Source: Pelagicoccus sp. SDUM812003 (GTDB lineage Bacteria > Verrucomicrobiota > Verrucomicrobiia > Opitutales > Opitutaceae). Taken from it: a DNA stretch of 64,000 nucleotides. The translations under genes and the position numbers were made by a program. Shown here in pieces: positions 1-64,000 of this stretch (the stretch's first letter is position 1; the number at the start of each line of letters is the position of its first letter). The stretch lies in contig NZ_JARXHY010000008.1 in NCBI RefSeq assembly GCF_031127815.1, forward strand, positions 1-64,000. Direction: 5' to 3'. The notes below the pieces were generated by a model. The model was not told the DNA's origin. It made no database searches and saw nothing but the letters and a program-made list of their open reading frames with translations.

Positions 1-3000
1 ACCCTGGAAAACGGCGACCCGCTGCCCAGCTGGCTCTCCATCGACCCCACCACCGGACTACTCTCCGGCACCCCTGAAAACGCCGACGTGGGCGACATCG
101 CGGTCACCGTCACCGCCACCGACGCCTCAGGCGCCACCGTTTCCGACATCTTCGGTATCAGCGTGGCCAATACCAACGACGGCCCCGTCGCAACCGCCAT
201 CGCCGACCAGTCCATCGATCGCGGCGAGGCATTCTCACTCGACGTCTCTTCAAGCTTTAGCGACGCCGACCCTGGCGACTCCTTGAGCTACAGCGCCACC
301 ATGGCAAATGGCGACCCGCTGCCAGAATGGCTGACCATCGATCCCTCGACTGGCATGCTCTCAGGCACCCCTGCTCAAAGCGACAGTGGCATCATCGAGG
401 TGAGCGTCACTGCTTCCGACGGAACCGCTTCAGCGAGCGACACCTTTACTATCGATATAAACGATGTCGTAGCGCGCTACGGTGACAGTTCGGCCAACAC
501 CTTGAGCGGCGACGCCTACAACGATGAGATCTCTGGCGGCAAGGGCTCCGACACCATCGACGGAGGAGCAGGAGACGATCTCATCTACGGCGACGATTCG
601 CCAAACAACTCAACGGCCAACGAAGGGAACTACATCATAAACGGCTCGTTCGAACACGTGGATGGCGGCGAGAACCACTCGTGGGGCAAAAAAATGAGCG
701 CCGTCGATGGCTGGACTGAGGCAAACGGGAAACAGTTCGAAATGCACATCGAAGGATGGGACGGCATGGAAGCACCCACCGATGGCTCCTACTACCTCGA
801 TATGGAGGAATCCCCAGGAAATATCGACATCAGCCAGCAAGTGAATGGCTTGACCGATGGAGCGAGCTACACCCTCTCCTTCGACGCTGCAGACCGAGTC
901 AGCGACCTCGGGAACCACATGGAAGTCTACTTTGGCGGAGAGCTCATCGCCACCGTCGATCCACAAAGCGAGGACTCCTTCCAGTCCTACACATTCGAAG
1001 TCACCGGAGGGATGGGCGATGGTTCGAACACACTACGCTTCGTGGGCTACGGTTCCGAAGATAATCGCGGCATCCTGCTCGACAACGTGCAGCTGCTGGA
1101 CCTCCAAGACGACACCATCGACGCCGGAGCTGGCAACGACACCGTTTTCGGAGGTGAAGGGAACGATACCATCGATGCCGCCGAAGGTGACGATACCGTA
1201 GATGGCGGCTCAGGTGACGACACCTTGGTCCTCTCCGGAAATCGCTCCGACTACCAGTTCACCGACAATGGCGATGGCACCTTCACCATCGTAGATACCG
1301 TAGCCGATCGCGACGGAACGGACCTTGTATCCAACATCGAATACATACAATTCGCAGACCAAACTGCAGCTTTCAGCTTAGCGGTTAATCACGCCCCGAC
1401 CGACATCGCATTCGCTCAGCCAAACGCGAACCAAGGAGTGGAAGCTCAAGTCAGCAACGCATACGTCTCCACCGGAGAGGGCGGCGGACAGGCCAGCTCT
1501 ACAATCGACTTCTCTGGAGCAAACCAAGGCAGCGGCGAGATCGTCATCGAGTTCGGCCGCGTGGACAACTCTTTCGAGGTCCAGCTGAATGGACAGTCCC
1601 TCACTGGAGAAACAATTCAGCTGCAGGCCAACGACTACGATCCAGCGAGTGAAGTCTTCCTCAGATTCCAGGATGGAGGAGACATGTCAGACCCATGGAG
1701 CAGCAGCTCAAGCGGAGACCCCCGTATCAAGATGGTCATTACGGAGCAAGGAGTCGAAGTCTGGGGACTGAGAACCTCATCATCCACGACCTACGAACAG
1801 ATGGAACTCGACGAGGGAGCCTTCGCTGCCCCGAGTATCAATCTCGGTAGCAACGAGCTTACGATCATCAATCCCGACAGCGTCGGGGCAGATGGTCTAA
1901 ATGCCACCATCAGCGGCACCTATGACACCAGCCCCTTGGTAGCTATTGGGCTCGACGAGTCCGGAAACACCACCGCGACCCTGCCGGAAAACATCGCCGG
2001 AGCAGAGATCGCTACCCTCTCCTCCGCCGATCCAGACGCTGGCGATTCCGGGAGCTACAGCATCGATAGCGACCCCTCCGGTCTATTCGAAATCGTGGGA
2101 AACACCTTGAAGCTGAAAGAGGGCTCCTCGCTCGACTTCGAAAACCAAAGTTCGCATCGCGTCAGTATCAAAGTCACCGATACAAATGGCGCCACCTATA
2201 CCGAAAGCATCACCGTTCGCGCTTCGGATGTAGACGAAAACGCTTCCAGCTCCCCAGCGGATCCTGACGTCACCTACGTCGGCACCTGGGAAACCGAAAC
2301 CATCACCACCGGCTCAGGAAACGATCACATCACTACAGGTGGCGGCAATGACACCGTAAACGCTGGCGACGGAAACAATACCGTCATCGGATCAAGCGCC
2401 TCCGAAACCATCACCACCGGATCGGGCGACGACTATATCGAAACCAACGGAGGAGACGATATCGTAAACGCAGGCGACGGGAACAACACCGTTGTAGGTA
2501 CCTATGGAAATGAGACCATCACCACCGGAGCGGGCGACGATACCATCACCGCCAGTTGGGGCACAGACGTCATCAACTCGGGCGATGGAAACGACACCAT
2601 CTACGCCGCAGCGGAGGAAGTAGATACCATCGATGCAGGGGCGGGTGACGATACAATCATCATTTCTGAAGGCTATTCCTTCGGCTCCATCGATGGCGGC
2701 ATCGGAGAAGACACTCTCCTGCTGGATGGCGCCGACAAATGGATCGATTTCACCAATATCGGACCGGCCAATCAACTCTCCAACATCGAGCGCATCGACA
2801 TCCATGGCAGCGGTTCAAACCACCTCAAGCTCAGCGCCGAAGACGTGCTCGACATGACTGATGGCGACAACCGCCTCTTCGTAGATGGCGATGGCGACGA
2901 TACCGTGGATCTCGATCCGTCCTTTCAGAGCCAAGGCACTGAAAACGTCGACGGCACCGACTACACCCACTACTACGACGCCACCACCGACACCCATCTC

Positions 3001-3039
3001 TACATCAACAACGATATCACCGACCAATCGCCGTTCTAG
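1..3039 (+). CDS. Large secreted Ig-like/RTX repeat protein, 5' end outside window
   Basis: The reading frame is open from base 1, so the start lies upstream; the GTG at 88 is only an internal codon. The visible 1,012 residues begin with putative-Ig (He_PIG-type) repeats whose signature WL(S/T)IDP(T/S)TG...LSGTP occurs twice. Next come RTX-like GGxGxD calcium-binding nonapeptides, a jelly-roll/DUF642-like domain beginning near NGSFEH, more RTX repeats, a cadherin-like segment (DLP-type D/N-rich motifs near DFENQSSH) and three tandem 36-residue RTX-like units from about 2296 to 2640. Such proteins are usually exported by type I secretion and act as adhesins, matrix proteins or extracellular enzymes; no catalytic domain is visible here. 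It lacks an obvious C-terminal PEP-CTERM or sorting tag. The repeat architecture is certain, the function is not. Confidence 0.85.
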   Translation, partial: TLENGDPLPSWLSIDPTTGLLSGTPENADVGDIAVTVTATDASGATVSDIFGISVANTNDGPVATAIADQSIDRGEAFSLDVSSSFSDADPGDSLSYSATMANGDPLPEWLTIDPSTGMLSGTPAQSDSGIIEVSVTASDGTASASDTFTIDINDVVARYGDSSANTLSGDAYNDEISGGKGSDTIDGGAGDDLIYGDDSPNNSTANEGNYIINGSFEHVDGGENHSWGKKMSAVDGWTEANGKQFEMHIEGWDGMEAPTDGSYYLDMEESPGNIDISQQVNGLTDGASYTLSFDAADRVSDLGNHMEVYFGGELIATVDPQSEDSFQSYTFEVTGGMGDGSNTLRFVGYGSEDNRGILLDNVQLLDLQDDTIDAGAGNDTVFGGEGNDTIDAAEGDDTVDGGSGDDTLVLSGNRSDYQFTDNGDGTFTIVDTVADRDGTDLVSNIEYIQFADQTAAFSLAVNHAPTDIAFAQPNANQGVEAQVSNAYVSTGEGGGQASSTIDFSGANQGSGEIVIEFGRVDNSFEVQLNGQSLTGETIQLQANDYDPASEVFLRFQDGGDMSDPWSSSSSGDPRIKMVITEQGVEVWGLRTSSSTTYEQMELDEGAFAAPSINLGSNELTIINPDSVGADGLNATISGTYDTSPLVAIGLDESGNTTATLPENIAGAEIATLSSADPDAGDSGSYSIDSDPSGLFEIVGNTLKLKEGSSLDFENQSSHRVSIKVTDTNGATYTESITVRASDVDENASSSPADPDVTYVGTWETETITTGSGNDHITTGGGNDTVNAGDGNNTVIGSSASETITTGSGDDYIETNGGDDIVNAGDGNNTVVGTYGNETITTGAGDDTITASWGTDVINSGDGNDTIYAAAEEVDTIDAGAGDDTIIISEGYSFGSIDGGIGEDTLLLDGADKWIDFTNIGPANQLSNIERIDIHGSGSNHLKLSAEDVLDMTDGDNRLFVDGDGDDTVDLDPSFQSQGTENVDGTDYTHYYDATTDTHLYINNDITDQSPF

Positions 3040-3128
3040 CGCGCTTTCCGCGACGCGCCTTTCGTCGAAATCGGGTGGCGACCTTCTCCAAACGAAAACG
3101 CTGAAAACAAGCCTCCCTAAACGAAAAA

Positions 3129-3155
3129 GGAGGGTCCGAAGACCCTCCGTCTTTT
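3129..3155 (+). terminator. Bidirectional intrinsic terminator after the RTX gene
   Basis: Perfect 8-bp stem GGAGGGTC/GACCCTCC (3129-3136 with 3141-3148) with a CGAA tetraloop, followed by GTCTTTT. On the opposite strand the stem is followed by TTTTTCGT, so it can also end transcription of the convergent TonB-domain gene. Confidence 0.8.
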
Positions 3156-3239
3156 CCACTCCAGTCAACCGAGCTGGCGATGCGAAGCCGAGATCGTCCC
3201 CAGCCTCGCGCTCGTTGGAATGGATCGCCTATTCCTAGA

Positions 3240-3653
3240 CTAAAGCGACGCTATCGATACCGATGGCAAATCTTCGATAACAAAGTCTACGGGGACCAAT
3301 ACGGTTTGAGAGATCGGCACTCCATCGGCTTTTCCTGGCTCGAAATACCAGTGCTTCACCGACTTCATGGCCGCCTCGCTAAAGGCTTTGTTCGTCGTGG
3401 CTACGACTTGGACGGCATCCACCTCGCCACTGGAAGAGACGCGCAGCTTCAAAAGCGTGCGGCCTTGGATGCCGCGCTGCAGCATCGAAACAGGATAGTC
3501 CGGCTTGACCGTCTCCAACACATAGGCGTCCTGAGAAACCATGGCTGCAGGCTGGGGCGTTTGACTTTCCTCAGCGCTCGAGCTCTGGACCAGACCAAAT
3601 CCTCCGCAAACCATCGCTGCAAACGCCAACTTAACAAATCTTGGGGTACTCAT
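3240..3653 (-). CDS. Small periplasmic TonB C-terminal-domain protein
   Basis: 137 residues from the ATG at 3653, chosen because GAAAGGAG lies 8 bases upstream (3662-3669) and the protein then begins with a signal-peptide-like stretch (residues about 5-27, ending SSSAEE). The rest is a TonB-type C-terminal fold: YPVSMLQRGIQGRTLLKLRVSSSG, with the conserved small residues and a final beta strand near TVLVPVDFVIED. Full TonB proteins have an N-terminal membrane anchor and a proline-rich spacer; this one has neither and is shorter than usual. It may be a stand-alone periplasmic TonB-like domain that interacts with outer membrane receptors, or a cell-envelope protein reusing the fold. A longer frame reaches 3794 but has no ribosome site. 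It is monocistronic, convergent with the RTX gene. Confidence 0.75.
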   Translation of the reverse strand: MSTPRFVKLAFAAMVCGGFGLVQSSSAEESQTPQPAAMVSQDAYVLETVKPDYPVSMLQRGIQGRTLLKLRVSSSGEVDAVQVVATTNKAFSEAAMKSVKHWYFEPGKADGVPISQTVLVPVDFVIEDLPSVSIASL

Positions 3654-3837
3654 AACTTTGCTCCTTTCAGTTAGAAAAGCGCTTTTTGTAACGCTGCCGT
3701 AACATTGTTGCGCTATCGTAACCTTCTCAAGTAAATATGCTAATCCAGGGCAAAACGTAACATTAGTAAATTTTCTGCGCGAAAGGCGCAGCATAAGCCC
3801 TCAGCCTCGCATCCCGGAGCAGGCCCTTGGGAACGAG

Positions 3838-3865
3838 AAAACCCTCCGCCATGACAGCGGAGGGT
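3838..3865 (-). terminator. Intrinsic terminator downstream of the porin gene
   Basis: Perfect 9-bp stem ACCCTCCGC/GCGGAGGGT (3841-3849 with 3857-3865), 7-base loop; on the minus strand it is followed by TTTTCTCG. It lies 36 bases past the porin stop codon. Confidence 0.75.
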
Positions 3866-3900
3866 CCTCAGACTAATTTCGAATCTAACCTATTCGAATT

Positions 3901-5103
3901 CTAGTAATTGAGATTCACCTCGAAGGTGAAGACCTGCTTGTCAGCTCCCCCGTAGCCGACGTTCTCCGCTCCATCGCTGCTGTAGTCGGCGAACTTGGTC
4001 ACAAAGGTCATGTATTCATTCAGTTTATACGACGCCACCAGATCGATCTCCGAACCAAGGTAGTCGCTGATGTTTTCCGTAGCGAACTCGTGGTAGACCA
4101 GCTTGATCGGAACGTCGCCTGCCTTGAAGCCGAGAGAGACATACATGTCTTCCAGGCCCTCCGGAAGCCCACCGCCAAGTCCGAGCGAGGGACCTGCGAA
4201 GAGATCGGCAAACCCATTGAACTTATGCACGGTTGCCAGTGGCGTGGTAAACCCAGTGGTTCCGTCGCCTCCCAGAGATTCGATTCCTGCAGCGAGCGTG
4301 AAACCGCCAAGGTTCGCTCCGAACTCGCCCGCGTAGTAGGTGAGATCGAAATCGTTCATGCTCCCGCTATTGTCCATCTGCTTAGCGAAGCTGAAACTGT
4401 AGGTGTACTTGATCTCGCCACCATCGAACTTGCCGACTCCGCGCAAGCCATAGGTGTCGCTGGAGGCCAGAACCGGACGGTCGAAGTCAAGCAAGTATAC
4501 GAAGCCAGTTAGATTGAAGTCCTCGGAGAACTTGTAGTTGCCGTTGGCGATGAGACCGCTCAGATCCTGCGAGGTGGCGTTGACCCGATGAACCGCGTCG
4601 AGATAGGCGAAGTTCAAGGTCGTCGCCTCGTTCACGGAACTCGAGTACGTGACCGCGTCAAAGGTCTGGATGTTCTGCCTCCAGCCCACATGCCCGATGA
4701 AACGATGATCGTCCAGGGTGTAGATCTGGCGACCTAGCTTCGTATCGGCAAACTGGATCCAGGCCTGATTCAGCTCGGTCGTGGGCACGTCCAAGCCCGG
4801 TCGATCGTCCGGATTGTTGAAGCTGATGTCCTCCAACTCGATCATAGCGGTGATTCCGTTGTAGGTGCCGGTCTTGTAGCCGAGTCGAGTGCGAATGCTG
4901 TATCCGTTTATTTCGGACGCGCCAGCTTCAGTGTATTCGTAGCGTGCGCGAGCGTTGAGGGACACTTTATCACCCTCCTTGAATCCATCCAGAATGTCGG
5001 AAATGGAATCAGCGGAGGCAGAGCTCGCCGCGAGGCAGAGCGAGGTCATGGTAGCGAACTTCGCGGCAACAGCGAAGGGCTTGGTTGTGGATTTCATGTT
5101 CAT
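3901..5103 (-). CDS. Outer-membrane porin, alginate-export/Opr-like
   Basis: 400 residues with an N-terminal signal peptide (hydrophobic stretch about 18-32, cleavage likely after SASA). Alternating beta strands rich in Tyr and Gly fill the rest (for example RARYEYTEAG, YSIRTRLGYKTG, NLTGFVYLLDF), and it ends in an aromatic-terminated strand FTFEVNLNY, the usual signal for BAM-dependent insertion. Length and ELNQAWIQFADTKLGRQ resemble alginate-export or general porins of Gram-negative bacteria. It lies downstream of nirA-cysJ on the same strand, so an anion/nitrate entry pore for the assimilation system is a reasonable inference. Substrate specificity cannot be read from sequence. Two start codons are possible, 5103 or the ATG two codons later (5097). 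Confidence 0.8.
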   Translation of the reverse strand: MNMKSTTKPFAVAAKFATMTSLCLAASSASADSISDILDGFKEGDKVSLNARARYEYTEAGASEINGYSIRTRLGYKTGTYNGITAMIELEDISFNNPDDRPGLDVPTTELNQAWIQFADTKLGRQIYTLDDHRFIGHVGWRQNIQTFDAVTYSSSVNEATTLNFAYLDAVHRVNATSQDLSGLIANGNYKFSEDFNLTGFVYLLDFDRPVLASSDTYGLRGVGKFDGGEIKYTYSFSFAKQMDNSGSMNDFDLTYYAGEFGANLGGFTLAAGIESLGGDGTTGFTTPLATVHKFNGFADLFAGPSLGLGGGLPEGLEDMYVSLGFKAGDVPIKLVYHEFATENISDYLGSEIDLVASYKLNEYMTFVTKFADYSSDGAENVGYGGADKQVFTFEVNLNY

Positions 5104-5235
5104 CTAGTTCTTTTTCGTTTTTAAGTCGGCAGTACGTCAGCTGCGGATACAATTATCCTAGGCCCTTAACCCACCGGTTCAGGAAATCGTAGTTGTCAAT
5201 TTTTTTCGCCTCGGTCGCGCTCTCGACCTCGTCTG

Positions 5236-6978
5236 CTAATACACGTCTCTTAGGTAGCGCTTTTCCTTCTTCAGCGCATCGACATAGGCCTTCGCCTCAT
5301 CGGAGCTCTTTCCTCCGTGCTCCGCGATGATCTCGTGCAGGGCGCGATCCACGTCCTTCGCCATTCGGGAGGCATCGCCGCATACATAAAAACGCGCCCC
5401 GCTCTCCAGCCATTTGAAGAGCTCCTCACCGCTTTCTTTCATTCGATCCTGCACGTAGACCTTCTTCTCCTGATCCCGTGAAAACGCCGTATCCAGGCGG
5501 GTCAGGAGTCCGCTCTCCTGATAGGCTTCGAGCTCCTCGCGGTACAGGAAGTCGCAGGACGCGTGCTGGTCGCCAAAGAAGAGCCAGTTCGATCCCTTGG
5601 CCCCAGTGGCGGACCGCTCCTCCAGAAACGCTCGGAAGGGCGCGATGCCCGTCCCTGGGCCCACCATGATCACTGGCGTATCGGCGTCTTCGGGCAGCTT
5701 GAACGTTTTCGTAGGGTGAAAATAGATACGAATCGGCTGGCTGCCATCGTGATCGGCCAGGAAATTCGAGCAGACTCCCTTTCGCAGGCGCCCATGGCTG
5801 TCGTAGCGCACCACGCCAACCGTCAAGTGCACTTCGTCCTGGTGAGCCTTGGGGCTCGAGGAAATCGAATACAAGCGCGGCTGCAGCTGCTTGAGCGGGG
5901 CCACGAGATACTCGGTGGTTGGAAAAACCACCCCGAACTCCACGATCGGATCAATCATCTGACGCCCCACCAGATAGGCCGACAGCTTCTCTTCGTCCTT
6001 GACCAGCTCCTTGAGCTCGGCCGACTTGCTCAGTCGAGCGCAAGCGAGCACGAAAGCTGAGGTCAGAACAGTTATGTCGTAGTGCTCGAGCAGCGCATCG
6101 TACAATGGCAGGTCGTCGCCATGCGGCGCCGGGGCCAGCTCGTGCGGCTCGAAACCGGCCGCGGCAATGAGCTCATCCACCAGATGCGGCGTGTTCATCG
6201 GCTTCACCGCCAGGGCATCGCCTGGCTCGTAAGAGAGTCCCGAACCTTCCAGCGAGATCTCAACGTGACGGGTTTCCTTGGAGGACCCTTCTCCATTGAG
6301 AACGGCGTTGCTGATCAGTTTCGCGGGAAAAGGATTGTGCTTGCCATACTCGGACTGCGGCTCCCCTTCGTCATCCTCCGCACTCTCAGCCACCGACGCA
6401 GCCCCGGCTGCCGTCTGCACCGCGGAAAGCCATTTCCCAAAGGGCTCCTCAAAATCCACGTCGCAGTCAACGCGCGGAGTCAGACACTCCGCTCCCAGAG
6501 CCCCGAGTCGCTGGTCGATCTCGATGCCGCACTTGCAGAAATCCGGGTAGTTCTTGTCGCCCAGAGCCAGCACCGAATACTTCAGCTTCTCGAGCTTAGG
6601 AGCGCTATCGCTCATGATCCAGTCGTAGAACGCCGCCGCGTTGTCAGGAGGCTCTCCCTCGCCGTAGGTCGACGTGATGACAAGCAACACTTCCTCTTCG
6701 CTCAGCTTCGCGAAGTCGTAATCTCCCATGTCGAAGACGGCGGGAGCGAACCCGTTTCCCCCAAGCGTCTTGGAGACCTTGCGAGCAAGGCCCTCGGAAT
6801 TGCCGGTCTGAGAGCCCCAAAGGATGGTGATGGGACGTGTTTCCTGCGATTGGCCACTTCCAGAATCGAGGTCGCCATGGTTCGAGTACAGACCGGCCAG
6901 GAAGCCGTTCAGCCAGGATCGCTGCTCGGTGCTGAAAGGAGCGTTTTCGGGAATAAAGGGTGCGCTTAACGTAGTCAT
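5236..6978 (-). CDS. cysJ: CysJ-like NADPH-dependent diflavin reductase
   Basis: 580 residues in the order flavodoxin (about 50-195; FMN motif GSQTGNSEG, and STYGEGEPPDN), FAD-binding ferredoxin-reductase domain (RLYSISSSP and GVCSNFLAD), and NADPH-binding domain (VGPGTGIAPFRAFLEER, C-terminus RYLRDVY). This is the layout of sulfite reductase alpha subunits, which pass electrons from NADPH through FAD and FMN to a siroheme enzyme. The gene starts 40 bases after nirA on the same strand, so it most likely supplies electrons to the nitrite reductase rather than, or as well as, to sulfite reductase. The first 40 residues (FSTEQRSWLNGFLAGL) mirror the N-terminus of the neighbouring NirA ([16 protein letters not shown]), which may be a shared docking segment. 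Confidence 0.9.
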   Translation of the reverse strand: MTTLSAPFIPENAPFSTEQRSWLNGFLAGLYSNHGDLDSGSGQSQETRPITILWGSQTGNSEGLARKVSKTLGGNGFAPAVFDMGDYDFAKLSEEEVLLVITSTYGEGEPPDNAAAFYDWIMSDSAPKLEKLKYSVLALGDKNYPDFCKCGIEIDQRLGALGAECLTPRVDCDVDFEEPFGKWLSAVQTAAGAASVAESAEDDEGEPQSEYGKHNPFPAKLISNAVLNGEGSSKETRHVEISLEGSGLSYEPGDALAVKPMNTPHLVDELIAAAGFEPHELAPAPHGDDLPLYDALLEHYDITVLTSAFVLACARLSKSAELKELVKDEEKLSAYLVGRQMIDPIVEFGVVFPTTEYLVAPLKQLQPRLYSISSSPKAHQDEVHLTVGVVRYDSHGRLRKGVCSNFLADHDGSQPIRIYFHPTKTFKLPEDADTPVIMVGPGTGIAPFRAFLEERSATGAKGSNWLFFGDQHASCDFLYREELEAYQESGLLTRLDTAFSRDQEKKVYVQDRMKESGEELFKWLESGARFYVCGDASRMAKDVDRALHEIIAEHGGKSSDEAKAYVDALKKEKRYLRDVY

Positions 6979-7018
6979 TATCCTAATACAAATTTCGATT
7001 GTTCGTGTCGATCAGCTC

Positions 7019-8779
7019 CTAGCTGGCCATCAGCTCGCTCACCGCGTAGATCTCCTTTAGCTCCTCAGCCGAATGCCGGCGATTGAAGGCGATGAAGGAC
7101 TCGTCCCCCTCTCGTAGCTCGAGGAAACGCTCAAGGGCGTTGGCCAGCAATGGCTTCACATCGAAGAACGGAACGGACTTGAAGACCTCCTTGGCGATCG
7201 CTTGCTCATCGTCGACACCACCACCAAAGACGATGTTGTATCCATCGACGCTTTCGTCATTCACCTTGACGCGGACCGCTTGTAGCCCGATGTCGCCGAC
7301 GTAGTGCTGAGCGCAGGAATGCGGGCATCCGGTCAAGTGGATGTTGATAGGCGCATCGAGCTGGAAACGCTCGCTCAGGTACTCGCCGAGCTCGACCGCG
7401 TTCGACTTCGTATCCGCCGACGCATACTTGCAACCGAAGCTCCCCGTGCAGGCGACTAGCCCGCCGCGTATCATGTCAGGCTGGCAACTGAATCCGACTC
7501 TCTCGATTTCAGACACCAGCGTATCCACGTTTTCGTTACGAACGTTCGGTATCAGAAGATTCTGCCAAACGGTCAGTCGAATCTCCCCGTTTCCGAAGCG
7601 ACGAGCGAGAGCGGCGATCGCCTTCATCTGATCCGGCAGCATCCGTCCGACTGGGATGCGAGCCCCCACGTAGCTCAGTCCCTCCTGGGATTGAGCATGG
7701 ACTCCGAGATGCCCATGACGGCGAATCGGCACGCGTTGCTGGCAGTTTTCCAAAGGCATTTTCACCAGTTCGAAATCGAGTTTCTTCTCGGTTTCCTGCA
7801 CGAACTTCTGGTCGCCCCAACTGTCGATCAGGTACTTCAAGCGGGCCTTCTTGCGATTGGTGCGGTCACCGTTTTCGATGAATACGCGGATCATCGCAGC
7901 CGCCACCGCAAGACACTGTTCCGGTGCGATGAGAATGCCGCAATCCTTGGCGAACTGCTTGTGACCGGTGATGCCCGCGAGCTGCACGCGAAAATAGACG
8001 CCTGGCTCCACGGCCTGACCTTCCCCCACGCGAACCGCGTAGAACGCGATATCGTTGGTATCGGCGCAGACGCTGATGGCCCCGCCACCGTCGAAGGAGA
8101 TGTTGAACTTGCGCGGCAGTCCGTAAAACTCGCGCGTATTCAGAATCAGGTGATGCATCGCCTTGGCGAGGGGGCGTACGTCGAACAGTTCGTCCGGATC
8201 GAATCCTGCGGTCGGCGAGCCGGTGATGTTTCGCAAGTTGTCCGCTCCCGCTCCGCGAGAGGTCAGCCCCAGATCGACCAGCTTCTCCAACACCTTGATG
8301 GCGTTGCGAGGCTGTATCTCGCGCAACTGAAAATTCGCCCGGGTCGTTATGTGGGCGTATCCGCCCGCCCAGTCCTCGGCCATTTCAGCCATGCCTTCCA
8401 ACTGATGGGCCTGCATCAAGCCTCCAGCGATGCGACAGCGCAGCATCAGGCTCTCCTGAGCCGGAGACACGTTGAACAGTCCGTAGTACTTGAAACGGAA
8501 CACGTCGGCGCCCTGAGGCAGCTCGTCCTTCGCCGCGCAAGCCGCGATGTCCTCATAGCAGTCCAGGCCATCCTTTTCATGTTTGATACGTTCCTCCTTG
8601 GAAAGCTCGTCCAAGGGAGTTCCATAAACGGTCTCCGCTTCAGCCGATGCGCTTTCCCCGGTGTAGGATCCGTCAGGCAGCTTGCCCAGAAACGGACTGA
8701 AGCCCCTTTGACTCGCTCCAGCGAAGAAACCGGATAGGTACTCCTTTTGTTCGGGGGTGAAAGGTAGATTAGAATTCAT
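7019..8779 (-). CDS. nirA: Siroheme nitrite reductase (NirA/sulfite reductase family)
   Basis: 586 residues of the nitrite/sulfite reductase hemoprotein family, with two ferredoxin-like halves. The [4Fe-4S]-siroheme ligands are visible as [11 protein letters not shown] and [13 protein letters not shown] near residues 440-495; [16 protein letters not shown] is the substrate/siroheme arginine-lysine region. The enzyme reduces nitrite to ammonium with six electrons in the cytoplasm. Plant and cyanobacterial NirA uses ferredoxin, but the adjacent CysJ-like gene suggests an NADPH-diflavin donor. Sulfite reductase activity cannot be excluded from sequence, but the nitrate reductase and transporter neighbours make nitrite the likely substrate. 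A sigma-54-like promoter lies about 92-110 bases upstream. Confidence 0.88.
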
Positions 8780-8816
8780 TTTCGTCTGAGGATTTTCGCG
8801 CCGATTTCGCAGGGCC

Positions 8817-8843
8817 CCGATGTCTGAAAACCGAGGCCTGAAA
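8817..8843 (-). promoter_or_regulatory. Direct repeat in nirA leader, shared in part with dmsBC
   Basis: Two 13-base copies, CCGATGTCTGAAA (8817-8829) and CCGAGGCCTGAAA (8831-8843), spaced 14 bases start to start, lie in the expected 5' UTR of nirA. A near copy, CCGAGGCCTAAAA, lies directly in front of the dmsBC gene (13182-13194). It could be an RNA- or DNA-level control site; function unknown. Confidence 0.4.
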
Positions 8844-8870
8844 CCCGCGCAATGGTTAGTGACTCCAACT

Positions 8871-8889
8871 TTAGCAGCCCGGATGCCAA
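8871..8889 (-). promoter_or_regulatory. Sigma-54-type promoter of nirA-cysJ
   Basis: On the minus strand the site reads TTGGCATCCGGGCTGCTAA. It has GG, exactly ten bases, then GC, the invariant -24/-12 arrangement of RpoN promoters (consensus YTGGCACG-N4-TTGCW). The start point would be near 8862, giving a leader of about 80 bases. Closely similar elements precede dmsBC-nasA, narK and nrtA. Confidence 0.7.
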
Positions 8890-9389
8890 GTACTCCTCAC
8901 GCCAAACCAATCCTATCCGCGCATTAGGCGTCCCATGCCTTTCGCACGAAGACCAAAGGTACGCTTTTACCTGAACTACAGATACTTACAAAACACATGA
9001 AAATTAGTCCTACGTTTCCATACTGCAAAAACGCTCCATTTTAAGCGAAAACTCGCCACGACGCCCCCGTCTTCAGTGACCATTTTTGCATGTATACAAA
9101 TAAAGTTCTTATCTTTATCTATCGATTTTATTCATGTTATCAAAACTGAGCATAAACCGCTAGGGAGAGCCCTGAAAGCTAGCCCGAAAAGCCCCTGCCG
9201 AATCCTGCAGATCGAAACAAGGCGCAGCCTTTTTTCCGCTGGCCGAAAACGGCCCTAGCCGTCCGTTTGCAGAAACGAGAGGGCCAAGCGAGCGCCGCCG
9301 GCGAAAAGCCGCTCATCCAACTCCAGGACCGCGACTCGGGCCCTGGGCTCCGCATCTTATGGGCTCGTCTTGAAGAAGGGACTGGCGTC
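8890..9389. other. 500-base non-coding stretch upstream of nirA
   Basis: No credible gene. It probably holds activator sites for the sigma-54-like nirA promoter. The clearest symmetry is an inverted repeat AGGTA-N6-TACCT at 8957-8972, about 70 bases upstream of the -24 element. The segment near 9050-9150 is AT-rich. Closer to nasA there are two small hairpins (GGCCG/CGGCC at about 9240-9255, and AAGGC/GCCTT followed by a T-run near 9220-9235), but I see no convincing terminator for nasA. Confidence 0.5.
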
Positions 9390-11597
9390 CTAACGAACGC
9401 TCAGGGCCACGGCGCAATACTTAAACGATGGCTGGCGAGAATGCGGGTCGACATCGGGCTTGGTCAGCCAGTTCGTTTCAGCGTAATGCATGGGCATGAA
9501 GACCTGGCCTGGCTGCACTGTCGGCGTCACAAACGCCTTCGCTTTCACCGATCCCCGACGCGAGGCGACCACGATCACCTCGCCCCCAACCACACCCATT
9601 GATCGGGCGTCGTCAGAGTTGATTTCCACGTACACATCTTTTGGGTACAGCTTTCGCAAAACATCGGACTTGGAGGTTCGCGTTTGGGTGTGCCATTGCG
9701 CCGAAGTCCCTCGCCCCGTCAAAAGGATGAATGGGTAGTCACGGTCAGGCTTCTCCGGCACTTCCTTCGGCGCATCGAATAAAAACCGCGCTTTGCCATT
9801 CGGGTGGTAGTAGCGACCATCGGCAAACAAGCTGCGATGCGTCGCCCCGTCTCGGTCCTCCGAGCGATACGGCCATTGCACACCACCCTTTTCATCCAGC
9901 ATAGCGTAGCTCTCGATACCGGAAATATCACACGGGCGGCCCTTGGTCAGCTGAGCCAAAATCTTGAATACGTTCTCTGGAGTATCCCACTTTCGGAACA
10001 TGTCTCCACAACCCCAATACTCCGCTAGGATCTTGAAGATGCTGAAATCCGCTAGGGCCAGCCCTGGCGCTTTGCGCACTTTTCGAGTTCGACCGATGCG
10101 CCGCTCCGAGTTGATAAACGTGCCCTCGCGCTCGCCCCACGCTGCAGCCGGCAATACCAGATCGGCCATCTGAGCAGTCTCGGTGCTGTGGTACATATCC
10201 TGCACCACCAGGAAGTCGAGCTTGCGCATCGCGTCGCGAAAACGCCCTTGTCCGATCCACGAATGAGCGGAGTTGGTGGCTACGATCCACAGTCCCTTGA
10301 TCTTCCCCGTTTCCACGCCTTCCACGATCTGATCGTAGGCCCAGCAATTCTCGTTCGGAATTTTGGATACATCGATCTGCAGGATGTCCGCGACCTTGCG
10401 GCGATGCTTGTCATTGAGAAAGTCATGCCCGCCCAGCAGACTGGTGGTATTGGAAAAGAGCCGCGAGCCCATGGCGTTGCATTGTCCCGTTATGGAGTTC
10501 GCTCCAGTTCCCGGACGCCCGATGTTTCCCGTCATCAGACAGATGTTGATCAGAGACTGAGCGAGCCGCACTCCTTCGTAACTTTGATTGACCCCCATGG
10601 TCCACCAAATGGATACGCGTTTTCCTTCCCCGATAGTACGGGCCAGGGTCTTGATGCTCTCCACCGACAACCCGCTCAGGGCCGACACCGATTCCAGATC
10701 GTAATCCAGCACGAACTCCGCAAACGCTTCGTAACCCTCGGTGTGCGCGGCCAAGTAGTCCTGGTCGATCCAGTCGTTGGCGATCAGCTCTCGAGCTACC
10801 GCATAAAAAAGGGCCAGGTCCGACTTTGGAGCCAGGGCGTAATGCTGGGTCGCCGCAACAGCAGTTTCCGTCTTGCGTGGATCGACCACGATGATCTCCG
10901 GATTGCGCCGATTGCGCATAACGCGCTGCCACATGATGGGATGAGCGATACAGGGATTCGCGCCCACGAAAACCAGCACATCCGACTCCTCGAAATCTTG
11001 ATAGGAATACGGCGGGGCGTCGAAACCAAAAGACTGCTTGTACGCGGTGACCGCGGTCGCCATGCACTGGCGCGTATTGCCATCTCCATGACGGATGCCC
11101 ATGCCGAACTTTCCGAGCGCCCCGAGAAAAGCGTGATCTTCGTTAGCGATCTGACCAGTCCCCAGCCATGCTAGGCTGTCTGGTCCATATTTCGACTGAA
11201 TGCCCTTGAACTTCTCCACGAAGGTCCGTGCCGCCTTGTCCCAAGAAACAGGATACAGCTCCCCGTCCTCACCACGCAACAGCGGCTCCGTTGCCCGGTC
11301 TGGAGCGTCGAGCACCCGCATCGCTTCCCAGCCTTTCGGGCAGGCCATGCCGATGTTCACCGGATAGGCCTTGTTCGCGCTCAGATTGATGCCTTCCCCG
11401 TCCTTGAGATGGACCTTCAGAGAGCAACCGGTGGCGCAGAATCCACAAACCGAGTCAACTGTGCCATTGGGCTTCAGCCGCTCCGGGACCTTCCCAAGGC
11501 CGAAACCTCCCGGGTTCAGCACCAGGTCCTTGGTGAGCGGACCGTTCCATTCTCTGAATACAGAGTTCTCTTTGGTTCTTTCTGGTATAAACGTCAT
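9390..11597 (-). CDS. nasA: Assimilatory molybdopterin nitrate reductase
   Basis: 735 residues of the NapA/NasA/NarB branch of the molybdopterin oxidoreductases. The N-terminal [4Fe-4S] motif is CGFCATGCS...ACPKGW (C-x2-C-x3-C-x~26-C). The putative molybdenum ligand is the Cys in [10 protein letters not shown], and the molydopterin-binding C-terminal domain carries the [15 protein letters not shown] motif. There is no Tat signal, so it is expected in the cytoplasm, where it reduces nitrate to nitrite. It is about the size of cyanobacterial NarB and lacks the extra C-terminal [2Fe-2S] domain of many NasA/NasC proteins. Its start overlaps the end of the DmsB-DmsC fusion by four bases (ATGA at 11594-11597), so the two are translationally coupled and probably one enzyme complex. 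Confidence 0.9.
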
Positions 11598-13171
11598 CCG
11601 TTGAGTCCTCCCGGCATCTTCGGGGCGTTGACCGCCTTGAAGTAGATAATGCGTTCCATGACCTCGCTAGCCACCACCCCCAAAAGAGCAACGAGGAAAA
11701 GCGCGGGTTGGTTGAGTGAAAACGAGAGGACCGGAACCAGAATCCCCACTCCGGCGCCCAAGGTCAGGCGAGATTTCCAGAGGGTGGAAAGAACCTTGGT
11801 AGCGATGCCTTCGCTTTGAAAATTATCCTGTATCGAGCGCACCTCCAAGACGAGCTTGCCAAATACGACGACAGAGAAAGCAAGGGAGAACAGCAGCGGA
11901 TCCTGCCCGCTCGCTAGAGCAATGCTCGCCAGTCCGCCAAGCATCACCGAACCATAGAACTTGCTTCCGGTGTAGCTCATCCTCCAAAAGCTTCGTTGCG
12001 TATCCACGTAGATGAATACAGACGTCATCACCCCTACCAGCCCCATCAGCGAGCTGGCCCACAGCGCTAACGGAACAAACGCGCCTGTCTCCACAACGGG
12101 AATAGACACCCCGAAGTAGTTTCCAACCGACATTGCGAAAGCGCTCGTCGACAAGGCCGAGACCACCCCTAGAGCGACTGCCTCGCGGCTGAGCCAAGAG
12201 TGCTTGAAGCCGACGAAAATCCGCCAGGCCTTGAGCGGTTGTCCCAGATGAAGGACGCTGCAGAGCAAGCCCGCATGGAGGATGGCCCAAAACGCCCCGA
12301 GAGCCAGCGTAGCGGCTCCCACCTCCAGCTGATTCCAAAGCGCCGCCAGGCCAAGGTGGCCGCCAATGCCGATCTGGCTGAGGGCAAGCAAACCGACCAA
12401 AGGCCAGTGCGTGTGCTGAGGACGCAGCACATGGGCGTCGCCAGCCACCATCCTTTTAGGCAGTTGCTTTTTGGATACGTAGCGCGTCGTCGGCTGCGTG
12501 TAAGCAGGTTCGGGAGCGTCCGGCAGAAAGCTTTCGGGATCGCGCGAGCGCTCGCTCGCCTCGCCCTTATCCACCGTAGTGATGGTGATAGCCCCATGGG
12601 GACAGGCTTGCACGCAGGCCGGAGCCTCTCCGGAGGACAGCCGCGAATGGCACATGTCGCACTTGCGCACGATGCCACGCTTCGAGCTGTACTTGGGCAC
12701 GTCGTAGGGACATTTCAATACGCAGTACTGGCAGCCGATGCACTGGTCATCGAGGTGCAGCACGATGCCGCTCACAGGGTCCTTTTCGTAGGCATTGACC
12801 GGACAACCGTTCAAGCAGGCTGGATCCACGCAGTGGTGACAGGCGGTCGTCACCGTCTGCTGGTAGGCGCCCGACTCGTTCTCGCCCAGCAAAAGCCCCA
12901 CGTCGCGCCAGGTCTCGTTTTCGTCCAGACCATTGAGACTGTGACAGGCCGTGACGCAGCCCTTGCAGCCCGAGCAGAGATCCAGGTTCACCTTAAACGC
13001 GTACTGCTCGCCCGGCTTCGGAGCGGAAAGCGGAATCAAGTCGCTGTGCTCCGGAGCGCCGGTCGACTCCGCTTCCTCCGCGAAGCGACCCACAGGAGTA
13101 TCAAGCGTCTGCTGCTCTTCCAGCAGCAGATCGATCAAAGTCTTGTCCTTTAGTTCGATGAGGTCGCTCAT
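11594..13171 (-). CDS. DmsB-DmsC fusion: four-cluster ferredoxin subunit joined to a quinol-oxidising membrane anchor
   Basis: 525 residues from the ATG at 13171. The N-terminal half (about 55-195) holds four Cys clusters of DmsB/NrfC type: [35 protein letters not shown] and CDMCH...CVQAC, enough for four [4Fe-4S] centres. After a linker come eight membrane segments resembling DmsC, the menaquinol-binding anchor of DMSO reductase. In E. coli these are separate subunits; here they form one polypeptide. The four-base overlap with nasA implies that quinol, not ferredoxin or NADH, feeds the nitrate reductase. A longer frame reaches 13213, but that would extend through the -12/-24 promoter. A sigma-54-like promoter ends only about 24 bases upstream. 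Confidence 0.85.
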
Positions 13172-13194
13172 ATCAAATCGTCCGAGGCCTAAAA

Positions 13195-13213
13195 CTAGCG
13201 GCATCCATGCCAC
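13195..13213 (-). promoter_or_regulatory. Sigma-54-type promoter of dmsBC-nasA
   Basis: Minus strand GTGGCATGGATGCCGCTAG: TGGCAT, then GC exactly ten bases after GG. Predicted start near 13187, so the leader is very short (about 15 bases). A palindrome CACCATGGTG at 13297-13306, some 85 bases further upstream, could be an activator site. It is the weakest of the four -12 boxes (CCGCT instead of TTGCT). Confidence 0.6.
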
Positions 13214-13401
13214 CGCACGCAGGCGCTGAAATTAGCACTTATCTATTTTGTAGGGTTTTCTATGAATAACTTTATCGTTATACGGTCGTTTCTGAACACC
13301 ATGGTGACTCCAAAACGTAATCAATCCACCCGGGGGCGTAGCGGCTCCGGGCCCATCGTTTTTCCGCAAGTCCCTGATCTCCAAACAGTCTATGTCCTGA
13401 C

Positions 13402-15135
13402 CTAATCCGAAAGCATCCAAATCCAGCTTGCCGCCAACGCGAGCGCCAGGATGCCGGCGGTCATCTTCCAGAACAGCGTCGGATTTCGTTCAATGAAGGG
13501 CCCGGCGTTCTCCGGAAGGAACTTCGGGTTCGGATGCTCAAGATCGTACTCGAATTCTGAATAGGATTCATAGCGAAGCTGAGGATTTATGGAAACCGCC
13601 TTGCGGATGGCCCCATCCATCCAAACCGGCACGTGGGAGTTGAACTGGGTGGCGGGCCGATAGAAGAGCACGGAAAAATCCCGGGCGCTGTGGCATCGCT
13701 CATAGCGCTCGCCGTATGGCAGCTTTCCGGTCAGCATCTCATAGACGATGACCCCGAGCGAAAACAGGTCGGAGCGACGGGTGGGCTTTCGTTCCAAAAA
13801 GTACTCCGGAGCGCTGTATCCGAGGGTGCCGAGAGCCTTCTCCCGCTCAAACGGGGCGTCGATCTCCTGCAGACCCGCCACGCGCGTGGATCCGTAGTCG
13901 ATGATGACCGCCCCGCGCGTCGGGTGCAGGATGACGTTGCTCGGTTTCAAATCCTGATGCAGCATTTCCATGCGGTGCATGGCTCGAAGCCCCTGCAGGA
14001 TCTGGCGGGCGATGCGGGCCACCTCGCGCACATCCGGCTTCGGATTGCGCTTCATCCACAGCTCCAGGGAATCCCCTTCGATGTACTCAAGAATTGTATA
14101 CAGAAAATCCTGACCCTTGGGAGGTACGATGGCCGCCGCCAGGTGACGATGCTTCAGCTTCCGCCCGATCCAGCCTTCCATCAGGAAGCGTTCGATATAG
14201 CTCGGATCTTCCTCGAAATTTACCGACGGCGTCTTCATCACCACCAATCGGTCGCTGCTGAGCTCTCGAGCGAGGTAGGTCTGGCTGCGGCTGGTCGACT
14301 GGATCTCTCGCTCGATCTCGAAGCCATCGATCTTCATGCCCGGAGCGAGATCGGGCGGAAATGGCAAGCGCCTGAAAATCCGCTCATGCTCTCTCCGACT
14401 CGCCGCTCCCACTCCCATGACCTCGAGCAGAATAGCGGAGCAATTGTCGTTGCTTCCCGCAGACAAGGCCGCTTGGCAGAGGGCTTCGCAGGCGAAATCG
14501 AAGGCGTTCGTCTCCGACTTCTCCACCGTTTCGCGCAAGGCGTTTTGCGTAACGAATCCATGGATACCATCGGTGGTGAGCAAAAAGCGATCCCCCGGCT
14601 GGACCCGAAAGCTACGCGTCTCGATCTCCACCCCAGTGTCCATGCCCATGGCGCGCGCCAGGCCGCCGCCGCCTTTGCCGTAGCGAAAGCAATGGTCCCG
14701 CGTGAGCTGCTCGAAGCTCTCGCCACGCAAGCGATAGATGCGCGTGTCGCCGACATGAAAGACATGCCCGCTCTCCCCTTTGAATACGAGTCCGCTGACC
14801 GTGGTCACGTAGCCGCGGCCGTCGAGAGAGTTGCTTTGGCCCAAACCGAAGAGCCAACGATTCAAGGATTGCAAGACCTTGAAGACGCAGGTCGCGACCG
14901 TCCAGGCCTCAGGCGCGTCGTAGTAGTCGTTGAGAAAGCCTTGCACGCAGATCTCCGCCGCCTGCTTGCCGGCCTCGGCCGAACTGACCCCGTCCGCGAT
15001 GACCACCGCCACGCCCTTGGTGAGCAGCTCCATGCCTTCTGGAGTCCGAAGGCCGAGGCAATCATCGTTCTGCTCGTTCGGCCCGGCATGGCTGAACATG
15101 CCGGCTTCGATCTTCAGGGCGGACTTGAGCTGCAT
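13402..15135 (-). CDS. Bifunctional PP2C phosphatase / Ser-Thr kinase with C-terminal membrane anchor
   Basis: 577 residues from the ATG at 15135. Residues about 1-240 form a PP2C phosphatase (IADGVSSAEAGK, GDTRIYRLRG, LTTDGIHGF, NDNCSAILLEV; the metal-binding Asp residues are present). Residues about 265-530 form a Hanks-type kinase: VMKTP lysine, HQDLKPSNVI catalytic loop (HRD changed to HQD), IDYGST in place of DFG, and GTLGYSAPE. A hydrophobic helix (about 555-575) ends the protein, so both enzymes probably face the cytoplasm at the membrane. A fused kinase/phosphatase of this type also sits between nirB and the nitrate transporter in Pseudomonas aeruginosa (PA1782, as I recall), so it belongs to the nitrate locus. 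Its target is unknown; transporters are plausible. Confidence 0.85.
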   Translation of the reverse strand: MQLKSALKIEAGMFSHAGPNEQNDDCLGLRTPEGMELLTKGVAVVIADGVSSAEAGKQAAEICVQGFLNDYYDAPEAWTVATCVFKVLQSLNRWLFGLGQSNSLDGRGYVTTVSGLVFKGESGHVFHVGDTRIYRLRGESFEQLTRDHCFRYGKGGGGLARAMGMDTGVEIETRSFRVQPGDRFLLTTDGIHGFVTQNALRETVEKSETNAFDFACEALCQAALSAGSNDNCSAILLEVMGVGAASRREHERIFRRLPFPPDLAPGMKIDGFEIEREIQSTSRSQTYLARELSSDRLVVMKTPSVNFEEDPSYIERFLMEGWIGRKLKHRHLAAAIVPPKGQDFLYTILEYIEGDSLELWMKRNPKPDVREVARIARQILQGLRAMHRMEMLHQDLKPSNVILHPTRGAVIIDYGSTRVAGLQEIDAPFEREKALGTLGYSAPEYFLERKPTRRSDLFSLGVIVYEMLTGKLPYGERYERCHSARDFSVLFYRPATQFNSHVPVWMDGAIRKAVSINPQLRYESYSEFEYDLEHPNPKFLPENAGPFIERNPTLFWKMTAGILALALAASWIWMLSD

Positions 15136-15189
15136 AGGACTTGGCGGGAAACGAGAAGTGAATGGCAAGGGGCGGCCCCTCTCAACGTC

Positions 15190-15222
15190 AAAAGCAGCGG
15201 CCGCCTTCGACGCCGCCGCTGC
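15190..15222 (-). terminator. Intrinsic terminator downstream of narK
   Basis: Stem GCAGCGGC/GCCGCTGC (15194-15201 with 15215-15222), 13-base loop; on the minus strand it is followed by TTTTGACG. It separates narK from the kinase-phosphatase gene. Confidence 0.6.
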
Positions 15223-15259
15223 CCTGACCTAAGGGAACAAACTACACTCTGAAAAAAGA

Positions 15260-16729
15260 CTATGCCACCTCGATGCGCTGCACCGTACCGTCGTCCAGCA
15301 CCTCCACGGTGTGGCCTTGCGGCTCGTCGAGGAAGTAGGAAGCGGCAAATGCCAAGGCGGAGGAAGCCCCGATCACCATGAAGAAGGTGGAGGCGTCCAC
15401 GAAACTATAGACGGTGAGGAAGCACACGGCGCCGACGTTTCCGTAGGCCCCGACCATGCCAGCGATCTGACCGGAAAGACGACGCTTCACCAGCGGCACG
15501 ATGGCGAAAACCGCGCCCTCGCCGGACTGCACGAAGAACGAACACAGCATGGTCGCCATCACCGCGAAGACGATGGGCCACGAACTGTTCACCATGCCCA
15601 TGACGAAGTAGCCCACCGCCAGGCCGCAGATGAGAATCATCATGGTGGCGCGGCGTCCGAACTTATCGGATACAAGCCCGCCGATCGGTCGAGCAAGCAG
15701 GTTCATCAACGCGAAACCGCCGCCGAAGAGGCCCGCCATTTGAGGCGACAATCCGAAGGTATCCATGAAGTACCCCGGCAGCATGGACACCACCGCCAGC
15801 TCCGAGCCGAAGGTCACGAAGTAGTTGACGTCGAGAATCGCCACTTGCTTGAAGTTGTAGCGCTGCTCCTCCTCCACCCCATCGCGGAGCATGTCCTTGT
15901 TGACCGAATAGATCGAGGCGACCTGCACCACGAACAAGGCCGCCAGAGCCAGGTAGATGCCGTAGGTGGCGCCTTGGGACAGCAAGTCGACTCCGGATGG
16001 AGAGAGCTTCCAGGCCAGCACCGCCAAGCAGGCGTACATGGGCACCGTCATGCCGATGAGGAAATAGAAGTCGCGCTTGCAGGTGACCTCGAGACCGCCG
16101 GACTTCTTGGGCTTGAAATACGTCGAGCCCTTGGGCGTGTTGCGGGCTTTGATGAAAAAGAAAACGCCATAGACCGCAGCGATCGCTCCGGTGGTGAGCA
16201 CCGCGTAGCGCCAGCCGTTTTCGCCTCCGTAAAAGAGCATCAAGCTAGGCAGGGTGAACGCCGCCGCCGCGGAGCCGAAGTTTCCCCAGCCACCGTATAT
16301 GCCTTCCGCCAAACCGACCGTCCTGGCGGGAAACCACTCCCCGATCATGCGTATGCCGATCACGAAGCCCGCTCCGATGAAGCCCATCATCAGACGGGCG
16401 AAGGCCAGCATCTCGTAGCTGCTAGCCATGGAGAAAAACAGGCAAAGCCCGCCCGCCGCCACCAGCAAACCGCTGTACACGTGCCGCGGCCCGAACTTGT
16501 CGACCAGCATGCCGATCACGATGCGCGAGGGAATGGTGAGGGCCACGTTCAGGATCAGCAACGCCTTCCATTGCGCCACCGACATCTCGAAGGTCGACAT
16601 GATGGCGTCGCGCAGCGGGGCGTGGCTGAACCACATCACGAAGGTCAGGAAAAACGCGAACCAGGTGATGTGGAGGGTGAAGATCCGAGGATCGGAAAAG
16701 TTGAATAGGTTGATTCTAGTCTGAGACAT
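15260..16729 (-). CDS. narK: NarK/NasA-type nitrate/nitrite transporter (MFS)
   Basis: 489 residues with about 12 membrane helices. The nitrate signature of the NNP family is visible twice, as [13 protein letters not shown] (helix 5) and [16 protein letters not shown] (helix 11). The conserved MFS motif appears as [15 protein letters not shown] after helix 2, and again in the second half as [10 protein letters not shown]. Such proteins move nitrate with protons or exchange nitrate for nitrite across the inner membrane. With an ABC nitrate importer next door this may be the lower-affinity importer, or a nitrite exporter; sequence alone does not decide. It has its own terminator and sigma-54-like promoter, so it is a separate unit. 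Confidence 0.9.
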
Positions 16730-16759
16730 TGGGAGAGCTTTTTTAGTCTGCTTCCCGTT

Positions 16760-16778
16760 TCAGCTACGCTCATGCCAA
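16760..16778 (-). promoter_or_regulatory. Sigma-54-type promoter of narK
   Basis: Minus strand TTGGCATGAGCGTAGCTGA, with GG-N10-GC spacing. The predicted start near 16752 gives a leader of about 23 bases before the narK ATG. Confidence 0.65.
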
Positions 16779-16948
16779 GCGCTCGCGATGCTCAAATTAA
16801 TCCATTTCAAATTTCTAAGAACTTTCCTAAATTTATTTCATACCTATCGTTTTTCCCAGCGTCGGCCGGCCTTTCATCGCCCCGCCTTCCACCCGCCACG
16901 AAAAAGCAGGAAGCCCGGCGCTCTCTCCATCGCCGCGACTCCCTGCTC

Positions 16949-16971
16949 AAAAATCAGCCCGCCGAGCGGGC
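16949..16971 (-). terminator. Probable terminator of the nrtABCD operon
   Basis: Short GC stem GCCCG/CGGGC (16957-16961 with 16967-16971) followed on the minus strand by TGATTTTTGAG. It lies 24 bases past the nrtD stop codon. The stem is only 5 bp, so termination may be partial. Confidence 0.5.
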
Positions 16972-16994
16972 CCCTAAGGCGCATCTCGTTTCGT

Positions 16995-17813
16995 CTAGAC
17001 CGCCTTGGCCTTCTTTCGGGCCTTCTTCTCCTGTTCGCAATCGTCGAGAAACTGCAGCAGACGGCGGCGATATTCGTAAAAGTCGGCCGTCTCCATGATC
17101 TCCTCGCGATCGCGGGGACGTTCGAAATGGATGTCCATCACCTCGCCGACCTTGGCGCCGGGTCCGTTGGTCATCATGCAGATCCGATCCGACATGTAGA
17201 CCGCCTCGTCCGGATCGTGCGTGATCATCATGGTGGTCAGCTTTTCGAAGTTCAGGATATTGAGAATCACGTCCTGCAGCTCCATGCGGGTCAGCGAGTC
17301 GAGGCGACCAAAGGGCTCGTCGAGCAGCAGCATCTTGGGACGCAGGGCGATGGCGCGAGCGATGCCCACACGCTGCTGCATGCCGCCCGACATCTCGCGA
17401 GGAAACTTGTGCATCGAGTCCTTCAAGCCGACGGCGCAAAGCGCGTACTCCACCATCTGCTGCTTCTCCGCCTTGGACGCGTCGGGAAACACCTGCTTCA
17501 CGCCCAGCATCACGTTCTGATAGGATGACATCCAAGGCAGCAGGCAAGGAGCCTGGAAGACCACCGCTCGGTCAGGGCCCGGTCCCGTGACTTCGCGCCC
17601 CGCCACCACAACCCCGCCGGACGTGATAGGGATCAAACCCGCCACCATGTTCAGCACCGTCGATTTGCCGCAACCGGAGTGGCCGATCACGCTGACCAGC
17701 TCGCCCTGCTTGACCAGCAGATTGAATCCGTCGACCACCTTTATGGCCTCGCCAAAGGGGTTCGGATAGGCCTTCACCACGTCGTAGAGCTCTACGTATC
17801 TATCTTCTAACAT
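16995..17813 (-). CDS. nrtD: Nitrate ABC transporter ATP-binding subunit, NrtD type
   Basis: 272 residues. Walker [11 protein letters not shown]-loop QAPCLLPW, signature [14 protein letters not shown], Walker B MLLLDEPF, and a normal switch histidine in MITHDPDEA. The C-terminus is basic ([10 protein letters not shown]). It is the last gene of the nrtABCD unit, 18 bases after nrtC, and pairs with it as a heterodimeric ATPase. Nitrate, nitrite and cyanate transporters share this family; the gene order and adjacent reductases point to nitrate/nitrite. Confidence 0.9.
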
Positions 17814-17831
17814 TTCTCAATTCCTCCGTAG

Positions 17832-18701
17832 TTATCGAACCACTACCGAGCGACGAGTCGCAGGCATGAAATCGTAGGGTTTGATGTCCGGCATCGGCAC
17901 GGTGTTGTCCACCTGCAGCTCCTTGGACTCCTTGTTCAGTCCCACCATGAAGCGGGTGACCGAATTCTTAAGCTTCATGAACTCCGGGTTCTTGTTCAGA
18001 TTGGCTCGATCGCGGGGACGCTCCATGGTCACCGGAAACTCCTTGGCCAGAGTGGCCCGCGGACCGATGGTCAAAGGCACGATGCGGTCCGCCATCAGCG
18101 TGGCTTCGTCCACGTCGTTGGTGATCATCACCACCGTGCGCTTGTCCTCCTCCCAGATGCGAATGATCTCGTCCTGCAGCACCGCTCGCGTCAAGGCGTC
18201 GAGAGCGCTCAACGGCTCGTCGAGCAGCAGCACTTCCGGCTGCATGGCCAAGGTGCGAGCCAGCGACACGCGCTGCCGCATGCCACCGGAAAGCTCGTGG
18301 GGCTTCTTCTCCAACGCCGGCGTCAAACTCACCATCTCCACATAGCGCTCCACGTGCTCCTTGGTCTGGGCCTTGGAGTAGTTGGGAAACACCTGCTTCA
18401 CCGCCAGCTCGATGTTTCCGAAGACCGAGAGCCAAGGAAGCAGCGAGTAGTTCTGAAACATGATGCCGAGACGCGGACCGGGCTTGTCGATCACCTTGCC
18501 GTGCAGCCTAACCTGCCCCTTGTCTGGCTGCTGCAATCCGGAGAGCAGCGACATCAAGGTGCTCTTTCCGCTACCGGAAAAACCGATGATGGCCACGAAT
18601 TCGTTTTCCTTCACCGATAGATTCACATCGCTCAACACCTCAGTTCGATTGGTCGGAGGTCCGAAGCCGATGGATACATTGTCCATTTCTAGATAAGCCA
18701 T
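17832..18701 (-). CDS. nrtC: Nitrate ABC transporter ATP-binding subunit, NrtC type without C-terminal sensor domain
   Basis: 289 residues. Walker [11 protein letters not shown]-loop QNYSLLPW, signature [14 protein letters not shown], Walker [13 protein letters not shown]. The switch histidine is replaced by Asn: the motif reads [10 protein letters not shown], where the companion NrtD has ITHDPDEA. That suggests one ATP site of the NrtC/NrtD pair is degenerate, as in other asymmetric ABC exporters and importers. Cyanobacterial NrtC carries an extra substrate-binding domain at its C-terminus that inhibits uptake; it is absent here, so that form of feedback is not possible through NrtC. It starts 47 bases after nrtB. 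Confidence 0.88.
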
Positions 18702-18748
18702 GCGTAACGCCTTTCTATTTCGGGTTATTTTTCTGGTATCCAGATTTC

Positions 18749-20377
18749 CTAGACAGTGGCGCCCTTGTCGTCAAAGGAGACGAAGCGCTGCAGCACGATC
18801 ATCATGCGATCGAGGAAGAACCCGATGATTCCCACCACGAAGCAGACCATGATGATGTTGGCGAAGGTCAGGGACGAGCCGTTCTGGTACTCATCCCAGA
18901 CGAACTTGCCCAAGCCGTCCGACGAGGACAGCGCTTCCGCCGCGATCAACACCATCCAACCGACGCCCAGCGAAATGCGCAACCCGGCGAAAACCAGCGG
19001 CAGAGCGGAGGGGATGACGATCTTGAACAGGCGATCCCAGAAGCCCAGACGCAGCACGCGGGCCACGTTGATGTGGTCGTTGTCGATGGAGGACACGCCC
19101 AGGGCCGTGTTGACTAGCGCCGGCCACACCGCGCACATGGCCACCGTGCACGCGGAGAAGATCAGCGCGGGATTCACCTCCAAGGAGGAGATGAAGGGAA
19201 GCGAGTTGAGAAAGTTAAACAGCGGGTGGTTCTCCGGATCCGGGAAGAACGCCCCTACTACGATTTGAAAGATCAATAGCCATACCACCGGCGAGACCGG
19301 CTTGAAGATGGAAATGATAGGCGTCATGCACGCCATGAAGATCTTGTTCAACCCGCACATGATTCCCACCGGGATAGCCACGAAAGCCGCCATGAAGAAT
19401 CCCACGAAAACGGTGAAGATGGAACGCTTGATCTGGTGATAGATGGTCACTGCGGACGCGTACTCCTGCCCCGCCAGGCGCTCGATGCTTTCCTCCGATC
19501 GCACCGCTCGCTTGGCTATGGACAGCGCCTCCTTGGCGGTCTCCGCCGCAGCGAGCTCGGCCAAATAAGCCTCTAGCTCGGCCTTCTCCTCGTCCAGCTT
19601 CACGTTGAGGTTGCGATCGTCGAGAAACTCGAGGCGCGTCTTGAGAAAGAAAAGCTTGTCCGCCAGGCTGTCGTACCGCTTGCGCGCGTCGTCCAGCGGC
19701 TTGTACTTGGCGCCGCGAATCTCATCGATCTGGGTCTTAAGCGCATTGAGCTCATCCCGCTCGGCGTCCGACGCCAGGGCATCCTGCCGAATCGCCTTGA
19801 TTAGAACGCTCTTGTCCGTACGGCCAGCGGCGACCTCCTCCGAAATGCTGGCGATCTCAGCATCCCGAGCTTTGGCAGCATCTCTGTATTCAGATCTCAA
19901 CTCGTCGTAGCGGGATTCGATCGGAGCGATGCGCGTCTCGATGCGGGACGCCTTTTCGGCCTCCTTCTCGGCAACCAACGCTTTCGCATCCTCCACTTCA
20001 TTTTCCAGCATGGCGTAGTCCGTCGAAACCTGCTGAAAAACGCGCTGGCGCTGCTCCCCGCTCAGCAGAAAGTCCTGTCGCTTCACCTTCTCGCGGTCCG
20101 CTATGGTATCGTTGATCTTCACCGAATCCCAAACGACATCCGGCGTAGGAACCTCGCCCGACTTGGTCTTATGCCTCGGGCCGAGCCAGTCCCAGAACCA
20201 GAGACAGGCCAACACGAAAAAGATAGGGATCACCAGGTACTTGAGGATGCTCTGAAGCTGCTTTTGCGGCTCTTCGCCGAAAGCGAGCCGTATCACCGGA
20301 TCGAATACCGTAAAGCCGCTCACATCGAGCGCCTTGAGGATTTTATACTTAACTTTGTCCTTAGCCGATTCAGCCAT
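18749..20377 (-). CDS. nrtB: Nitrate ABC transporter permease with a long coiled-coil insertion
   Basis: 542 residues, about twice the usual 270-300 for NrtB/SsuC-type permeases. Helix 1 is at about 46-66. A segment of about 215 residues (about 90-305) follows, very rich in Glu, Lys, Ala and Arg with heptad spacing. It has no membrane helix and is predicted to be coiled coil. The normal permease core resumes at [20 protein letters not shown] with five further helices, including the cytoplasmic EAA-like loop [23 protein letters not shown] that contacts the ATPases. The insertion falls between helix 1 and the core, probably on the periplasmic side where NrtA docks. The reading frame is continuous across it and base composition is unchanged, so this is not an assembly artefact or a recent insertion. 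Confidence 0.88.
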
Positions 20378-20430
20378 GGTCGTAACGGGTCGAGAGGTTA
20401 GTTTCGAATCTGAGTAAATGAACCTCGAAG

Positions 20431-20483
20431 GGAGGCGATCGGCTCAGTCCGCGAGCGGCGATCGCCTCCTTAAAAGGCCTTTT
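20431..20483 (-). other. Strong hairpin between nrtA and nrtB
   Basis: An 11-bp perfect stem GGAGGCGATCG/CGATCGCCTCC (20431-20441 with 20459-20469), extended inside by GCTC/GAGC, is next to the palindrome AAAAGGCCTTTT (20472-20483). It lies in the 120-base spacer after nrtA. No T-run follows on the minus strand, so it more likely protects the nrtA mRNA 3' end or attenuates nrtBCD, giving excess binding protein over permease. Confidence 0.6.
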
Positions 20484-20497
20484 CAAAAAAGGATTTG

Positions 20498-21844
20498 CTA
20501 GTCCTTGTTTCCGATCGTGTGAGCGTTCAGGTAGCCGATCGGATCCTTGGGGTCATAGGTGATCCCGTCGATGAACTCGTCGGTCGCCGGCTTGTATCCA
20601 TCGGTCTCCCAAGGGATGTCCGCCTCCTCGATGTAGCCTTCTTCAAGAAGGTGGCGAGCCGCTTCCAAATACACGTCAGGGCGATAGACCTTCTTCGCGG
20701 TTTCGTGGTACCAGTCAGCCGACTTCGGCTCGGTGATCTGGCCCCAGCGGCGCATCTGCGTGAGGAACCAGATTCCGTCGCTGTACCATGGATACGTGCT
20801 GTGGTACTTGAAGAACACATTGAAGTCCGGCATCTCGCGCTTGTCGGTCTTCTGGAAGTAGAAGTAGCCGGTCATGGAGTTCTTGATCACGTCGAAGTCC
20901 GCCCCGACATAGTTGGGCTGGGAGAGGATACGAACCGCCTCTTCGCGATTGACCAGCGTCCCGTCTTCATCCGTTTCGTCGAGCCATTTGCCGGCGCGTA
21001 TCAAAGCCTTAACGACAGCGATATGCGTATTCGGATTCTCTTCGGCCCACTTCGCGGTCACGCCGAACACCTTTTCCGGGTTGTTCTTCCAAATGTCGTA
21101 GTTGGTGGTCACCGGCACGCCAATGCCCTTGGCCACCGCCTGCTGGTTCCAAGGCTCGCCCACGCAGTAGCCGCTGATGTTTCCGCTCTCGAGCGTGGCC
21201 GGCATTTGAGGCGGGGGCGTCACGGAAAGTTCGACCTGGGCGTTGGTGAAACCCTTCTTGTCCTCCGCGGTGTAGAAACCGGGATGAATGCCAGCGGCCG
21301 CCAGCCAGTAGCGGATCTCGTAGTTATGAGTGGATACAGGGAAAACCATTCCCATCTGCAGTTTCTCGCCCGCATCGATCTTCTCCTCGACGATCGGCTT
21401 GAGGGCGTCCGCCGTGATGGGATGAGGCGGCGTATCGGTATCCAAAGCCGGATCGTTGTACTGCATTTCCTCCCAGATGGAGTTCGAAACCGTGATACCG
21501 TTTCCGTTCAGGTCCAAAGTGTAGGCCGTGATGATGTGGGCCTGGGTGCCAAACCCAATGGTCGCCGCGATGGGCTGGCCGGAGAGCATATGGGCTCCGT
21601 CAAGCTCGCCGTTGATCACGTTATCCAAGAGCTGCTTCCAGTTCGGCTGGGCGATCACCTCCACCTGAAGGCCCTCTTCCTCGAAGAAGCCCTTCTCCTT
21701 GGCGATCACAAGCGGGGCGCAGTCGGTCAGCTTGATGAAGCCAAATTTCAGCTCGTCCTTTTCCAGGTCCAGTTGCTCCGCAGTAGCGGAGGAAACAGCC
21801 AGCGTGAGGCTCGCTGCGGTGATAAGTCTTCTAAGGTTTTTCAT
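20498..21844 (-). CDS. nrtA: Nitrate-binding periplasmic protein NrtA
   Basis: 448 residues with a Sec signal peptide (about 1-22, [11 protein letters not shown]). No lipobox Cys is present, so it is likely soluble in the periplasm. The NrtA/CmpA fold is recognisable: [23 protein letters not shown] at the start, [11 protein letters not shown], and [16 protein letters not shown], the loops that contact the anion. It captures nitrate (or nitrite) and delivers it to NrtBCD. It is first in the nrtABCD unit, under a sigma-54-like promoter about 120 bases upstream. Bicarbonate-binding CmpA is the close alternative, but the locus argues for nitrate. Confidence 0.9.
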
Positions 21845-22327
21845 ACTCGATTCAGTTCGGGATTTCAGGTCGTCTCCAGTTAGCCAACAGATGTATCGAT
21901 TTTCTCATGACAGGGTTATCCCTGCCAAATCTAGAAAACCATGGGATTTGTTGATACCTGCTATTAGCGACCCATGCGCCAAAACGCGTCGAAATGGACA
22001 AATACACCCGCTCCCGAACACCGTTATACTGAAATCCTCCCCACGCTTTTTCCTTACATTCAACAGCTTACACGAAACTCTCCCTCCTATTCGCATTACA
22101 AATAATTTTACATATACACCGCTTTCATGAATTTCATTCATTCCTACAAGAATTGCGTTCCATGGAAGCTCGTTAAGTTTAAGCGGGTGGCGAAAACGAA
22201 GCATGAACGATTTTACGCGCTTGAGATCCGGCGGGTCGCTCCAGCAGGTCGCAATGCCTCAGAGCTAAGGGTTGGACTCTAACGAAGGTCGCCGAGCCGA
22301 GACGCGCCAATCTGGGGCGAGCTTCGC
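21845..22327. other. nrtA leader and upstream region
   Basis: Non-coding stretch between nrtA and the nasS terminator. Besides the sigma-54-like promoter at 21964-21982 it holds the small hairpin CAGGG-TTAT-CCCTG (about 21906-21919) inside the transcribed nrtA leader, and an AT-rich segment near 22090-22130. The sequence GAACACC occurs here and also upstream of dmsBC, which may be part of an activator site. No gene is visible. Confidence 0.5.
21964..21982 (-). promoter_or_regulatory. Sigma-54-type promoter of nrtABCD
   Basis: Minus strand TTGGCGCATGGGTCGCTAA. The GG-N10-GC spacing is exact, and the flanking TT...TAA matches the nirA promoter (TTGGC-N9-GCTAA in both). Predicted start near 21955, leader about 110 bases. 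Confidence 0.65.
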
Positions 22328-22358
22328 AAAAAAGCCCCCTGCGACGATCGCAGGGGGC
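22328..22358 (-). terminator. Intrinsic terminator of the nasS-like gene
   Basis: Perfect 11-bp stem GCCCCCTGCGA/TCGCAGGGGGC (22334-22344 with 22348-22358), 3-base loop; on the minus strand it is followed by six T. It lies 48 bases past the stop codon. Confidence 0.85.
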
Positions 22359-22406
22359 CGTTTCAGACCTGGCAGATAAAAAGGGATAGAGGCGCTTTGC
22401 GAAACG

Positions 22407-23492
22407 TCAGGCGGGCACGAAGCGAGCTCGAGAGAGAGCCTTCTCGTAGAGATCCTCGCGGAAAACGGTCGAAGCCCGATCCACGGCGGCAGCGTCGATC
22501 TGGCCGCAGTTCTCCACCAGGCGGCTGACGATCCATTCGCGATCCGCGGCGCTGGGTCGATTCGAATCCTGGGCGTAGAAGCGCATAAAGGCCGGACTGC
22601 TTTCCACCCTCCCCAATCCGTAGTTGAATTGTGGCGACAAGCATTGCTCGATCAGCTCGGCAGGGCAATTGATGCGTTTGCGATCGCTGATCATTTCCGA
22701 AATCTCGGAGCGATGGGTCGGATCGTCGCAAAGGGCGCAGGCTTCGATCAATGCCGACATCAAAGCGATGTGCTCGTCCGGATGCTCCTCAGCGAAACGC
22801 TCCCGCACCATCAGCACCTTTTCCGGATGCCCAGGGCTGAGGTCCACGGAATTGACCGGCGACCAGCCGATCTTCTGCGAAATGGCGAGGCTGCCCCACG
22901 GCTCTCCGGCGCAGAACCCGTCGATGGTGCCGGCATGGAGATTTCGACACATCTGCGTCGGAGGAAGCGTCACCAGCTCCACATCTTCCTCCGGATCGAT
23001 GCCTGCCTCGATCAGCCACTCGCGCAGGTGGAAATTGTGAGAGGAACACGCGTAGACCGTGGCGAACTTGTACTTTCGAAACGCCTTGCGGTTGTCCACG
23101 TCCATCTTGAGCGTCTCCTTGTTCTTGACCCCGCGACGACGCAGCTCCTCGGAAAGCACGATGGCGTTTCCGCCTCGGCTGAGCACCAAGCCAGTGATGC
23201 AGGAAACCGCTGGGGCTCCCATGCCAAAGGAACTGGCGAACGGCAGGGTGCAAAGGGCGTGCGCCGCCTCGAGCTCGCCGAAATTGATCTTCTCGCGAAT
23301 CGTCGCCCAACCCACTTCGCGACTCAACGCCACGTTCAGACCCTTCTTTTCGAAAAGACCATATTCGGCTGCGACGATCAAAGGAGCCGCGTCCACCAGA
23401 CCGATGTAGCCTAGCCGCGTCACCGAGCGACGATTGAAGACAGAGGGAGAGATTCTGGCATCAGAAATTCTAGAGGGTTGCACGCCATTCAT
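22407..23492 (-). CDS. nasS: NasS-like cytoplasmic nitrate/nitrite sensor (NrtA/CmpA fold, no signal peptide)
   Basis: 361 residues from the ATG at 23492; an in-frame TTG at 23546 would add 18 basic residues. The fold is that of NrtA (LGYIGLVDAAPLIVAAEYGLFEKKG, TIDGFCAGEPWGSLAISQKIG) but the protein has no signal peptide, so it should stay in the cytoplasm. NasS proteins are exactly such cytoplasmic NrtA relatives that hold the ANTAR antiterminator NasT until nitrate binds. No NasT gene is adjacent; instead a LysR regulator is divergently transcribed. It may work with a NasT encoded elsewhere, or be a sensor partner of the LysR protein. A periplasmic binding protein is unlikely because of the N-terminus. 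Confidence 0.75.
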   Translation of the reverse strand: MNGVQPSRISDARISPSVFNRRSVTRLGYIGLVDAAPLIVAAEYGLFEKKGLNVALSREVGWATIREKINFGELEAAHALCTLPFASSFGMGAPAVSCITGLVLSRGGNAIVLSEELRRRGVKNKETLKMDVDNRKAFRKYKFATVYACSSHNFHLREWLIEAGIDPEEDVELVTLPPTQMCRNLHAGTIDGFCAGEPWGSLAISQKIGWSPVNSVDLSPGHPEKVLMVRERFAEEHPDEHIALMSALIEACALCDDPTHRSEISEMISDRKRINCPAELIEQCLSPQFNYGLGRVESSPAFMRFYAQDSNRPSAADREWIVSRLVENCGQIDAAAVDRASTVFREDLYEKALSRARFVPA

Positions 23493-23585
23493 CCTGCGCC
23501 GTGCAGCCGCCCGCGTGCCAAAAGAGTTAAAAATCTTGAAATACAAAATATTCTAATCCAAATACTCTTTTCCGTAATATTTTTC
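23493..23585. promoter_or_regulatory. Shared AT-rich control region of nasS-like and lysR genes
   Basis: The short spacer between divergent start codons is markedly AT-rich and holds the palindromic words AAAATATT (about 23544-23551) and AATATTTT (about 23575-23582), about 23 bases apart. This is the usual place for LysR self-regulation. No clear -35/-10 pair stands out. Confidence 0.45.
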
Positions 23586-24497
23586 ATGAGGGATGATATC
23601 ATAGACAGCCGTCAGCTCCTGGCATTCAAGACTCTGGCCGAAACGGGGAGCTTCACCTTGGCCGCCAAGCAGCTCAATCTTACGCAATCCGCGGTGAGCC
23701 ACTCCATCAAGGCGCTCGAAGACGATCTCGGCTGCGCCTTGATCAATCGCTTGGGTCGCAAGATCCACCTGACCGAGGCGGGTGACATCTTCCTCGCCGC
23801 CGCCGAGCGCATCCACCAACGCATGCATCGGGTGCGTTCGGAGCTGGAGGCGCTGAGCCGCTGGGGAGCGGGGCGTCTGCGCATCGGGGCAGGCACCACC
23901 GCTTGCCAGTACATCCTGCCCACCGTCATTCGCGAGTTCCGCCAAACCTTTCCCGACTGCCAGCTCTCCATTTCGCCAAACGACGCCAAGGAACTGATGG
24001 ATGAATTGCGGGGAAACGAGATCGATCTCGCCTTCACCCTCGCCCCGCTGTCCGACGACGATATCGAATGCCAAACGGTATTCGAAGACACCCTACAGTT
24101 CGCCGTGGCCCCATCCCATCCTTGGGCCAATCGCAAGGTGGCTCCGGGCTCGGAGATCGACGAGCAAACCTTCGTCACCTACAGCAAGCGCAGCCTTACC
24201 TTCGAAAGCATTCGCCGACACTTTCGCAACGAAGGGCACACCTTTTCCAAGGTTATCGAGCTGGGCAGCATGGAGGCCATCAAGGAGCTGGTGAAAATCG
24301 GCATCGGCGTCGGTATCATCGCTCCATGGGTAACGCAGAAGGAAGCCCACGAAGGCAGCATCTTCCTGCTCTCCCCCAGCCGCAAGGCCCTCAAGCGCTC
24401 CTGGGGCGTCTGCTACGTGAAAGGCCGACGCCTCTCCCTGATGGAGGAAACCTTCATCGGTCTGTGCGAAAGCGCCTGCGATTGCCTGGAACAATAG
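23586..24497 (+). CDS. LysR-family transcriptional regulator (CysB/CbbR-like)
   Basis: 303 residues from the ATG at 23586. The upstream extension back to 23478 would run through the control region and is not used. The winged HTH spans about residues 8-65 (LLAFKTLAETGSFTLAAKQLNLTQSAVSHSIKALEDDLG), followed by a two-lobe effector-binding domain of about 210 residues. Position, divergent from the nasS-like gene at the end of the nitrate island, suggests a nitrogen-related effector such as nitrite or N-acetylserine, but this is inference. Whether it controls the island together with sigma-54 is unknown. Confidence 0.85.
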   Translation: MRDDIIDSRQLLAFKTLAETGSFTLAAKQLNLTQSAVSHSIKALEDDLGCALINRLGRKIHLTEAGDIFLAAAERIHQRMHRVRSELEALSRWGAGRLRIGAGTTACQYILPTVIREFRQTFPDCQLSISPNDAKELMDELRGNEIDLAFTLAPLSDDDIECQTVFEDTLQFAVAPSHPWANRKVAPGSEIDEQTFVTYSKRSLTFESIRRHFRNEGHTFSKVIELGSMEAIKELVKIGIGVGIIAPWVTQKEAHEGSIFLLSPSRKALKRSWGVCYVKGRRLSLMEETFIGLCESACDCLEQ

Positions 24498-24548
24498 GCT
24501 CGCCGACAAAGAGCCTGGGCGTGGCATATGAGATGCTGAACGCCCTGC

Positions 24549-25457
24549 GTGCCTGATTCGCCCTTCTACTCTCGTCTCCCTGCGCTGCAGCGTTTCCCGC
24601 GCGTTGCTTTGCTGGCCATCGCGCTGGCCGCCACCACGCTCGCGAGCGCCAAACCTGAGATCCTGATCCTGGGAACCGATCATCTCAGCCAAACCTATCG
24701 GGAAGGCCAGCCAAAGACCGATGTGTTGAGCCCGGAAAATCAGGCTTCGCTCGAACGATTTCGAGACGAGATCGTCGCCTTCGCTCCCGACGCGGTGATG
24801 ATCGAAGTCCTGCCCAGCCGACAGGAGAAAACCGACGAGGAATACGCTCTCTTCCGCGAGAACGCTTTGGATCCCTCGCGCCTAGAGTATCCGCGACACG
24901 AGCTTTACCAGCTGGCCTTCCCCATCGCCCTAACGCTGGGGCTGGATCAAGTGCATTGCGTGAATTCGATCGGCGGCACCTCGCAGGGAATCCTCACCAA
25001 TGGCGACAACATCGAGATCTACCGCGAAGCGGGAAAGGAGCTTCGGGAATTCGCCATCGCGAAGTACCAGCAACTGGGCGACGGCGACCTGTCCTTCTAC
25101 GGCTTTCTCCACTTTCTGAATACACCGGAAGCCTACAACAAGATCTACCATCTTCGCTACATGGCGCCCGCCCGCGTCCGTAACGGCACTTTCTCGAATC
25201 CCGACGAACGCGTACCGCCTGAGTCATACTTGGAAACTGAATACATCGGAGCCGAGCTGATCTCGATATTCAAAAACAGAGATTTCAAGATCTACTCGAA
25301 CATTGTCACACGACAGCTGGAAACCGGTTGCCAGCGCATTCTACTGATCGTCGGCACCGGCCACGTGGGCAGCCTTCGCAGCATCTTCCGCGACGACCCG
25401 GAATTCGAACTCGTCGACGCTCTTGCCTACTTGTCCGCTAACGCGAACGCCAAATAG
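24549..25457 (+). CDS. DUF5694/TraB-like secreted protein
   Basis: 302 residues from a GTG at 24549; no ATG lies in frame before the signal peptide, so the start is uncertain. A signal-peptide-like stretch (about 17-35, ending TLASA) is followed by ILILGTDHLSQTYRE, VLSPENQASLERFRDEIVAFAPDAVMIE and, near the end, RILLIVGTGHVGSLRSIF. The GT(D/F)H and GxGHxGxL histidine motifs are those of the DUF5694 family, related to TraB/Tiki/EreA-type hydrolases; conserved Glu and His residues suggest metal-dependent hydrolysis, but no substrate is established. Its 3' end overlaps the convergent PQQ dehydrogenase by 31 bases. Confidence 0.75.
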   Translation: MPDSPFYSRLPALQRFPRVALLAIALAATTLASAKPEILILGTDHLSQTYREGQPKTDVLSPENQASLERFRDEIVAFAPDAVMIEVLPSRQEKTDEEYALFRENALDPSRLEYPRHELYQLAFPIALTLGLDQVHCVNSIGGTSQGILTNGDNIEIYREAGKELREFAIAKYQQLGDGDLSFYGFLHFLNTPEAYNKIYHLRYMAPARVRNGTFSNPDERVPPESYLETEYIGAELISIFKNRDFKIYSNIVTRQLETGCQRILLIVGTGHVGSLRSIFRDDPEFELVDALAYLSANANAK

Positions 25458-27553
25458 TAGTCGCCGCTCTTTGTACCCATTTTTCCACCACCGCAGGCGA
25501 TCACCACGTACTGCCGCCCATCGACCTCGTAGGTGGACGGCGTCGAGTAGCCGCCCGCGGGCAGCTTGTAGCGCCAAAGCTCCTCTCCCGTCGCCCGGTC
25601 GAACGCGCGAAAATACTCGTCCTTGCTGGCTCCGATAAACAGCAGCCCTCCCGCCGTGACCACCGGACCGCCGTAGTTTTCGGTACCGGTCGGCGGCAGC
25701 CCTTTTTCCACGAGTTCCGGCACGATGCCGAGCGTCGTTTTCCAAAGGTACTCGCCGGTGTTGAGGTCGATGGCGTTCAGGGTGCCCCAAGGCGGCTTCA
25801 CCGCAGGGTAGCCTTTCGAATCAAACCAGCGGTTGTAGCCGGTGTGGGTCCACGGACGCCGCGGCTGCGACGCCTCATCGCTGGACGCGGTGGCTTCGAT
25901 TTCATGCCGATCGCCGGAGTCCACCGTCAAGAGATAGTCCACGATGGCGTCGCGATCCGAGTCCGCAAAGAAGCCGAAGGCAGGCATTACGCCTTTGCCC
26001 AACTCGATGCGATCCGAAACGTCCTGCGGCGACAGACGCTCTCCCACATTCAGCAAGGCGGGAATGTTCTGGGCAGGGCTTCCGCTTCGGTCCGCGCCGT
26101 GGCAGCCGGCGCAGTTCTGCATGTAGATGCGCTCGCCGGTTCCGGTCGCCTTCGTGGTATCGACCATGGTGAGGATCCACGGCATCTCGTTGGAGTTGAT
26201 GTAAATGACGCCTTGCGGATCGACCGCCGCTCCACCCCATTCGCCACCCCCGTCGTAGCCGGGGAAAATGATCGTTCCCTCCTGACTCGGGGGCATGAAA
26301 GGGGTGTGAGGTTTCAGGGTCACGAAGCGATCGAGCGCTTCCTTATGGGATTCGGGGGAAACGTCGGTGATCAGGTCATAACTGAAAACCTGACGAGCGA
26401 ACGGCTCCGGTTTGGTCGGCAGCGGCTGCGTCGGCCAGGCTTGCTCGCCCGCTAGGTCAGACCATGGCACTGGAATTTCCTCGATCGGATAGAGCGGCTC
26501 TCCGGTCTCGCGATGAAACACGAAAACGTGTCCGGATTTGGTGATCTGGGCTACCGCTGGGATGACCTCTCCGTCTCGCTGCATCGTAAACAGATTGGGC
26601 GGTGCCGGCAAATCGCGGTCCCAAATGTCGTGGTGCACGAATTGGTAGTGCCAGATGCGTTCTCCAGTACGGGCGTCGAGCGCCAGCAAGCAGTTGGCGA
26701 ATAGATTCTGACCGAGGCGATCCCCGCCCCAAAAGTCGAAAGCCGCCGAGCCGGTCGGACAAAAAACCATGCCGCGTTCGCGATCGATCGACATGCCCGT
26801 CCAGACATTGGCTCCCCCGGTTTTCAGATAGGCGTCTTCCGGCCAGGTGTCGTAGCCGAATTCGCCCGGGCGCGGGATGGTGTTGAACTTCCAAACCAGC
26901 TCGCCGGTGCGAACGTCGTACGCTCGGATCGGACCCGGAGCGGAAGGAGCAGGCCCCTCGCCTACCCGCATGCCCATGATGATGAGATTCTCGAAGACGA
27001 CGCCAGGCGTGTTGGCCTGCACTTGGTAGCCTTCCACGTCGCGTCCCAGTTCGGCCTTCAAATCGACGCGGCCATCGACGCCGAAATCCGCGATGCGCCG
27101 CCCGGTCCCTGGATCGATCGCGATCAGGTAACGGTTGACCCCGAAAAGGATTCGTTTCTCGTCTCCATTCTCCCAATACGCCAGGCCGCGATTCACGCCC
27201 CGACCTTCGTTCGAGTCGAGTCCCTCGTAGGGATCCAGGCGCCAGAGTTGCTGGCCCGTCGCTGCATCGATAGCCACCAGATCGAGCCGGGCGTCGGTTC
27301 CGTAGAGCGCGCCTTCGATCACCAGCGGATTGCATTGGATCTGGCTGCGACCGTCCGGATCGTCCGCGCCTCCCTGCCATTGCCAAGCCAGTTCCAGCTG
27401 ATGCACGTTCCGAACAGTGATCTGATCCAAGGTCGAAAACTGACTCGAGGCGGCGTCGCCCAAGTACGTTTTCCAGTCCGCCGAAGCGGCAGCGTGAAGA
27501 GGCATGGGGAGGTGAGCGACCAATGTCGCTACAGCGAGAAACAAGCGGGGCAT
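25427..27553 (-). CDS. PQQ-dependent dehydrogenase with an inserted cytochrome c domain
   Basis: 708 residues from the ATG at 27553, chosen because it gives a signal peptide (MPRLFLAVATLVAHLPMPLHA). The rest is an eight-bladed quinoprotein propeller with repeated W motifs (ATGQQLWRLD, TGELVWKFN, TGERIWHYQ, TGEYLWKTT, TGEELWRYK). A cytochrome c domain is inserted near residues 500-585, with the heme motif NCAGCHG and a distal Met in VMPAFGFF. This matches the soluble or periplasmic membrane-glucose-dehydrogenase-like (quinoprotein) family that oxidises sugars or alcohols and passes electrons to the heme. The exact substrate is unknown. No PQQ biosynthesis genes are in the window. Confidence 0.85.
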   Translation of the reverse strand: MPRLFLAVATLVAHLPMPLHAAASADWKTYLGDAASSQFSTLDQITVRNVHQLELAWQWQGGADDPDGRSQIQCNPLVIEGALYGTDARLDLVAIDAATGQQLWRLDPYEGLDSNEGRGVNRGLAYWENGDEKRILFGVNRYLIAIDPGTGRRIADFGVDGRVDLKAELGRDVEGYQVQANTPGVVFENLIIMGMRVGEGPAPSAPGPIRAYDVRTGELVWKFNTIPRPGEFGYDTWPEDAYLKTGGANVWTGMSIDRERGMVFCPTGSAAFDFWGGDRLGQNLFANCLLALDARTGERIWHYQFVHHDIWDRDLPAPPNLFTMQRDGEVIPAVAQITKSGHVFVFHRETGEPLYPIEEIPVPWSDLAGEQAWPTQPLPTKPEPFARQVFSYDLITDVSPESHKEALDRFVTLKPHTPFMPPSQEGTIIFPGYDGGGEWGGAAVDPQGVIYINSNEMPWILTMVDTTKATGTGERIYMQNCAGCHGADRSGSPAQNIPALLNVGERLSPQDVSDRIELGKGVMPAFGFFADSDRDAIVDYLLTVDSGDRHEIEATASSDEASQPRRPWTHTGYNRWFDSKGYPAVKPPWGTLNAIDLNTGEYLWKTTLGIVPELVEKGLPPTGTENYGGPVVTAGGLLFIGASKDEYFRAFDRATGEELWRYKLPAGGYSTPSTYEVDGRQYVVIACGGGKMGTKSGDYYLAFALADK

Positions 27554-28038
27554 GAGGACTAGCAATGCGAATCCGCACGATGTTTGGCAATCCCCGAAAC
27601 CAGTCGCCCAACTGCGGAACGCCGACGAATCCATCGCCCCTTGTAAGAAATCTGAGAAAGCGACGACTCGCGTAGCGGGCGGCCCGACATTGCTTATGTT
27701 GCCCTCCTCAGCTCCTTCGCGGACTGAAAAACGCTCGTCGTCTTCCAACCATGGTTTCCTACTCCCACCGTTCCATTTCCCGTCTTGAGTCTCACCCTCA
27801 GCCTGCTGCGAAGAGCGCTACCGAGACGATTCAGCTCCCCACCGCTTGCGATTGCCCACCTCCTAGATTAGAGATAGGGGCTAGTGGCCTCACCGACCTA
27901 GAGTCCCAAAGCCGTTCGCATTGCAATGCCACCGGCGTCACCACCTCTGGCGAGCAGTTCGGAAACCCTTTGGATACTCAACCGCTGACCGGGATCGCGA
28001 TCGGATAGGCCCCCACCGTCCTTCCGAAGCCAAGTAAC
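27554..28038. other. Divergent intergenic region
   Basis: The 485 bases between the PQQ dehydrogenase and the histidine kinase contain only short overlapping frames without ribosome sites. They should hold promoters for both genes; I see no hairpin, repeat or clear promoter that I can name. Confidence 0.5.
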
Positions 28039-30273
28039 ATGAGCACCTCCGACCACGATCTTGCCAAAGCGAACGAAGCCCTTCGCGAGCGTATCCAGGA
28101 ACTGGAGAGGATCAACGCGTCGCTCACGCATCAGGTGGAGCGGGCGACCCAAGCGGCTGAAAACAGCTCCATCGGGCGCGCTGCCAAGGAATTGGAGGAA
28201 CAGGTAGAGGAGCGCAATCGTCAGCTGGAAGAGACCTTGCTCGAGCTGGAAAGATCCAACGAGGAATTGACCATCGCCAAGGAAAAGGCGGAGGCCTCAG
28301 CCCATGCCAAGAGCCAGTTTCTGGCCACCATGAGCCACGAGATCCGCACTCCCATGAACGGATTGGTCGGCGTGCTCACCCTCATCGAAGACGGCCTGCC
28401 GGCGTCCAAACGCAAGCTCCTCAAAACTGCCCAAAACTGCTCGGAGGACCTGCTGCTCATCATCAACGACATCCTCGACATCTCCAAGATCGAAGCGGGC
28501 AAGATGAATCTCGAGCGCATCGTCTTCGACGCCCGCGAACTGCTGGAAAGCGTATGCGAACTCCATAGCGCCAGCGCTCATGCCAAAGGGCTGGAAATCG
28601 TCTGCGATACCGATCCGCAGCACGACTACCAATGCCTCGGCGACCCGCTTCGCATTCGGCAAGTGATCTCAAACATCGTCAGCAACGCGGTGAAGTTCAC
28701 CGACAAAGGCGAAGTCGTGGTGAAGGCCAGCGTGCTGCTCAACCCCATCATCGGAAACAGCCTGTTCATCGAGATAATGGATACCGGAGTCGGCATCAGC
28801 GCCCAGGCCCAGGAACGCCTCTTCGAAACCTTCTCCCAAGCCAACTCCTCCACCACCCGCAAGTTCGGCGGCACCGGACTCGGCCTGGCCATCGCCAAAA
28901 AGTTCGTCGAGCTCATGGGAGGGGAAATCGGCGTCGCTAGCAACGAAAACGTAGGCACCACCTTCTGGCTGCAGATCCCCCACCCCAATGAGCGCCCCCA
29001 TGGTCGGCACTCCTTCGACACGGAAAAGATCGCCGGAAAACGCGTGCTGATCGTCGACTCCAACGAGACGAACCGCGCCTACCTTTCCCGCTGGCTCACC
29101 TACTGGGACTGCCAAGTGACTGACTCGGGCTCCATGAAGGATCTATTCGAGAATATCAGCAAATTGGATACACCAGAGCGACCGAGCTACGACATCTTCC
29201 TGATCGATCAAAAGCGGGCAGATCGGCATAGGGAGAGCTGGAAGAAAGCCGCGGAGGACATCCTGCAAGCCAGTCGTACCCGAATCATCACCCTCTGCCG
29301 CGCTCAGGACGGCCGCGACTGGACCCTGGACGATCCCAACAGCCTCGCAAAACCTGTCACCATCGGGCGCCTTCACGATTGCCTCGCTGGGAACGCATCG
29401 GCAGACGATTCCTCCGACGCCCAACGAAAAGGCATCGCTTTTCAGCGCTACGAGTCGCTGCGCCTCCTGCTGGTGGACGACAACATCACCAACCGCTTGA
29501 TCGCTTCCCAGCTCCTCGAACAACGTCATGGCATCAAGGCGAAAACCGCCGCCAACGGCATCGAAGCCCTCGAAACCCTCAGAGACGAGCCGTACGACAT
29601 CGTGCTGATGGATTGCATGATGCCCGATATGGACGGGTACGAGGCCTCGCGGGCTATTCGCCGCGGGGAAGTGGGAGCCACCAACAAGGACGTGATCATC
29701 ATCGCCCTCACCGCCAACGCCATGAGTGGCGACCGTGAAGAGTGCCTCGCCGCCGGCATGGACGACTACCTCACCAAACCGCTGCGGGCCGCCTTGCTGG
29801 CCAAAGCTCTCCACAAATGGGTGGGCGGAAAAAAGAGCCCCTCCGTGCACAAAATCCCCGAGGAGCCCCGTGACAATTCCGGAGACGAGTTCGCCAGAGC
29901 CCTCTCGTGCGAACCCCTTTTCGACCCGACGAATCTGATTGAGATGTACGAGGAAGAGTACGCGGTCATCAACAATCTGCTGGAGTTCTTCCTTTCGAAT
30001 CTGGACGACACCTTGAGCCAGCTGCAAGAAGCGGTCGAATCGAACGCCGACGCCGAACGGCTACGCTTTCTTTCGCATCAGATAAAAGGCTCCGCCGCCA
30101 ACTACGGCGCCCAGCGGCTTTTCCTCATCACCAAAACCATGGAGCAGCACTGCGTGCAGAACGAAAAGGAAAAAGCGATTTCGCTCTTCCCGGAAACCAA
30201 AGAAATCGTTTCGCGCACAATTCGGGAAATCGCTCAGTTCAGCGTGGACAGCAACGGAACCGCAAGTCAGTAG
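28039..30273 (+). CDS. Soluble hybrid histidine kinase (coiled coil-HisKA-HATPase-REC-REC-HPt)
   Basis: 744 residues with no membrane segment. An N-terminal coiled coil (about 5-90) precedes HisKA with phospho-acceptor His100 (ATMSHEIRTPMNG), then HATPase boxes DTGVGI and GGTGLGLAIAKKF. The first receiver (starting VLIVDSNETN) looks degenerate: it keeps an Asp in FLIDQKR and a Lys in LAKPV, but lacks the second acidic residue and the MPxMDG loop. The second (LLLVDDNITN, VLMDCMMPDMDG, TKPL) looks complete. A C-terminal HPt domain has the His in LSHQIKGSAANYG. There is no periplasmic sensor, so the input is cytoplasmic or through the coiled coil. No output regulator is adjacent. Confidence 0.9.
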   Translation: MSTSDHDLAKANEALRERIQELERINASLTHQVERATQAAENSSIGRAAKELEEQVEERNRQLEETLLELERSNEELTIAKEKAEASAHAKSQFLATMSHEIRTPMNGLVGVLTLIEDGLPASKRKLLKTAQNCSEDLLLIINDILDISKIEAGKMNLERIVFDARELLESVCELHSASAHAKGLEIVCDTDPQHDYQCLGDPLRIRQVISNIVSNAVKFTDKGEVVVKASVLLNPIIGNSLFIEIMDTGVGISAQAQERLFETFSQANSSTTRKFGGTGLGLAIAKKFVELMGGEIGVASNENVGTTFWLQIPHPNERPHGRHSFDTEKIAGKRVLIVDSNETNRAYLSRWLTYWDCQVTDSGSMKDLFENISKLDTPERPSYDIFLIDQKRADRHRESWKKAAEDILQASRTRIITLCRAQDGRDWTLDDPNSLAKPVTIGRLHDCLAGNASADDSSDAQRKGIAFQRYESLRLLLVDDNITNRLIASQLLEQRHGIKAKTAANGIEALETLRDEPYDIVLMDCMMPDMDGYEASRAIRRGEVGATNKDVIIIALTANAMSGDREECLAAGMDDYLTKPLRAALLAKALHKWVGGKKSPSVHKIPEEPRDNSGDEFARALSCEPLFDPTNLIEMYEEEYAVINNLLEFFLSNLDDTLSQLQEAVESNADAERLRFLSHQIKGSAANYGAQRLFLITKTMEQHCVQNEKEKAISLFPETKEIVSRTIREIAQFSVDSNGTASQ

Positions 30274-30337
30274 GCCCGTTGCCGCGACCGACATAACGCA
30301 AAGCCCTCCAGGCGGCCCCAAACGCGTATCCTTATCC

Positions 30338-31438
30338 TCAATACGTTTGCAGAACGCGTTCAACGGCTTCCATCACGGTGAGCTCGCCAGCCGCCACCTT
30401 GTCGCGAACCTCGGATAGACAGCCCTTCACTTCGCTCTTCTGATAGAAAAGCCGCAAGGCGCTTTCCTCCAGCAGCGTCTTGAACCACTGGGAATTCTGG
30501 GCCGCCCGACGCGACTCGAAGACGCCGTTCTCCTTCAGGAATTGCTCGAATCCGGTGATCATCTCCCAAATTTCATCCACCCCTTCGCCGGTGACGGAGG
30601 AACAGGCCATGGCCTTGGGCTTCCACTTGGGCGTGTACGGATGCAGAAAACGCATCACCCGCTCGTACTCGGATCGCGCCGCCCGGGCTCGCGTGACATT
30701 GTTTCCATCGGCCTTGGTCACCACGATGGCGTCCGCCATCTCGATCACCCCTTTCTTGATGCCCTGAAGCTCGTCGCCCGCTCCCGCGATCTGCAGCAAG
30801 AGAAAGAAATCCACCATAGAGCGAACCGCGACCTCGCTTTGCCCGACGCCAACCGTTTCGACTAGAATCACGTCGTATCCAGCGGCTTCGCACAACAGAA
30901 TCGATTCGCGCGTCTTAGCTGCCACACCGCCGAGCGTGCAACCTGAAGGCGATGGACGAATGAATACGTTCGGCATACGCGAAAGCTCTTCCATACGGGT
31001 CTTGTCGCCCAAGATGCTGCCGCCGCTGACCGAACTGCTCGGGTCCACCGCCAATACGGCGAGCTTGTGGCCTGCGGCGCAAAGCTTCTTGCCGAGGCAC
31101 TCGATGAAGGTGCTCTTTCCCGCTCCCGGAGTGCCCGTTATCCCGACGCGTATCGACTTTCCGGATGCGGGCAAACAGCGACGCACCACTTCGCGGGCGA
31201 TTTCCTTATGAGCGGTCGCTTCGCTCTCCACCATAGTGATGGCCCGCGCGAGCAACGCTGTATTGCCATTCTCGATACCTTCTACCGCTTTATCCGCGTC
31301 GAGAGGAGCCTTGCGCCGCCGCCCTGCGTTCGGTCGATCGGAGATTGAAATGCCGCTCACGATTTCGCCAGCGTAGAGCGACTTGTCCGCATCCTTTGGA
31401 TGCCATTCTGGGTTGCACTTGATCGTTTTGGGTTTCAT
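30338..31438 (-). CDS. meaB: Methylmalonyl-CoA mutase GTPase chaperone MeaB/ArgK
   Basis: 366 residues of the G3E GTPases. Walker A is GTPGAGKST; the family motif AVDPSSSVSGGSILGDKTRM and the Mg/switch region ETVGVGQSEV follow, with TKADG as the base-specificity motif. MeaB proteins load adenosylcobalamin into methylmalonyl-CoA mutase and protect it from inactivation. The gene lies downstream of both mutase subunits on the same strand but beyond the mutase terminator and a palindromic element, so it may have its own promoter. E. coli has the same association (ArgK/YgfD next to Sbm). Confidence 0.92.
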   Translation of the reverse strand: MKPKTIKCNPEWHPKDADKSLYAGEIVSGISISDRPNAGRRRKAPLDADKAVEGIENGNTALLARAITMVESEATAHKEIAREVVRRCLPASGKSIRVGITGTPGAGKSTFIECLGKKLCAAGHKLAVLAVDPSSSVSGGSILGDKTRMEELSRMPNVFIRPSPSGCTLGGVAAKTRESILLCEAAGYDVILVETVGVGQSEVAVRSMVDFFLLLQIAGAGDELQGIKKGVIEMADAIVVTKADGNNVTRARAARSEYERVMRFLHPYTPKWKPKAMACSSVTGEGVDEIWEMITGFEQFLKENGVFESRRAAQNSQWFKTLLEESALRLFYQKSEVKGCLSEVRDKVAAGELTVMEAVERVLQTY

Positions 31439-31549
31439 CGGGAAAAATCGTTTGAGAGCTGCTGATCACGAGGTCGGGCCTAACCAGATCTTCAGTTTTT
31501 CATAGTCTGCGACAAACAGGCAAGATGCCTTTCGGTTTTCAGTTTGCAG

Positions 31550-31635
31550 GGCGGGGCGTCGACCCGCCATCTTTGTCGCCTCAGCGCGGCGACCTACACC
31601 ATGGAGCCGCGTTCCTGCGGAACGTGCCAGCTCCA
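31550..31635. repeat. Three consecutive palindromes (REP-like element)
   Basis: GGCGGG/CCCGCC (31550-31555 with 31563-31568, 7-base loop), GTCGCC/GGCGAC (31575-31580 with 31588-31593, 7-base loop), and a nested hairpin TGGAGC/GCTCCA (31602-31607 with 31630-31635) around CGTTCC-TGC-GGAACG. Three adjacent hairpins in non-coding DNA look like a dispersed extragenic palindrome; a related single palindrome lies at 42281-42302. Confidence 0.6.
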
Positions 31636-31656
31636 CGCGCCTCTCCTTCGCCCACG

Positions 31657-31690
31657 AAAACGCGCCGCCTGCATTTCTACAAGCGGCGCG
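31657..31690 (-). terminator. Intrinsic terminator of the mutase genes
   Basis: Perfect 8-bp stem CGCGCCGC/GCGGCGCG (31661-31668 with 31683-31690), 14-base loop, followed on the minus strand by TTTTCGTGGG. It lies 30 bases past the large-subunit stop codon. Confidence 0.65.
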
Positions 31691-31719
31691 TCGCGAGAGT
31701 GACGATTCAGACAGACTGA

Positions 31720-33891
<2,172 letters not shown>

Positions 33892-33911
33892 TTTAAAATC
33901 GTGCTCGCGGT

Positions 33912-35999
33912 TTAGAGGGCTCCCAGTTCCACCAGGAACTTCTTGTTGGTTTCGTAGTTGTCGGACTTGATGAATATGTAGTCGTCCATGCCAGCTTCGC
34001 GGTATGCCGCTTCCTTGTCGCCGGGATAGCCGGCGAGGATGATCGTGCAGTCCGCAGTCGCTTCCTTGAGGGCTTTGGCCAGCGTCGGAACGCGTTCCTC
34101 ATAGTCCGGATCGGTGCCGCAAATGGCGACCAGCTTGGAACCGCTTTCCTTGAAGGCTTCCACCGCTGACACGTCATCGTCGAAGCCCTTGGGGAAAATC
34201 ACGTCGAAACCGCCCGCCTCGAAGAAGGAGCGCGTGAAGTCGGCCCGGGCCTTGTGCTTCTTGAGCGGTCCCAAGTTAGCCAGGAACAGCTTCGGTCCAT
34301 GGCCGTGCTTGGCGGCGTAGGCTGCCGACGCGGCGCGAAGGTCTTCGTAGATCTCCGCGAGACGCTTGTTGGGCAACGCTTCGCAGCTTGGCTTTTCGTC
34401 AGCCACCTTGCGCAAGGCTGCAACCATCTGTCCGATCGTCGCTCCGTTTGCAGCAGCGCCTTCCAGACAGCCGGAACATTTTATGGAAACGTCCTTGGCC
34501 CGAGCGGCAGCAATCGCTTCCGAGCGATCCGCCTTCAATGCCCCGACGCCTACGCCTTGTCCTTCCAGCGGTTTTTCCTGCAGGTTCGGATAATTGTTCG
34601 TACCGACAAGACGGATACGTTTCTGGCCAAGCATCTTCTCCTTGGCGGAGCGCGTCGCAGCGACGACACCCTGAACGTATCCACTTTTCAGTGACTCGAA
34701 TGCGCCACCTTCCTTTTCGATACCTTGGAAGGCTTTCCAAGCGACCTTCGAGAGCTCGCTGGTAAGATTTTCCACGTACCAGGAGCCGCCCGCTGGATCC
34801 ACCACCGCAGTGAGTTCGCACTCTTCCTGCAGGACCAGCTGGACGTTGCGAGCGATGCGGTTCGCGAACTCGTTGTTGGGGCGGAGAATCTCATCGAACC
34901 GTCCGACGCAGATGCTGTCCGCGCCGCCCACCACAGCGGAAAACGCTTCCGTGGTGCCGCGCAACATGTTCACGTATGGATCGTGCTTGGTCTTGTTGTA
35001 CACGCCGGTGCGAGCGTGCAGGCTCATCTTCGCCGCTTCGGCTGAACCGCCCATGGAGGTGACGATCTTCGCCCACAGTTTGCGAGCGGCCCGCAGCTTC
35101 GCCACTTCCATGAAGAAGTCGGGACCGATGGCGAGGTTGAACTGCAGTTGCTTGGCCGCTAGATCAACGTCGACGCCGCGCTTGACCAGTTCTCTTATAT
35201 AGAAGACGCCGTTGGCCAAAACGCCGGCCAGCTCTTCCGTAGCGCTGGCGCCAGCAGCATGCAAAGGCCAACCGCTCACGCCGATGGAACGGAAGCTCGG
35301 TGTGGTTTCGCTCGCGCTTTTCACCAGATCGGCCGCCTCGTCCATCAGAGCGTCCAGACTCGTCGAGAGGCTTCCCTCGCTGGCCAGAACGCCGAGCGGA
35401 TCGAAATTGTAGCCGCCGCTGACCTTGGCCAGATCCACGCCTGTTTCTTTCAGCCAAGCCGTGAACAGCGACGCGAAGTAAAGGCCGGAACAGCCGGTTT
35501 CGAAGTAGAAGGGAACCGCGTCCGCCACCACTTCCTTGAAGGCCTTGCGCAGATCCTCCACGCAAGCTAAGGAGAGTCCGTCCTGACCCACTTGCTCTTC
35601 CTGAGCCTGATCCGGGTCGAGACCGTTTCGAGTAGCGGCGTCCAGGCGAACGCGCACCGCGTTTTGTCCGCTTTGCAACGCATGCAGCAGAGTCTTGTTG
35701 AACTCCTCTGGAGCTCCTCCTCCAAGATCCTGGGCCACTTCCCAGCCACCCTGCAGGTAGCCCTGAGGTTTCGTTCCACGAGTGTAGTCGCCTTGGCCCG
35801 GGACGGATTCCGCAGCCTCCAAGTCGCTACAATCCTCGCGCCGATAGATCGGCTGAAGAACGATCCCCTCGGGGGTCTTCGTAAGCATCTTCTTATCGAA
35901 GGGAGCTCCTTTCAAAAGGCGCTCCGCAGCTTCGCGCCATTGCTCGTAGGAGCACGCCTCGAAGTCGCCCAATAAAGGTTCCTTGACTGTGTCACTCAT
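33912..35999 (-). CDS. mutA: Methylmalonyl-CoA mutase, non-catalytic small subunit
   Basis: 695 residues from the ATG at 35999 ([11 protein letters not shown]); an in-frame ATG at 36029 adds only ten residues with no better ribosome site. It has the same two-domain layout as the large subunit, but the cobalamin motif is lost: the position of DxHxxG reads [15 protein letters not shown], so it should not bind B12. This is typical of the structural subunit of heterodimeric mutases. It is the first gene of the mutAB unit and is divergent from the epimerase gene, sharing a 145-base control region. Confidence 0.93.
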
Positions 36000-36144
36000 G
36001 ATAAATCGGTGTACGTAGAGGTTAATCAAAAACCGACGTCACGCGAACGCGCGTAGCGTCGAGTCTGGGCCCCACAATCAGAACCTCGCCGAATTTGTCA
36101 ATTAGCTAATTTTATCCAAAGCATTATTGACTTAAGTAGGCCTA

Positions 36145-36603
36145 ATGTCCAATTTCGCCACCGATTCGGCACGACAACACCATATGTCACTTCCAATGAT
36201 ACAGCAAATCGATCACATCGGCATCGCGGTCAAAGATCTCGAAGAGGTGAAAGCCTACTACGAGAAGTCGCTTGGTTTGAAGTGCGAAGCCACCGAAGAG
36301 GTGGAATCGCAAAAGGTACGCACGGCATTCTTCCATGCTGGCGAGGTCCATATCGAGCTACTCGAGCCGACCGACCCGGAGAGCCCGATCGCCAAGTTCC
36401 TGGAAAAAAAAGGCGAAGGGATTCACCACATCGCCTTCCGCACTGACAATATCGAGGGTCAGCTCCAACACGCCAAGGACAGCGGCGTGAAGCTCATCCA
36501 CGAAGTACCCTTCGAAGGGGCGGCCAACAAGCTCGTGGCCTTCCTCCATCCGAAGTCCACCCATGGAGTGCTCACCGAGTTCTGCATGGAGAAGCCGGAC
36601 TAA
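36145..36603 (+). CDS. mce: Methylmalonyl-CoA epimerase
   Basis: A glyoxalase/VOC-fold protein of 152 residues at most. The family start IDHIGIAVKDLEEV follows a 19-residue extension, so translation may instead begin at the ATG at 36184 or 36196; the one at 36145 has a weak AGTAGG site. Metal ligands and catalytic Glu are expected in IDHIGIAV (His), HIELLEP (Glu), IHHIAFRT (His) and LTEFCME (Glu), all present. It converts (S)- and (R)-methylmalonyl-CoA, linking the mutase to the decarboxylase genes that follow. The carboxyltransferase gene begins 31 bases later, in the same operon. Confidence 0.92.
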   Translation: MSNFATDSARQHHMSLPMIQQIDHIGIAVKDLEEVKAYYEKSLGLKCEATEEVESQKVRTAFFHAGEVHIELLEPTDPESPIAKFLEKKGEGIHHIAFRTDNIEGQLQHAKDSGVKLIHEVPFEGAANKLVAFLHPKSTHGVLTEFCMEKPD

Positions 36604-36634
36604 GGACCAGTCGAAGCCTCAGATTCTTATCACC

Positions 36635-38188
36635 ATGGCAATCGATCCCAAATTGTTAGAACTGCTGCGCAAGAAACGCGAAATCGCGAAGAAGGCCGGC
36701 GGCGAGGATAAACTGGCCAAGCGCCGCGAAAAGGGACAGATGTCCGCTCGCGAGCGACTGCTCTACCTGTTCGACGAAGGCACCTTCCAAGAATTCGGCA
36801 TGCACGCAGCCCACACCGCCACCCGCTTCGGCATGAAGGACAAGCTCATGCCTTACGATGGCGTGGTCTGCGGCACCGGCTTCGTCGAAGGACGCCCAGT
36901 CGCCGCTTTCAGCCAGGACTTCACGGTCGGCGGCGGCGCGGTCGGACGTATCCACGCCAAAAAGATCTGCGATCTTATGGACTATGCTCACGAAGCGGGC
37001 ATGCCATTGATCTCCGTAAACGACTCCGGAGGCGCTCGCATCCAGGAAGGCGTGGATTCGCTTTCTGGATACGGACAGATCTTCTTCAAAAACGTGCTGC
37101 TTTCCGGCGTCGTTCCCCAAGTCGCCATCATCGCTGGCCCCTGCGCCGGCGGCGCCGCCTACTCGCCCGCCCTGGCGGACTTCATCATCATGACGAAGTC
37201 CAACGCCAACATGTTCATCTGCGGACCGGACGTCATCAAGGCGGCCACCGGAGAACAAGCCTCGCTCGATCAGTTCGCCACCGCGGCAGCTCACGCATCC
37301 GTTTCCGGCAACATCCACATGATCGCCGAAGACGACAAGCACGCCCTCGAGCTCGCGTCCCGTCTGCTCAGCTTCCTGCCGAGCAACAATCTGACCGATC
37401 CGAATCACGATCTGGAAGTGGAGCTCGATCTCTCCCCAGACGAAGGCATGAACGAGATCGTTCCCGGCTCCCCCAAGGAAGCCATGGACGTTCACGCAGT
37501 CATCGAACGCCTGGTGGACGATGCAGACTTCTTCGAAATCATGCCGAGCTTCGCTCGAAACATCGTCACCGGTTTCGCCCGTATCGGCGGCATCGTGGTC
37601 GGCATCATCGCCAACCAGCCGACGGTCAAGGCCGGCACCCTGGACATCGACAGCTCCGACAAGGGCGCCCGCTTCATCAGAACGTGCAATGTATATAATG
37701 TACCACTGGTAAACCTGGTCGACGTACCCGGCTTCATGCCAGGTCTCGCTCAGGAACGCGGCGGCATCATTCGCCACGGAGCCAAGATGCTCTTCGCCTA
37801 CGCGGCATCCACCGTACCCAAGATCACCCTCATCATGCGCAAGGCCTACGGCGGAGCCTACCTCGCCATGTGCTCAGCTGACATGGGAGCGGACCGCGTC
37901 TACGCCTGGCCCACCGCGGAAATCGCGGTCATGGGCGCTTCCGGAGCGGTTAACGTGCTCTTCCGCAACGAGATCAAGAACGCCGAAGACCCCAAGGCTC
38001 GGGCCGCGGAGCTCATCGAGGAATACGCGGAGGAGTTCTCCTCGCCTTATCAGGCGGCGGCGAACGCCATGATCACCGACGTGATCGAGCCTTCGGAAAC
38101 GCGGGCCACCATCGCTGAAGCCCTCCGCCTGACGCTTTCCAAGCGCGACACCCGTCCGCCCAAGAAGCACGGCAACATTCCTCTCTAA
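36635..38188 (+). CDS. mmdA: Methylmalonyl-CoA decarboxylase alpha / propionyl-CoA carboxylase beta-type carboxyltransferase
   Basis: 517 residues from the ATG at 36635; the longer frame back to 36563 overlaps the epimerase and is not needed. It is an acyl-CoA carboxyltransferase with two crotonase-fold halves. The oxyanion-forming Gly pairs are in NDSGGARIQEGV and AGPCAGGAAYSPA in the first half, and MRKAYGGAYLAM in the second; VDVPGFMPG is also typical. With the downstream gamma, biotin-carrier and beta subunits it forms the sodium-pumping methylmalonyl-CoA decarboxylase: it moves CO2 from methylmalonyl-CoA to biotin, releasing propionyl-CoA. There is no biotin carboxylase gene next to it, which argues against a plain ATP-driven propionyl-CoA carboxylase. 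Confidence 0.92.
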   Translation: MAIDPKLLELLRKKREIAKKAGGEDKLAKRREKGQMSARERLLYLFDEGTFQEFGMHAAHTATRFGMKDKLMPYDGVVCGTGFVEGRPVAAFSQDFTVGGGAVGRIHAKKICDLMDYAHEAGMPLISVNDSGGARIQEGVDSLSGYGQIFFKNVLLSGVVPQVAIIAGPCAGGAAYSPALADFIIMTKSNANMFICGPDVIKAATGEQASLDQFATAAAHASVSGNIHMIAEDDKHALELASRLLSFLPSNNLTDPNHDLEVELDLSPDEGMNEIVPGSPKEAMDVHAVIERLVDDADFFEIMPSFARNIVTGFARIGGIVVGIIANQPTVKAGTLDIDSSDKGARFIRTCNVYNVPLVNLVDVPGFMPGLAQERGGIIRHGAKMLFAYAASTVPKITLIMRKAYGGAYLAMCSADMGADRVYAWPTAEIAVMGASGAVNVLFRNEIKNAEDPKARAAELIEEYAEEFSSPYQAAANAMITDVIEPSETRATIAEALRLTLSKRDTRPPKKHGNIPL

Positions 38189-38214
38189 GCGAACCGGCCT
38201 TAACCTTAAGGATT

Positions 38215-38631
38215 ATGACATTCGTAAACCAAAGCGCCCTTCTCGCGGCAGGATTTCCGGCCCGGCCGGACTTCGGCGAGAATATCACGTTCATCGTGGT
38301 CGGGTTCGTCTTCGTGATGTGCGTGCTCATCGCCTTGTCTCTGGTCACCAGCGCCATCGGCGCCGGATTCGTCAGGGCCGAGAAACGAAAGGCCGCTCAG
38401 CAAGCCGCTGCAGCGCCGGCGCCCGTCGCCTCCGCTCCCGCAGCCAAGACCTCTTCCGGTCCATTCGATGCACACGGCGTTCCCGAGCACATCCCCGCTC
38501 TCATCGCAGCCGCGGTGCACGTCACGTTGAAAGGCAAACGGCACCGCATCCGCGGCGTTCGCGTCGCTCAAGGCGGACGTTGGGCTCAAGAGGGCCGTCG
38601 CGATATCTTCTCCTCTCACCGCGTTCGCTAG
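38215..38631 (+). CDS. OadG-like gamma subunit of the sodium-pumping decarboxylase
   Basis: 138 residues with one membrane helix (about 24-46, FIVVGFVFVMCVLIALSLV), then a flexible Ala/Pro stretch (about 60-77), and a C-terminal segment IPALIAAAVHVTLKGKRHRIRGVR that is typical of OadG/MmdD proteins. This small subunit holds the carboxyltransferase against the membrane and helps assembly. It lies 26 bases after the alpha gene. Confidence 0.85.
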   Translation: MTFVNQSALLAAGFPARPDFGENITFIVVGFVFVMCVLIALSLVTSAIGAGFVRAEKRKAAQQAAAAPAPVASAPAAKTSSGPFDAHGVPEHIPALIAAAVHVTLKGKRHRIRGVRVAQGGRWAQEGRRDIFSSHRVR

Positions 38632-38683
38632 CTGCGTGCCGCGCTGAAAACCAATCTAAAAACAGTTCCAAATTATTAAGAAA

Positions 38684-39079
38684 ATGAAGCGCCTACGCAT
38701 CACTATCGAAGGCAAACAGTACGAAGTTGACGTCGAAGTTATCGGCGAAGAAAACGCGGGCTCCCAAGCGTGGCCTGCCATGAGCTCTCGCTCCGCCGCC
38801 TCTTCCGCGGCAGCAGCTCCTCCCGCTTCGGCACCTGCTCCCTCCTCTCCTCCTCCAGCCGCCGCGCTCGGCGATGTCGTTAGCCCACTCGCAGGCACCG
38901 TCGTTTCCGTCGACGTGCAGGAAGGCGCCCAAGTCAAGGCGGGCGATAAGCTCGTCACCTTGGAAGCGATGAAGATGAACACCATCGTCAACGCTCCCTC
39001 GGACGGCACCATTGGGGCCATCTACGTCAAGGCAGGCGATCCAGTCGAGGAAGGCAAGCCGCTCGTAAGCTTGAAGTAG
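38684..39079 (+). CDS. mmdC: Biotin carboxyl carrier subunit of methylmalonyl-CoA decarboxylase
   Basis: 131 residues. The N-terminal part (KRLRITIEGKQYEVDVEV) is followed by an Ala/Pro-rich linker (about 40-65) and a biotinyl domain (about 65-131) with the biotinylated Lys in LEAMKMNT. It carries the carboxyl group from the alpha subunit to the membrane beta subunit. Layout and size agree with MmdC/GcdC. Confidence 0.93.
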   Translation: MKRLRITIEGKQYEVDVEVIGEENAGSQAWPAMSSRSAASSAAAAPPASAPAPSSPPPAAALGDVVSPLAGTVVSVDVQEGAQVKAGDKLVTLEAMKMNTIVNAPSDGTIGAIYVKAGDPVEEGKPLVSLK

Positions 39080-39127
39080 GCTTCCTCAAAACCTTGGCTG
39101 ACCAGCCAAATAAACGCAGGTAATATA

Positions 39128-40654
39128 ATGCAAGCAATTGAGGAACTCTTCCTAAATACAGGCCTCTTCGCTCTAGAATGGCGCATGATCGTCATGTGGG
39201 GCGTGGTCGCCGTGCTGCTCTACTTGGCAGTCTTCAAGAACTTCGAACCTCTGCTCCTCGTGCCCATCGCGTTCGGAGCGCTGCTCGCGAATCTTCCGAC
39301 CAAGAACATGACCAACCACCCGGCGGGGCCGGTGCTGGCTCCCGTTAACGGTAGCATAGTGACCAGCAATCTCGCCTACGGGCAGACCATCGAGCTGCCC
39401 ACGGTCATGCACGAGATGCCCACCACGGTGGCTCGCATCGGTTCGAAGGAGGAAGCGATCGCGCTGCTCGAGGAACAGTTCTCCGCCAAGATCAGCGGCG
39501 AACAGCTGCTGCTCTACGTGATCCGCCCCGACGCGCTTCACGAGGGATTGGAAACGGAGTTCGACGAAGTGACTGTCAACGCAAACGGAGCCACGATCAC
39601 CCTCAAGGCGACGGACATCCTCGTCTGGGCGGACGCCTCCGGCAACGTGGCCGAAGCCAACGCCAAGGTGGGAGACAAAGTCGTAGCGGGCACCGAGCTC
39701 GCTCGTCTGCACAGCTCCCACACCGGCGGCCTCTACCACTACATCTCCATGGGGATCCTGCTGGAGCTTTTCCCTCCTCTGATCTTCTTGGGAGTAGGAG
39801 CGCTCACCGACTTCGGTCCGCTGATCGCGAATCCGCGCGTGCTTCTGCTGGGCGGAGCCGCCCAGTTCGGCGTATTCGCCACCTACGCAGGAGCCATGGC
39901 ATCGGGACTGTTCAGCTCGAGCCAGGCCGCTTCGATCGGGATAATCGGGGGGGCCGATGGGCCGACCTCCATTTTCCTAGCCAATAGCCTCGCTCCCGAG
40001 CTGCTGGCCCCGATCGCCGTCGCAGCCTACAGCTACATGGCCTTGGTTCCGGTTATCCAGCCGCCTATCATGCGAGCGTTGACCTCGGAAAAGGAACGAA
40101 AGATCCGCATGAGCAGCCTGCGCAAGGTGAGCAAGCTGGAGAAGCTGATCTTCGCACTGGTGGTCACCATCTTCTGCATCCTTCTGGTTCCGGACGCGTC
40201 GCCGCTGATCGGTATGCTCTTGCTGGGCAACTTCATCCGCGAATGCGGTGTGGCCGAACGCCTCAGCAAGGCCGCACAGAACGAGCTGATCAACGTGGTA
40301 ACGATCTTCCTGGGCACCAGCGTGGGCATCACCATGACCGGCGACCGCTTTCTCAAGGCGGAGACCTTGGCCATCCTCGGCCTCGGCATCGTGGCCTTCG
40401 GCGTGGCCACCGCTTGCGGCATCTTCATGGCCAAGGGCATGAACTTGATCTCCAAGAACAAGATCAATCCGCTCATCGGCTCAGCCGGCGTCTCCGCCGT
40501 GCCCATGGCCGCCCGCGTCAGCCAGGTCGAAGGACAAAAAGCGGACTCGAGCAACTTCCTGCTCATGCACGCCATGGGGCCAAACGTGGCCGGCGTGATT
40601 GGTACAGCCCTCGTAGCGGGCTACTTTATGACTGTAATGGGAGGCGGACACTAA
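39128..40654 (+). CDS. mmdB: Sodium-pumping decarboxylase beta subunit with an inserted lipoyl-like domain
   Basis: 508 residues; OadB/MmdB/GcdB proteins usually have about 375-435. The membrane core is recognisable: GGADGPTSIFLAN with the conserved Asp of the sodium site, NFIRECGVAERLS, and GSAGVSAVPMAARVSQ. Between the first membrane segments (about 20-56) and the core that resumes at GGLYHYISMGILLELFPP there is an extra segment of about 140 residues (about 61-198). It begins GPVLAPVNGSIVTSNLAYG and ends AKVGDKVVAGTELARL, both like strands of biotinyl/lipoyl domains, but it has no MKM biotinylation site. The frame is continuous. The core couples decarboxylation of carboxybiotin to sodium export. 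Confidence 0.9.
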   Translation: MQAIEELFLNTGLFALEWRMIVMWGVVAVLLYLAVFKNFEPLLLVPIAFGALLANLPTKNMTNHPAGPVLAPVNGSIVTSNLAYGQTIELPTVMHEMPTTVARIGSKEEAIALLEEQFSAKISGEQLLLYVIRPDALHEGLETEFDEVTVNANGATITLKATDILVWADASGNVAEANAKVGDKVVAGTELARLHSSHTGGLYHYISMGILLELFPPLIFLGVGALTDFGPLIANPRVLLLGGAAQFGVFATYAGAMASGLFSSSQAASIGIIGGADGPTSIFLANSLAPELLAPIAVAAYSYMALVPVIQPPIMRALTSEKERKIRMSSLRKVSKLEKLIFALVVTIFCILLVPDASPLIGMLLLGNFIRECGVAERLSKAAQNELINVVTIFLGTSVGITMTGDRFLKAETLAILGLGIVAFGVATACGIFMAKGMNLISKNKINPLIGSAGVSAVPMAARVSQVEGQKADSSNFLLMHAMGPNVAGVIGTALVAGYFMTVMGGGH

Positions 40655-40673
40655 TCCCAACAAAACCCTTCAA

Positions 40674-40698
40674 GCGCCACTGGTGCATCCAGTGGCGC
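40674..40698 (+). other. Perfect 10-bp hairpin before the CoA-transferase gene
   Basis: GCGCCACTGG-TGCAT-CCAGTGGCGC (40674-40683 with 40689-40698) lies 19 bases after the beta-subunit stop. It has no T-run, so it is not a classic terminator; it could be an mRNA processing or stabilising element. An in-frame GTG (40683) inside it is unlikely to be the start of the next gene. Confidence 0.6.
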
Positions 40699-40712
40699 CA
40701 CTCGTAAGAAAA

Positions 40713-42203
40713 ATGAGGACATTGAAAGAAATCACTCCAGAGGAAGCTGCTTCGTACGTGAGCAACGGCATGACCGTGGGCTTCAGCGGATTCACTCCAG
40801 CTGGCGCCGCCAAGGTCGTACCAAAGGCCATCGCCGCCAAGGCCCGTGAAGAGCACCAGTTTGGAAGAGACTTTAAGATCGGCGTAATCACTGGAGCCTC
40901 CACCGGAGACTCCCTCGACGGAGAGCTGGCCCGAGCCGACGCCGTCGCGTGGCGCACGCCCTACCAATCGAACAAATACCTTCGCGGAAACATCAACCTG
41001 GGAAAAACCAAGTTCTTCGACATGCACCTTTCGGTGCTGCCGCAGAATCTGCGTTACGGATTCCTGGGCGAAGTGGACGTAGCGGTTATCGAAGCCAGCG
41101 AGGTACAGCCAGACGGAAAGATCATCCTTTCCACTTCCGTGGGAGCCACTCCCACCATCTGCAATATCGCGGAAAAGGTGATCATCGAGGTCAACGAGTT
41201 CCACTCGAATTCCGTGCATGGCATGCACGACATCTACGAGCCGCTCGATCCTCCTATGCGTCGTCCGATCCAGCTGTCCACCTGCTCCGGACGCATCGGC
41301 ACCGAATACCTGCAGATCGATCCCAACAAGATCGTGGGCATCGTGCGCACCAACCTTCCCGACGAAAACGGCGGCTTCAAGGAACCGGACGAACTCACCA
41401 ACAAGATCGGAGAAAACGTCGCCACCTTCCTCGCTGGCGAACTTCACAGCGGCCGCATTCCGCATTCATTTCTCCCGATCCAATCGGGCGTGGGCAACAT
41501 CGCCAACGCGGTGCTGGGAGCCATCGGAGCCAACCCCGACATCCCCGCTTTCGAAATGTACTCGGAAGTCATCCAGGACTCGGTGGTCAAGCTCATGGAG
41601 GCCGGACACATTCGCTTCGCCAGCGCTACTTCCCTCACCCTGAGCCCGGAACTGCTAACCCACGTCTACAACAATCTGGATTTCTTCAAGCCGCGCTTCC
41701 TGCTGCGTCCTCAGGAGATCTCCAACCATCCGGAACTCGTGCGTCGCTTGGGTATCATTTCCATCAATACCGCCATCGAGGTGGATATTTTCGGAAACGT
41801 GAACAGCACCCACGTCATGGGCAAGGAGATGATGAACGGTATCGGCGGCTCGGGCGACTTCACCCGCAACGCCTTCATCTCCATCTTCACCTGCCCTTCC
41901 ATCGCCAAGGGCGGCAAGATCAGCGCCATCGTTCCTTTGGTCAGTCACACCGACCACAGCGAACACAGCGTACAGGTTCTCATCACCGAACAAGGCATCG
42001 CCGACCTGCGTGGGAAGAGCCCGGAAGGACGCGCCCGCTCCATCATCGAGCACTGCGTGCACCCGAGCTACAAGGCCGATCTGGAGAAATACTTCACCGC
42101 CGTCACCGCCAACCGAGGTCACACTCCGCAAACGCTGGCCGACGCTTTCAGCATGCACCAGCGTTTCATGGAAACCGGCGACATGCGCAGCAACCCAGCG
42201 TAA
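40713..42203 (+). CDS. Acyl-CoA:carboxylate CoA-transferase (succinyl/propionyl/acetyl-CoA type)
   Basis: 496 residues from the ATG at 40713. Family: acetyl-CoA hydrolase/transferase (Cat1/AarC/ScpC). Visible are GFSGFTPAGAAKVVP, the catalytic Glu in MYSEVIQDS (after IQSGVGNIANAVLG), and GIGGSGDFTRNAF, the CoA-binding glycine loop. Ending the propionate operon, its likely role is propionyl-CoA + succinate to propionate + succinyl-CoA, as for E. coli ScpC, which closes the cycle without spending ATP. Acetate as acceptor is the main alternative. A strong terminator follows at 42240. Confidence 0.9.
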   Translation: MRTLKEITPEEAASYVSNGMTVGFSGFTPAGAAKVVPKAIAAKAREEHQFGRDFKIGVITGASTGDSLDGELARADAVAWRTPYQSNKYLRGNINLGKTKFFDMHLSVLPQNLRYGFLGEVDVAVIEASEVQPDGKIILSTSVGATPTICNIAEKVIIEVNEFHSNSVHGMHDIYEPLDPPMRRPIQLSTCSGRIGTEYLQIDPNKIVGIVRTNLPDENGGFKEPDELTNKIGENVATFLAGELHSGRIPHSFLPIQSGVGNIANAVLGAIGANPDIPAFEMYSEVIQDSVVKLMEAGHIRFASATSLTLSPELLTHVYNNLDFFKPRFLLRPQEISNHPELVRRLGIISINTAIEVDIFGNVNSTHVMGKEMMNGIGGSGDFTRNAFISIFTCPSIAKGGKISAIVPLVSHTDHSEHSVQVLITEQGIADLRGKSPEGRARSIIEHCVHPSYKADLEKYFTAVTANRGHTPQTLADAFSMHQRFMETGDMRSNPA

Positions 42204-42239
42204 GCGAAAACGAGAAACACTCTCTCCCAAACAACATCG

Positions 42240-42272
42240 AACGGCGTCCAACTCGGACGCCGTTTTCTTTTT
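42240..42272 (+). terminator. Intrinsic terminator of the propionate operon
   Basis: Perfect stem AACGGCGTCC/GGACGCCGTT (42240-42249 with 42255-42264), loop AACTC, then TTCTTTTT. It lies about 37 bases after the CoA-transferase stop. Confidence 0.9.
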
Positions 42273-42275
42273 CAA

Positions 42276-42302
42276 GGTAGGGCGTGGCCGCCGCGCCACG
42301 CC
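42276..42302. repeat. Single REP-like palindrome
   Basis: GGCGTGGC-CGCCGC-GCCACGCC (42281-42302), preceded by GGTAG, directly after the operon terminator. Its composition and placement between convergent genes resemble the three-hairpin element at 31550-31635. Confidence 0.5.
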
Positions 42303-42363
42303 AACACAACCCGACCAGCACCCCTCCCCAATTCCTCCAGAACCACGAACCCAGAACCTGAAC

Positions 42364-43170
42364 CTACTCCACCAAAAACTGGATCTCCGTCAGGTACTTC
42401 TCCGGGTTGCCCTTCAAGATCATGCCCGGACCCTTGTGGTAGACCTCGCGCGACGGGGACACCAGCTTAGCTCCCTCCCGTTTGACGACTTCGAACAGCT
42501 TGGCATAGCCCTCCGACAGGCGTTCGTATGGCCCCTTGAACAGATAGGTCAAAGCGGTCCCGCCCGGCAGCTCGCGAGACGCTACCCCTTCCTTGTCCAC
42601 CGCTCGCTTCACTTCGAAACAGGGTTCGATATCCGCGTCCTCCTCCTTGTATTCCCCATCGTAATACAAGCACATCGCCCGACCGGAAATGAAACGGCCC
42701 GCATGTCGACCAAGAACCTTGAACCCCTTTCCCACCTCGTCATAGCGCCCCTTCATGCGATAGCCAGCCACCAGCATCGCAGGGATCTGCTTCTCCTCCA
42801 CCTCGTGAGCGTTGCCCTCCAGTTCTTCGCCAGATGGCGTCACGCGAAGAATCCCGTCGATTTCGTCGATCGACTTGCGAAACGACGATACCTTCGTTTC
42901 CAAGTCGCGTCGTTTGGCATTCAAATGAGCGACCAGTTCGCCATCCTCCACGCATTCCTCCAGCAGCTGCTTGATCTCTGCCAGCGAAAAGCCCATCGCC
43001 TTGAGCGCTTGAATCACGCGAGCATCCGAAACCTGATCCGGAGCGTAGTAGCGGTATCCACTTTCTGGATCCACGAAATCCGGAACCAGCAGCCCGCGGT
43101 CGTGATACAGTCGCAAAGCCTTCACCGTCACGCGAGCAATGCGAGAGAACTCACCAATCGAATAAGTCAT
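42364..43170 (-). CDS. MerR-family regulator with GyrI-like effector domain (BmrR type)
   Basis: 268 residues. The MerR HTH is residues about 3-70 (YSIGEFSRIARVTVKALRLYHDRGLLVPDFVDPESGYRYYAPDQ), followed by a dimerisation coiled coil (about 80-120) and a GyrI/BmrR-like drug-binding domain (about 120-268). BmrR-type proteins activate efflux or detoxification genes when bound to lipophilic cations. The start is supported by GGAGAT upstream. It lies 20 bases after the stand-alone GyrI-like gene, so the two form a pair of effector-binding proteins. Confidence 0.88.
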   Translation of the reverse strand: MTYSIGEFSRIARVTVKALRLYHDRGLLVPDFVDPESGYRYYAPDQVSDARVIQALKAMGFSLAEIKQLLEECVEDGELVAHLNAKRRDLETKVSSFRKSIDEIDGILRVTPSGEELEGNAHEVEEKQIPAMLVAGYRMKGRYDEVGKGFKVLGRHAGRFISGRAMCLYYDGEYKEEDADIEPCFEVKRAVDKEGVASRELPGGTALTYLFKGPYERLSEGYAKLFEVVKREGAKLVSPSREVYHKGPGMILKGNPEKYLTEIQFLVE

Positions 43171-43190
43171 GTCCTATCTCCTTTCCTATT

Positions 43191-43808
43191 CTAGCGCATG
43201 GGTTGACGCAGCACCGTACGGAGCTTTTCCGGGGCCGCCCGTCTCGGATCGCTCAAATAGATTTCATGGTGCTTCAGGGCCCGTTCCTTGCCTTGCTCAG
43301 CGATAAAGGCATGCAGTCTTTCCACATTCGGACCTTCCTCGCTATACGGCCCTAAATGCATGATTTGGGCGCATTCGCCTTCCTCGTAAACCTCGAATCG
43401 TACCCGATCCAAAGCGGCCGGATTATTCTTCTTTCTGACGCGCTCAAGCGCGGCCGCTACCATGTCCTCGCTCACGCAATCCGGCTGCATGATCATTAGC
43501 GTCCAGCGCCACTCGTCGAGGCGACGTTCCAGGTAGGCGTCCATATCGTCGGCCCACCAGAGCCCCTCCAGAGGCATCACCACGAAGTCTATGCCCGCAT
43601 CGCTCTGCTTCGACATGAACTTGAGCGTATACGCCAATGGATACAAAGCCTCCATGGCTTGCTCGAACTCCTTCGACTCCGGGGCGCCGGCGCCATCGAT
43701 CATAAGATAGCGAAGCGGCGGCACGTCGACCGAAGACACAGATTTGGAGCTGGGGCGATAGAGCTCCATGAGCTCTTTCTTGTAGTCGATCTTCTTCATC
43801 GATGCCAT
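43191..43808 (-). CDS. GyrI-like small-molecule-binding protein
   Basis: About 205 residues. Three ATG codons lie in a row; GGAGG overlaps the first and has good spacing only to the third, so 43808 is the likely start. The protein contains PLRYLMIDGAGAPESKEFEQAMEALYPLAYTLKF and a later CAQIMHLGPYSEEGPNVERL, features of stand-alone GyrI-like proteins that bind or hydrolyse small molecules. It has no DNA-binding domain. Operon with the MerR gene suggests the same ligand. Divergent from the RHH-CHAD operon, with 80 bases between starts. Confidence 0.8.
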   Translation of the reverse strand: MASMKKIDYKKELMELYRPSSKSVSSVDVPPLRYLMIDGAGAPESKEFEQAMEALYPLAYTLKFMSKQSDAGIDFVVMPLEGLWWADDMDAYLERRLDEWRWTLMIMQPDCVSEDMVAAALERVRKKNNPAALDRVRFEVYEEGECAQIMHLGPYSEEGPNVERLHAFIAEQGKERALKHHEIYLSDPRRAAPEKLRTVLRQPMR

Positions 43809-43866
43809 CATCATCCCTCCCCCAAGGGGAGAGTCAGCAAGAAAGCGCTATCATGGAAACTTTCAT

Positions 43867-43888
43867 TGACGTCCGAAAGGGTGACGTC
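43867..43888. promoter_or_regulatory. Tandem TGACGTC sites in front of the RHH gene
   Basis: Two copies of TGACGTC (43867-43873 and 43882-43888), 15 bases apart, lie in the short gap between divergent genes. The second ends just before the RHH start codon. RHH proteins often bind tandem short sites and repress themselves, so this is a candidate operator or, if the ParA pairing below is right, a partition site. Confidence 0.4.
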
Positions 43889-44068
43889 ATGCTGTCAACT
43901 CAACCGCTCATGTCCAAAGCCGACGACAAGAAGAGCAAGCGCAGGAACACGTCCCTGCGCCTCGACAGCGAAATGCTGAAGGCCTTGAAACGGAGAGCCA
44001 TCGACGAGGAGACTAGCGTGCAGAGAATCCTCGAAAAGCTGATACGGGACTATCTCAAGAAAACCTAG
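43889..44068 (+). CDS. Small basic ribbon-helix-helix protein
   Basis: 59 residues from the ATG at 43889, preceded by AAAGGG seven bases upstream; starts at 43802 or 43910 are possible. A Lys/Arg-rich N-terminal tail (MSKADDKKSKRRNT) is followed by a beta strand SLRLDSEM and two helices (LKALKRRAIDEETSVQRILEKLIRDYLKK), the Arc/MetJ/CopG fold. This size and charge layout matches antitoxins and also ParG/omega-type partners of ParA. No toxin is adjacent; instead the CHAD gene starts three bases later and an orphan ParA follows. Confidence 0.75.
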   Translation: MLSTQPLMSKADDKKSKRRNTSLRLDSEMLKALKRRAIDEETSVQRILEKLIRDYLKKT

Positions 44069-44071
44069 CCG

Positions 44072-45619
44072 ATGCCACTTCACGAAATCACCTACCGCTG
44101 GCACTACGCCCCGAGCGAAGACCTGACAAGCTTCCCATCCACTCTTGCGGGTTATCACGTCGACCAGAGCGGTGAGGACCGCTCCTTGGTGGAGCTCTTC
44201 GATTCCTTCGATCAGATCCTAAGAAAGACCGGCCTCGTCCTTGAATTCCGCGACCAGCACCTCTCTCTCGTGGACGCGAGCGACCTGGTTTCCGACAGGA
44301 TCGGCCAGCAACTCGACACGCTTTCGGTTCCTATCCGATGGCAAGACCTGCCCTCCGGATACCTTCGCAGTTTTCTGGAGACCGCTCTCGACCTCAGGGC
44401 GGCTCTCCCTCTCATCCGTATCCATATATCCACTCGCAACTTCGACCTGCGCAACCAGGACCGGAAGATCGTCGCTCGTCTGACGCAGATCGCCATCAAG
44501 CCGGAGAAATCCAATCTCCACCACAGCGTTATCACGCTCGAACCGCTCATCGGGTATCAGGACGACGCGGAGCTCATCGCCGCTGCCATCGACGACTTCC
44601 CCAACTCCTTGCCCAACCCGCCACCATTGCTGGAATCCCTTCTTCAAGCGATAGATTTCCCCGATCCGCCTCCCAAACCGCAAAACGCCGTGACGCTCGA
44701 GCCCGAGCAATCCGCTCAGGAGGCCGTGCTCGCTATCGCTCGCGTCATGGTCGAGGCAGCTCGCAAAAACGAAGCCGGAATCATCGACGATATCGATACG
44801 GAGTTCCTTCACGACTACCGCGTATCGATCAGAAAACTACGCTCCGTTCTCGCCTTGATCAAAGGCGTTTTTCCCAGCGATGAAACGCGGAAGCTGAAAT
44901 CCCTGCTCGGTTCCTTCGCCAAAGCCACCAACGGGCTTCGAGACCTCGATGTCTACCTGCTTGCAGAGGAAAGCTACCGCAGCATGGTCCCCGCCAGCCT
45001 GCGATCAGGACTCGACCGCGTATTCTCCGACTTTCGAAAAGGCCGCTCGAAGGAGCTGCTGCGCGTTCGCCGGCGCTTGCAGTCCAAATCCTACCAAAGC
45101 GAAGCCAAGCGCCTCGAATCGTTTTTCCACCAAGACGAGCCATCGAGCGCCAAACGAAGCGACATCCCAATCGGAGAGCTCTCCGCAGCCGAAATCTATC
45201 GCCACTACAAGCTCGTCGCCAAGCAAGGCGCCGCGATCGACCAGGAAACGCCCGACGAAGATGTGCACGAGCTGCGCATCGAATGCAAGAAGCTGCGCTA
45301 CCTGCTCGAGCTTTTCGCATCCCTCTACCCGGCGGACGAAATCAAGATCATCATCAAAAGCCTAAAACGCCTGCAAAACACGTTGGGCGACTTCAACGAT
45401 CTCTCCGTTCAGCAAATCGCGCTGACAAACTACCTGCAGGAAACGCCCAATCTCGAACGAAAGACCGCCGCCGCCCTGGGAGGCCTGATCACAAGGCTCG
45501 GCGTCATGCAGGACCAGAGAAGGCGCAGCGTATCCAAACGTTTCGTACAGTTCAACGATCGCGACACCAAGCTACGTTTTAAAACGCTGTTCTCCCCTGA
45601 ACGAAAGGCGGTTTCATGA
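44072..45619 (+). CDS. CHAD-domain protein (polyphosphate-binding type)
   Basis: 515 residues. The N-terminal 190 residues resemble a degenerate CYTH-like fold (YHVDQSGEDRSLVELFDSFDQILRKTGLVLEF) without the acidic ExExK active-site motif. The CHAD domain (about 215-500) is helical and rich in conserved His and basic residues: FLHDYRVSIRKLRSVL, LRDLDVYL, VHELRIECKKLRYLLELF. CHAD proteins bind inorganic polyphosphate, and in other bacteria localise to polyphosphate granules. No signal peptide is present, so it is cytoplasmic. It overlaps the ParA gene by four bases (ATGA), a sign of coupled translation. Confidence 0.88.
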   Translation: MPLHEITYRWHYAPSEDLTSFPSTLAGYHVDQSGEDRSLVELFDSFDQILRKTGLVLEFRDQHLSLVDASDLVSDRIGQQLDTLSVPIRWQDLPSGYLRSFLETALDLRAALPLIRIHISTRNFDLRNQDRKIVARLTQIAIKPEKSNLHHSVITLEPLIGYQDDAELIAAAIDDFPNSLPNPPPLLESLLQAIDFPDPPPKPQNAVTLEPEQSAQEAVLAIARVMVEAARKNEAGIIDDIDTEFLHDYRVSIRKLRSVLALIKGVFPSDETRKLKSLLGSFAKATNGLRDLDVYLLAEESYRSMVPASLRSGLDRVFSDFRKGRSKELLRVRRRLQSKSYQSEAKRLESFFHQDEPSSAKRSDIPIGELSAAEIYRHYKLVAKQGAAIDQETPDEDVHELRIECKKLRYLLELFASLYPADEIKIIIKSLKRLQNTLGDFNDLSVQQIALTNYLQETPNLERKTAAALGGLITRLGVMQDQRRRSVSKRFVQFNDRDTKLRFKTLFSPERKAVS

Positions 45620-46353
45620 GCATCATCGCCTGCTACAGCAGCAAAGGCGGCGTGGGCAAGACCTCCGCCGCCATCAACCTGGCCCACGCCTCTTCCCAAG
45701 CGGGCAACCATACCCTGCTGGTGGACCTGGACCAGCAAGGAGCTTCCTCCTTCTACTGTCGGGTACGCCCGCCCAAACGGCATCGAGCGAAAAAGATCCT
45801 CTCCGACCGCGAAGCCCTGAGCGATGCCATCCGCGAAACCGACCACAGTGGCCTTCACTTGCTGCCGGCCCACCAGTCGTACCGAAACTTCGATGCGCTG
45901 CTCGACGGCATGAAGCGGTCCAATCGGCAACTGGCTAAGGTCATCGATCAAATCGCCAGCGAATACGACCACCTGATTCTCGATTGCCCGCCCTCTCTGA
46001 GCCATGTCGCGGAAAACGTCTTTCGCGCCGCGGACACCATCCTCGTGCCGCTGGTCCCCACCACGCTTTCCCTGAGAACCTACGAGCAACTGAAGGCCTT
46101 CTTCGAGAAGAGCGGCTACAAGCGCAAAAAGATCCACCCCTTTTTCTCAATGGTGGACCAGCGAAAGCGGCTGCACCGCGACATCATGCAAGCGCTGCGC
46201 GAATCCGAAAAACGAATACTGGATACGGAAATCCCATACTCCGCCCAGATCGAAGCCATGGGGCTTCACCGCGAGCCAGTGGCCTGCTTCGCCCCCAAGC
46301 ATAAAAGCAGTCTTGCGTTCCAGCGTCTTTGGCAGGAAATCGACCCCTCGTAA
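45616..46353 (+). CDS. Orphan ParA/MinD-type ATPase
   Basis: 245 residues. Deviant Walker A SSKGGVGKTSAAIN with the signature lysine, switch I-like DLDQQGASS, Walker B HLILDCPPSL. It lacks the N-terminal HTH of chromosomal and type Ia plasmid ParA, so it resembles type Ib (ParF) and cargo-positioning ParA such as McdA. No parB is nearby. It is translationally coupled to the CHAD protein and its operon starts with a small basic RHH protein, the usual partner class of type Ib ParA. The obvious inference is positioning of a polyphosphate-related cargo. Chromosome partition is a poor fit because parB and gidA/gidB genes are absent. Confidence 0.85.
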   Translation: MSIIACYSSKGGVGKTSAAINLAHASSQAGNHTLLVDLDQQGASSFYCRVRPPKRHRAKKILSDREALSDAIRETDHSGLHLLPAHQSYRNFDALLDGMKRSNRQLAKVIDQIASEYDHLILDCPPSLSHVAENVFRAADTILVPLVPTTLSLRTYEQLKAFFEKSGYKRKKIHPFFSMVDQRKRLHRDIMQALRESEKRILDTEIPYSAQIEAMGLHREPVACFAPKHKSSLAFQRLWQEIDPS

Positions 46354-46359
46354 TCGCAC

Positions 46360-46827
46360 ATGCCTGCTAACCAAGAAATCGAACGCAAGTTCCTGCTCGA
46401 CTCGCTTCCCTCACAATTGGGGCAAGCCGAGTCCTCCCAGCTTCGCCAAGGCTACCTCAGCGTGGAGGACGCCGAGGTCCGCCTGCGGCAATCGGATGAC
46501 CGCTACACCCTGACCTGCAAGCGAGGCGACGGTCTCGTGCGGGACGAAGCGGAGATAGACGTTTCCCAAAGCCAGTTCGAAACGCTCTGGCCATTGACAA
46601 GCGGTCGGCGGTTGGAGAAGACGCGCTACCGCCTCCCCTACCAAGGCCTACTGATTGAAATCGACGTCTATCACGGTATATTGAAGCCGCTTCGAGTGGC
46701 TGAGATCGAGTTTCCAGACCGCGAATCCAGCGACGCTTTCATTCCTCCAGACTATTTCGCCCGCGAAGTCACCGATGACAGCCGATACAAGAATCGGTCG
46801 CTTTGCCAATTCGGCGTTCCAAACTAA
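46360..46827 (+). CDS. CYTH-domain inorganic triphosphatase
   Basis: 155 residues. The hallmark EIERKFLL motif at the start binds metal; later come the basic residues of the triphosphate tunnel (VRLRQS, YTLTCKRG, KTRYRLPY) and acidic EIDVY and EIEF. CYTH enzymes of this size hydrolyse inorganic triphosphate or related polyphosphates. It lies six bases after the ParA gene and 18 bases before the NUDIX gene. Adenylate cyclase activity is possible in principle but unlikely for this short type. Confidence 0.88.
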   Translation: MPANQEIERKFLLDSLPSQLGQAESSQLRQGYLSVEDAEVRLRQSDDRYTLTCKRGDGLVRDEAEIDVSQSQFETLWPLTSGRRLEKTRYRLPYQGLLIEIDVYHGILKPLRVAEIEFPDRESSDAFIPPDYFAREVTDDSRYKNRSLCQFGVPN

Positions 46828-46845
46828 TCCCCCCTACAAGCCTAT

Positions 46846-47232
46846 ATGCCGAACTATCAAGTTGGAGTTTTCGCCACGACTGGAAAAAACAGTGACAAAG
46901 TCATACTGGTCACTTCACGTACCGGCGAGCGCTGGATCTTCCCCAAAGGCAATACCGAAAAAGGGCGCTCCGACCGCAAAGTCGCGGAAGAGGAGGCCCT
47001 CGAAGAAGCGGGCATCATTGGCACTTTGAAATCTGGATACACCGAGTTCGAGGTCTCCTACGGCGAAACCAAGTACCTCCGTCTCTATCAAATGAAAGTG
47101 AAGAAGCTGCTCGATAAATACCCCGAGAGCAAAGAACGAAAACGGGCCGTGCTCACGATGGAAGAAGCGTACAAGCGCCTCGGGCCCGACTTGCAAAAGT
47201 GCCTGAAAAAGCTCGCTCAAAAGCATCTCTGA
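46846..47232 (+). CDS. NUDIX hydrolase, diphosphoinositol/diadenosine polyphosphate type
   Basis: 128 residues. The NUDIX box reads GNTEKGRSDRKVAEEEALEEAGI after a WIFPK strand. The two catalytic Glu of EExG are kept, but the canonical seventh-position Glu is Arg and the Arg of REUxEE is Glu. The PKG form of the loop is that of DIPP/Ap6A-type enzymes, which cleave long phosphate chains attached to nucleosides or inositols. Some members also cut polyphosphate. It ends the RHH-CHAD-ParA-CYTH operon, which fits a role in polyphosphate metabolism. Confidence 0.83.
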   Translation: MPNYQVGVFATTGKNSDKVILVTSRTGERWIFPKGNTEKGRSDRKVAEEEALEEAGIIGTLKSGYTEFEVSYGETKYLRLYQMKVKKLLDKYPESKERKRAVLTMEEAYKRLGPDLQKCLKKLAQKHL

Positions 47233-47351
47233 GAGCGGATTCGCCCAGGGAATCCCGCTTCGCGAAAGCGGCCCGAGCAACAGCCTCGGGTCCGCCGTCA
47301 TGCGCCCGTCTCGGCCTGCGAGAAGCGGGTTTCTGGCAGCGTCGAATTCAC

Positions 47352-48245
47352 CTACGAGACACGCCCTAGCTCGTCGCCAACTCGGGCGTAGACCTCGAGC
47401 TGCTTGGCTCCGTAGCGCTTAAGATCCTCGCTCAACTGCAGTCGGCCTTTTTCGAAAAGGCTCACCACACAGGAACCGCCAAAAGCGAAATAGCCGAGCT
47501 CGTCACCCTTGGAGACCGACTGCCCTTCCTTCGCCGTCATGATGATGGAGCCGACGCAGGTCGCTCCGATCGCCACAAAGGCTACCGTGCCGAGCGATTC
47601 CGTCTCCAGCTCGGTGAGCACGCGTTTGTTCTGCCAAAGGTAGCTGGCCGAACGACGCAGAGCGATAGGGCTCACGCTGTAGAGGTCCCCGTTGATCAAA
47701 CGCTGGCGCATCAGCTTTCCGGATACAGGGGAATGGTAGCGATGGTAGTCGACGGGACACAGTCGCGAGATCACCGCGACGCCATCGGCGAACCGTTCCG
47801 CCAGGGCGGCGTCACCGAGAAACGTGGGTAAATCGAATCGCTGCCCTTTCACGTACAAGCCATCGCAGTTTTCCAGATCAGCTATGGCCAGATGGCGCGC
47901 GTCCGCGGGCAGAGCCACTGAGGACGCTCCCTCAGCGACTGGTCGGGCTTCGGGTTTCAGTTTCCGATAGAAGAAGTCGTTGAAATTCGAATACGTTTCC
48001 ACCGGATCCAGAAACTCCTCTTCCTTCAGACCATAGGTCGCGACGAAAGGGAGAATCTTCCGTTTGGAGGACGGCTTATTCATCCTCCAACCGTACCAAT
48101 GGGAAAACACGGCGCGCTTGGCGAGCAGCCAAAGGCCGACACGTCCCATGGCGGTCTCGTAAGTCCAGCGAAGAAAGGACTCACCGTAGACTTCCTCGAC
48201 TTGCGTCTGTCCGGTGTAGCGGTTGTAGAATCTAATGTCCGACAT
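47352..48245 (-). CDS. psd: Phosphatidylserine decarboxylase proenzyme
   Basis: 297 residues. Conserved early part (DYHRYHSPVSG), and the self-cleavage site near the C-terminus in YFAFGGSCVVSLFEKG: the Ser after FGG becomes the pyruvoyl group after cleavage into beta and alpha chains. It makes phosphatidylethanolamine from phosphatidylserine at the inner membrane. It is convergent with the NUDIX gene; the gap contains GC-rich hairpins (about 47265-47320) but no clear T-run. Confidence 0.93.
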   Translation of the reverse strand: MSDIRFYNRYTGQTQVEEVYGESFLRWTYETAMGRVGLWLLAKRAVFSHWYGWRMNKPSSKRKILPFVATYGLKEEEFLDPVETYSNFNDFFYRKLKPEARPVAEGASSVALPADARHLAIADLENCDGLYVKGQRFDLPTFLGDAALAERFADGVAVISRLCPVDYHRYHSPVSGKLMRQRLINGDLYSVSPIALRRSASYLWQNKRVLTELETESLGTVAFVAIGATCVGSIIMTAKEGQSVSKGDELGYFAFGGSCVVSLFEKGRLQLSEDLKRYGAKQLEVYARVGDELGRVS

Positions 48246-48254
48246 GTTGCGCTT

Positions 48255-48338
48255 TGTGAACCACAGATGGCTCAGATTTTCTCAGAACGAATCCGAAACC
48301 TATTCACGAGAACCCTGCTATCTGTGAAATCTGAGGTT
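48255..48338. repeat. ACAGAT-type imperfect inverted repeat
   Basis: Left arm from AACCACAGATGG at 48259 with repeated CAGAT words, right arm ending CTGTGAAATCTGAGGTT at 48338; the arms are imperfect complements (AACC-CAGAT.../...ATCTG-GGTT). This family of AACCACAGAT repeats is, to my recollection, dispersed in intergenic DNA of many Verrucomicrobiota and Planctomycetota. It fills most of the gap between psd and asnS. Confidence 0.55.
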
Positions 48339-48357
48339 ATGACAATTTCGCTTTTCC

Positions 48358-49743
48358 TTAAAACTCAGCGTGACCGGGCACGCGCGGGAAGGGAATGACG
48401 TCACGGATGTTGGTCACGCCGGTCACGAACATCAGCAAGCGTTCGAAACCGAGCCCGAAGCCAGCGTGCGGCACGCTGCCATAGCGACGCAGATCGACAT
48501 ACCACCAGTAGTCATCTTCGGAAATGCCGTGCTGCTTCATGTTTTCGAGCAGCAGCTCAAGCCTCTCCTCCCGCTGGCTGCCTCCGACGATCTCGCCGAT
48601 GCCCGGCACCAGCACGTCCATGGCAGCCACCGTCTTTCCGTCGTCGTTGGCGCGCATGTAGAATGGCTTAAGCGTCTTCGGATAGTCGTAGACCGTGACC
48701 GGACATTTGAAATGCTCTTCGGTGAGGTAGCGTTCATGCTCCGATTGCAGGTTCACACCCCACTGCACCGGATGTTCGAAGGTCTTGCCGCTCGACTGGA
48801 GCAGCTCGATCGCTTCGGTATAGGGCAAGCGCTTGAAGGGACGGGAAACCACGAACTCCAGCCGCTGCTTGAGCTCCTTGTCGACGAAGTTGAAAAACAG
48901 CTCCAGATCAGCGGAGCAGCTTTCCATCACCTCTGCGATGACCGATTTCACGAAGTCTTCCGCCAGCGTCATGTCCTCCTGGAGGTCGCAAAATGCCATC
49001 TCCGGCTCCACCATCCAGAACTCGCTGGCATGGCGCGAGGTGTGGGAGTTTTCCGCCCGAAAGGTGGGACCGAAGGTGTAGATGTTTCCCAGTGCGGTGG
49101 CATAGGTTTCGCCCTCCAGCTGTCCGCTCACCGTGAGGTAGGTCGACTTGCCGAAAAAGTCCTGCGAATAGTCAATTTTTCCATCTTCGCCGCGAGGCGG
49201 ATTTTCCGTATCCAAAGTTGTGACACGGAACAGCTCGCCCGCCCCCTCGCAATCGCTGGCTGTCACGATGGGCGTATGCACGTAGAAGAACTTTCGATCC
49301 TGAAAGAAACGGTGGATGGCGAAGGCCAGCTTGCTCCGGATTCTGAATACGGCTCCGAAAAGGTTGGTGCGGGGGCGCAAATGGGCGATCTCGCGCAGGT
49401 ATTCGTTGCTGTGCCGCTTCTTCTGCAGCGGAAAGCTATCGTCGGCGGCGCCGATCAGCTGCAGCTCTACGGCTTGCACCTCCCACGACTGACCCTTGCC
49501 CTGCGAAGCGACGAGTCTCCCTTTTACGGATACAGCCGCCCCAGTTGTTATCCCCTTGGATTCGTCGTAGCCCGGCACGCCTTCGTTCACCACGATTTGC
49601 AACGATTTCAGCGAAGAGCCGTCGTTGATTTCCAGGAAGAAAAAGGTCTTCGAGTCGCGCCGCGTGCGCACCCAACCTTTCACGAGAACCTCCTCCCGCT
49701 CCGATTCGCTGGCTAATAGATCGACAACTAACTGACGCGTCAT
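48358..49743 (-). CDS. asnS: Asparaginyl-tRNA synthetase
   Basis: 461 residues, class IIb: an N-terminal OB-fold anticodon domain ([23 protein letters not shown]) and a catalytic core with motif 2 region [24 protein letters not shown] and motif 3 [16 protein letters not shown]. It charges tRNA-Asn in the cytoplasm. Aspartyl-tRNA synthetase is excluded by length and the RHASEFW sequence. Confidence 0.95.
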
Positions 49744-49867
49744 AAGGCAAATAAGGATTCAATTTTCCAGAGGATGCAAGGCGCGAAAAAACCGAGTCGA
49801 CCCCAATATCGAGACCGTTTTCCCTAGGACCAAGACTCACTGGCGCCTCCGCAGAAGAGGTCGCACG

Positions 49868-50986
49868 CTAACGCACCCTCCGCATCAGGACGTAGGCCAG
49901 CAGGATCATGAACACCATAGGCGTCCAGGCCGCCCACTCCGGCGGTAGAGCGCCTTCGCGGCCGAGGGCGTTGAGAACGCTGGTCAAGAGATAGAAGGCG
50001 AAAAACAGTCCGATCGATTTGGATACGCCCACCGCGGGATTGGTGCGTACGCCAGACACCGCGAAGGGGATGGCGATGCCAGCTACGATGAGGCAACTGG
50101 CGGCGCTGGCCATGAGGGCGTGCAGCCTGGCCTCGTAGGTGAGAACGTTTGGATTGTCGTCTTGCGTGAAATTGTCGGTGATGCGCTTGAGCTGCAGAAA
50201 CGATAGGTCCTTGGGCTTCTTTTGAAAGAGCATCATCAGCTCCGGATCGTCATCGAGATCGACCGCGTCGAGCCGATCGAACGGCGGCATGGTCGTCTTT
50301 TCGTCATCCTCGAGATCGTATTGGATATCACGGCCGTCGAAGAGCACCCAATGCCCTTCAACTTCGTCGTAGTAGCCGTAGCGAGCCATGACGCGGCGCA
50401 CTTCGCGACGCTGCTCATCCATCACGGAAACCGTCACTCCGTAGGCCTGGCTTTTGTACTGGCTGTAGCGGTTGATGAACCACATGCGGCCGTCCTTGCG
50501 ATTGTCGAAGGACAGGCCCTTCACGATCCCTACCTCGTCGTCGCTTTGGGCCTCGCGGGCCTCTTGGGAAAGACGCAGGTTGAGAATGAGGCGATCCGAC
50601 TGCTCCACCGACCATGGAATCAGGCTGGAGTTGAGGTACCACAGACCGGCCGACGCGAAGAAGCACGCCAGCCAGATGGAGCGCGTCACCCGAAACACGC
50701 TCATGCCGGCGGCTCGGAAAGCCACGAACTCGTTGGCGCGGTGCAGCTGGCCCAAGGAGTATAAAATGGATACAAGGATGGAAGCCGGCAAAGCGATGGT
50801 CAGAAAGCTGGGGGCCAGGATGGAATAGTAGAAGGTGATCTCGCCGACCGAGGCCTCGTAGCTGAGCAAGTCGCCGAAGCTGTCCTGGATCTCGAACAGG
50901 ATGAGCAATCCGAACATGGAGCCGAGCACCAGCACGAAGGCTTTGAGCCACTCTCTAAATACGTATCTGTCGGCGACGCTGAACAT
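49868..50986 (-). CDS. LptF/LptG-family lipopolysaccharide export permease
   Basis: 372 residues from the ATG at 50986 (MFSVADRYVFREW). Six membrane helices: two near the start and one near 100, a jelly-roll periplasmic domain of about 150 residues (DEVGIVKGLSFDNRKDGRMWFIN onward), then three C-terminal helices ending in a basic tail. LptF and LptG together with LptB move LPS from the inner membrane; they are usually encoded side by side. Here only one is present, so the partner is elsewhere. It precedes asnS on the same strand. Confidence 0.85.
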   Translation of the reverse strand: MFSVADRYVFREWLKAFVLVLGSMFGLLILFEIQDSFGDLLSYEASVGEITFYYSILAPSFLTIALPASILVSILYSLGQLHRANEFVAFRAAGMSVFRVTRSIWLACFFASAGLWYLNSSLIPWSVEQSDRLILNLRLSQEAREAQSDDEVGIVKGLSFDNRKDGRMWFINRYSQYKSQAYGVTVSVMDEQRREVRRVMARYGYYDEVEGHWVLFDGRDIQYDLEDDEKTTMPPFDRLDAVDLDDDPELMMLFQKKPKDLSFLQLKRITDNFTQDDNPNVLTYEARLHALMASAASCLIVAGIAIPFAVSGVRTNPAVGVSKSIGLFFAFYLLTSVLNALGREGALPPEWAAWTPMVFMILLAYVLMRRVR

Positions 50987-51092
50987 AGGTGATGCCCTGT
51001 GACACTGCGAGCGAGCCGGGCGAAGTCCAGCGCGTTTCGACATCAGCTTTTTACTGGCGTTTCATAAGCCGCTGTTTACAACTCCGTTGCTA

Positions 51093-52850
51093 ATGACGTC
51101 CCAAGCACCGAAAGAGTCCTGGAACTCTCGACTCGGAATAATCCTCGCCGTTGCCGGCAGCGCCGTGGGGCTCGGCAACTTCCTTCGATTTCCTGGTTTG
51201 GCCGCTCAGTATGGCGGAGGAGCCTTCATGATCGCCTACCTGGTGGCGCTCTGTCTGATCGGTCTTCCCATTTGCTGGGCGGAATGGGCCATCGGCAGAG
51301 CCGGAGGCCAGCGCGGCTTCAATAGCTGCCCGGGCATTCTGGGCGTCATCACGAAAAAGAAGTCGTTTCGGTTTCTAGGGGTCATCGGAGTGATCATCCC
51401 GGTAGTGATCTACATGTACTACGTCTACATCGAGGCGTGGTGCCTGGGCTACGCGCTCAATTTCGCATCCGGCGATCTCTATCTCGATTCGGTGGAAGAT
51501 GCCACCGCGTTTTGGGGAGCCTTCATCGGCATCGAGAAGGACGGTTCCGCGGTCGGCTTCGGATGGCAGCAGGTGGGCGGTTTTCTCCTCGTGGTCTTCA
51601 TCCTGAACTTCTACCTCATCTATCGCGGGCTCTCGAAGGGGATCGAACTGTTTTGCCGCTACGCCATGCCGACGCTGCTGGTGCTGGCGGTGGTGATTCT
51701 GGTTCGCGTGCTGACTCTCGGCACGCCGGACGAAGCCCATCCCGAGCGCAGCGTCTCCAACGGACTGGGCTACATGTGGAATCCGACCAAGCTGGTCATG
51801 CACGAGAAAGTGGTGAGCCCCAAGTCCGGTCGAGTCCGCTGGGAGGCGCTGGAGGATGGCGAAGTCGTGGGCGAAACCGCCATCGCCGAGGCGGAGGCCC
51901 GAGCCGCGGCCGACCCAGATCTCGAGCTGCGCAGCATCAACATGCTCCAGCAGCTGAGCAATCCGCAGCTTTGGCTGGCCGCCGCAGGACAGATTTTCTT
52001 TTCCCTCTCCGTCGGCTTCGGGGTCATCATCACCTACTCCAGCTATTTGAAGAAGGACGACGACGTGGTGCTCAGCGGACTAGCCGCCACCAGCACCAAC
52101 GAATTCTGCGAGGTGGGTCTAGGCGGCTTGATCACCCTGCCGGCCGGCGTGGCCTTTCTGGGCGTCGCCGGGGTGGCGGGCATGGGCACCTTCGACCTCG
52201 GTTTCCGCGTCCTGCCCATGATCTTCTCCGAGATGTGGGGCGGGCAGTTCTTCGGCTTCGCGTTTTTCTTCCTGCTCTTCCTCGCGGCGGTGACCAGCTC
52301 GCTCTCCATGCTGCAGCCCGGCATCGCCTTTCTGGAGGAGGCCATGAAAATCAACCGCAAGCAGTCCGTGGCCATCCTGGGCTTCGTGACCGCCATGGGC
52401 TGCGCCTTCGTGGTGTACTTCAGCGAAAGCGTCAAGGCGCTCGACACCATCGACTTCTGGATCAACAACCTCTTCATGGTTTCCCTGGCCTTGATCGAAA
52501 TCATCATCTTCGGCTGGATCATCGGCACCGACAAAGGCTTCGAGCTCGCCCACCGCGGGGCCGCCATCCGCATCCCGCCGATCTTCAAGTTCATCATGAA
52601 ATACCTGAGCCCGGCCTTCCTGATCGTCATCTTCGGCTCGTGGTTCTACAGCCAGGTGCTCGGCTTCAGCTTCAGCGGCGAGGGACGCGACTACAGCTCC
52701 TACATCATCGACCTCTTCATCGAACCCAACCGCACCGCATGGTACAGCGTGGGCCTGATCGCCCTCACCGCCAGCTTTCTGGTGCTTCTGACCATCGGCG
52801 GCGCCAGTTGGAACAAAACGACCCCTAAAAAGAAGGAGATCCGATCATGA
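51093..52850 (+). CDS. NSS-family sodium-dependent amino-acid transporter
   Basis: 585 residues from the ATG at 51093. The sodium/substrate signature of the SLC6/LeuT family opens the protein ([31 protein letters not shown]), and about 12 helices follow. Helix 6 and 8 motifs ([36 protein letters not shown]) carry the second sodium site. A hydrophilic loop of about 70 residues lies between helices 5 and 6. The gene overlaps a 48-residue membrane protein by four bases; this pairing is known for MetP-MetS. Substrate likely neutral amino acids such as methionine or alanine, unproved. Confidence 0.9.
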
Positions 52851-52993
52851 CAATCGGCGGCATCATCATCATGACCCTTTCAGTCGGCGCAGTGGCCAGT
52901 CTATTCGTCTGGTGCATCTGGAAAGTGCTCACCACCGAGGGCGAGGACGAAAAGGTCCACGGCTTCGAGATCGAGACTCCCGACAAGGACTGA
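52847..52993 (+). CDS. metS: MetS-like small membrane subunit of the NSS transporter
   Basis: 48 residues: one membrane helix (about 4-26) then a short acidic tail ([18 protein letters not shown]). It starts inside the stop of the transporter gene (ATGA, 52847-52850) with AAGGAG eight bases upstream, so it is surely translated with it. Small single-helix partners of NSS transporters (MetS) are required for MetP activity in Corynebacterium. Confidence 0.8.
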
Positions 52994-53016
52994 TCCCAAC
53001 CCTGCGTCCCCTTTTC

Positions 53017-53051
53017 AACAGGCGTTCACGGCTCCGGCCGGAACGCCTGTT
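53017..53051 (+). terminator. Hairpin after the NSS-metS genes, probable terminator
   Basis: 11-bp stem AACAGGCGTTC/GAACGCCTGTT (53017-53027 with 53041-53051), continued inside by CGGC/GCCG with one bulged A. Only a short TT follows, so termination may need Rho or be weak. Confidence 0.55.
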
Positions 53052-53316
53052 TCGCACCCTGTTGGCGAGCCCAGCTCCGGGGTGGTGGTCTAGGTTGTCC
53101 TAGAGGACGGACTTAGCCGACCGATTAAGCCCTTCTACTTAGCCCTTGCTTAAGCTTTTTTAACCAAAAAAGCCTTCGGCCACCTCAAGCCGCGGGACGC
53201 GGCCACCGATAAAGGTGGTTGAAACCGTTCCGTCTTTGGCACGCGGCTACCACCAATGCGACCAACGACGAAGCGCCCCCCCGAAAGACCGACTCATTTT
53301 CAAGAAACACAGCACC
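53052..53316 (+). other. Structured leader of cheV
   Basis: 265 bases without a gene. Near 53185-53222 lie adjacent hairpins GCCGCG-GGA-CGCGGC and CCACC-GATAAA-GGTGG, before them GCCTTCGGC and an AAAAAA tract. The arrangement recalls a folded riboswitch-like leader, but I could not match the core of any known class, including the cyclic-di-GMP one I tried. No clear T-run terminator precedes cheV. Confidence 0.4.
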
Positions 53317-54294
53317 ATGTCCAAGGTTCACAAAAACACCGATATTCTCCTCGAAGCCGGCACCAACGAAGTCGAGGTTTTCGAATTCAACCTCGGCGGA
53401 CACCACTACGGCGTAAATGTCGCCAAGGTGAACCAGATCATCCAGCGCGACCAGGTGAAGATCACCCGGACGGACTGCCCGCCGCACGGCGTGCTTGGCA
53501 CCATCACTTTTCGCGGCAAGCCCACCATGACGCTGGACCTGCGCTCCGTGCTGGGCATCTACGGCGAGGAGCCCGATCCTAGCCGCGCCCTCATGCTCGT
53601 CACCCAGTTCAACGATCAAGTGGTGGCCTTCGCCATCGACGGAGCCGAGCGCATCCATCGCGTCTCCTGGGAGAAGTTCGAACCGATCAGCTCCAATTTC
53701 GCCCAGGAGAATCCATACGTCAACGGCATCATCCGCCTCGACGATCGCCTGGTGCTCATCCTCGACCTGGAGTACATCCTCACCCTGATCAACCCGCGCC
53801 TGGGCATGACGGTGGACACCCAGAAGCTCCAGAAGATCGAAGAGGAGTTCAAGCCGCGGGACCACATCAAGATCCTCTTCGCGGAAGATTCGGCCATGAT
53901 CCGCAAGATGGTGCACGGCCAGCTGATGGACGTGGGCTTCACCAATGTGGACCTCGCCACCAACGGATCCGAAGCCTTGGATAAGGTCCGCCGAGCCAAG
54001 GAGGAATCCGACGCCTCCGGCACCCCCTTTTCGGAATACTACGATCTGATCCTCACCGACATCGAAATGCCAGTGATGGACGGGCTGACCTTTTGCAAAC
54101 GGGTGAAGCAGGAATTGGCTCTCGAGACGCCGGTCATCGTTTTCTCCTCGCTGATCAACGATCAGATGATCGCCAAATGCAAAGCGGTCGGAGCCAACGG
54201 CTGGGGCACCAAGCCCAAGGTCAACCTGATCGTGAACATCATCGACCGCCTCATCGTGCAAGGTGAATCCCAGATCGGAGACCTTCTCGACTAG
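53317..54294 (+). CDS. cheV: CheV-type chemotaxis coupling protein (CheW-receiver)
   Basis: 325 residues from the ATG at 53317, chosen because the frame upstream lacks a ribosome site and the CheW domain begins soon after. CheW domain (about 12-165: EVFEFNLGGHHYGVNVAKVNQI), then a receiver domain (about 185-320) with the acidic pair in ILFAEDSAMIRKM, phospho-acceptor Asp in LILTDIEMPVMDG, and Lys in GTKPKVN. CheV couples chemoreceptors to CheA and adapts by phosphorylation. It stands alone here, with no other chemotaxis gene in the window. Confidence 0.92.
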   Translation: MSKVHKNTDILLEAGTNEVEVFEFNLGGHHYGVNVAKVNQIIQRDQVKITRTDCPPHGVLGTITFRGKPTMTLDLRSVLGIYGEEPDPSRALMLVTQFNDQVVAFAIDGAERIHRVSWEKFEPISSNFAQENPYVNGIIRLDDRLVLILDLEYILTLINPRLGMTVDTQKLQKIEEEFKPRDHIKILFAEDSAMIRKMVHGQLMDVGFTNVDLATNGSEALDKVRRAKEESDASGTPFSEYYDLILTDIEMPVMDGLTFCKRVKQELALETPVIVFSSLINDQMIAKCKAVGANGWGTKPKVNLIVNIIDRLIVQGESQIGDLLD

Positions 54295-54330
54295 CCCCGC
54301 TTTCCCGCAACGCTTTCACACTCAAAAAAG

Positions 54331-54356
54331 CGCCCTCCTTTTTCCAAAGGAGGGCG
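54331..54356. terminator. Terminator between cheV and the YceI gene
   Basis: Perfect 11-bp stem CGCCCTCCTTT/AAAGGAGGGCG (54331-54341 with 54346-54356), loop TTCC. On the minus strand it is followed by C then TTTTTT, so it best ends the YceI transcript; it can also stop cheV. Confidence 0.85.
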
Positions 54357-54414
54357 TCCGCGTTTATGAAAGTGAGGCTTTGGGTCACGGCCTTGGAGCC
54401 GCGGCCAAGCGAAA

Positions 54415-55029
54415 CTAGGAGTCAGCCGGGGCAAAACCCGCGATGCTCAGGCGAAGCTCGACCTCGTCGGACACCTTTTCCTCGTTCTCGCCCGCGTTCA
54501 CGCCAAAGTCGCTGCGCGAAACGGAAAACTCGGAACGCACCACTACGATGTCGCCCTCCTGCCCCTGACGCTGCTGCATCATGCCAGGCAGATAAGTCAG
54601 CGAAACCGGTACCGCCATCTCCTTGGACTTGCCCTTGATGGTCATCGTCCCATGCGCGGTAGCGGAGACCTTGTCGCCATCCTTTTTCACATCGGAAAGC
54701 GAGGCCAGCTCGAAGGTGATCTCTGGATACTGGCTCTGGTCGAGCCACTTGCCACCCATCATGTGCTCCTTCATCTTGCCGTTCGGCACGCTGAGGGAAT
54801 CCACCGCCACCACGATCTTGCCGGTCGTGGACTTGGGCGAAGACGGGTCGTAGGCGAGCGTTCCGGAAATACCCGTCGCCGTGCCGTTGATGGACTCCAG
54901 CGGTGCATCGAGCAGGAAGACGATGTTGTTGACGCCTTTGGGATCGCTCAGGTCGAACTCCATGGCGTTGAGAAGTGGCAATGCCGCCAGAGTGGCGCCC
55001 GCCGCGAGGCTCTTGATGATTCGTTTCAT
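54415..55029 (-). CDS. YceI-family periplasmic lipid-binding protein
   Basis: 204 residues with a signal peptide (about 1-22, ALPLLNA). The mature part is a YceI-type lipocalin fold: typical TATGISGTLAYD near 50, KSTTGKIVVAVDSLSV, a long HMMGGKWLDQSQYPEITFEL, and SRSDFGVNAGENEEKVSDEVEL. YceI proteins bind polyisoprenoids in the periplasm and are often induced by stress or high pH. It is 20 bases downstream of a small membrane protein on the same strand, probably one operon. Confidence 0.9.
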   Translation of the reverse strand: MKRIIKSLAAGATLAALPLLNAMEFDLSDPKGVNNIVFLLDAPLESINGTATGISGTLAYDPSSPKSTTGKIVVAVDSLSVPNGKMKEHMMGGKWLDQSQYPEITFELASLSDVKKDGDKVSATAHGTMTIKGKSKEMAVPVSLTYLPGMMQQRQGQEGDIVVVRSEFSVSRSDFGVNAGENEEKVSDEVELRLSIAGFAPADS

Positions 55030-55049
55030 AGTCTTGGTATTGGATCAGG

Positions 55050-55328
55050 TTAAGTGTTGCGCAAAGTCCGTTCGATGCGACGCTCCCAGAGAGCCGCCGC
55101 GAGTATCGCCAGCGCGAAAATCATGAAGCCTCCCGCCAAGGTCTCGATGCCCGGCAGGAAGGCGGGCACCCGCTCCTCGTAAGCGATGCCGAGGATCTCG
55201 TCCATCTTCTCGATTGTGTAGTACTCTCGATAAAATCCGATCTGCCCACCGCCATACAGCCACAAAAGCATGCTGGCCCAGAGGGCGAAGACTCCTAGGT
55301 TTCTCACGATGCTTGGCTTTCCGATCAT
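55050..55328 (-). CDS. Small membrane protein, unknown
   Basis: 92 residues from the ATG at 55328; the frame back to 55388 looks random. Two membrane helices (about 11-27 and about 67-83) flank a soluble loop with IGFYREYYTIEKMDEILGIAYEERVPAF. I do not recognise the family. It is upstream of the YceI gene with 20 bases between them, so the two probably act together at the cell envelope. Confidence 0.6.
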   Translation of the reverse strand: MIGKPSIVRNLGVFALWASMLLWLYGGGQIGFYREYYTIEKMDEILGIAYEERVPAFLPGIETLAGGFMIFALAILAAALWERRIERTLRNT

Positions 55329-55545
55329 CCCGCGATGGCCCTCTCCGAGAGGACTCGAGTGAGAAACGACGCAAGCCCGCCAGCGCATGCGCCGCTAGCG
55401 GAAACAAATTACGACTTGAAGCTGCCCGACGCTGCGTTAAGTCAAACACCCCGAAAAAAACCGCCGCTACCGCCCACCCATTCCCCGCAGCAACACTTTC
55501 AAACGCACTTCATAACTCTCAATTCGTAATCCATACTTCAAAACA

Positions 55546-57396
55546 ATGAGCGCGCAAAACATCGAAAAACACGAGTTCAAGGCCGAGATCAAACAGCTGC
55601 TGGATATCGTCATCCACAGCCTCTACACCGAAAAGGAGATCTTCATCCGCGAGCTGATTTCCAACGCATCCGACGCTTTGGAAAAGCTGCGCCACCTGCA
55701 GATCACCGAAAAGGACATCCACGACGACAATCTCGACCTCGAGATCAACATCACCACCGACGACAAGGCCAACACCATCACCATCCAGGACTTCGGTATC
55801 GGCCTCACCCGCGACGAGCTGGTGGAAAACCTGGGCACCATCGCCCATTCCGGCTCCAAGCAGTTCCTCGAAGCCCTCAAGGCGGGCGGCGAGAAAAACG
55901 CCGACCTCATCGGCCAGTTCGGCGTAGGCTTCTACTCCGCCTTCATGGTGGCCAAGGACGTCAAGGTCTACACCCACTCCTGGAAAAAGGACGAACCGGG
56001 CCACCTCTGGACCAGCGACGGTGTCGGCGCCTACGAAATCGAGGAAGTCGAAGGCCAGCGCCGCGGCGCCAAGATCGTCATCTCCCTCGCAGACGACTAC
56101 AAGCAGTACGCCAAGGGCGATACCGTGAAGGAGATCATCAAGCGCTACTCCTCCTTCGTCCAGTTCCCCATCAACCTCAACGGCGAGAAGGTCAACACCA
56201 TCGACGCCATCTGGCTGCGCTCCAAGTCCGAGATCAAGGACGAGGAATACACCGAGTTCTACAAGTTCCAGGCCAACGCCTTCGACGAGCCGCACTACCG
56301 TCTGCATTTCTCCGCCGACGCTCCGCTCGACATCAAGGCCCTGCTCTTCACCCCGAAGACCAATCCGGAAAAAATGGGCTTCGGCCGCATCGACCCGGGC
56401 GTGGCCCTGCACTGCCGCAAGGTTCTCATCGACGCCAAGCCCGACGAGCTGCTGCCCGAGTGGCTGCGCTACCTCAAGGGCGTCATCGATTCCGCCGACC
56501 TGCCGCTCAACATTTCCCGCGAAACCATGCAGGACAACGGCCTGACCGGAAAAATCAGCCGCGTCATCACCAAGCGCTACCTCAAGTTCCTCAAGGAGGA
56601 AGCCAAGAAGCGCCCCGAGCAATACGCTGAATTCTTCAAGAACTTCGGCATCTACCTGAAGGAAGGCGTCGCCACCGACTTCACCTACCGCGACGACCTC
56701 GCCAAGCTGCTCTACTTCGAGTCCTCCGTCACCGAGAAGGGCAAGACAACCAGCCTCGCCGACTACGTCTCCCGCATGAAGGACGAGCAGAAGGAGATCT
56801 ACTACATTCTCGGTCAAAACCGCGAGTCCATCGAGTCCGGACCCTACCTCGAAGGCTTCAAGTCCCGCGGTCTGGAAGTGCTCTTCCTCTACGAGCCTAT
56901 CGACGAGTACGTCATGAACAACCTCGGCCAGTTCGAGGAAAAACAGCTCACCTCCGCCGACCAAGGCGACCTCAAGCTCGACGACGCCCCCAAGCCCGAA
57001 GGCGAAGCCCTTTCGGACGATGACGCCAAAGCTCTCTGCGAATGGCTCAAGACCGCCATCGGCGACCGCGTCAAAGAGGTCAAAGTCTCCAGCCGTCTGG
57101 TCAACAGCCCCGTCATGGCCCTCTCCCCCGACGCCATGTCCAGCCAGATGCGCCGCATGATGCGCCAGATGGGTCAGGACTCCAGCGCCATGCCGCTCGA
57201 GGTGCTCTTCGAGATCAACCCGCGCCACGCCCTTATCAAGAATCTGAATACGCAGCGCAGCGCCAACGAAGACCTCGCCAAGCTCGTGGCTCAGCAGGCT
57301 TTCGACAACGCCCTCGTCGCCGCCGGTCTGCTCGAAGACCCCAAGGACATGGTCACCCGCATGTACCAGATCCTCGAACAAGCCGCCACCAAGTAA
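55546..57396 (+). CDS. htpG: Molecular chaperone HtpG (Hsp90)
   Basis: 616 residues. The ATP-binding domain has ELISNASDALEKLR, IQDFGIGLTRDELV and GQFGVGFYSAF; middle domain with NISRETMQDN and Arg of the catalytic loop; C-terminal dimerisation domain with DSSAMPLEVLFEINPRH. It is an ATP-dependent chaperone of the cytoplasm. Single gene with its own terminator. Confidence 0.97.
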   Translation: MSAQNIEKHEFKAEIKQLLDIVIHSLYTEKEIFIRELISNASDALEKLRHLQITEKDIHDDNLDLEINITTDDKANTITIQDFGIGLTRDELVENLGTIAHSGSKQFLEALKAGGEKNADLIGQFGVGFYSAFMVAKDVKVYTHSWKKDEPGHLWTSDGVGAYEIEEVEGQRRGAKIVISLADDYKQYAKGDTVKEIIKRYSSFVQFPINLNGEKVNTIDAIWLRSKSEIKDEEYTEFYKFQANAFDEPHYRLHFSADAPLDIKALLFTPKTNPEKMGFGRIDPGVALHCRKVLIDAKPDELLPEWLRYLKGVIDSADLPLNISRETMQDNGLTGKISRVITKRYLKFLKEEAKKRPEQYAEFFKNFGIYLKEGVATDFTYRDDLAKLLYFESSVTEKGKTTSLADYVSRMKDEQKEIYYILGQNRESIESGPYLEGFKSRGLEVLFLYEPIDEYVMNNLGQFEEKQLTSADQGDLKLDDAPKPEGEALSDDDAKALCEWLKTAIGDRVKEVKVSSRLVNSPVMALSPDAMSSQMRRMMRQMGQDSSAMPLEVLFEINPRHALIKNLNTQRSANEDLAKLVAQQAFDNALVAAGLLEDPKDMVTRMYQILEQAATK

Positions 57397-57448
57397 ACGG
57401 TGGCGCGAGGCGTCCCCGACTCGCGCTCTCCGCAGCTCAATTCAACCC

Positions 57449-57481
57449 AAAGCCCGGCCCGCTCAAGCGGCCGGGCTTTTT
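57449..57481 (+). terminator. Intrinsic terminator of htpG
   Basis: Perfect stem AAAGCCCGGCC/GGCCGGGCTTT (57449-57459 with 57469-57479) continuing into a T-run. Confidence 0.92.
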
Positions 57482-57514
57482 CGCATCCACCAAAACCCAA
57501 GGGCGACCTCCTAC

Positions 57515-57530
57515 ATTGACTTAAGTGGGC
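57515..57530 (+). promoter_or_regulatory. Candidate promoter motif ATTGACTTAAGTGGGC
   Basis: The 16-mer starts with a TTGACT box 25 bases before the cysteine-rich gene. The near-identical ATTGACTTAAGTAGGC lies just before mce (36126-36141). A hairpin GTGGG/CCCAC overlaps the second half. No convincing -10 box follows at normal spacing. Confidence 0.35.
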
Positions 57531-57554
57531 AAACTCCCACCCTAGATCCCGAAA

Positions 57555-57932
57555 ATGAAGCACTTCTGGGCAATTCTATCGATACTGGTCGTGACCTGCT
57601 GCTTGCAGGCGAGCGCCTCGACAGACCCGTGCCCATGCGATTCAGAGACTTACGCGCTTCCGGCGGCCGAAGATTGCTCCGACTGCTGCGACTTGGAAAC
57701 GGCCGCCGAGTGCTCCTGCTGCATCTCCGAGACGGAAACCACTGACCGTCCCTGCGCCCACTCCCCGTGGCGCGTGCAAAATCTCGACTCGAAGGCTCGA
57801 GAAATCGCGGCGAAGGTCTTCGCCCAGGCCCTACCCTTTCCTTTCGAAACACGGGGCCAAGCTCCCCCCGAGCTCAAGCGAAGTCCCCACCCTCGACAGC
57901 GCCTAGCGCTTCAACAGAGCTTGTTGCTCTGA
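57555..57932 (+). CDS. Small exported cysteine-rich protein
   Basis: 125 residues: signal peptide (about 1-22, ILVVTCCLQASA) and a mature N-terminus with nine Cys in 50 residues (PCPCDS, DCSDCCDL, ECSCCIS, PC). The C-terminal half is basic and Pro-rich. I do not recognise the family. Its Cys density suggests a metal-binding or disulfide-rich periplasmic protein. It is the first gene before an exporter cassette on the same strand, 157 bases from the HlyD-like gene, so it may be cargo or a metal buffer for it. Weak homology evidence, but start, signal and codon use look genuine. Confidence 0.6.
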   Translation: MKHFWAILSILVVTCCLQASASTDPCPCDSETYALPAAEDCSDCCDLETAAECSCCISETETTDRPCAHSPWRVQNLDSKAREIAAKVFAQALPFPFETRGQAPPELKRSPHPRQRLALQQSLLL

Positions 57933-58089
57933 TCCCCCTGATTCGTCGTCGTCCGCCCATAATCGTTTGAGCGGACATTTCCCCGGCTACGGCTAGCCCC
58001 ATGGCTATTACCAGTAGCCCTACGACCATCGCTGCGCAGCTGCAGCCTCTCCCTCATCGGCGCACGCGCCGAAAACGCACGAATCAATC

Positions 58090-59538
58090 ATGTCGAAACC
58101 TTCGCTCGGCTTTCTCAAACGAGAGCCGCAACCAAACAAGCCCTCCAGAACGGGCGTCCGCCACAAACTGATAACCTGGGCCATACCCGCCGGCATCGCC
58201 ATCGGGATCCTCATTTTGCTGGCCGCCCTCTTTGGCGAACAACTCCTCCCGGCACGCTCCGTTCAACTGGAAACAGTCGCGACTCTCACCGCTTCCGAAC
58301 ACTCGCCTGACTCCGAGCAGCGAACGCCCCAAACGAGCGAGCTCTCCTTCGATGGCCCCGTACTCTTTCAAGCCTCGGGTTGGATCGAAGCCTACCCGCA
58401 AGCCGTCAAAGCGACCGCTCTCATCTCGGGCGTGGTCGACAATGTCTTTGTATTGGAAGGCGAGCGCGTCGAAAAAGGAGATCCCATCGCCACGCTTATC
58501 GACGAAGACGCCCGTCTCGACCTGCAAACGGCCAAAGCCGCAGTCGATGCCGCCCAAGCCAGACTCGCCGCCAATCAGGATTCCCAACGATCGCTGGCTG
58601 CTCGCCAACGAAGCCTTCGCCACGAGCTGAACGCCGCCAAGGCCCAACTCACCTACCTCGAGGAACACGCTCGAAGTCGGAGTGAATTGGGTGACCGTTC
58701 TGTATCCGAACTCCAAATACTCGAAGCTCGCCAAATGGCCGAATCTCAAAAAGCGGCCGTCGCGGCGATCCAGGCCAAAATCGAAGAGGCCGAAGCCGAA
58801 GCCAGCCGGCTCGAAAAGATTTTCACTCAACACTCCGCCGAGCTCGCCGCCGCAGAAACAGAGTTGGCACGTCGCCAACTCGCCCTCGACCGCACGCGCA
58901 TCGTAGCCCCCATCTCCGGGCGCGTATCAGAGCTGTTCGTGGTGCCGGGACAGCAAAGAATGCACGGTGCAGACGATCCGCACTCCGCCGACATCGCTCA
59001 CCTCTATGACCCGGAGCAACTACAAGCCCGCATCGACGTCCCCCTCGCAGAGGCATCCGCCATCGCCATCGGCCAACCCGTGTACCTGCGCTCGAACTTT
59101 CTCCCCGACCAGAAATTTCGCGGCCAAGTCATCCGCATAGACGGCCGAGCCGACCTGCAGCGAAACACCCTTCAGGCAAAGGTTCGTCTTCTCGACATCG
59201 ACGATCGACTGCGGCCCGACATGCTCTGCCGCGCCGAATTCCTCGCCGCGTCCACCACGAGCGACAGCCCCACCGGTAGCGCTGTCGCAGCTCAGACTCG
59301 CGCCCGCGTCTTCATCCCGGAGTCCGCCCTTATCGATCGATCCGGCGAGCAAGCCCACACTTGGGTCGTCGACGCCTCGGGAAAACATATCGAAAAACGT
59401 CGCTTGGAGCTGGGCGGCGAGCGACGCGAAAACTACCGCCTCGTAAAGGAAGGCCTGCGCCCCGGCGACCGCGTTGTGATCAGCCCCGCCGCCGATCTGC
59501 AGGAAGGACAACGGGTTCAACCGAGCTCAGCTGACTAA
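58090..59538 (+). CDS. HlyD/DevB-type membrane-fusion protein
   Basis: 482 residues. One membrane helix near the N-terminus (about 25-45, ITWAIPAGIAIGILILLAAL). A split biotinyl-lipoyl domain (FQASGWIEAYPQAVKATALISGVVDNVFVLEGERVEKGDPI with the mate IVAPISGRVSELFVVPGQ) surrounds a long coiled-coil hairpin (about 155-260), then a beta-barrel (RSNFLPDQKFRGQVIRIDG) and a C-terminal membrane-proximal part. These adapters join an inner-membrane transporter to an outer-membrane channel such as TolC, which is not in the window. Operon with the ABC genes that follow makes it a DevBCA/MacAB-type system. Confidence 0.88.
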   Translation: MSKPSLGFLKREPQPNKPSRTGVRHKLITWAIPAGIAIGILILLAALFGEQLLPARSVQLETVATLTASEHSPDSEQRTPQTSELSFDGPVLFQASGWIEAYPQAVKATALISGVVDNVFVLEGERVEKGDPIATLIDEDARLDLQTAKAAVDAAQARLAANQDSQRSLAARQRSLRHELNAAKAQLTYLEEHARSRSELGDRSVSELQILEARQMAESQKAAVAAIQAKIEEAEAEASRLEKIFTQHSAELAAAETELARRQLALDRTRIVAPISGRVSELFVVPGQQRMHGADDPHSADIAHLYDPEQLQARIDVPLAEASAIAIGQPVYLRSNFLPDQKFRGQVIRIDGRADLQRNTLQAKVRLLDIDDRLRPDMLCRAEFLAASTTSDSPTGSAVAAQTRARVFIPESALIDRSGEQAHTWVVDASGKHIEKRRLELGGERRENYRLVKEGLRPGDRVVISPAADLQEGQRVQPSSAD

Positions 59539-59571
59539 AACTGAAGAGGCTTCATAAGAAGACACCAAACA

Positions 59572-60285
59572 ATGGATACAACCGCTTTCATACGCTGCCG
59601 CCAGCTCAGCAAGAGCTACCAAAAAGGCCCTAACACAGTCACGCCACTACAAGAGCTCGACCTCGACGTTCCCAGCGGTGAATTTCTCGCCCTGATGGGA
59701 CCTTCCGGTTCCGGCAAGACCACCTTGCTCAACCTCATCGCTGGCATCGACCAACCGACTTCCGGCGAACTCATCGTAGATGGACGCAACCTCGGCTCCC
59801 TCTCCCGAGCGGAGCTCACCCGCTGGCGTTCCCAACATTGTGGATACATCTTCCAGCTCTACCATCTCGTGCCCATCCTAACTGCCTTCGAAAACGTCGA
59901 GCTCCCCTTGCTGCTAGACAAATCTCTTTCGCGGCGCGAGCGACACAACCGCGTCGCAGGAGCGCTCGATTTGGTAGGCATCGCCGATCGCGCCGACCAT
60001 CGGCCGTCGGAACTTTCGGGAGGGCAAGAGCAGCGCGTCGCCATCGCCCGAGCCATTGTGGCAGACCCCGGCCTGCTCGTGGCGGACGAACCGACAGGTG
60101 ACCTCGACAGCGTATCCGGTCGCCAGATACTCGACCTCCTGCAAAGTCTCGCCAGCGACCACGGCAAGACCATCGTCATGGTCACTCACGACGCCAAAGC
60201 CGCAGCCGCCGCAAGCCGCACTCTGCACCTCGAAAAAGGCCGACTCGAGGAGAATCTCGAAGCGCCAGAGACCCGATCCGTCTAA
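59572..60285 (+). CDS. ABC exporter ATPase, MacB/LolD/DevA type
   Basis: 237 residues. Walker [11 protein letters not shown]-loop [15 protein letters not shown], signature [15 protein letters not shown], Walker [14 protein letters not shown], switch His in VMVTHDAK. This is the MacB-ATPase subfamily that works with FtsX-like permeases. It overlaps the next gene by one base (TAATG), giving coupled translation. Confidence 0.93.
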
Positions 60286-61436
60286 TGCACACGCTACGAA
60301 AACTGAGCGGGCTGGCTCTGAAACAGCTAATGCGCAATCGACTCCGAAGCATCTTGACCGTGCTGGGCGTCGCCATCGGCATGTTCCTCTACGCTGCTGT
60401 CGAGACCATGCAAACCTCCCTGAAATCCGTCACTCAATCGAGCCCGGACGACAACACCTTGGTGGTCTACCGAGAAAACCGTTTCTGCCCCTCCACCTCT
60501 CGGCTTCCCGAACACTACCAAAGCGAAATCGAACGCATCGACGGCGTCGTCGAAGCCCTGCCTATCCAAATCGCCGTCAACAACTGCGGAGCCAGCCTGG
60601 ACGTGATCACCTTTCGCGGCGTGCCCACGGATTCACTACAGGCGTACAACCCAGACATCGAAATAACCTCGGGCTCCTTCGAGGATTGGCAAAACCGCAG
60701 CGATGCCGCGCTCGTGGGACAACACTTCGCCCAGCGACGCGGCTTGCAGCCGGGCGACCAATTCGAGGCGGTCGGCGTCCGCGTCTGGGTGGCTGGGATC
60801 ATCGAATCCCCCGAACCCCAAGACAACAACGTCGCCTATGTTCACCTGCCCTTTCTGCAACAAGCCTCCCGTGTCGGCTTGGGCATCGTCACCCAGTTCA
60901 ATGTTCGCGTCGCGGACGCCGCAAATCTCCAAACGGTCGCCAACCAGATCGACGCTCTCTTCGCCGCCGACCAGGCTCCTACCGACACTCGTCCCGAAAA
61001 AGCCTTCTTCGCTCAAACCGCCAGCGAGCTGGTGGAGCTGGTGGGCTTCACACGTTGGCTGGGCCTAGGCGCCGTGCTCGCAGTGCTCGGACTCGTGGCC
61101 AACGCCCTGCTGCTGGCCGCCCGCTCTCGCGTCAAAGAGAGCGCCATCTTGCAGACGGTTGGCTTCTCTCGCGCATCGGTGGCCCAGGTGATGATTTGGG
61201 AAGGCGTTTTCCTCGGGCTCGCGGGCGGTGCCCTCGGCAGTTTTTCGGCCGCCCTCTTCTTCCGAGTCAAGAGCTTCACCCTTGGCAACGAAGGCCTCAC
61301 CCTCGCCCTGAGCCCGCAGCTTCCGGTCATCCTGTCCGGACTGGCCGTCGCCGTCTCGCTTGGCTTGCTCGCCTCCCTTTGGCCCGCCTATGTCGCGGCC
61401 CGCAGGCCGATCGTCGACTCCCTACGCAGCGCCTAA
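60285..61436 (+). CDS. FtsX/MacB-type ABC permease, first copy
   Basis: 383 residues. One helix near the N-terminus (about 18-36), a periplasmic MacB-type core domain (about 45-250), and three C-terminal helices (about 258-280, 310-330, 345-370). It is one of a pair of different permeases, as in DevC-like heteromeric systems. Part of the same unit as the ATPase. Confidence 0.9.
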   Translation: MHTLRKLSGLALKQLMRNRLRSILTVLGVAIGMFLYAAVETMQTSLKSVTQSSPDDNTLVVYRENRFCPSTSRLPEHYQSEIERIDGVVEALPIQIAVNNCGASLDVITFRGVPTDSLQAYNPDIEITSGSFEDWQNRSDAALVGQHFAQRRGLQPGDQFEAVGVRVWVAGIIESPEPQDNNVAYVHLPFLQQASRVGLGIVTQFNVRVADAANLQTVANQIDALFAADQAPTDTRPEKAFFAQTASELVELVGFTRWLGLGAVLAVLGLVANALLLAARSRVKESAILQTVGFSRASVAQVMIWEGVFLGLAGGALGSFSAALFFRVKSFTLGNEGLTLALSPQLPVILSGLAVAVSLGLLASLWPAYVAARRPIVDSLRSA

Positions 61437-61450
61437 CCGCCAGAATTCCG

Positions 61451-62602
61451 ATGCTTCCTTTCAGCTACGCTATACGAAATCTCCTAAGAGACCCGACGCG
61501 ACTCCTGCAAAAGGTCCTGGGCGCCGCGTTGGTAGTCTTCCTCGTATTCGCCGCCGGCGCCTTCAACAGCGGCATGGAGCGCGTTCTCCAAGCCACTGGC
61601 TCCGCCCAAAACGTCATCCTTCTAGGAGCCGGTTCCGAGGAGAGCGTCGAACGCAGCGAAGTCGCCGTGCAGGCGGAAACGCTCGCCGCCGCGGGTATCC
61701 GAGGCATCGATACGCGAGCTGGCGTGCCCGCGGTGTCCGGAGAAGTTCACTACATGGGCAAGGTCATGCTCGCAAACGGAAACGAATCCCAAGCCCTCCT
61801 GCGCGGGGTCACCCCAACCGCTTTCGAAGTCCACCGTGAAGTTCGCGTCCTCGAAGGACGTTTTCCGGGACCAGGCGAACTGATCGTCGGACGCTTGGCC
61901 TATCGCACCCTCAAGACGGACGCGGAAGATTTGGCCATTGGGAAAAGCATCACGTTCGAAGGGCAGGAATTCGAGATCGTCGGCCACTTCGACGCGCCGG
62001 GCACCGTACTGGAGTCCGAGATCTGGCTCAATCGAAGCGACCTCATGACGCTGACCCAACGCGACAACCTCTCCTGCGTGGTCGTGCGCATGGAAGATCC
62101 GGAGAGCTTTGCCCGAGCGGATCTCTTCGCCCGCCAACGTCTCGACCTCGAACTCGTAGCCCTTCCCGAAACCGAGTACTACGGCAAGCTCGCCGAATTC
62201 TACGCGCCGATCCGGGGCATGACTTGGCTGACCGCCGTTCTCGTTGCCATCGGCGCCGCTCTCGGCGGCATGAACATGCTCTACGCTGCCTTCGCTTCCC
62301 GTATCCGAGAAATCGCGACACTACAGGCGATCGGCTACTCGCGCCTATCCATTTTCACCTCACTGCTTCAAGAGAGCCTGCTCGCTTCTCTCATCGGAAC
62401 CCTGCTCGCCGCCTTCATGGCAGTGACGCTTCTTGAAGGCGTGACCATCAATTTCTCCATCGGAACCTTTCGCCTCCTGCTCACTCCCAATGTGATAGGC
62501 CTGGCCCTCGTTTCCGGCTTGCTCCTCGGCTCGCTCGGAGCGATCCCCCCAGCGCTCCGTTGCCTCCGAGCTCCACTCCCCAAGGCCCTGCGCTCCAGCT
62601 AA
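61451..62602 (+). CDS. FtsX/MacB-type ABC permease, second copy
   Basis: 383 residues from the ATG at 61451. A longer open frame upstream (to 60056) is shadow of the ATPase and first permease genes. Same layout as the first copy: one N-terminal helix (VLGAALVVFLVFAAGAF), a periplasmic core with GVTPTAFEVHREVRVLEGRFPGPGE, and three C-terminal helices. Sequence identity to the first copy is low by eye. The two should form a heterodimer with a dimer of the ATPase. Confidence 0.9.
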   Translation: MLPFSYAIRNLLRDPTRLLQKVLGAALVVFLVFAAGAFNSGMERVLQATGSAQNVILLGAGSEESVERSEVAVQAETLAAAGIRGIDTRAGVPAVSGEVHYMGKVMLANGNESQALLRGVTPTAFEVHREVRVLEGRFPGPGELIVGRLAYRTLKTDAEDLAIGKSITFEGQEFEIVGHFDAPGTVLESEIWLNRSDLMTLTQRDNLSCVVVRMEDPESFARADLFARQRLDLELVALPETEYYGKLAEFYAPIRGMTWLTAVLVAIGAALGGMNMLYAAFASRIREIATLQAIGYSRLSIFTSLLQESLLASLIGTLLAAFMAVTLLEGVTINFSIGTFRLLLTPNVIGLALVSGLLLGSLGAIPPALRCLRAPLPKALRSS

Positions 62603-62640
62603 TTTTTAGAATCTAGAAAAAACAAAACTCTAAACGTATC

Positions 62641-63183
62641 ATGAAAAATAAACTACTCAGCAAAGCCCTGCTCATCGGCGGCATCACCCTTGCCGGTGTC
62701 ATTGCAACCTCCTGTTCGTCAGAACCGGAATCATCAGCCTCCACCGAAAACGCCCCGCAGCTCCAGTCAGTCATTCTGGATACCGCTCCGAGCGGCGCCC
62801 TCAGCGTGGAGGAAGCGCGCCAAAAGGCCGTGCCCGGCCAGCCCATCGTGGTCACCGGCCAAATCGGGGCGGCGCACGATCCTTTCTCCAAGAGCTACGC
62901 CTCCTTCATTCTCGGCGACAAGGGCCTTGACTACTGCAACGAGCGTCCCGGCGACAACTGCGGAAGCCCTTGGGACGCCTGTTGCGAACCCAAGGAAAAG
63001 ATAGCGGCCATGCGTGCCAGCGTGCAAGTCCTAGCAGATGGCGAACCTGTCGCCCAGTCCCTAAAAGGCGTCGGAGGCCTCACCGAGCTGGACGAGGTAG
63101 TGATCGCCGGCGTCGTCGATCCCGCGTCCACTCCGCAAAACCTCATCATCAACGCCTCCGGCATCTACCGTGCCGCCAACTGA
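62641..63183 (+). CDS. Cysteine-rich PWDxCC lipoprotein
   Basis: 180 residues. Signal peptide with a lipobox-like end GVIATSC at about 25, so probably a lipoprotein. The domain is an OB-like fold that begins VTGQIGAAHDPFSKSYASFILGD, with the motif YCNERPGDNCGSPWDACCEPKE (spaced C...C..PWDxCC). I have seen this PWDxCCEPK motif in uncharacterised lipoproteins of Planctomycetes and Verrucomicrobia. Possible role: metal or heme binding at the envelope. It ends the exporter cassette 38 bases after the last permease. Confidence 0.75.
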   Translation: MKNKLLSKALLIGGITLAGVIATSCSSEPESSASTENAPQLQSVILDTAPSGALSVEEARQKAVPGQPIVVTGQIGAAHDPFSKSYASFILGDKGLDYCNERPGDNCGSPWDACCEPKEKIAAMRASVQVLADGEPVAQSLKGVGGLTELDEVVIAGVVDPASTPQNLIINASGIYRAAN

Positions 63184-63216
63184 GCGTTTCAAAGCCTCTT
63201 TTCGCTTCAAGTAACC

Positions 63217-63244
63217 TGCTATTGCCGTAATCCCGGCAATAGCA
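63217..63244. other. Perfect hairpin between convergent genes
   Basis: TGCTATTGCCG-TAATCC-CGGCAATAGCA (63217-63227 with 63234-63244), 11-bp stem. No T-run on either strand, but its place after the exporter cassette suggests a transcript-end structure. Confidence 0.6.
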
Positions 63245-63291
63245 AGTCACTCACCTCCCCACCTCAAAAATCTCCAATCCGTAATCTTCAA

Positions 63292-64000
63292 TTAAACACC
63301 CAACTCCTTACCCGGGTGTATCCACTCATCTCGATACGAACGCGCTAACCTCCCCGTTGCCTCTACATCTCCCTTCACGCTCCGCGTCTTCGCGTCATAA
63401 GCCAAAGGCCGCCCCAGATCCAACGACAGATTCCCTAACACGCAGCACGCCGACGAGATATGCCCCTGCTCGATATCCGCGATCGGAAGTCGCGATCCCC
63501 GTTCCTCCCGAGCGCCCAGAAAATCCAGCACGTGCTGATTCTCAACTTCCTGATATGCGGGCATCGTCGCTCCAAAATCCACGTTTTCCAAATCCCCCGT
63601 CTGCGACAGCATATGAACCCCTTCCGTCGGGCCGCCATCCGCTGGCTCGAACACGTATTCGAACATCGTCACCGTCAGGGTCCCTCCGCTTCCCATAAAC
63701 CGAGCGCCCCACTGATCGCTCCAATGCCTTTCAGGGATCGGTGACTTGCCCCACATGCGATGCTCCCAGCTGACGTTGAGATCTGGATACTGAAGGACGC
63801 AATTCATGGTATCGGGCACGTTCGAAAACGAATCCTCGTGATACCGCAAGCCGGTCGCGCTCACTGACTCCGGCCAACCGAGTCCCAACAGCCACCGCAC
63901 CTTGTCGATGGTGTGCACCCCGAGGTTTCCGATGACTCCATTGCCGTACTCCATGAACGCTCGCCAGCCGCGATCCTCCATGATCGCCTTGTACGGCAGC
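63292..64000 (-). CDS. Gfo/Idh/MocA-family oxidoreductase, 5' end outside window
   Basis: The last 236 or so residues of a gene that continues past base 64000 (reading back from the edge as LPYKAIMEDRGWRAFMEYGNG). The visible part is the C-terminal alpha/beta domain of NAD-dependent sugar dehydrogenases, including GNLGVHTIDKVRWLLGLG and later SVKGDVEATGRLARSYRDEWIHP, typical of Planctomycetes/Verrucomicrobia members with a twin-arginine N-terminus (not visible here). Substrate unknown. Stop codon about 48 bases past the hairpin. Confidence 0.88.
   Translation of the reverse strand, partial: LPYKAIMEDRGWRAFMEYGNGVIGNLGVHTIDKVRWLLGLGWPESVSATGLRYHEDSFSNVPDTMNCVLQYPDLNVSWEHRMWGKSPIPERHWSDQWGARFMGSGGTLTVTMFEYVFEPADGGPTEGVHMLSQTGDLENVDFGATMPAYQEVENQHVLDFLGAREERGSRLPIADIEQGHISSACCVLGNLSLDLGRPLAYDAKTRSVKGDVEATGRLARSYRDEWIHPGKELGV

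Follow-up and report, generated by a model that had tools for sequence, protein, structure and literature searches.

The window analysed here, the first 64,000 nucleotides of contig NZ_JARXHY010000008.1 of the marine verrucomicrobium Pelagicoccus sp. SDUM812003, carries an island of nitrate genes on the minus strand and a lysR gene divergent from them:

7019..8779, minus strand: nirA, ferredoxin-type nitrite reductase of the NirA family (above the PRK09567 cut-off)
9390..11597, minus strand: nasA, molybdopterin nitrate reductase (under the NCBI equivalog cut-offs)
11594..13171, minus strand: dmsBC, ferredoxin and DmsC-type anchor fused (sequence match)
15260..16729, minus strand: narK, nitrate/nitrite MFS transporter (306.8 bits; cut-off 311.7)
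16995..21844, minus strand: nrtABCD, nitrate ABC transporter (sequence match)
22407..23492, minus strand: nasS-like relative of NrtA
23586..24497, plus strand: lysR, LysR-type regulator, divergent from nasS (sequence match)

The product of the nasS-like gene, judged by eye to be devoid of a signal peptide, is probably cytoplasmic and a nitrate/nitrite sensor.

The first-pass annotation had placed sigma-54-type promoters upstream of nirA, dmsBC, narK and nrtA. All four minus-strand 19-mers are present exactly, each with TGGC and GG-N10-GC, and as far as sequence can tell these four promoters of the nitrate-uptake island look real. A fifth such site, upstream of the nasS-like gene, was absent from that list. 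Transcription starts were predicted from the sequence as lying 12 nt past the C of the -12 element at all five sites:

8871..8889, minus strand: nirA -24/-12 site (TTGGCATCCGGGCTGCTAA); start predicted near 8862 (83-nt leader); present in 7 of 8 genus genomes
13195..13213, minus strand: dmsBC-nasA -24/-12 site; start predicted near 13186 (15-nt leader); present in 6 of the 6 genomes having dmsBC
16760..16778, minus strand: narK -24/-12 site; start predicted near 16751 (22-nt leader); present in 6 of the 6 genomes having narK
21964..21982, minus strand: nrtABCD -24/-12 site; start predicted near 21955 (111-nt leader); present in 8 of 8 genus genomes
23503..23521, minus strand: fifth -24/-12 site (TTGGCACGCGGGCGGCTGC), upstream of the nasS-like gene; start predicted near 23494 (leader of about 2 nt); present in 8 of 8 genus genomes

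The short dmsBC leader that had also been proposed stands as a prediction, at 15–21 nt in all six genomes.

Several lines of evidence set these sites apart from chance matches in GC-rich DNA. The bare pattern is not among them: the window contains 75 matches to TGGC-N9-GC (54 expected), and genome-wide TTGGCAY-N7-GCT is no commoner than a reversed control pattern (31 matches versus 28), as the chance reading would have it, so we dropped such counts as evidence. What lifts the four or five sites above chance is instead their position and conservation. Matches that are intergenic and 5' of a gene on the same strand number 13 of 30, versus 3 of 28 for the control (p = 0.008), and 10 of 27 versus 3 of 28 when the island's three matches are removed (p = 0.03). 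In the whole window seven intergenic GG-N10-GC matches score at least 6/8, five of them being the start regions of the island, and with 9 or 11 bases between GG and GC there are 3 and 1. Across eight genomes of Pelagicoccus and its kin, which supplied 36 upstream regions including those of the fifth site, GG-N10-GC is found at the sigma-54 spacing in 35, and shortening or lengthening the spacing by one or two bases gives, each time, none of the 36. The single miss is nirA of one genome (G063), whose upstream region overlaps the end of nasA. Genes internal to the operons (nasA, PP2C-kinase, nrtD and nrtB) have no site in any of 28 upstream regions. In other genomes, 37 of the 79 regions 5' of nrtA score at least 6/8 with the sigma-54 spacing, versus 3, 4, 2 and 0 with other spacings. 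Within-site positional identity (98–100%) was left out as evidence because finding the pattern itself partly forces identity. Recurrence across genus and phylum thus speaks against chance, which we regard as extremely improbable and, in our view, as refuted by the 35 of 36 orthologous positions.

The first-pass annotation had also suggested looking for rpoN and for NtrC-like activators. The genome contains one rpoN match (204 bits) and 19 activator-domain matches, two of them weak, with the best NtrC-like protein under its cut-off; the -24/-12 motif also lies 5' of flgD, fliO, a flgE/F/G-like gene and one amtB. With the fixed-spacing recurrence, the single rpoN, the many activator-domain genes and the flagellar and amtB motifs, the proposal of RpoN promoters is well supported.

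Upstream of the -24/-12 sites we identified a second element, a LysR/MetR-like dyad (ATGAA-N5-TTCAT) whose centre lies at -83 for dmsBC and -179 for nrtA, relative to the predicted start:

22127..22141, minus strand: nrtA dyad ATGAATGAAATTCAT, of the T-N11-A type, centre -179; 7 of 8 genomes match exactly and the eighth differs at one base
13262..13276, minus strand: dmsBC dyad, decayed, centre -83; three mismatches here, 0–1 in five other genomes
16827..16841, minus strand: narK half dyad, centre -83; ATGAA kept in 6 of 6
23573..23587, minus strand: nasS half dyad, centre -86; 2–3 mismatches in the genus; overlaps the lysR start codon
22067..22071, minus strand: second conserved block upstream of nrtA (TTTGTAAGT-N4-TTGATT type), at -116
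8985..8989, minus strand: nirA copy of nrtA's second upstream block, at -127 here and -125 to -127 in the genus

In the window only nrtA has a perfect dyad; the dmsBC, narK and nasS versions are decayed, and nirA has no dyad above shuffle level. Across the genus, a T-N11-A dyad within one mismatch is found at nrtA in 8 of 8 genomes and at dmsBC in 5 of 6, with half-sites only at narK and nasS, and the centre of the nrtA dyad stays at -178/-179 though the leader ranges from 104 to 116. None of eight other sigma-54-type promoters of the genome has a dyad within one mismatch, and two-mismatch versions lie at -80 of amtB and -66 of the mannosyl-phosphoglycerate synthase gene. As the conserved upstream element at the nitrate genes is a LysR-type dyad, the island would have a nitrate-specific arm, unseen in the earlier annotation. 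The geometry of the dyad is also compatible with a Fis-type enhancer-binding protein, which counts against a LysR protein as its ligand.

LysR-type boxes usually lie at sigma-70 promoters, and the extended sigma-54 consensus (YTGGCAYG-N4-TTGCW) is matched strongly in its -24 half, while its T at -14 is found, among the nitrate sites of the genus, in those of nirA alone. Both points would fit a reading in which the elements are sites of another regulator and sigma-70 promoters lie close by. However, between 8700 and 23800 there are 2 sigma-70-like sites versus 4.9 expected, located in the nrtA leader and the lysR start region, with none near nirA, dmsBC or narK. The sigma-54 spacing is moreover held in nearly every region compared, the flagellar and amtB sites serve as positive controls, and the dyad lies at -83, not at the -65 that is usual for LysR proteins acting with sigma-70. 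We consider this reading very unlikely.

To follow the arrangement beyond the genus, we searched 387 genomes for dyads paired with -24/-12 sites and examined 34 cases within the class Verrucomicrobiia. The gap between the two elements is 48–50 bases in 25 of the 34, versus 1 of 27 cases outside the class, the in-class count falling to 23 under the first-match rule applied outside. Twenty-four of the 34 sit 5' of nrt, nirA, dmsBC or nasS, and among the nasS cases a divergent lysR starts at or a few bases from the dyad in 10 of 11. This pairing, in many members of the class, of sigma-54 promoters with a LysR-like box at a near-fixed distance suggests a nitrate control circuit. An apparent association of lysR with the presence of the dyad (p = 0.01 across the 54 loci whose 5' flank was complete) was due to Planctomycetota loci and was discarded: in the 29 other loci lysR accompanies 10 of 15 with the dyad and 10 of 14 lacking it (p = 1). 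NasS was likewise rejected as an obligatory partner of the dyad. Among 12 Verrucomicrobiota genomes searched, several of them incomplete, 11 have a nitrate-gene dyad within one mismatch and one (G154) has a clear NasS (41%), the others giving just NrtA-level matches of up to 35%.

In an alternative reading the dyad is an ordinary site for an enhancer-binding protein, NtrC-like or other, which would loop from -83 or -179 as at classical enhancers, lysR being a mere neighbour. The dyad's position is enhancer-like, its spacing is constant inside each promoter type, activator genes are numerous, and its half-site spacing equals that of the NtrC box (TGCACC-N5-GGTGCA type). By lineage, dyads lie at -40, -62, -73, -83 and -179, approximately whole helix turns apart (a 10.5-bp period gives a Rayleigh R of 0.78 for 20 promoters that are related, not independent). 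Such phasing is suggestive only: the six distance classes alone give p ~0.13, and -110 is out of phase. Against this reading, the dyad goes with nitrate genes among the sigma-54-type promoters compared, it touches the lysR start, and a GAFTGA-type activator motif is absent from all 80 nrtA loci. We hold it to be less likely than not.

The first-pass annotation had read the island as an RpoN regulon sensed through nitrogen status. Its RpoN part is well supported, whereas the NtrC part is not: the best NtrC-like protein scores 501.6 bits versus the NCBI NtrC cut-off of 558.6 (a comparison of 10 of the 19 activator-domain matches), no canonical NtrC box was noticed when the aligned upstream regions were inspected by eye, and the element there is the LysR-type dyad instead. 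A simple whole-nitrogen regulon is disfavoured as well, since nifH has no -24/-12 site upstream and three of the five amtB genes lack one (one has an 8/8 site, another a 6/8 candidate). The alternative nas operons of two genomes (G089 and G127) have weak TGGCCCC-type candidates only, with none 5' of nirB.

We therefore favour, with modest confidence, control of the island by sigma-54 together with a regulator specific to nitrate that binds the dyad and is probably the divergent LysR. Five minus-strand units (nirA, dmsBC-nasA, narK, nrtABCD and nasS) would be read by sigma-54 RNA polymerase from their -24/-12 sites, and a second regulator, most plausibly the LysR-type protein divergent from nasS, would bind ATGAA-N5-TTCAT at a nearly fixed distance and set the response, with the NasS-like protein as presumptive nitrate sensor. 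LysR proteins lack an ATPase and usually act with sigma-70. Because sigma-54 requires an AAA+ activator, one of the enhancer-binding proteins of the genome must provide the ATPase step, perhaps the NtrC-like protein of contig C15. Expression of the locus would then be restricted to nitrogen shortage with nitrate or nitrite available. More tentatively, and at somewhat less than an even chance, a LysR protein throughout the Verrucomicrobiia, often coupled to NasS instead of NasT, may bind the dyad in register with sigma-54 promoters from enhancer-type positions, gating the uptake and reduction of nitrate and also the gene for its own sensor, whose mRNA would be nearly leaderless.

That sigma-54 controls nitrate assimilation is standard knowledge for Proteobacteria. 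A 2025 survey describes sigma-54 control of nitrate-transporter genes in Pseudomonadota, whereas in Opitutia it reports a lesser enrichment, in certain nitrogen-fixation genes (PMC12316311). Among the matches listed in our literature search, none joined sigma 54, nitrate assimilation and Verrucomicrobia, and the proposed circuit of dyad and sigma-54 was not found. The nas genes of Proteobacteria such as Klebsiella and Paracoccus are described as under general Ntr nitrogen control plus a second, nitrate-specific layer (PMC5424462), a two-layered logic like that proposed here. In those systems, however, an RNA antiterminator (NasR or NasT) forms the nitrate layer, whereas here that layer would be a dyad in the DNA 5' of the promoter. 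The island shares a NrtA-like sensor of NasS type with NasS-NasT systems, but the adjoining regulator gene is the divergent lysR, not nasT, and a search run without a positive control found no match to an ANTAR protein (NasT) anywhere. A LysR-type regulator of nitrate genes is also known in NtcB, which works in a cyanobacterial NtcA background and, to our knowledge, without sigma-54. NtcB is required for cyanobacterial nitrate/nitrite induction (PMC5424462). The island dyad has TGAA-N5-TTCA in common with the MetR box. MetR is a LysR-type protein whose targets are methionine genes and, in Shewanella, respiratory genes, and we know of no sigma-54 in that system. The protein is described as binding TGAA-N5-TTCA (PMC13393422). 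In Methylacidiphilum, a LysR-type cbbR gene adjoins nitrate transport and reductase genes by locus number, and a nitrate link was proposed for it in strain V4; the available part of that description has neither a sigma-54 site nor a dyad (PMC3404531).

Sigma-54 control of nitrate genes is now predicted for many Verrucomicrobiia, and the spaced dyad makes for a clear two-signal promoter that experiments can test. Should a LysR protein act there, the range of regulator kinds at sigma-54 promoters would be wider.

The window is part of contig C8 of a 5.75-Mb genome, and its NrtA is closest to those of Pelagicoccus mobilis (91%) and Verrucomicrobiae bacterium DG1235 (89%). The nitrate assimilation island comprises nirA, nasA together with a fused dmsBC, a gene for a PP2C-kinase protein, narK, nrtABCD, a NasS-like gene and, transcribed divergently from it, lysR. 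Coupled to the nitrate reductase gene is a fused DmsB-DmsC-type membrane anchor (11594-13171), which suggests quinol, not ferredoxin, as the electron donor. Adjoining narK is a Ser/Thr kinase fused to a PP2C phosphatase (13402-15168; present in 6/8 genomes of the genus set), and nrtB (18749-20377) carries ~330 residues ahead of its permease domain (residues 334-531 of 542 in the Pfam match). Two genus members have nitrate reductase in an operon of another kind, with genes that look nirBD-like by eye (stretch L122, 2522-10289; stretch L123, 9543-17355), and in their fetched stretches dmsBC-nasA of the window's type was not found.

The first-pass annotation had reported four -24/-12 elements in this island, all of which are present, every letter matching; a fifth lies before the nasS-like gene. 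These sites, and a second conserved block described below, are as follows.

8871-8889, minus strand: -24/-12 site, nirA
13195-13213, minus strand: -24/-12 site, dmsBC-nasA
16760-16778, minus strand: -24/-12 site, narK
21964-21982, minus strand: -24/-12 site, nrtA
23503-23521: fifth -24/-12 site, TTGGCACGCGGGCGGCTGC, before the nasS-like gene
22067-22071 (nrtA) and 8985-8989 (nirA): second block, TTTGTAAGT-N4-TTGATT, at near-fixed distance, a putative binding site

Taken alone, the -24/-12 motif is not convincing evidence. The window contains 75 copies of TGGC-N9-GC, where 54 would be expected, and in the genome TTGGCAY-N7-GCT is about as frequent (31 occurrences) as the backward-read pattern (28). 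Gene context does set the matches apart: 13 of the 30 that were read (of 31) lie in intergenic DNA, no more than 250 nt ahead of a gene on the same strand, against 3/28 for the control (p = 0.008), or 10/27 without the island's own three sites (p = 0.03). The downstream genes, called with a simple custom codon-usage caller, include flgD, fliO, a flgE/F/G-like gene, and genes for a TonB protein, a TonB receptor plug protein and mannosyl-phosphoglycerate synthase. Of the five amtB genes, one has an 8-of-8 site and is followed by a gene reading as PII by eye, and another has a 6-of-8 candidate; no -24/-12 site was seen before the remaining three or before nifH. In stretch L191 (2827-5656), a NifA-like activator (495 bits; cut-off 529) adjoins a gene reading as nifH by eye; the organism may fix nitrogen.

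Conservation argues that the four sites and the fifth are a genuine, if predicted, RpoN promoter set. Among all eight genus genomes available, counting those whose fetched stretches contained the gene, a site lies upstream of nrtA in 8/8, narK in 6/6, dmsBC in 6/6, nirA in 7/8 and nasS in 8/8; in genome G063, the sole exception, nirA and the end of nasA share one base, an operon-like arrangement. Since the search pattern derives from this genus's own sites, identity within sites is partly forced, and the evidence is the match at the orthologous place and the lack of matches at nearby spacings. Pooled, 35/36 regions match at the sigma-54 spacing, against none at N5, N6, N8 or N9, five at N4 and three at N10, and operon-internal genes have no site (0/28). 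The spacer is 62-93% identical and the downstream flank 47-57%. Across upstream regions of 79 of 80 wider nrtA loci (two from this genus), 37 carry a site with a score of 6 or more out of 8 when spaced as for sigma-54, against 3, 4, 2 and 0 at spacings 8, 9, 11 and 12. Support in this set is weaker for nirA (6/25 against 1, 2, 1 and 2 at other spacings); the site precedes narK in 5/5 loci, of which the genus itself contributes two, and dmsBC in 0/8.

At the fifth site the ATG falls 1-3 nt past the predicted start in 8/8 genus genomes, so that the nasS mRNA (22407-23492) would be nearly leaderless. In other families, seven of eleven nasS cases have a script-assigned start, placed at -3 to +7 relative to where the transcript is predicted to begin, so that in these seven the mRNA would be nearly leaderless as well. 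Among solved structures, those that the NasS-like protein resembles are CmpC/NrtC-type regulatory chains and NrtA; no signal peptide was seen at its start, as judged by eye.

Alignments of the genus upstream regions revealed additional conserved blocks, the clearest being the dyad ATGAA-N5-TTCAT, which before nrtA is exact in 7/8 genomes with a single mismatch in the eighth. With up to two mismatches it occurs before nrtA in 8/8 (shuffle mean 2.1), dmsBC in 5/6 (1.3), narK in 3/6 (1.0; positions not all equal), nasS in 5/8 (0.7) and nirA in 2/8 (1.8), and we regard nirA as lacking it because its count is close to the shuffle mean. None precedes operon-internal genes (0/28), and the whole genome holds seven exact copies. 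Relative to the predicted transcript start, the dyad centre lies at -178/-179 for nrtA (8/8), -83 for dmsBC (6/6) and, in a weak version, -85/-86 for nasS (8/8); for narK, all six regions have the ATGAA half in alignment at -83 (6/6). These distances hold while leader lengths vary (nrtA 104-116, narK 22-48, dmsBC 15-21). The second block, around GTAAG and with single-base variants, lies at -115/-116 in 7/8 nrtA and -125 to -127 in 7/7 nirA regions.

A composite pattern (dyad, 27-53 bases, TGGC-N9-GC) matched in 58 of 387 genomes, against six backward-control matches in total. As that control differs in base composition and 32 composite matches lie outside the class, dyad-site spacing served as an inner control. 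Within the same family, order or class, 34 of 35 distinct dyads were read; the one omitted was the window's nrtA dyad read in reverse. The gap to the best-scoring site is 48-50 bases in 25/34; under a first-match rule it is so in 23/34, against 1/27 outside the class (of 32 matches there, 29 were retrieved and 27 measured). Nitrate genes follow 24 of the 34 modules: nasS (11), nrtA (6), an nrtA-like gene (1), nrtB (1), nirA (1), a formate/nitrite transporter before nirA (2) and dmsBC (2). The others precede amtB (1), other genes (5) and four Alginate_exp-type porins (stretches L304, L321, L324 and L328; three adjoin lysR or nasS), possibly nitrate porins. Two composite matches in the window's own genome were rejected as spaced promoters, the nrtA dyad being at -179 and the other dyads decayed.

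The putative binder of the dyad is, on balance, a LysR-type protein. A divergent lysR begins at or near the dyad in 10/11 nasS cases, and PMC13393422 gives TGAA-N5-TTCA as a site bound by MetR. Moreover, sigma-54-like sites occur in some nrtA regions of Planctomycetota, yet the dyad (at most one mismatch) is found there in 0/34, against 19/42 elsewhere (76 of 80 loci usable). Counting the other way, no dyad-lysR link was found among loci other than Planctomycetota, a clear NasS is often missing and a LysR protein alone is not known to drive sigma-54. An ordinary enhancer-binding protein is a less probable though serious candidate, which the dyad's position fits, as do its shifts by approximately whole helix turns. 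Judging from these sequence comparisons, the RpoN promoter set with its fifth member probably belongs to a broader verrucomicrobial nitrate regulon that also has a second, spaced DNA element, and it likely receives a nitrogen-status input.
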